Origin: a virus
Virus record (IMG/VR): IMGVR_UViG_3300005095_000546
Location: 1 to 21,824 of that record
Direction: 5' to 3' (one strand)
Length of the DNA: 21,824 nt
Shown: piece after piece, positions 1 to 21,824 of the stretch
Layout: each line of letters begins with the position of its first letter
Numbering within the stretch: position 1 is the stretch's first letter
Notes under the pieces: generated by a model
Databases searched by the model: none
What the model was told of the DNA's origin: nothing
What the model saw: only the letters and a program-made list of their open reading frames with translations
Translations under genes and position numbers: made by a program

Positions 1-354
1 TTAATCAAGCTCAGCCAGTTTTTCTATGTCTAAAGGCTTACCAAATATTAGTATATATGTTATATATGCACCTAAAACTTGGTGGGCTAAAAATTCTGCT
101 TTTTGAATGTCATCGTCTCCATCAGTTATGTTTTTAATGAGCTTTGCATAATCCAAGCAATCTTTATCAACCATAGCTTTTTTAATTTCTTGTTTTAGTT
201 TTTCAACAATTTCAGCTCTTAATTCTTTTGGAACTCCAAAAGCTTGAACTAATATTTTTAAAATCTCTTCATCTATCAAAGTTTTTGGACCTGGATATTC
301 TCTTTTAGGTTCTTCAGGTTCTTTAGGTAATTCCTGTTTTTTGAACAGTGGCAT
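1..354 (-). CDS. hypothetical protein, 117 aa, charged with proline-rich N terminus
   Basis: I do not recognise this protein. Its first 25 residues are rich in Pro, Glu and Lys and look disordered. The rest is predicted mostly helical, with a hydrophobic segment near residues 92-106 (GAYITYILIFGK) that is too short and isolated to call a membrane span. The start is the ATG at 354, preceded by GGGGGAT, which overlaps the end of the upstream membrane-protein gene, so the two are probably co-transcribed and coupled. The stop is the first base triplet of the window; if the molecule is circular, the next gene (ATG at 21824) begins immediately after it. Confidence 0.7.
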   Translation of the reverse strand: MPLFKKQELPKEPEEPKREYPGPKTLIDEEILKILVQAFGVPKELRAEIVEKLKQEIKKAMVDKDCLDYAKLIKNITDGDDDIQKAEFLAHQVLGAYITYILIFGKPLDIEKLAELD

Positions 355-355
355 T

Positions 356-580
356 TTATCCCCCTATCAATTTTAAGAATTCAATCACCAGAATTAGGAA
401 TTTTGATAATGCAGGAGGTAGGATCTTTGATGCTACTATCATTCCTGCAATTGTTTCTACCGCTCTCATTATAATGTAACGCTTCAGTTTTTTCTTTAAG
501 TCTAATGATTGTGTTGTCTGGAGTTTTGCCAATGCCCACTGTAACCTTTTTAATTCGCTTATGAGGAGGTTTAAAGACAT
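356..580 (-). CDS. C-terminal part of a small membrane protein, or separate 74 aa ORF
   Basis: This frame encodes 74 residues: basic helices, then a hydrophobic stretch near residues 41-72 (ETIAGMIVASK, FLILVIEFLKLI). The ATG at 580 has no ribosome binding site. The frame stays open upstream of it, and the residues there (AIKAIAVLFRLFQ) read like coding sequence until a stop at about 639-641. It overlaps the upstream frame 381-758 for 200 bases. The simplest reading is that it is the continuation of that gene after a +1 shift around the six-T run at 630-635 (minus strand). The joined product would be about 133 aa. A holin-like role is possible from its small size and hydrophobicity, but nothing proves it. 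Confidence 0.5.
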   Translation of the reverse strand: MSLNLLISELKRLQWALAKLQTTQSLDLKKKLKRYIIMRAVETIAGMIVASKILPPALSKFLILVIEFLKLIGG

Positions 581-758
581 CTGAAATAGTCGAAATAAAA
601 CTGCTATTGCCTTTATAGCTTGAGAGTAGAAAAAATACTATTGCAAAGATTGTGAAAACCACGAATGTTAATGCCATTGCATCGTATAGTTTTCTAATGT
701 AGAAGACCAGTTCCAGGACTAAGAACAGTGCAAGGTATGCTGCTATTTGTTGGCTCAT
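381..758 (-). CDS. small two-span membrane protein, frame probably broken near its middle
   Basis: The start is the ATG at 758, which follows GGTGAT at the right spacing; an ATG seven codons upstream (779) has no such site. The first 45 residues hold two hydrophobic segments (AAYLALFLVLELVFYI and ALTFVVFTIFAIVFF), so this is a small membrane protein. After about residue 46 the sequence becomes hydrophilic and overlaps the frame of 356-580, which looks more protein-like there. The C-terminal 80 or so residues of this reading are therefore doubtful. It is the first leftward gene after the divergent control region 782-835. Candidate roles are holin or superinfection exclusion, both inferred from size and topology only. 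Confidence 0.5.
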   Translation of the reverse strand: MSQQIAAYLALFLVLELVFYIRKLYDAMALTFVVFTIFAIVFFLLSSYKGNSSFISTISDVFKPPHKRIKKVTVGIGKTPDNTIIRLKEKTEALHYNESGRNNCRNDSSIKDPTSCIIKIPNSGD

Positions 759-781
759 AGTATCACCCATGTAAGCCATGC

Positions 782-807
782 ATATTAGAATTTTTAAATT
801 CTAATAT
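782..807. promoter_or_regulatory. 26-bp inverted repeat (operator-like) between divergent genes
   Basis: Arms of 12 bases flank a 2-base spacer; the core is TTAGAATTT-TT-AAATTCTAA. It lies between the leftward membrane-protein gene (ATG 758) and the rightward small terminase gene (ATG 845). Its A/T centre could itself serve as TATA box in both directions, so a bound dimeric repressor would block both promoters. The 20-base core recurs exactly at 18331-18350. That exact repetition at a second promoter region favours an operator. An A/T-rich origin element is the alternative. Confidence 0.65.
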
Positions 808-835
808 CCGAACAGTATCCGAACAATATCCGAAC
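803..835 (+). repeat. three 11-bp tandem repeats (ARTATCCGAAC), iteron- or operator-like
   Basis: Three head-to-tail copies of ARTATCCGAAC occur with an exact 11-base period (TATCCGAAC at 805-813, 816-824 and 827-835). They abut the inverted repeat at 782-807 and end just before the ribosome binding site of the small terminase gene. An 11-base period puts each copy on nearly the same face of the DNA helix, as expected for cooperative protein binding. They could be regulator sites in the 5' region of the packaging operon, replication iterons, or a terminase recognition (pac-like) site beside the terminase genes. The sequence alone does not decide. Confidence 0.7.
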
Positions 836-844
836 GGTGTAAGC

Positions 845-1279
845 ATGGGGAGACCTGGTAAAATCCCACCTGAAGCTCATAGTGATATAATCCTGTGGCG
901 GTCTCAGGGGCTGTCATGGAGTGAAATTTGTGCAAAGCTCAAGGAAGAATACGACATAAGCATCTCAAAATCTGCCTTGTATGAATACTATCAAAGAAAT
1001 TTGAAACAACTTGAATCACAAACTAAAGCCAAACTAAAAGAAGAATATGAGCAAAAGAAAGGATGCAAAGTAGAGGAAGAACTGATTAAGGATATTGATG
1101 TGTTAAATTTGGCTATCGAAGTTGGTAAAGAAATTTTAGAAAAGCGAGATTTCAAGAACCCACACCAATATCAAGCCACAGTTAGTGGGATAACGACAGC
1201 AATAAAGACAAAGGCAGCATTGCTACTTGAGTTCAAAGAAGATGAAGACCCACTATTGAAGCTCCTCTTGGAGGATTGA
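845..1279 (+). CDS. terminase small subunit (putative)
   Basis: Probable small terminase: it recognises viral DNA and recruits the large subunit for headful or site-specific packaging. The 144 aa protein begins with a helix-turn-helix-like region (residues about 10-50: GLSWSEICAKL, then SISKSALYEYYQRN), followed by a charged, probably coiled-coil helix (about 52-80) and a helical C terminus, the usual small-terminase layout. The call rests strongly on position: the large subunit follows four bases later, and its ribosome binding site GGAGG lies in the end of this gene. The start ATG follows CGGTGT, directly after the 11-bp repeats, which are candidate binding sites for this protein. A transcription regulator is the alternative. 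Confidence 0.75.
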   Translation: MGRPGKIPPEAHSDIILWRSQGLSWSEICAKLKEEYDISISKSALYEYYQRNLKQLESQTKAKLKEEYEQKKGCKVEEELIKDIDVLNLAIEVGKEILEKRDFKNPHQYQATVSGITTAIKTKAALLLEFKEDEDPLLKLLLED

Positions 1280-1283
1280 GAAT

Positions 1284-2627
1284 ATGGCAATATCAGTTAA
1301 AAAGGTTATGGACTTACTTTCCAAAATCCCAAAACCTGAATTGAAGAAAAAGTTAAAAACTGACTTAGAATTTTTCATCTCAGTTTTTTTAGGCGAACAA
1401 CTTCATGATGCTCAAAGGCAGATTGTAAAGGCAGTATTTGATGGCTATAAGGTTATTACTGCATGCTGTGGGAGGAGATTTGGAAAGTCGAAGTTAATGG
1501 CATTTTTGCTGATTTTCTTATGTTGCACAAAAAGAAGGGAGAAGTATGCAGTTATAGCTCCAACTTATGACCAGTCAAAAATCATTTTTGATGAACTTAG
1601 ACAGCATGTAGAAAGAAGCAGAACTTTGCAGAAGTTAGTTAAGAAAATTGTTGAATCACCATATCCAAAGATTGAGTTTAAGACTGGCTGTATTATTGAT
1701 TTTAGAAGTGCTGATGTGCCTAAAAACCTTAGAGGTAGAAGTTACCATCTTGTCATACTCGATGAGGCTGCATTTATTCCAGACGATACAGTTAAAAACG
1801 TTATAGAACCGATGTTGGCAGATTACAACGGGATTTTAATCAAAATATCTACACCATTTGGAAAAAACCATTTTTACGAATCATTTTTGAAAGGTCAGCA
1901 GAGGATACAGGGACATATATCATTCCAGTTCCCAAGTTGGGCCAATCCATTTATCTCTCATGAATACCTTGAGATGAAAAAGGCAGAACTTGGAGAAGAT
2001 AACCCTGTCTGGAGGCAAGAATATTGTGCTGAATTCATAGAGGATAGTAATAACGTCTTCAAGTGGGAGCATATTGCCAAGAATATCGATGAAAGGATTG
2101 AGTTACTTGAAAAGGGGATTTGGGGAAGGAAGTATGTTATGGGCGTGGATTTGGCAAAGTATCAAGACTATACTGTTATAACCATATTGGATGTTTCAGA
2201 GCATCCTTGGAAGTTGGTTTATTTTGAAAGGTTTAATCAAAAACCTTATGCTTACGTTGTCAAGAAAATCAGAGAGCTCTATGAGAAGTTCAATGGTCCT
2301 AAAATTTTGATGGACTCTACGGGTGTAGGAGACCCAATTTTAGAGCAGTTGGAAGATATTGCAGAGGGCTATAAATTCACTAATCAGAGCAAAATAAACT
2401 TGATTAATAGGTTGGTTGTGGCTTTAGAAAGAGAGGAAGTGAAATATCCTAACATTCCAAATTTGATTAACGAACTAAAATATTTCCAGTATGTTAAGAC
2501 AAAATCAACCTTAAAAATGGAAGCTCCTGCAGGTTTCCATGATGATTGTGTGATTAGTTTAGCATTAGCTGTTTATGCTGCAGAAATGGCAAGTAATAAG
2601 ATAATTGTGGGTTACTTCAGCTATTGA
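1284..2627 (+). CDS. terL: terminase large subunit (packaging ATPase and nuclease)
   Basis: Motor that pumps DNA into the prohead through the portal and cuts the concatemer. ATPase motifs are clear in the 447 aa protein: Walker A GRRFGKS at residues 63-69, Walker B LVILDE at 156-161 with catalytic Glu161, and the coupling motif around IKISTPFG at 187-193. The RNase H-like nuclease domain follows, with acidic residues at Asp289 (GVDLAKYQD), Asp344 (MDSTG) and Asp420/421 (HDD). Length and motif order are normal for the family and nothing is missing. It sits between the small terminase and the portal. The start ATG follows GGAGG in the end of the upstream gene. Confidence 0.95.
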   Translation: MAISVKKVMDLLSKIPKPELKKKLKTDLEFFISVFLGEQLHDAQRQIVKAVFDGYKVITACCGRRFGKSKLMAFLLIFLCCTKRREKYAVIAPTYDQSKIIFDELRQHVERSRTLQKLVKKIVESPYPKIEFKTGCIIDFRSADVPKNLRGRSYHLVILDEAAFIPDDTVKNVIEPMLADYNGILIKISTPFGKNHFYESFLKGQQRIQGHISFQFPSWANPFISHEYLEMKKAELGEDNPVWRQEYCAEFIEDSNNVFKWEHIAKNIDERIELLEKGIWGRKYVMGVDLAKYQDYTVITILDVSEHPWKLVYFERFNQKPYAYVVKKIRELYEKFNGPKILMDSTGVGDPILEQLEDIAEGYKFTNQSKINLINRLVVALEREEVKYPNIPNLINELKYFQYVKTKSTLKMEAPAGFHDDCVISLALAVYAAEMASNKIIVGYFSY

Positions 2628-2637
2628 GGTGGTTTAA

Positions 2638-4659
2638 ATGTCAGATAGCGAACCAAAAATTATTGTCGATTATTTCGGGGAAGCCTCAGAATCCCAAACT
2701 ACTACAACGAAAACTAAAGAAGTTGGGGTTAGTGATAGAACTCCAGCCAATATAGAGCTTGGAGAGTTTTCAACAATCCAAATGATTGACATAACAGACG
2801 AGGTAAACCTTGAAGGAGCTTTCTTAATAGATGAAAAGGTTAATTTGGCATTGCATTCGCTCATTTATGACATAATTTCAAATTGGACACTAAAAGGTGA
2901 TGAAAAGCAGATTGAAGACGTTAGGAGATGGCTCTATGAAACTGGCATAATCTTTTCAAAAAATGCCACTGCTACGATTATCGAAATGCTTAGGGATTAC
3001 TTTATTTATGGAAAGGCGATTTACCAGATTGTTTGGGAAAATGGGAAAATAGTAAGATTGCATAGGTTAGACCCAAAGACAACGAAGATTATCAGGAATC
3101 CGTTTTCAAATGACAGGATTATAATCCATGACGCCACAATTGATGGACAGATAAGAAAAATAGGATTTGTTGATTTAGAGAGAAAAGAAGAGATTTTAAA
3201 TTTATTTGCAGTTAAAAGTGAAATGGTTCAGGTTTGGTTAGACATCAATGACATAATTCTGCTTGAAGGAACATCACTGATGGCAAGGTGTGTTAATGCG
3301 GTCTATCAAAAACAAAAGCTACTTAATGAGATTTGTGCGTATGTGAATGAACATCAAGCCATCCCTCCAGTTCAAATCAAAGTTGGGCAGATTTTGAGCA
3401 ACGGGACGCCAATTGGGCTTCCAGATGGAACTAACATTACAGTTGAAAAATTCAAAGAAATGCTAAAAAACTATGCCAATGACATCACAAAACTAAAATA
3501 CAAAGGAGCTGTAGCGACACCTTGTTATGTCGATTATAATCAGATTGACATGAAAATCAATTGGGAATACATTAAATTCATTTTAGACAAGTATGATGAA
3601 ATTATTTTCAATGCATTTTATAGCTCAGAAGGATTATGGAAATCTGGAACGGCAGATTATAGAAGGAAGGACATGAGAAGGGAAAGGCTGAAGCTAATAA
3701 GGTCTATGCAGGCGAAGATTAAGGAATTGATTAATGAGTTAATTAGAATGAACTTTGGAGACATTGATGTTGAATTTACCTTTATTACGGATGACACTGA
3801 AGAGCTTTTAGAGAAATCAGAGTATTACAAAAACATTGCTGACACTATTAGGGCTTTGGCTGATGTTGGAGCAAGCGAGGAAACCTTAAAGAGGATTGCT
3901 CAAGAATTTGGTATTGAGTTGGATTTAGCATTGCAAAATAAGCAGACAGAAATGTTTGCGGAAATGTTTGCGGATGAGATTGATAATGACCCTGTCGAGT
4001 TCATAGCTCAAAATCTTGTAGAAAAAATACTGCAAAAGATAGAAGAAGCAACACTTGAGGTTAGAGATAAAGCAATGAAAATAATTCAAGAAAACAAGGG
4101 AAAAATTACAGCAACGGCATATAGGCAGATTAGAGCATTGATTAACAAAGAGTTTCAGGATATCGACTTTTCAAGAGAAATACAGCAAGCATTAAAAGAC
4201 GTCGTCAAGATAACAGGATTGGATATAGACGTTGATAAAGGGCCTATAAAGTTTGTTGAAAATTACACTTTTGATTTATGTAAGAAATTGACAGAGAATC
4301 AAAAGGCAAGATTAAGACACATCCTATTGGAAGAATTGAGCACAACGGAAGATACTAACATTACTGAGAAAATTATGCAGACACTGAATACCACGAGACA
4401 TGAGGCTGAGAGAATTGCCAGAACTGAATTATCGAGGGCTGTGGAATGGTCGAGACATGATTATTATATGAAATATGCTGAGAAACACAAAGTAAAGGTT
4501 ATTGCGAGATGGAATACCAGAGGGGATAGAAAAGTGTGTCCAAAATGTAGAGCTCTCGAAGGTAGGGAATGGGAAGTTGATAAAATTCCGATTAAACCCC
4601 CTTTACATCCTAACTGTCGTTGCTATCTAACTTATAAGATTGTGGATGTGAAAAAATGA
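2638..4659 (+). CDS. portal protein fused to a C-terminal MuF head-morphogenesis domain
   Basis: Portal ring of the capsid vertex, through which DNA enters and the tail attaches. Roughly residues 45-480 resemble DUF935/Mu gp29-type portals, for example YFIYGKAIYQIVWENGK and RLDPKTTKII near residues 120-165. The last 110 residues carry a typical MuF (phage head morphogenesis, PF04233-type) signature: ARTELSRAVEW, then WNTRGDRKVCPKC, with Cys634, Cys637, His657, Cys660 and Cys662 in KPPLHPNCRC. MuF is usually a separate gene just after the portal; here both are one 673 aa chain without an internal stop. The ATG follows GAGGTGG. The end overlaps the next start by four bases. Confidence 0.9.
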   Translation: MSDSEPKIIVDYFGEASESQTTTTKTKEVGVSDRTPANIELGEFSTIQMIDITDEVNLEGAFLIDEKVNLALHSLIYDIISNWTLKGDEKQIEDVRRWLYETGIIFSKNATATIIEMLRDYFIYGKAIYQIVWENGKIVRLHRLDPKTTKIIRNPFSNDRIIIHDATIDGQIRKIGFVDLERKEEILNLFAVKSEMVQVWLDINDIILLEGTSLMARCVNAVYQKQKLLNEICAYVNEHQAIPPVQIKVGQILSNGTPIGLPDGTNITVEKFKEMLKNYANDITKLKYKGAVATPCYVDYNQIDMKINWEYIKFILDKYDEIIFNAFYSSEGLWKSGTADYRRKDMRRERLKLIRSMQAKIKELINELIRMNFGDIDVEFTFITDDTEELLEKSEYYKNIADTIRALADVGASEETLKRIAQEFGIELDLALQNKQTEMFAEMFADEIDNDPVEFIAQNLVEKILQKIEEATLEVRDKAMKIIQENKGKITATAYRQIRALINKEFQDIDFSREIQQALKDVVKITGLDIDVDKGPIKFVENYTFDLCKKLTENQKARLRHILLEELSTTEDTNITEKIMQTLNTTRHEAERIARTELSRAVEWSRHDYYMKYAEKHKVKVIARWNTRGDRKVCPKCRALEGREWEVDKIPIKPPLHPNCRCYLTYKIVDVKK

Positions 4660-5099
4660 TGAGAATAGATGTAAAAATTGATAAATCTTTAATTACAATG
4701 GCTGAGAAGATGTTGGAAAACGTAAAAGAAGCTGTAGAGAGGGCAACTTTAGAAGTTAAAGAAGAAGTCATTGACAATATCGGGCATGGGTATGAAAAGC
4801 TGAATTATCCACCAATTTCAGAATCTTACAAAAAACAACTTGAGAGAAAAGGGCTATTGCCACACGTTGGTTTAATATCTCCAAAGGAAGATAAAAAGAA
4901 ACTTATAAAGTCTATTGGACATAAAATGAAAGATGGAGGATTAACTGGTGTAATTTTTACAAATAGACCTTATGCAATTTATGTTGAAAATGGAACTCGT
5001 AAAATGCCAGCAAGACCTTTCTTTAAACCAGCTTTAGAGGCGAAAAAAGAAAGAGTCGAAGAGTTGATTAAAAAAGCGATTGATGATGCATTAAGGTGA
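4656..5099 (+). CDS. HK97 gp10 / Mu gpG-like head-tail completion protein
   Basis: Probable head-tail joining or virion-morphogenesis protein that completes the neck or tail terminator. The 147 aa chain has an N-terminal helix (residues about 12-40) and the family-typical C-terminal signature: GVIFTNRPYAIYVENGTRKM then PARPFFKPALE, followed by a long charged helix. The length fits the gp10-like family. The start overlaps the portal stop by four bases (ATGA), so the two are translationally coupled. In many siphoviruses this gene sits between the adaptor and tail-tube genes; here those are on the opposite strand 10 kb away. Confidence 0.8.
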   Translation: MMRIDVKIDKSLITMAEKMLENVKEAVERATLEVKEEVIDNIGHGYEKLNYPPISESYKKQLERKGLLPHVGLISPKEDKKKLIKSIGHKMKDGGLTGVIFTNRPYAIYVENGTRKMPARPFFKPALEAKKERVEELIKKAIDDALR

Positions 5100-5105
5100 T
5101 TAGTT

Positions 5106-5288
5106 ATGGGACAGGTGCAAATTGATTTCAAAATACTACGTAGAATTGTAGATAAGTTGGAAAAAGAAATTGGACACACTAACTTTACGATATCATTTGA
5201 GAATCATCCGTCTCTATTGACATATATTATTACGATGGATTTTGACGAGGAACTATTTACTAAGCTACTGAAAGCGACATATAAGTAA
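5106..5288 (+). CDS. small hypothetical protein, 60 aa, probably truncated by a stop
   Basis: The small protein has a clear GGTGAT ribosome binding site overlapping the stop of the gp10-like gene, so it is translated. It has an N-terminal charged helix and a middle that may form strands (FTISFENHPSLLTYIITMDF). I recognise no family. The frame continues without another stop for 36 codons past its TAA (5286-5288) and ends only 11 bases before the next ATG, which suggests the original protein was 97 aa. By position it may be a neck or tail-completion protein. Confidence 0.65.
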   Translation: MGQVQIDFKILRRIVDKLEKEIGHTNFTISFENHPSLLTYIITMDFDEELFTKLLKATYK

Positions 5289-5399
5289 GACCCTTCAGAT
5301 ATCCCTCAAATAAACATACGAAAATTCGAAACAGTCATTACACCAGAAGAGCAAAAATTAAAATTATACTGCTTTGAACGTACTAATGATGATAGTTAA
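5289..5399 (+). pseudogene. in-frame 36-codon continuation behind a premature TAA
   Basis: Reading on in the frame of the 60 aa ORF past its TAA gives 36 further codons (DPSDIPQINIRKFETV and so on, ending ERTNDDS) before a second TAA at 5397-5399. Composition is like that of the neighbours. The second stop is followed at once by AGGTGA, the ribosome binding site of the lipoprotein gene. This is the spacing seen at intact gene junctions here, so the region looks like the disconnected C terminus of a 97 aa protein. A chance open frame in a short intergenic gap is the alternative. Confidence 0.5.
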
Positions 5400-5410
5400 A
5401 AGGTGAAATT

Positions 5411-5866
5411 ATGGGAGCTCTGGGAAAAAGAATTAGTTGGATTTCTATGGTTTTTTTATTGTTGGGATGTTTGACATGTGGTTGCATATCTGAAGACGAA
5501 TTTAGCAAAAAGCCATTATTCGAAGAACCTGAATTAGAATATAGTGCCTATAAGGTAATAAAAGAACATGATGGCGTTATAGACGTGCATATTGAGAAAA
5601 ACGATAGAAAAGTTGAGATAGCAATAATGATGGGGCCTGCATATAGAAACAAGAATTATCTAAAAGAAGTTGGAGCAGATGCTATTAGAGCTGTAATGAC
5701 ATTCAGCACAGATACACACAAACCAGGTTATCCTATTGGTGAATCAGATTATGATTATGTTGTTGCAATAGGAATTTCTGGAAATGACATGAATCCTGTA
5801 TTGGTTGGAACAAAAGACCATGATTCTGAATATGTAGTATGGAGTGATGGAACCTATACTAAGTGA
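5411..5866 (+). CDS. putative secreted lipoprotein (moron-like)
   Basis: The 151 aa protein starts with a signal peptide: basic GKR at 5-7, then a hydrophobic core (ISMVFLLLG) leading to Cys20 and the more lipobox-like Cys25 (CGCISE). Beyond that it is hydrophilic and probably globular, with an acidic stretch (EEPELE) and motifs such as GESDYDYVVAIGISGND. I recognise no domain. It would be exported and anchored to the outside of the cell membrane. It ends the rightward packaging operon, a common place for accessory genes, so altered host surface or superinfection exclusion is a reasonable guess. AGGTGA precedes the ATG. The stop touches the stop of the opposing tail gene. Confidence 0.7.
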   Translation: MGALGKRISWISMVFLLLGCLTCGCISEDEFSKKPLFEEPELEYSAYKVIKEHDGVIDVHIEKNDRKVEIAIMMGPAYRNKNYLKEVGADAIRAVMTFSTDTHKPGYPIGESDYDYVVAIGISGNDMNPVLVGTKDHDSEYVVWSDGTYTK

Positions 5867-7819
5867 TTAGCCTTTAATACTTTCTAAAATATCAATTAAC
5901 AACTCTTTTTCATATTCCAGCCCAAGTTTTATCCTTTTATCATTTGGTTTTATGCTAAACTCAACATAATTAACTCTTTTTTGAATAATGTTCCAAAACT
6001 TATCATTAGTAAATACTATATCGCCTATTTTTGGTGGGATTAAATCTAAATAAGTTTCAATCTCCCAAACAGGCCTTGGATTTGCATATTGGGCGAGATA
6101 ATCTCTACCTATTTGTTCAGCTTCTTCAACCGTTTGGAGGGAAGGAATGTAAAGTGTTTCCATAGGTCTTTTTCCATATTTGGCGATAGATTGTTCATCA
6201 ACAACAATAACTGTTATCGGTTCTAAACTTTCAGCAATGTCAAAGTATGTGCTGTCAGTATAGTAATTATACGTTATTTCTACGATATCTGATGCATTCA
6301 TCGAATCTAAAATGTTTAAATAGCAATCCCCATAAGCGTCGTTAGTTATTGTGTAGTTTGTCGTCTCTGTTCCGTTAATTTTCACACTAATTGGTTCAAT
6401 CAGTTTATATTTTAATTTAAAAGATGAATTTACACCATCATAAACGAATTGTTCTGTTTGTGGTGTGCTATCGTTAATATTACTCTTATAGTTGTCTTTT
6501 GTTGCTTTTACAACTAAATCATATCTCCCAACAGGTAGGTTACTTATGTCCATATATGCTGTGTATTCTCCATTTCCGTTATCCACATAACTATTTCCGA
6601 AATTATCTACTATACTACAACCCGATACCCTATTCCCAGCTTTATCTTCAACGATTACTGTAATTTTAGCTGGCTCTGTTGATGCATATAGATATTTGTC
6701 TTTATCTGTAAGAACTGAAGCTTTTAAAACATAATTTCCCCATTCTGAAACTCTTAAACTAACGGTTGTTGATGCTGGCTCATATCCACTTTTTTGTGCG
6801 GTTATTTCTACTTCTACGGTATCATCTACTTGGGGTAAGGGGTAAGTTATTTGATACCAGCCGTCTCCCAAATTTGTTGCAGAAGGGCTGATTAAACAGC
6901 CATCAACTGGTATTTGATTGTTATCTATGACTTTAATTTTAATTATTGCATTTACATCAACTCTCCAGCTGTATTCTTCTTTATCTGTTTCCACTTCAGC
7001 AATTTGAAGAGAGGGAGTTGTTGTAAAGTCGAAATTATTCAAATCATTATCATCTGGAATATCTGATAAGTTAGGGTCCAATGGTGGGCTTGAATCTGGA
7101 GCATCATCGTTCAGGTCGGGATAATCACGTGCGGATGGAGCATCTGGTATTTCAACAATTTCAACATCTGCAAAGTGAGTAAAAGTTAATTGTCCGAGAG
7201 AATATTTAACCGTGATTTTATATGTTCCTGGATTTTCATAAGTGTGCGAGTGAGCAACAAAAATTCCATCTGTTGTATTGTCTATTACTGCATAACACCA
7301 TCTTTTGTCGCTTACAAGGTTGCCATTAGAATCTCTATATAGATTAGCAGTTTCTACTGTCCCATCTCCCCAATCAATTGTAACAGTTCCAGAATCAACG
7401 ACATCAGGGCTTGGAACAGTATAAGTGTGTGATAATTCTGCCTCTGCAACATTATTTCCAATATGCACTGTTGGATATGATATTGACGTCGAGTTCGCGA
7501 TATCAACAGCTGAAACATCGACATGCTTATCTTCATAGTCGAACTCCCATTCATCCCAGATTGAATAAACTTCACAAAGATATCCATTGTCACCTACAAG
7601 ACACTCAAACGTCAAACTCCCGTTATTTGGAACTCTAACATCTACTTTATTTCCATTAACGTCTATGTATCTTAGACCCACACCGTTTCCTCCATCCGCA
7701 CCAGTGTCATCTGCTTCGTAGTTTGTAACTGTAACAGTCCAAATAGAGCCTTTTGAGAATACTGCCAACCCTACGAAATCATTTAAAAAAACTGTTTTTC
7801 CGAGTTTTGAAATGTCCAT
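5867..7819 (-). CDS. tail hub C-terminal half with PKD and Ig-like domains (tail adhesin)
   Basis: Large distal-tail protein, 650 aa. A PKD-like domain lies at about 120-222 (VTIDWGDGTVET, HTYENPGTYKITV). An acidic, proline-rich linker follows at 223-270, then two Ig-like domains at about 272-357 and 362-450, each with a 'DKxEYxx...V.DN/KAGN' pattern. A DG..SSF.L beta module lies at about 460-520. Residues 535-640 (AKYGKRPMETLYI, AEQIGRDYLAQYANP, KIGDIV) resemble the C-terminal part of gp27/gp44-like tail hubs. The matching N-terminal hub half is the gene just upstream (7829-8416), so the hub looks divided, with a binding cassette at the split. GGTG precedes the ATG. It is the last gene of the leftward structural operon. 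Confidence 0.75.
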   Translation of the reverse strand: MDISKLGKTVFLNDFVGLAVFSKGSIWTVTVTNYEADDTGADGGNGVGLRYIDVNGNKVDVRVPNNGSLTFECLVGDNGYLCEVYSIWDEWEFDYEDKHVDVSAVDIANSTSISYPTVHIGNNVAEAELSHTYTVPSPDVVDSGTVTIDWGDGTVETANLYRDSNGNLVSDKRWCYAVIDNTTDGIFVAHSHTYENPGTYKITVKYSLGQLTFTHFADVEIVEIPDAPSARDYPDLNDDAPDSSPPLDPNLSDIPDDNDLNNFDFTTTPSLQIAEVETDKEEYSWRVDVNAIIKIKVIDNNQIPVDGCLISPSATNLGDGWYQITYPLPQVDDTVEVEITAQKSGYEPASTTVSLRVSEWGNYVLKASVLTDKDKYLYASTEPAKITVIVEDKAGNRVSGCSIVDNFGNSYVDNGNGEYTAYMDISNLPVGRYDLVVKATKDNYKSNINDSTPQTEQFVYDGVNSSFKLKYKLIEPISVKINGTETTNYTITNDAYGDCYLNILDSMNASDIVEITYNYYTDSTYFDIAESLEPITVIVVDEQSIAKYGKRPMETLYIPSLQTVEEAEQIGRDYLAQYANPRPVWEIETYLDLIPPKIGDIVFTNDKFWNIIQKRVNYVEFSIKPNDKRIKLGLEYEKELLIDILESIKG

Positions 7820-7828
7820 ACTAACACC

Positions 7829-8416
7829 TTACATTTGATTTGTAACTTTAACAACATTTACAATCTTGTCATTTATTGTTTGTAGTATTCTAACTCTTTT
7901 ATTCCAGCTGAAAATTAAATATGTCATAACATCATCGTAGCTTGTTGTTAAATCCCTTAATTCGTTAGTCTGAGGGTCATAATAAAAACTCGTTTTAGCA
8001 AAGTGGAATGCATCCTTTAGCAGTTGATATTTATTTGTTTCATTCTCATATCTGAGATTTACTTTTGCATCTACTGAAACTGCATTAACAACATTAATTT
8101 CATCACACAATTGATTTAGTAAATCTTGCAAGTATCCTGAATATCCTCCTATGAAAGTAGTGTTTTTTAATTTAATTAATGGGTCGTAAGCTGTAAATTT
8201 CGATAGTCGTTGATTAGCTTTGCTTTCATGTTCCAACTGCACAATGTAGCCTCTAAAAAGTGTAAATTGTCCTTCTACAATTTCTACAAAATCAAAATAT
8301 CCAACTGCATCGTTAAAAGGTGTGGTTATGGAAGCAGATGAGATTTTATTCATATATTGCTTAATGCTAATGTCAGTAAATTCCGTTTTCTTGCAGTTAA
8401 TGTAAAGTTCAGCCAT
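7829..8416 (-). CDS. tail hub / baseplate protein, N-terminal half (gp27/gp44-like)
   Basis: The 195 aa protein resembles the first domains of phage tail hubs: strands around FDFVEIVEGQFTLFRGYIVQ (residues about 44-64), then ESKANQRLSKFTAYDPLIKL, a helical stretch (YLQDLLNQLCDEINV), a second helix before TSFYYDPQTNELRDL, and a C-terminal strand KIVNVVKVTN. The last motif normally leads straight on to a C-terminal hub domain, which here is in the next gene. It would form the ring at the tail tip that binds fibres and the distal tail protein. AAGGTGA precedes the ATG. The upstream stop is one base away, so the two are tightly coupled. Confidence 0.65.
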   Translation of the reverse strand: MAELYINCKKTEFTDISIKQYMNKISSASITTPFNDAVGYFDFVEIVEGQFTLFRGYIVQLEHESKANQRLSKFTAYDPLIKLKNTTFIGGYSGYLQDLLNQLCDEINVVNAVSVDAKVNLRYENETNKYQLLKDAFHFAKTSFYYDPQTNELRDLTTSYDDVMTYLIFSWNKRVRILQTINDKIVNVVKVTNQM

Positions 8417-8417
8417 T

Positions 8418-9446
8418 TTATTTCACCTTGACGATGGTCAAATCAGCTATGTAGATGCTATCAAATCCAATGACTTTCCTAATACTGCATTTTTCAATCG
8501 TTCCGTAAAATATTTGATTATCATACTGAACCAACAAAGTTCTTGTTTTTCTAAACTCTTCTAACTTCAAATAATCATCAATCGTATTTAGAAGCACACT
8601 AACGCTGAAGGATTTTGTAGTGTTCAAATAAGGAACAGCTTTTGTTTCCCCATCTTCAATTGCGTATTTTCCAACAGCTCTGCCGAAGTCCATACTTCTA
8701 TCAATAACTTTGAATGCATATCCGTTGATAGCGAAATCAGAAGCTACTTTTTCCTCATAAGAAACCTTTACACTTGTTGCAGGGAAGATATAAGCATCTA
8801 AGGAAACTAAGGAGTCGTTATCTGTATCTCTTGTGTAGATGTAAAATCTTCTTTTTGATAAAATGTAAGGAGCTTTAACTTGGATGTGTATGGCTATAAT
8901 GTTTCCATTTGCATCTGTATATGTTTCTAAAACTCTATAAGGCAATACTTGGTTAGTATAATCATCAACAACTGTGATTTGGGAAATATCTTTGATTAGA
9001 TTATTCACATTAGTAATTATCGCATCGTAAATTGCGTAATATTTGTTAATTGACAAATTCAGTAAGAATTGCTTTGATAAATTAGGTCTTTGCAATGTGG
9101 CATCTAAATTGCTGGTATCTCTTGGTTGTTGGTCATCGAAGTAAAGATAAAACACATCATTAGCTGAACCCGTTACATTATGCACTACAATGCTCATTTC
9201 GTTAGCAGTTTCGGAATAAATATCGAAAGGCAAGACATTACCAGCAGAATCTGTAATTCTTAGTTCCTGCCCTCTATAATCCCAAAATGCTGTAAATTCT
9301 GGTGGAATATACAATTCTACATCTTCATTGTTGGCATCTTCACTAAGTAATAATTGAACTCTTTTGTAAAGCTTAATTGTAGCTAATGTTTGAATATTTG
9401 TTGTAAAAGTATTTGGAAAATTCGGAATTAATGAAAATGTTGTCAT
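8418..9446 (-). CDS. distal tail protein with DUF2341-like domains
   Basis: The 342 aa protein seems to have three parts. Residues about 25-108 look like a DUF2341-type beta domain (LRITDSAGNVLPFDI, then VFYLYFDDQQ). Residues about 140-208 look like a second, diverged copy (VVDDYTNQVLPYRVL, then RRFYIYTRDTD). Residues about 230-342 (FAINGYAFKVIDRSMDFG, then LEEFRKTRTLLVQYDNQIFYG) resemble the core of a phage distal tail (Dit-like) protein. It would sit between tail tube and hub and carry surface-binding domains. GAGTGAT precedes the ATG and overlaps the upstream stop. The domain calls are from pattern recognition, not a search. Confidence 0.55.
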   Translation of the reverse strand: MTTFSLIPNFPNTFTTNIQTLATIKLYKRVQLLLSEDANNEDVELYIPPEFTAFWDYRGQELRITDSAGNVLPFDIYSETANEMSIVVHNVTGSANDVFYLYFDDQQPRDTSNLDATLQRPNLSKQFLLNLSINKYYAIYDAIITNVNNLIKDISQITVVDDYTNQVLPYRVLETYTDANGNIIAIHIQVKAPYILSKRRFYIYTRDTDNDSLVSLDAYIFPATSVKVSYEEKVASDFAINGYAFKVIDRSMDFGRAVGKYAIEDGETKAVPYLNTTKSFSVSVLLNTIDDYLKLEEFRKTRTLLVQYDNQIFYGTIEKCSIRKVIGFDSIYIADLTIVKVK

Positions 9447-9450
9447 ACTA

Positions 9451-10758
9451 TCACTCTATTTTGAACTCTGTTTTTGCATCAAAGTCTGCTGTATCTGCAA
9501 CTGCATATAATGTAACACTTGTTGGAACTTCGACGGAATAATCTCCTTTAGCATCTGTAGTTGTTTGGGTTATGACATTTCCAGCAGAATCCGTAATATT
9601 AACTGTTGCATTTGGAACTATGTCGATATAGCCATAGAAGTAGAGAATTTCGATAGTTGAACCTGATGCAGGAGCTGTTGCGAATGTTATCGTTCCATTA
9701 TTATAATCTACTGTAAAATCTGTTCCTTCGACCAACTCAACTCCATCAACCCAAACACGCACTTTTGGGATTATAGGTTTATTTTGCACGGTAAAGGCTG
9801 TCGTGACTCCATCTCCTGTAAAGGCCTCTGTAGCTTTGCTTACGTTGATTGTCGTAAGTGTTGCGTTGATTATTGTAGTATTTATAGATATTAAATCACC
9901 AATACTGACAGATGGAGGAGTGTCGGCGAATTTTCTGACATAAATGATGTCTATATCAATTTCGTTACCGTTATTCGCTCCGATTTTCAAATTTCCAGTA
10001 GCTAGTGGGAGATCTTTTGTCCAGATGACTTCTCCATCGCATATATAATCTACCGAGCTTCCAGACACTCTAAATTCTAAAGATGCCGGGAGGGTCTTAG
10101 AAACATAGATATAGCTCCTCGTTCCATCATTGTAATCTAAAAGCGAGACAGTATTCGCCGAATCCATCCTGAAACTGAACCCTTTTTGCCACGCTAAGTC
10201 TTCTGACATATCTGCGTTTTCGAATGCTCCAAAAAATCCATAGCCACCCGTTAAACTCAAAATTTTCGCAGTTACGATTATATTACTTAAGTCTAACTGT
10301 TTATAGATTGCTGAATTTATAATTTTAGCCACGCCGTCCTCCAAAACAATATTCTCGTCTCCTAAAGTTCCCCATTTTGTCGTATCTAATGCCGTTCCCT
10401 CGAAATCATCAAAAAGTATGAAAACACCGTCCCCATCGCTCGCATCAACAGCATCTGCGTTCCCGCACCATAAAAGAATCGTTGTAGATTCCTCTGCAGG
10501 AATTGACGGCACTTTAACCCAGATTTTCGCCAACTGATTTGCAGAATCCCATTCTTCAATCCAATGCGGTATTAATGTTTCACCATCACTCAAAGTAAAT
10601 CTAATATCAGAACCGTCAGCATTAGCTTTTGAAAAATCAAAGTTATTAGCATCTAACTGAATAAGCACTTGAAAATCTAACAAATCATAAGGATTTGGAT
10701 TGGAAATTTCAACTGGTGCATAATAAGCCCATCCTGCCAATGCCAATGTCATCACCAT
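9451..10758 (-). CDS. tail fibre/adhesin with DUF2341 and LamG-like domains
   Basis: Probable receptor-binding tail protein, 435 aa. Residues about 10-105 match DUF2341 well (DIRFTLSDGETLIPHWIEEW, IWVKVPSIPAEESTTILLWC). Residues about 115-275 look like a LamG/concanavalin-type carbohydrate-binding domain (FDDFEGTALDTTKWG, then LEFRVSGSSVDYICDGE). A short beta module starting at 312 (FTGDGVTTAFTV) follows. The C terminus (382-415: VPNATVNITDSAGNVIT, DAKGDYSVEVP) looks like a carboxypeptidase-regulatory-type beta sandwich. The G+C of 10321-10500 is well above the window average, so this domain may be a recent import. The start is uncertain: ATG 10758 or ATG 10752, both overlapping the upstream stop. 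Confidence 0.7.
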   Translation of the reverse strand: MVMTLALAGWAYYAPVEISNPNPYDLLDFQVLIQLDANNFDFSKANADGSDIRFTLSDGETLIPHWIEEWDSANQLAKIWVKVPSIPAEESTTILLWCGNADAVDASDGDGVFILFDDFEGTALDTTKWGTLGDENIVLEDGVAKIINSAIYKQLDLSNIIVTAKILSLTGGYGFFGAFENADMSEDLAWQKGFSFRMDSANTVSLLDYNDGTRSYIYVSKTLPASLEFRVSGSSVDYICDGEVIWTKDLPLATGNLKIGANNGNEIDIDIIYVRKFADTPPSVSIGDLISINTTIINATLTTINVSKATEAFTGDGVTTAFTVQNKPIIPKVRVWVDGVELVEGTDFTVDYNNGTITFATAPASGSTIEILYFYGYIDIVPNATVNITDSAGNVITQTTTDAKGDYSVEVPTSVTLYAVADTADFDAKTEFKIE

Positions 10759-11228
10759 GTTATCGTTAGTTTCCCATTGAGAACTAAAATTGTTTTCACT
10801 TTTGTTTCGTCAATTCCTACCATTTTAGCAATATCCTCAATTGAATAGCCACTGTTCCAATAGTTTAAAACATCCACGGCTTTTGCTATTAAATCAGCAA
10901 TTGAAATGCCATAATCCTTTGAAAATTCTAAGCTAATAGCTCCCATCATTGCTAAAGCATCAACCGAATTAGTTTGTTCATAAGTTGTTTTATAATTTTG
11001 ATAATCGTTAATTCTACTTATCTGGTCTTTAATCACGTCAGTATCATCTTTATATTGTACAATCAGCTTTTGTGTTGTCCTATAATACTCAATTTTCTCA
11101 ACTGAACAAACATTCCCGTTTTCCAAAGTTACTTTTTTCTGATATTCAACTGAACCAAATCCGTTAACATCAGCTTCTGAAACGTTCTCAATAGTCAAAA
11201 TTTTTGTTTGAGGTTGAACTGCTACCAT
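10752..11228 (-). CDS. hypothetical tail-region protein, 158 aa
   Basis: I recognise no family. The N-terminal half is beta-rich and charged (KKVTLENGNVCSVEKIEYY). The C-terminal half is helical and ends in a segment shaped like a helix-turn-helix (YSIEDIAKMVGIDETKVKTIL), though in a tail operon this may be only a structural helix pair. AGGTGA precedes the ATG at 11228. The stop overlaps the start of the adhesin gene (ATGGTGA), so translation is coupled. Between tape measure and distal-tail genes, a minor tail or fibre-assembly role is the natural guess. Confidence 0.6.
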   Translation of the reverse strand: MVAVQPQTKILTIENVSEADVNGFGSVEYQKKVTLENGNVCSVEKIEYYRTTQKLIVQYKDDTDVIKDQISRINDYQNYKTTYEQTNSVDALAMMGAISLEFSKDYGISIADLIAKAVDVLNYWNSGYSIEDIAKMVGIDETKVKTILVLNGKLTITW

Positions 11229-11244
11229 TTAAATCACCTCAAAA

Positions 11245-11361
11245 TTAAGCTGTGAATGTCCAGACGCCAGATTCAACTGTCGTCGTTGGAATTTGATAAT
11301 TTGAAACGTCTATAACAACTTCAACGACTAATCTTTCAGTTTCATCAGCATAGTGCCACAT
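11245..11361 (-). CDS. small ORF, 38 aa, between tape measure and tail-tip genes
   Basis: ATG at 11361 to TAA at 11245 encodes 38 residues, starting MWHYADETERLVVEVVIDV and ending VWTFTA. GGTGATGTAA precedes the ATG, and that site overlaps the stop of the tape measure gene (TGA, 11369-11367), the usual coupling in this operon. It fills an otherwise unexplained gap of about 140 bases. It alternates hydrophobic and polar residues as a beta strand would. I recognise no family; a small tail-tip component is inferred from position only. Confidence 0.6.
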   Translation of the reverse strand: MWHYADETERLVVEVVIDVSNYQIPTTTVESGVWTFTA

Positions 11362-11366
11362 TTACA

Positions 11367-13559
11367 TCACCACATTGTTAATTGCTGTTTCAGAACCTTC
11401 TGGACAGCCAGGGCGATGTCTTCAGGGCTCGCATCGGTTTTAGAAACGTGTATATTGACGTTGATATTTGGGCTTGAGTTAGTAATATTCTGTATTGTTG
11501 TAACTTGCTGGCTTACGGGGATGCTTTTTGGATTTATCGCCATTGTTGTTGTTATTTTTCCAACTGCTGCTTGAATCCTTGATTTGTGCTTTTCAATACC
11601 TTCAGCTATAGTTTCTACAAAACCGGGTCCTACTTTATCCAATCTACTAAGAGGCCCCTCTTTTGCAGGGCTGTGCGGTAGATGGTCGTCAATCCAGTTT
11701 AGTAAATCCAAAATCTTTTGTTTGATTTCGTTAATCTTGCTTTCAATTCCTTTTTTAAATTCAGTAATGAGCCCAACTCCAGCTTGATAAAATCTACTTG
11801 GCAGTGATTTTAAGAAATTAATTATCTCATTCATTATGTTCTTGAGTTTGTCTCTAATTCCGAATAGATTCTTATCCCATGCTAATTTTATAAGCCCCCA
11901 CGGTCCAAGCAGGGAGTATTTCAGAGCTTCAAGAATCTGTGTTTTATGAGTCTTAATTTGGTTAATTAACCACTTAATTCCATTAATAAATAGTGTCAGC
12001 TTCTGCTTTACTGCACTAATAGCTGAATTTACTATATCTCTTATGCCAAACCAGTTATTTTTCCACGCAAGATAAAGAACTCCAAGAACTGCGACTATTG
12101 CCAATATTGGTGCTGCTATAGGTGCGATTGCCGCTATAAATGCACCTATTGCTCCTATGGCTGCTGACACTGCCCCAGCAATTGCTCCAAATGAAATCCC
12201 CAAAGCCCCAATGACTGAAACAATCTCTAATATTGAAGATATCGCCATTGCAAATGCTCCAGCCAGTAATATTATAGGCCCCACAATTGCAGCAACTGCA
12301 GCAGCTAATCCTACAAATGCTCCGATTACATGTTTTATTGGTGTTGGAAGCGTGTTAAAAATATCCAACATTGGTTTTAGAGCCATTAGAATGATTTTAC
12401 CGACAGTAGCCATTCCTTGAGCAACCGAAACTGAAAATTCTTTAATTGCGGGCATTGCTTTAATCAGCATGTCTAAGAATTCTTTGATATTCCCTTTAGA
12501 GTCCTTAAAAATCTCTAATTTTATATTTTCAATTGCTGATTTCAACTGCTGTATCTTATACTCAACAGTGTTCGTCATTTCTCTGTATTTTTGTTCAGCC
12601 ACTCCTGCAGAATTTTCCAATATCCTAACGTATTCCTTATAAGCATCTCCTCCTTGTTGCATTAATTGTAGTAATGCTGAACCTGCCTCAGTTCCGAATA
12701 TTTTAAATATCTCAGTTGCTGACAACCCTTTTTTCTTAATATCATCTAAAATATCTCCTAAATTCCTAAGTTTTCCTGATGCATCCATTACTTTAATTCC
12801 ATACTGCTCTAATGCTTTCTGAACCTTAGTATCTGCCAACTCAGTTAATACTTCTCTCAATCCTGTCCCTGCATCTTCTCCTCTTCTACCTGCCTTATAA
12901 AACATCATCAAAGCAGCTACTGTATCTTCCAAACTTAACCCCAATGCCCTTGCTGCTGGTGCCGCATATTTCAAGGAGTATTGTAATTTTTCAACAGTCG
13001 CTGGAGAGTTGGCACACGCTTGAACAAAAACATCAACGGCTCTACCGGATTCTTGTGCTGACATTCCAAATGAGTTCAATGTTGAAACTACTAAATCTGT
13101 AGCTGTTGATAAGTCGGTTTGTGCTACCGTAGCCAGATGTAGAACATTGGGAATTGCTGCAATTATTTCATTTGTTTTCATCCCAGCACTTGCCATGAGA
13201 TACATAGCTTCCGCAGCTTCTGAAGCTGTATATGCCGTCTGTGCCCCCATTTGCATTGCTGTTTGTGTTAGTTTTTTAAATTCCTCGTCTGTCGCTCCTG
13301 TGATCGCCTTTATCTTATACATTTGCTGTTCAAATTCTATACCTGTTTGAATTGCTGAATACATTCCTGCAACAAATGGAGCTGAAAATGCTGTAACTCC
13401 AGCTCCAACCATTGCTATGCTTTTTCCGACCCTGTCGAATACATCAGCCATGTTTTTTACTCTATTTTCCAATCTATCAATGTTTTGTTGTATTTTTTGA
13501 AATACTGCCGTCGCTTTATCCACTGCTGTAATTATTATCTGCAAATTAGTGTCAGCCAT
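11367..13559 (-). CDS. tail tape measure protein (TP901 / PhageMin_Tail family)
   Basis: Sets tail length and is probably ejected before the DNA. In the 730 aa protein, residues about 60-330 match the TP901-type tape measure core (GIEFEQQMYKIKAITGAT, AEAMYLMASAGMKTNEII, PATVEKLQYSLKYAAPAARA, GRRGEDAGTGLREVLTELAD, IFGTEAGSALLQLM). Residues about 15-45 are coiled coil. A long hydrophobic Ala/Ile/Gly region at about 410-500 could span membrane several times. A repeated motif follows (LYLAWKNNWFGIRD and LIKLAWDKNLFGIRD). By the usual rule of about 0.15 nm per residue, a tail near 110 nm is expected. It follows the chaperones and the small membrane protein, as in siphoviruses. Confidence 0.95.
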   Translation of the reverse strand: MADTNLQIIITAVDKATAVFQKIQQNIDRLENRVKNMADVFDRVGKSIAMVGAGVTAFSAPFVAGMYSAIQTGIEFEQQMYKIKAITGATDEEFKKLTQTAMQMGAQTAYTASEAAEAMYLMASAGMKTNEIIAAIPNVLHLATVAQTDLSTATDLVVSTLNSFGMSAQESGRAVDVFVQACANSPATVEKLQYSLKYAAPAARALGLSLEDTVAALMMFYKAGRRGEDAGTGLREVLTELADTKVQKALEQYGIKVMDASGKLRNLGDILDDIKKKGLSATEIFKIFGTEAGSALLQLMQQGGDAYKEYVRILENSAGVAEQKYREMTNTVEYKIQQLKSAIENIKLEIFKDSKGNIKEFLDMLIKAMPAIKEFSVSVAQGMATVGKIILMALKPMLDIFNTLPTPIKHVIGAFVGLAAAVAAIVGPIILLAGAFAMAISSILEIVSVIGALGISFGAIAGAVSAAIGAIGAFIAAIAPIAAPILAIVAVLGVLYLAWKNNWFGIRDIVNSAISAVKQKLTLFINGIKWLINQIKTHKTQILEALKYSLLGPWGLIKLAWDKNLFGIRDKLKNIMNEIINFLKSLPSRFYQAGVGLITEFKKGIESKINEIKQKILDLLNWIDDHLPHSPAKEGPLSRLDKVGPGFVETIAEGIEKHKSRIQAAVGKITTTMAINPKSIPVSQQVTTIQNITNSSPNINVNIHVSKTDASPEDIALAVQKVLKQQLTMW

Positions 13560-13560
13560 G

Positions 13561-13689
13561 TTACCAGCCCAGCAATGCTGCTATAATCGAAATAATAAAC
13601 AATAATCCAATAAGTATGAATATCGCCAAGCAAAAAGCTCCAAAAATTAATATTGTGCGTTTTTTCCACCTTTCAGTATCTACTGGCAT
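13561..13689 (-). CDS. small single-span membrane protein, 42 aa
   Basis: ATG at 13689 to TAA at 13561 encodes 42 residues: a charged N terminus (MPVDTERWKKRT) then one long hydrophobic span (ILIFGAFCLAIFILIGLLF onward to LLGW). The start overlaps the end of the second chaperone frame by 10 bases and the stop lies one base before the tape measure ATG, so it is embedded in the operon. The ribosome binding site GGCGAT is weaker than others here. It may be a membrane-insertion or holin-like protein; the positive charges before the span suggest an N-in orientation. Function unknown. Confidence 0.6.
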   Translation of the reverse strand: MPVDTERWKKRTILIFGAFCLAIFILIGLLFIISIIAALLGW

Positions 13690-13949
13690 GTGTATCGCCT
13701 TAGGATTTCTTTATACTTTAGTGATAATTCAGATTCTTTAACCACTTCAACCTTACAACCTTTCTTGCTTTGCTCTTTTCCAGCCACGTTTAAAGCAACT
13801 GCCAGATTGATATTAAATTCCAAAACGCTAAGATTTAACAAATCCGAAGGTAAGCAATTATATCTTTGGGCTAAGGCATCTAACAATTCACTATTCTCCC
13901 TCACGAAAGGAGGCCACATTTTTATCCACATTGAATTGAGATAGAACAT
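13680..13949 (-). CDS. second tail chaperone frame (gpT-like), expressed by +1 frameshift
   Basis: This frame overlaps the end of the first chaperone gene by 59 bases and lies just before the tape measure, where siphoviruses encode the T part of G/GT tail assembly chaperones. The residues after the overlap (RENSELLDALAQRYNCLPSDLLNLSV) are typical of such chaperone extensions. None of its possible ATGs (13949, 13931, 13919) has a ribosome binding site. Translation therefore most likely enters by frameshift at 13908-13903, giving a fusion of about 191 aa with about 74 residues from this frame. It would coat the tape measure during tail assembly. Confidence 0.7.
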   Translation of the reverse strand: MFYLNSMWIKMWPPFVRENSELLDALAQRYNCLPSDLLNLSVLEFNINLAVALNVAGKEQSKKGCKVEVVKESELSLKYKEILRRYTCQ

Positions 13950-14256
13950 ATTCCATTAAAGCATCTTTATCTCTACCGTCTAAGTGTTCCCATTTGATGC
14001 CTTTAGGTTCTACAATGCACTTTTCAACGAGTTTAGGTATGACATCCACCAATTTTTTTACAAACTCGGTGTTTTGTGATATTTCTTTAACATTTTCTTT
14101 TGCTGTAGGATTGGTCATAAGTTCTTGCATTATAGGAATGTCTCCAATAGCTTCAAGAATATCCAAAGCTGAAAGCGTTTTAACCCTAAATGTAAATCCA
14201 GAAGGTAACTTTAACTCCCTATAAGCTCTTCTCATGTATTCCTCAACTGTTATCAT
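13891..14256 (-). CDS. tail assembly chaperone (gpG-like)
   Basis: The 121 aa protein is helical and lies between tail tube and tape measure, the conserved place of the gpG chaperone. Visible features are TLSALDILEAIGDIP (residues about 28-42) and IVEPKGIKWEHLDGRD (about 81-96), the latter like the 'gi..~dl~~~D' segment of tail chaperones of the gp24/gpG type. AGGTGG precedes the ATG. It ends five residues after a UUU-CGU step where a +1 shift leads into the next frame. The short form would be the abundant product, the shifted form a minority one. Confidence 0.75.
   Translation of the reverse strand: MITVEEYMRRAYRELKLPSGFTFRVKTLSALDILEAIGDIPIMQELMTNPTAKENVKEISQNTEFVKKLVDVIPKLVEKCIVEPKGIKWEHLDGRDKDALMEYVLSQFNVDKNVASFREGE
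13903..13908 (-). other. candidate +1 programmed frameshift site UUU CGU
   Basis: Codons 117-118 of the gpG-like gene are UUU CGU. A +1 slip moves the phenylalanine tRNA from UUU to UUC, which the same tRNA reads, and places translation in the gpT-like frame (UUC GUG AGG). CGU is scarce here, where arginine is mostly AGA or AGG, so a pause at the A site is plausible. The stop of the first frame is four codons further on. A -2 slip would give the same frame. Siphovirus G/GT pairs are classically made by such shifts. Confidence 0.6.
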
Positions 14257-14264
14257 TTAACCAC

Positions 14265-15041
14265 CTACTGTGTTGGGATATATTCGTAGAATATAATATC
14301 TTCATTAGCATTTGAGACGACAAAGGTAATTTCTTCCTTAATGTGTTCTTCTTTTCCTCTAATTGCATCAAATTTTGGCTTGTCCAGAATAGTTACATTT
14401 TGCATTTGAACTCCTTGGATATGTCCGTCAGCTCCTTTAACAAACCCAACTAATGTGAATTTTGGAACATTAACGGGTTTTCCACTTTTAACCCCAGCTA
14501 CTGTTGATATAGTGACAGTTTCTGTAGTTTGTAAAGTTGCAGGCAATATGATACTATCTATTTGCGAAAATAACAGATTTCCAACGATAGTTTCTGCAGT
14601 TGTATAAGTGAACTCTTCTGTTATTGGATTTCCAAAGGCATCTTTTCCAGAAATTATAATTGTATCTGGAGTTACTGTGGCTGTAGAGGATATTGAAACT
14701 TTGATTATAGCAGGAATTGTCGGCTGTGCTGTGGGAGTAATTGTCTGTTCTGCCCCTGTTCCTGTCGCTGTAGCCAATGTCTCTTCTACCGATGTCATCG
14801 CGTCGATACCCATAAACAATGTCCAGAATTTGTGAGTTCCAGCGAGTAGTGTGAATTTTCCTTTAAAATCAATGAATTTACTTACATCTTTATAGATTCC
14901 TTTAGTCGTTTCAGTTGAGAACTCTTTATGCTTTAATTCGCATTCAAATTCTACAACTGCAACTTCTTCACCGTTAATAAGTAATGTCCCGCCACCTTTA
15001 AACCTCTCGTATTGTGTAAATGGATAAGATACGCTTCCCAT
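14265..15041 (-). CDS. major tail tube protein with an inserted Ig-like segment
   Basis: Probable tail tube subunit of a long flexible tail. The 258 aa protein begins with tube-like strands (GGTLLINGEEVAVVEFECEL, then TKGIYKDVSKFIDFKGKFTL). It ends with a matching half (KFTLVGFVKGADGHIQGVQM, then EEITFVVSNANEDIIFYEY). Residues about 85-185 are a Thr/Ile/Val-rich region (TPTAQPTIPAIIKVSISST, ISGKDAFGNPITEEF) that looks like an Ig-like or BACON-like insertion exposed on the tube surface. AGGTGAT precedes the ATG. It lies between the adaptor and the chaperones, the standard place. Family assignment is from position and composition. Confidence 0.8.
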   Translation of the reverse strand: MGSVSYPFTQYERFKGGGTLLINGEEVAVVEFECELKHKEFSTETTKGIYKDVSKFIDFKGKFTLLAGTHKFWTLFMGIDAMTSVEETLATATGTGAEQTITPTAQPTIPAIIKVSISSTATVTPDTIIISGKDAFGNPITEEFTYTTAETIVGNLLFSQIDSIILPATLQTTETVTISTVAGVKSGKPVNVPKFTLVGFVKGADGHIQGVQMQNVTILDKPKFDAIRGKEEHIKEEITFVVSNANEDIIFYEYIPTQ

Positions 15042-15050
15042 TCAAATCAC

Positions 15051-15446
15051 CTATTCGGTTATTGCATAATCTAAAACTGGGATGAATTTCTGTCCTTCAA
15101 TGTCCTTGTCATCAATAACATCTTGTATTTTTTTAAGCCTGTAAATAATCGCCTGAACTAATTCCTTAGCTCTTTTTTCATATTGCTCTATTTTATCTCT
15201 CTCATAATTGTCAATCTGAAGTTTTTCCCAATATTGGATTAAGATTCTTGAACCTGCGTAGAACAAACATGCTTCTTTTGCTAATGTCATCAATTCTGAA
15301 TCTGTAGTTGGGAGCTCGGTATTAACCTGGGAATCAATCCATGCAGATGCCACTGTAATAGCGGTAGTTAAACTGTCCTTGATATCCTGAAAAGGGATTT
15401 TTAGATTTAAGAAACCATATAACTCTGTTTCAGTGCAATAAGCCAT
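15051..15446 (-). CDS. head-tail connector/adaptor protein (gp6-like)
   Basis: The protein is all-helical, as adaptor ring proteins that bind below the portal are. Motifs fit: YCTETELYGFLNL at the start, TTAITVASAWIDSQVNTELP (residues about 32-51), LAKEACLFYAGSRILIQYWE, then a long charged helix. I chose the ATG at 15446, giving 131 aa. A TTG at 15464 extends the frame by six codons into the capsid gene but has no advantage. Directly behind the major capsid gene and before the tail tube, this is where the adaptor is expected. Confidence 0.75.
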   Translation of the reverse strand: MAYCTETELYGFLNLKIPFQDIKDSLTTAITVASAWIDSQVNTELPTTDSELMTLAKEACLFYAGSRILIQYWEKLQIDNYERDKIEQYEKRAKELVQAIIYRLKKIQDVIDDKDIEGQKFIPVLDYAITE

Positions 15447-15456
15447 AATCCCAACC

Positions 15457-16260
15457 TTACGCAATGTTTAGTTTGATAACACCTCCTTCATGTAAAATGC
15501 CGCCTCCAAACTTCTCTTTAACATACCATGCAAACTTCTCTGGAGGGTCTGTATCGGTATCGACTCTAACAACTGTCGCTGGAAGAGCTACAGGGAATTC
15601 AACAACTAATGGATTAGCTTCAAAGAGAATACCTGTTCCAGCATCGATTTCAGTGCATGGGATAATCTTAACGTTTAAATCACTTTGAAGAACTTTTAAT
15701 CCACTATTTAAGTAATCGTTAAATCCTAATTGCCCAACATCTTCTGGATTTAAGATTAGCTTAGGCTTTTGTACTGGAACTTTGCTTTTCCTCATAGTGT
15801 TTAAAGCTTTGAATATCGAATTTACCTTATCCGTTATGGTTGCAGAGCTCCAAGTAACGTTTTCTTCTGTTGGTGTTTGTAATAACACATCTATGACTTT
15901 TTTATTCTCTTGCTCTACCAAATCATACAATACTGCTGTGTTTATCGCCTGCTGAACTGGAAATCCTGTTTTTTTAGCTGCTAAAATTGTATCTGCATCA
16001 ATCTCAATGAGAGGGGATTTGAAAACTTCAAGCTTAATGTCAATCTCTGTTTTTTCCAATTCAGCCAGCTCAGGAGTGGCTGTTTTAGCAGATTTCTTTG
16101 CAGAGTTTTTTAACGTGTATTTTATCCTTGTAACCAAATCCTTAAACTGCGGAACTGGAGTTACAGGAACTTCTTTTAATAACGTTGAAATTGGTTCTAA
16201 GTCAGTGAGGATTTTATTTTCGATCAATTGAAATTCAGTTTTTGTTAGCAACTGAACCAT
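15457..16260 (-). CDS. major capsid protein, HK97-fold
   Basis: Main shell subunit. The 267 aa chain follows the layout of HK97-like or encapsulin-like capsid proteins. An N-terminal helical arm comes first. Then come the E-loop-like strands (TEIDIKLEVFKSPLIEIDADT, residues about 70-90) and the spine helix region (AAKKTGFPVQQAINTAVLYD). The P domain follows (KLILNPEDVGQLGFNDYL, then SGLKVLQSDLNVKIIPCTEI), and C-terminal strands end it (LFEANPLVVEFPVALP). It is slightly shorter than the average HK97 capsid protein but without a cleaved delta domain, since a separate scaffold is encoded upstream. AAGGTGG precedes the ATG. Order protease-scaffold-decoration-capsid supports the call. Confidence 0.85.
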   Translation of the reverse strand: MVQLLTKTEFQLIENKILTDLEPISTLLKEVPVTPVPQFKDLVTRIKYTLKNSAKKSAKTATPELAELEKTEIDIKLEVFKSPLIEIDADTILAAKKTGFPVQQAINTAVLYDLVEQENKKVIDVLLQTPTEENVTWSSATITDKVNSIFKALNTMRKSKVPVQKPKLILNPEDVGQLGFNDYLNSGLKVLQSDLNVKIIPCTEIDAGTGILFEANPLVVEFPVALPATVVRVDTDTDPPEKFAWYVKEKFGGGILHEGGVIKLNIA

Positions 16261-16270
16261 TCATACCACC

Positions 16271-16654
16271 TTATAATCCTACTTTGATTTCATAAATTCC
16301 ATCGGAATCAGATGATTGGGGGACAATAACTTTCAAGACCTTTCCAATGATTTGGTCGGGAGTGGCAGTCCCATTGTCGATTTTAACCAGTTTATTTGTT
16401 GAATCATAAAACAAAACATCTCCTTCTACTGCAGGAGTTTTGACCCAGGAAGACGATGTTGAATCATAAGCATAAGTTGTTGCTTTCAATTTTGTGACTC
16501 CATCAACGACTACTGGAACTTCATCCCCAGTTTCATAATAATCTACATTATCTACATCATCAACAACCCCTAACACATTACCATCCTTTGCAAAGACAGT
16601 TTTTGGATAGGTTGCAGCTGTAGCAGTGTATGATTTAATGTATTTGTATGCCAT
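16271..16654 (-). CDS. capsid decoration / DUF2190-like protein
   Basis: The 127 aa protein is beta-rich and acidic and lies between scaffold and major capsid genes, the usual place for a stabilising decoration protein. It has a strand-rich start (KYIKSYTATAATYPKTVFAK), an acidic middle (VVDDVDNVDYYETGDEVP), and an end like DUF2190-type proteins (ATPDQIIGKVLKVIVPQ). It would bind the outside of the mature shell and reinforce it, useful at high temperature. GAGGTGAG precedes the ATG. A head-fibre role is the alternative. Confidence 0.7.
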   Translation of the reverse strand: MAYKYIKSYTATAATYPKTVFAKDGNVLGVVDDVDNVDYYETGDEVPVVVDGVTKLKATTYAYDSTSSSWVKTPAVEGDVLFYDSTNKLVKIDNGTATPDQIIGKVLKVIVPQSSDSDGIYEIKVGL

Positions 16655-16664
16655 TTAGCTCACC

Positions 16665-17105
16665 TCATTCAATGCCATATCTTCTCCAAGGATTAACCTC
16701 TGTTTTTTTCTCTGCAAAAGAAGCTCCAACAATCCCAGTGGTTTTGCCTGTCTGAATGTCCAACTTTGCAAAGACATCCAAAACATCTTCAACAGTCTTG
16801 CAGTTAGCAAATACTTCCTTATCGATGCCAAACTTTGAGCATATTTGTTCAATTTTCTTTTCCTTTTCCATCTGGGCAAAGATTTCAGCTTTTGTTTTCT
16901 CTACGGCTTCTCTAACTGCCCTATCTTTTTCCTCTGCAAACTGCTCTTTCAACATTTTAGCTTGCTCTTCTAACTTTTCTTTAATCATCTGCTCTACTTC
17001 ATCTTGCGTATAGACCTTAATACCAAAATCTTCCGCAAATTGTTCTAATGCTTTCTTAACATCGTCTGGATTTTGATTAGTTTGATTTTGAGCTGTCATA
17101 GCCAT
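16665..17105 (-). CDS. capsid scaffolding protein (coiled coil)
   Basis: Probable scaffold that guides prohead assembly and is then removed by the protease upstream. The roughly 146 aa protein has a central highly charged coiled coil (residues about 37-85: QMIKEKLEEQAKMLKEQF, KTKAEIFAQMEKEKKIEQI), a Gln/Asn-rich N terminus, and a short basic C terminus (NPWRRYGIE) that could bind the shell. The start is uncertain: ATG 17105 or ATG 17099, the latter better spaced from GTGATGG. The gene overlaps the end of the protease gene by about 29 bases. Gene order protease-scaffold-capsid is the classical one. Confidence 0.8.
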   Translation of the reverse strand: MAMTAQNQTNQNPDDVKKALEQFAEDFGIKVYTQDEVEQMIKEKLEEQAKMLKEQFAEEKDRAVREAVEKTKAEIFAQMEKEKKIEQICSKFGIDKEVFANCKTVEDVLDVFAKLDIQTGKTTGIVGASFAEKKTEVNPWRRYGIE

Positions 17106-17895
17106 CACACTGCTTTTTTATACTCTCAGGTAACCCACGGTCCAAAGGATTGTTAGGATTATACTTATGCCCTATTCCCAATTCCAACGCCCTCTTTACA
17201 GCAAAGTTCCAGAGATATTGCCACTCTTCCCTTGAATACATGTTCTTGTAATTCGGATGATTGAATAACTTTGAAATATACACCAAAGCAGCTTTTACTC
17301 TCGCGGGAGTATCGCAAGGGAATTTCCAATTGGCTTTATCTGCAAAGAGTTCATCAGGAACATCTTTGTATTTGGAGGGCTTTGTTTTATGCCCATGTGG
17401 TTTAGGACTTGGTGGTTTTGCATTTGCCATTGCTATTGGTGCAAAATTTAGAATTTTGGCATCTTCCATTTTGGGAGTGCTGTTAATACAAATTGCCAAT
17501 CCATAAGGAAACACATCAACGACCTTTCCATCTTGAACCGCTTTTAACCACTCTGCACTAACACCAACTTGGTTATTTTTCAAATACTCTGCAACTTGTG
17601 GGTCGAAAACTGCAAACTTACAATAGGCTTTGCCTTCCTCATCGGTCCAGACATCAATAATGTACCCTTTAAAACTCTGAGGGTCCTGGAATGGTAGAAT
17701 GTGGTCGATATCAACATGCTTTCCAATTAGGAATTTTGCTCTTTCTTTAACCAAATCTGGGGTAATTCCAGCTTCTCTATACTGCGGGTCGTTTGGGTCG
17801 TAAAATAAACACTCAACAATTGCTACTGGGTCGTATGGTTTTCTCTCACCCTTTGCAAATTCTATTTTTTCAATTCTACAAGTGAAAGTGTCCAT
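17077..17895 (-). CDS. prohead (capsid maturation) protease with C-terminal accessory domain
   Basis: Serine protease that processes the prohead. The 272 aa protein fits the HK97/herpesvirus assemblin-type fold: GKHVDIDH with His60 and His65, the strand region SFKGYIIDVWTDEEGKAYCK, and the nucleophile motif VGVSAEW with Ser113. Residues about 175-250 form a second domain (VPDELFADKANWKFPCDTPA, then KAALVYISK, NMYSREEW) that resembles DUF6582-like domains often attached to phage proteases. A low-complexity Pro/Lys/His linker (PPSPKPHGHKTKPSK) separates the two and may be a self-cleavage region. TGGTGGA precedes the ATG. The third catalytic residue cannot be fixed by eye. Confidence 0.8.
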   Translation of the reverse strand: MDTFTCRIEKIEFAKGERKPYDPVAIVECLFYDPNDPQYREAGITPDLVKERAKFLIGKHVDIDHILPFQDPQSFKGYIIDVWTDEEGKAYCKFAVFDPQVAEYLKNNQVGVSAEWLKAVQDGKVVDVFPYGLAICINSTPKMEDAKILNFAPIAMANAKPPSPKPHGHKTKPSKYKDVPDELFADKANWKFPCDTPARVKAALVYISKLFNHPNYKNMYSREEWQYLWNFAVKRALELGIGHKYNPNNPLDRGLPESIKKQCDGYDSSKSN

Positions 17896-17908
17896 GTTTC
17901 CACCAAGA

Positions 17909-17926
17909 TAAAAAGAAAAAAGAAAT
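17909..17926 (-). terminator. T-rich stretch, possible partial terminator or attenuator
   Basis: Read leftward, the 70-base gap between the 98 aa coiled-coil gene and the protease gene holds TTTCTTTTTTCTTTTT just upstream of the protease ribosome binding site. Archaeal termination often needs only T-runs, so part of the transcript may end here and lower expression of the genes behind. It may equally be an unpaired leader. Confidence 0.3.
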
Positions 17927-17965
17927 TAAAGCTTCTGCAACACAATCTTCTCAAGTAGGTCTAAC

Positions 17966-18262
17966 TTACCTCTGAGCTGGGCCACCTCCGATTCCAACGC
18001 CCCCAGCTTTGCCTCTTAATGCTCTGATTTCTTCTTTTAATTCATCGATCTCTTTATCTTTCTTAGCCAGTTCTGCTTTTAGTTCTGCAATTTTCTCACT
18101 TTGTGATTTTTCATGATAGAATTGTTCCATTTCACTTCTTCTTACCAAAGTATCAACTTTGTCTTTTCTTATTGTTTCTTGTGCTATTTTTTCAACATAA
18201 TCGCTCTTTTTAGGAACTAAATCATCTATTGCATCAGTATCTTTCTTCCCAAACAATGCCAT
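17966..18262 (-). CDS. small coiled-coil protein, first gene of the structural operon
   Basis: I chose the ATG at 18262, preceded by AAGGTG, giving 98 aa (MALFGKKDTDAIDD at the start). A GTG at 18328 extends the frame upstream but lacks a ribosome binding site and would cover the palindrome at 18294-18307. Residues about 15-80 are charged and helical with a heptad pattern (SEKIAELKAELAKKDKEIDE), a probable coiled coil. The end is a Gly-rich tail (GGVGIGGGPAQR). I recognise no family. At the head of the operon and before the protease, a minor capsid or assembly factor is likely. Confidence 0.65.
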   Translation of the reverse strand: MALFGKKDTDAIDDLVPKKSDYVEKIAQETIRKDKVDTLVRRSEMEQFYHEKSQSEKIAELKAELAKKDKEIDELKEEIRALRGKAGGVGIGGGPAQR

Positions 18263-18293
18263 AACGAACACCTTTTTGTTGTATTGTATTAGA

Positions 18294-18307
18294 ATGTGGG
18301 GCCCCAC
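18294..18307. repeat. perfect 14-bp G+C-rich palindrome in the structural-operon leader
   Basis: TGTGGGGCCCCACA is a perfect palindrome with a fully G+C core of eight bases in an A+T-rich genome. It lies about 40 bases downstream of the predicted start of the structural transcript and 32 bases before its first ATG. In RNA, GGGGC and GCCCC could pair around a short loop. It could be a protein or nuclease site, a leader hairpin or a recombination site. Confidence 0.5.
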
Positions 18308-18330
18308 AGCCCCTATGCAAAACCGCACCG

Positions 18331-18350
18331 TTAGAATTTTTAAATTCTAA
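18331..18350. promoter_or_regulatory. operator-like inverted repeat at the structural-operon promoter
   Basis: Inverted repeat with 9-base arms TTAGAATTT and AAATTCTAA around two T's, identical over 20 bases to the core of the repeat at 784-805. It lies about 25-40 bases downstream of the TATA-like box at 18369-18379, at the expected transcription start of the capsid/tail operon. A protein bound here would block initiation. The 145 aa helix-turn-helix protein encoded just upstream is the nearest candidate. Confidence 0.65.
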
Positions 18351-18368
18351 TTTTATCTGTAAATTTAA

Positions 18369-18379
18369 ATTTATAAATA
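18369..18379 (-). promoter_or_regulatory. TATA box of the capsid/tail operon
   Basis: Read leftward, TATTTATAAAT follows CGAATTGAG (a weak BRE-like element) and fits an archaeal TATA box. The start site would fall about 25 bases on, near 18345-18350, within the inverted repeat, leaving a leader of about 85 bases before the ATG at 18262. It lies in the only sizeable gap between the regulatory and structural genes. Confidence 0.55.
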
Positions 18380-18400
18380 CTCAATTCGAAAAAATAAAAA

Positions 18401-18424
18401 AAGTTCTTCCCTAAGTTCTTCCCT
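18401..18424. repeat. 12-bp perfect tandem duplication at a gene end
   Basis: AAGTTCTTCCCT occurs twice without a gap. One copy covers the end of the helix-turn-helix gene (its stop is 18411-18413) and the other lies just after it. It may be a chance slippage or a tandem site for the regulator near the structural promoter. Confidence 0.55.
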
Positions 18425-18839
18425 TCAACGGTCTCCCGTCTTTCTTTAAAAATACTTGACCATAAATTCTATACCTCCGATATAATTCCTTACACCACCT
18501 GTAACTAATCCCAACTTTTTCGGCTATATCTTTTAGAGCCATTCCCTTTTCAAACATTTTTTCGATTAACTTTAATTCTTTATTTGATAATGAGTATTTC
18601 CTTTTATTTCTTTTATTTTCTTTCTCCAGATAACTTAAATCAATTAAAAAATAGATAACCTCCCCATTCAACCCCTTTACCTTTGAGATTATTTTCTTTT
18701 TCATCAGCTGTCTTAATCTTTGAGAAATATGTCCTAAACCATTGCCCGCATCTATATTATAAACTTCTCTAATCTCTCTCGTCGATACTGCCCCACCATT
18801 ATTGATTATTAAGTTTAGAAGCTCTTCCTGAGAAACCAT
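18411..18839 (-). CDS. helix-turn-helix transcription regulator, two HTH regions
   Basis: The ATG at 18839 follows GTGAT; the GTG three codons earlier has no site. The 142 aa product has an N-terminal winged-helix-like region (about residues 1-65: GGAVSTREIREVYNI, LGHISQRLRQLMKKKIIS, EVIYFLIDL, the last a wing strand). A second helix-turn-helix follows near 80-118 (SNKELKLIEKMFEKGM, LKDIAEKVGISYRWCKELYRR). Basic linker and C terminus suit DNA binding. It is the last gene before the promoter of the structural operon and overlaps the upstream 54 aa ORF. It is the best candidate for binding the repeats at 782-807 and 18331-18350, a guess from position. Confidence 0.75.
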   Translation of the reverse strand: MVSQEELLNLIINNGGAVSTREIREVYNIDAGNGLGHISQRLRQLMKKKIISKVKGLNGEVIYFLIDLSYLEKENKRNKRKYSLSNKELKLIEKMFEKGMALKDIAEKVGISYRWCKELYRRYRIYGQVFLKKDGRPLKGRT

Positions 18840-18963
18840 CTTTATCACTTTTTATTTGTATTATTAGTTTATCCCCATAATCTCTAACATCTAAAACATC
18901 TAAAAAATATTTTGCAACAGCCCTAACAACATCCAACGCTAACCTTCCTTGCCTAACTCCCAT
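18799..18963 (-). CDS. small ORF, 54 aa
   Basis: ATG at 18963 to TAA at 18799. A strong AGGTGGTTCT precedes the ATG. The product starts MGVRQGRLALDVVRAVAKYF, then LDVLDVRDYGDKLIIQIKSD, and ends in a hydrophilic tail that overlaps the regulator gene by 41 bases in another frame. The first 40 residues look like a helix followed by strands. I recognise no family. The ribosome binding site and tight overlap support a real gene. Confidence 0.6.
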   Translation of the reverse strand: MGVRQGRLALDVVRAVAKYFLDVLDVRDYGDKLIIQIKSDKDGFSGRASKLNNQ

Positions 18964-18992
18964 AGAACCACCTAAAAATAAAAAAGAATCAA

Positions 18993-19226
18993 TTACAATT
19001 CTTCAATCAACTTTTTTAAATCGTTATATATCCTATTAGTATCTGCAAGCTCTCCAGGAATCTTTAATTCATCCCTATTTTTGAAGACAATTTTTAAATC
19101 AAACGCATTCTCTTTCCTTTGGATTTTTACAAGTCTTAAAACTTCATCTACTCTAATTGTATGTTCTTCTCCAATACCTAATTTCTTATGTGGATATTTT
19201 ATAATAAAAGAATATGTTTTAACCAT
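18993..19226 (-). CDS. hypothetical protein, 77 aa
   Basis: The ATG at 19226 is preceded by GGTGATTCAG; the GTG at 19235 is part of that site, so the shorter start is preferred. The protein is mostly beta (VKTYSFIIKYPHKKLGIG, TIRVDEVLRLVKIQRKEN, FDLKIVFKNRDELKIPG) with a C-terminal helix (RIYNDLKKLIEEL). I recognise no family. It lies in a run of small leftward genes between the recombination-like protein and the regulator, typical of anti-host or regulatory accessory genes. Confidence 0.65.
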   Translation of the reverse strand: MVKTYSFIIKYPHKKLGIGEEHTIRVDEVLRLVKIQRKENAFDLKIVFKNRDELKIPGELADTNRIYNDLKKLIEEL

Positions 19227-19238
19227 CTGAATCACCTT

Positions 19239-19484
19239 TTATCTTCTTAAACGCTCTTTCAAATCTTTAATTGTCTCTTCATTAAACTTTATCATCTTAA
19301 TACAATTCTCAATCTCAATCTTTAATAACTCTTCTGTTAATTTACATCCCTTTCCTTTTAACATATTCAAAGTTCTCTTATAATCTGCTATTTTATTTCT
19401 AAGTTTTTTATTCTCTCTTTTCAAATGATTTATTTTAATAATCAACTCTATTCTCTCAGTTCTACATTTATGCTTTATTGGCAT
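19239..19484 (-). CDS. small coiled-coil protein, 81 aa
   Basis: Very basic and helical, with long heptad-like stretches ([20 protein letters not shown] and [17 protein letters not shown]) and three cysteines (KCRTE, GCKLT, NCIK). TTTTGGTGG precedes the ATG. I recognise no family. A dimeric coiled-coil adaptor or a small DNA- or RNA-associated protein is possible. It follows the 239 aa gene after a T/A-rich gap of 28 bases. Confidence 0.65.
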
Positions 19485-19512
19485 AAAACCACCAAAAAAA
19501 ATTTTAAAAAAA

Positions 19513-20232
19513 TTAATAAGTGATAATCACATACGACTTTCTCTTTTTTGCCTCAGCTATTACCATCTGCAAATACTTTGGCTCAATAATATGTTTTAAT
19601 GCATTCCTTATCGCCTTTGAAGCTAAGACAGTATATTTAAACTCCTCTCCCATTCTACCAGGGCTTACCCTTTCAGCAGTCCCCACCATAACAATATTCC
19701 TTCTCAAATCCCTAACTCTACATGTTGCTATAATTTTTCCATTCACTTCTTGGAAAGTTGGTGGCTCTACCTCAATATTTCCCTGCATCCTCATTGCTTT
19801 AACAATCCCAGCCCATGAGAGAATTATCTTCTCCTTTCCTGTTTTTTTATCAGGATAAGTGTATGCCAAAGGTAGATGCTCATTAGCTTCATCCAATAAC
19901 ATCAAATCCTCATCTAACGTGTCCATTTTTTCAATAACATTATCTAATGTCTCTACCTTTTCAACAGTTTTCTCTAAGACAACCATCGCATTGTTTGATG
20001 CTTTAACTTCAACATTATTTCCATTTGTCTTCATCTTCTCCTCCTCCCTAAGTTTTTTAAATTCATCTTTTAGATTTAAGTTCTCTAACCATTTAACAAA
20101 CGCAGCTGATTCAGCAATCCAATTATTATGCTCCTTTCTGATTTCTTCAACTTGCTTTTTAATCTCCTCTGGTTTAATCTCAACACCATAAACATTTTTA
20201 TGTGCCTTTGAAGCTAATTCATACTTGCACAT
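19513..20232 (-). CDS. conserved archaeal virus/plasmid protein, possibly single-strand DNA recombination
   Basis: The 239 aa protein has a helical, charged first part (1-115, coiled coil near 84-112) and a conserved-looking second part: residues 133-155 ([20 protein letters not shown]), 166-187 ([20 protein letters not shown]), then 202-230 ([19 protein letters not shown]). I associate this pattern with proteins common in archaeal viruses and plasmids, and its 'KA.RNA.r..i' end recalls RecT/Rad52-type annealing proteins, but this is not established. GAGGAGG precedes the ATG at 20232. A second very strong site, GGAGGAG, precedes Met67 (20034), so a 173 aa form may also be made. Confidence 0.5.
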
Positions 20233-20456
20233 ACTTCCAACCTCCTCTTGTGTAAATCCTCATTTTCCTTCCTTTTAATTGCCTTCTTAGCCCTTTTCCA
20301 CGCTCTAAGACCAACTCGTCTAACACAACAACCGAAACCTTCCAGCATTTCTTTCGTTTCTCTAAACTCCTTTTCCGACATGCAAACCCCATAACTATCT
20401 ACCCGCCCATCAAATTCAACAACAAAATAGATTTTATTTGATGAATATCGCATCAT
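20214..20456 (-). CDS. hypothetical protein, 80 aa, basic C terminus
   Basis: The start follows GGAGGGAGGG inside the end of the upstream 58 aa ORF, and the end overlaps the next gene by 19 bases, so this is a tightly coupled middle gene. Strands at the N terminus (KIYFVVEFDGRVDSYGVCMS) lead to a helix (EKEFRETKEMLEGFGC) and a highly basic C terminus (RAWKRAKKAIKRKENEDLH). The order and charge would allow a nucleic-acid-binding role. I recognise no family. Confidence 0.65.
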   Translation of the reverse strand: MMRYSSNKIYFVVEFDGRVDSYGVCMSEKEFRETKEMLEGFGCCVRRVGLRAWKRAKKAIKRKENEDLHKRRLEVCASMN

Positions 20457-20610
20457 AACCCTCCCTCCTAATATCAGAGCATAATCTAACTCTTAGTTCC
20501 CTAATCAAATCCTCAGCTTCCTCCAACTTCAAAATCGCTCCAACAGTGTCTCCATTATTATAATCACTCTTCGCCCTTTCCAAAACCTCAACTATTTTAT
20601 TTATTTGCAT
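20434..20610 (-). CDS. small ORF, 58 aa, first gene behind an internal promoter
   Basis: ATG at 20610 to TAA at 20434. AGGTGGG precedes the ATG. The product is helical and acidic (MQINKIVEVLERAKSDYNNG, then AILKLEEAEDLIRELRVR, ending GYDAIFIK). It overlaps the next gene by 23 bases and carries that gene's ribosome binding site. A TATA-like box at 20649-20658 lies about 40 bases upstream of the ATG. I recognise no family; real by context. Confidence 0.65.
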   Translation of the reverse strand: MQINKIVEVLERAKSDYNNGDTVGAILKLEEAEDLIRELRVRLCSDIRREGYDAIFIK

Positions 20611-20648
20611 ATTCCCACCTACAATTATTTGCTCCTAAAAACCAAAAA

Positions 20649-20658
20649 TATTTAAATA
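20649..20658 (-). promoter_or_regulatory. probable internal promoter (TATA box)
   Basis: Read leftward, TATTTAAATA follows CGAGTTTTC, which is BRE-like in position. A start about 25 bases on (near 20625) would give a short leader before the GGTGGG site of the 58 aa ORF. It lies in the 72-base gap behind the histone gene and would drive the small-gene cluster down to the regulator. Confidence 0.5.
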
Positions 20659-20665
20659 GAAAACT

Positions 20666-20680
20666 CGAAAAACAAAAAGT
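20666..20680 (-). terminator. T-run terminator behind the histone gene
   Basis: Read leftward directly behind the histone stop is CACTTTTTGTTTTTCG, two runs of five T's. Archaeal RNA polymerase terminates at such T-runs without a hairpin. It separates the methyltransferase-histone unit from the small-gene cluster and overlaps the upstream edge of the next promoter. Confidence 0.45.
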
Positions 20681-20682
20681 GC

Positions 20683-20967
20683 TTAGGCAGTTATCTCTGC
20701 AACTGATACTCCATAAATCTCCTCAATCAACGCAGCTAAATACCCATTATCTTCTATAGCTTCGATTATATCCTCCTTCTTTATGGTCTTCCTTCCTGAT
20801 TTTTGTGCGTTCATCCTCGCCTTAGACATTATCTCAATCAAAATCTTTTGCAAGTAGTTGTTAAGTTCCTCAACTGCCTCATTAGAAATCCTGAAATCAT
20901 AACCGCTTTTAGGATAGTTATCCACAATCTCCTTCATCGTCCTCTTCAAAGTTGCCTTAGGAATCAT
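20683..20967 (-). CDS. archaeal histone with C-terminal extension (MJ1647-like)
   Basis: A histone-fold DNA-binding protein of 94 aa. Helix 1 lies near residues 4-15 (KATLKRTMKEIV), the central helix near 28-56 (SNEAVEELNNYLQKILIEIM), and the classic second-loop motif is SGRKTIKKEDI at 57-67, as in HMf-type histones, followed by helix 3. Loop 1 (DNYPKSGYDF) is longer than in HMf. Residues 72-94 (EDNGYLAALIEEIYGVSVAE) form an extra C-terminal helix, like the extension of M. jannaschii MJ1647, which makes tetramers that bridge DNA. It may compact or shield viral DNA or alter host transcription. GAGGTGAGAG precedes the ATG. It follows the methyltransferase gene after nine bases. Confidence 0.9.
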   Translation of the reverse strand: MIPKATLKRTMKEIVDNYPKSGYDFRISNEAVEELNNYLQKILIEIMSKARMNAQKSGRKTIKKEDIIEAIEDNGYLAALIEEIYGVSVAEITA

Positions 20968-20976
20968 GCTCTCACC

Positions 20977-21711
20977 TCAGCTTTTATTTATATAATCAAA
21001 TAAAGTCGCCTGTCTCGATTTTGGCTTAGCCTCACTTTTTGAAAATCCATTTATAATCTCTAACATTTTTCCAGCCATCTCATTTACTCTATCGCATTCT
21101 CTCACCTGCCGCCAGTGGATATTTGGAAACCAACCCCAAAATTCGTTAGTAAGGGCATTACCCCAATAAACCTCACAAGGAATACCCCACAATGTAGTGT
21201 TAATAAAACAAAGTTGTGTTGCAGTGTAGTCAATGTCTATTGCAATAACTCTAAGATTATAAGGGCTTATTTTCTTTTCAACTAATGTATTTGCGAGGGA
21301 GAGTATCATTTGCCCTGCTCCGCATGAGGGCTCTATAATTCTAATTGGCATTTTTTGTTTTTCAGTGCTGGTTATTTTACTTATTAGATCGCAAATTGGT
21401 TTTGAAGTATAGAATTCCCCCTTTAGAGATTTGTTTTTTAGGCTTAGGTAGTATTCTCCCAAAATGTCTGTGTATGGTTTATTTTCCATTTCTATGATTA
21501 AACAACTAAAAGCTTCAGAAAATAGTTCCAAATGTTCTTTTTCCCACTTTTGAGCTTCTTCCTTGTAGTCATTTTCTCTTAATCCTGCTGATAAGGCACA
21601 CGCTGTTAATTTAGCAAATGCATTGAAAATTGTTAAAGCATCTCTTCCAGAAGTTCTGCTAATTTTTTCTAATGGTTTTATATATTTGAATTTGAATTCA
21701 TTTTTTGCCAT
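20977..21711 (-). CDS. N6-adenine-type DNA methyltransferase-like protein, catalytic motif not seen
   Basis: The 244 aa protein resembles the core of type I (HsdM/N6) methyltransferases. KGEFYTSKPICDLISKI (97-113) is the usual segment before motif I, IIEPSCGAGQM (125-135) is motif I that binds S-adenosylmethionine, and VIAIDID (155-161) is motif II. The catalytic (N/D)PP(Y/F) motif is absent; the place where it would follow reads GNALTNEFWGWFPN. Phages have small relatives of this kind ending in a similar GN.L segment, so it may be a degenerate or non-catalytic member, perhaps a SAM- or DNA-binding regulator. GAGGTTGC precedes the ATG. It overlaps the upstream ORF by 34 bases. Confidence 0.75.
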   Translation of the reverse strand: MAKNEFKFKYIKPLEKISRTSGRDALTIFNAFAKLTACALSAGLRENDYKEEAQKWEKEHLELFSEAFSCLIIEMENKPYTDILGEYYLSLKNKSLKGEFYTSKPICDLISKITSTEKQKMPIRIIEPSCGAGQMILSLANTLVEKKISPYNLRVIAIDIDYTATQLCFINTTLWGIPCEVYWGNALTNEFWGWFPNIHWRQVRECDRVNEMAGKMLEIINGFSKSEAKPKSRQATLFDYINKS

Positions 21712-21824
21712 GCAACCTCACACTTTTTAATTTTTTTTAGGTTTTTGACGTTGTTATTTTCTTCCAAAAAACCAAGATATTCATTCAGGTAATAAATAAC
21801 CTCTTTTAACATTCTTTCATCCAT
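21678..21824 (-). CDS. small ORF, 48 aa, starting at the window edge
   Basis: The ATG is the last three bases of the window (21824-21822) and the stop is at 21678-21680, inside the methyltransferase gene. The product is helical and charged (MDERMLKEVIYYLNEYLGFL, then EENNNVKNLKKIKKCEVAW). Its end carries the methyltransferase ribosome binding site. Its own ribosome binding site would lie outside the window or, if circular, in the end of the gene at 1-354, where none is strong. An earlier start outside the window cannot be excluded. Confidence 0.5.
   Translation of the reverse strand: MDERMLKEVIYYLNEYLGFLEENNNVKNLKKIKKCEVAWQKMNSNSNI

Follow-up and report, generated by a model that had tools for sequence, protein, structure and literature searches.

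A diverged relative of the archaeal histone MJ1647 encoded by a tailed virus of Methanocaldococcus

Are histones a means by which prokaryotic viruses control their own genomes or those of their hosts? This question is opened by a small gene in the IMG/VR record IMGVR_UViG_3300005095_000546, whose positions 1-21,824 (21.8 kb) were analysed here as a whole and are called the window. A sequence-only reading had described the product as an MJ1647-type histone of a tailed virus, with a long first loop and a helical, DNA-bridging C-terminal extension. Our results suggest that the virus uses this protein within the cell to organise DNA or keep it silent; the protein may also bridge DNA.

The viral histone gene and its carriers

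The window is a tailed virus of Methanocaldococcus, a genus of thermophilic, methanogenic archaea. Its genes encode a large terminase, a tape measure protein and a protein with a Mu F-like domain, and there is a weak match to a major head protein. The earlier reading that the histone is encoded by a virus was upheld. The gene is a minus-strand ORF with its start codon ATG at 20967 and its stop at 20683. The plus-strand reading of 20683-20967 was discarded, since its frame is interrupted by stops and contains no ORF. The features of the locus are as follows.

20683..20967, minus strand: viral histone gene, 94 aa (fold about 1-71, tail 72-94); ORF with Pfam, NCBIfam and PDB matches, copies at 90-96% and purifying selection
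20890..20922, minus strand: loop 1 codons, residues 16-26, including the 8-residue insert relative to MJ1647 and canonical histones and R26; from the alignment, with about 17-28 helix-free in both AF2 models
20770..20793, minus strand: loop 2 codons, R59-K60-T61 to D66; invariant alignment columns
20686..20754, minus strand: codons of the C-terminal extension, residues 72-94, acidic, without Lys or Arg, a helix predicted at low confidence; from AF2 models, alignment and profile test
20968..20977, minus strand: ribosome-binding site GAGGTGAGAG, directly 5' of the start codon; conserved in three viruses, abutting the stop of the upstream gene
20660..20685, minus strand: T-run TAAGCACTTTTTGTTTTTC, directly 3' of the stop; nearly identical in the window, the provirus L003 and MFTV1
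20977..21711, minus strand: co-directional upstream gene, N6 DNA methylase-like, 244 aa (PF02384, E 9.6e-11); L003 and MFTV1 have unrelated genes instead
20434..20610, minus strand: small downstream gene, 58 aa, common to L003 (95%); from the comparison of neighbours
20602..20990, no strand: DNA patch common to MFTV1 with the whole histone gene inside, a mobile or conserved cassette (blastn, 87% over 392 columns)

The T-run is probably an archaeal transcription terminator. The gene is not a chance ORF, because three distinct copies are 90-96% identical, their pairwise dN/dS is 0.10-0.20, and the ribosome-binding site and T-run are conserved. The dN/dS values indicate purifying selection on the protein.

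Close copies (90-96%) were found only in MFTV1 and one other provirus. MFTV1 is an isolated virus of Methanocaldococcus fervens (Fervensviridae), and its protein gp29 (YP_010772324.1), annotated merely as "hypothetical protein", has 94 aa, is 90% identical to the window protein and shares its last 23 residues exactly. Among 50,697 phage records, MFTV1 (under two accessions) was the only match to either the window histone or MJ1647, and a canonical histone as query gave 0 matches in the same records. Single-sequence and profile scans of IMG/VR returned the same two contigs only, and no match was present among 72,556 plasmids, which gives no sign of a plasmid origin.

The carriers are related to the window to different degrees. 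L003 is akin to it over 8.4 kb, mostly structural genes, at 90% DNA identity. MFTV1 is much more distant and shares only four patches of DNA with the window, one of which takes in the histone gene, some 20 bases before it and some 80 after it; its neighbouring genes are otherwise unlike those of the window. The gene upstream of the histone is adenine methylase-like in the window, a 221-aa gene in L003 and gp30 in MFTV1. In a metagenomic relative, L061, whose capsid protein is 89% identical, other small genes occupy the syntenic place and no histone is found there; this record extends beyond the place in question but is incomplete, and the absence applies to that place only. The viral histone thus behaves as an accessory cassette common to Methanocaldococcus viruses of at least two different groups, a status that follows from the patch shared with MFTV1, the differing upstream genes and the absence at the syntenic place in L061. 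The DNA of the tail (20686-20754) is identical between the window and MFTV1, whereas many silent differences separate the two in the histone-fold part, and recent exchange between viruses would explain the identical tail.

Several neighbouring loci show related patterns. Two other patches shared with MFTV1 (window 17900-18315 and 19247-19512, 82-87% DNA identity) each span one small gene (98 aa and 81 aa), the structural genes being otherwise unlike; these patches may be further exchanged cassettes with no assigned function. The gene directly downstream of the histone (window 19513-20232, minus strand; L002:10202-11134; L061:1170-2051) has about 70 N-terminal residues in common among the viruses, but the remainder has been swapped: MFTV1 and L061 have a KaiC/RecA-like ATPase part (by a weak Pfam match), the window and L003 a domain without known assignment. 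A neighbouring 239-aa gene had no functional match in PDB, Pfam, PHROGs or NCBIfam. Terminase relatives (58% identity) were found at G025:C2:338207-339502 and G031:C57:1837-3120, in two additional Methanococcales genomes where no close viral histone occurs, and these loci are probably related proviruses lacking the gene.

The histone fold and its relationship to MJ1647

The protein matched Pfam PF00125 (E 3.8e-10, 40.5 bits, cut-off 26.4) and PF00808 (E 6.3e-10, 39.6 bits, cut-off 21.4), and barely reached the cut-off of 50 of the NCBIfam archaeal histone model NF043032 (50.6 bits). The best PDB sequence match was 8bdk, MJ1647/HmvA of M. jannaschii (E 1.7e-9). The SGRKTIKKEDI motif is present, and the earlier assignment of a 94 aa histone-fold protein was upheld by these matches. 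The alignment showed that loop 2 retains RKT and its aspartate (R59-K60-T61...D66). Loop 1 is 8 residues longer than in MJ1647 and canonical histones, and neither AF2 model contains a helix at about 17-28, in agreement with the long first loop that had been proposed. This loop carries an arginine (R26) where MJ1647 has Asn; in canonical histones the loop 1 arginine points into the minor groove. The Leu/His pair of the canonical dimer-dimer contact is replaced by Asn53/Lys56, as in MJ1647.

Compared with MJ1647/HmvA (Methanococcales "Mc" histones, arCOG02145, PDB 8bdk), the viral protein has a similar MIPKATLKR-like N-terminal start, a fold about 50% identical with the same Asn/Lys replacement, and an extension ending in a similar ...LI-E...V...E[IL] stretch. 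It differs by the loop 1 insert and arginine, by a shorter tail without Lys80, by being encoded in a virus and by its position outside the host members. Canonical archaeal histones of the HMfB and HPhA type (35-40% identity) share the fold, the loop 1 Arg and the RKT...D motif, but they have no long loop 1 and no tail. Histones forming canonical hypernucleosomes have about 67 aa, a short loop 1 and the Leu/His pair; the viral protein, with 94 aa, a longer loop 1 and Asn53/Lys56, falls outside this class.

Histones with a helical C-terminal extension predicted to tetramerise, some of them viral, have been described as phage and coiled-coil histones. In the "phage histones", helix 3 is cut down to 3-4 residues and the RxTxxxD motif is absent, and the coiled-coil histones are marked by a long helix at the C terminus (Schwab et al. 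2024, PMC11390915). In contrast, the viral histone has a full helix 3 (64-72 or 64-73), R59-K60-T61...D66 and a tail helix of at most 18 residues, and an assignment to the "phage histone" family was rejected on the full helix 3 and the RKT...D motif. The histones of giant viruses (Marseilleviridae, medusavirus) are likewise virus-encoded, but they are eukaryote-like, mostly fused doublets that wrap virion DNA, and belong to an unrelated type of host and virus (PMC9145170, PMC11390915).

Matches to the viral histone were found in 28 of 36 Methanococcales genomes. Two of these, G005 and G015, contain close copies (90 and 96%), and each also has its own chromosomal MJ1647 orthologue elsewhere, so that the viral histone is a virus-borne paralogue. 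Nearly all other matching genomes contain the orthologue only, 42-55% identical over the histone fold, and some have canonical histones in addition. The viral protein is 40-48% identical to the host orthologues (about 50% in the histone-fold core). In unrooted trees of 63-67 columns, viral and host Mc proteins were split from canonical histones with 100/100 support. The viral histones branched outside all host MJ1647 members, and a grouping with the Methanocaldococcus proteins was rejected (AU p=0.015, in an unrooted tree of few columns); rapid viral evolution could contribute to this position. The label "MJ1647-type" therefore holds as far as the closest family and the split from canonical histones are concerned, but not for the position outside the cellular clade or the replaced Lys80.

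Mc histones have been described as exclusive to the order Methanococcales (PMC11390915). In the text of a review of viral histones that was covered by a term search, tailed and archaeal viruses are not mentioned (PMC9145170). No earlier report of this viral gene was found in the literature searched, which left out the paper describing MFTV1. A diverged Mc relative in an isolated virus whose host can be grown makes a direct test of histone-based genome control possible.

The C-terminal tail and DNA bridging

Two AF2 monomer models of the viral histone were compared, one built with host and viral rows (the richer model) and one with viral rows only. The richer model has helices at 4-17, 29-56, 64-72 and 76-93, with high confidence for helices 2 and 3 and low confidence for the tail; the virus-only model has helices at 4-16, 29-56, 64-73, 75-85 and 89-93. 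A C-terminal extension of about 23 residues beyond helix 3 (72-94) is thus present as claimed. Its helical nature was borne out in part: both models predict helix, but at low confidence (block-mean pLDDT of the tail 37-64 in the richer and 59-75 in the virus-only model), and they disagree on one helix (richer) versus two short ones (virus-only). Foldseek ranked 8bdk first for the richer model (E 2e-3), but its top hits for the virus-only model were NF-YB chains (E 4e-3), so that any predicted tail shape is tentative.

MJ1647 tetramers depend on a 27-aa two-helix module with a conserved K80-E95 salt bridge, and Lys80 is reported to be strictly conserved among MJ1647 homologues (PMC10516927). 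The viral tail may act in the same way, joining two dimers back to back in a true bridging tetramer that holds two duplexes. This is a sharper form of the chromatin-protein explanation given below and compatible with it; we hold it tentatively, somewhat short of an even chance. MJ1647 is the closest family, the final residues of the tail can be matched to the MJ1647 C terminus, Glu95 is kept as Glu91, and the two short tail helices of the virus-only model are MJ1647-like. Single-sequence shuffle tests against MJ1647-type tails gave fractions of 0.007-0.49, above the shuffles for some orthologues only; the fraction was 0.007 against MJ1647 itself and 0.03 summed over seven orthologues. In contrast, only 27 residues follow the DI of helix 3, versus 37 in MJ1647 (10 fewer), the tail is acidic and contains no basic residue, the richer model has a single low-confidence tail helix, and the test against the MJ1647 family profile gave no support for tail homology (0.09-0.16 of shuffles were as good). 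The K80-E95 salt bridge is not kept, since Lys80 is replaced. This loss is not fatal to bridging, because salt-bridge mutants of MJ1647 still bridge DNA (PMC10516927). Given the shorter tail, the replaced Lys80 and the profile test, the "DNA-bridging extension" did not stand as it had been worded.

Possible roles of the viral histone

We consider the protein to be a virus-borne, non-wrapping chromatin protein, a diverged MJ1647-type relative whose target in the cell would be viral (or host) DNA, and we give this explanation about an even chance. We infer that it would dimerise and bind DNA without wrapping it; most likely a histone-fold homodimer forms and contacts DNA via loops 1 and 2 (R26, R59-K60-T61). 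Stacking in HMfB-type canonical histones requires a small loop 1. No canonical hypernucleosomes would be expected from the viral protein, given its larger loop 1 and the substitutions at the canonical dimer-dimer positions. The acidic C-terminal helix may join dimers or tune binding. Inside the cell, the histone would organise DNA or keep it silent, and its simplest target would be the viral genome in lysogeny or early infection. Silencing could proceed by blocked promoter access, as MJ1647 does in vitro (PMC10516927). The whole protein has a net charge of -1 and pI 5.5 (net +5 for the histone fold alone); such slight acidity would be uncommon in a strong DNA compactor and counts against this explanation.

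The simplest role would be folding or silencing of the viral genome or adjustment of host chromatin, rather than DNA packing in the capsid; an intracellular role is the simplest because the viruses also occur as proviruses, the L061 site has no histone and the gene lies on the opposite strand in MFTV1. The choice between silencing and host interference, like bridging itself, is speculative. A fuller version, in which the virus's own bridging or looping histone silences or folds its genome in the cell and the cassette is passed between unlike viruses, we find rather doubtful; if true, the protein would be the histone-based equivalent, in archaea, of the H-NS-like silencers that phages encode.

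The histone could also interfere with its host, forming mixed dimers or tetramers with host MJ1647 or competing for DNA, and so loosen host chromatin for the virus. The hosts of two viral copies do have their own MJ1647, and the core is about 50% identical to it. The divergence is strong, however, including loop 1 and the tail, and mixing is not automatic, since MJ1647 does not pair with the canonical histone A3 (PMC10516927). We regard such interference as unlikely.

The protein could instead be a transcription regulator of the NF-YB/NC2-beta kind, whose helix following helix 3, resembling theirs, would contact a partner subunit or the basal machinery and not compact DNA. NC2-beta aligns over residues 2-83, including the stretch past helix 3, and NF-YB chains were the top Foldseek hits of the virus-only model. 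By sequence, however, MJ1647 is much the closer relative (E 1.7e-9 versus 0.0032), which places the protein outside this class, and MJ1647 also ranks first for the richer model. NF-Y and NC2 act as pairs with a second subunit. No partner subunit and no second histone-fold gene were present among the neighbouring genes scanned (a subset of ORFs), and a regulator of this kind seems improbable to us.

Packing of the genome in the capsid by a virion protein, as with Marseilleviridae histones, is very improbable. In both the window and L003, the histone gene precedes the structural genes on the same strand, which makes late expression possible there. Against this role, the strand is opposite to the structural block in MFTV1 and the gene is missing at the corresponding place in L061. 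The window also encodes a terminase, and in tailed viruses the terminase motor pumps naked DNA.

A plain host gene copy, newly acquired or misassigned to the virus, is hardly credible: all close relatives outside viruses are host genes of the same family, but the identity to the chromosomal orthologues is just 40-48%, the tree rejects a place within the host clade (AU p=0.015), and the gene is present in the isolated virus MFTV1. A recent copy is ruled out by this divergence and the tree, and old capture from an unsampled host lineage is the sole possible form left.

Histones of another kind were seen elsewhere in IMG/VR. Seven other contigs (L066-L072) each encode an archaeal histone that is canonical-like and normal in size. 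One of them is the 47.7 kb contig L068, in which the histone gene (L068:5001-5210) adjoins genes weakly matching head-tail connector families. Another tailed archaeal virus thus seems to carry a wrapping-type histone, and histones seem to have been taken up more than once by archaeal viruses.
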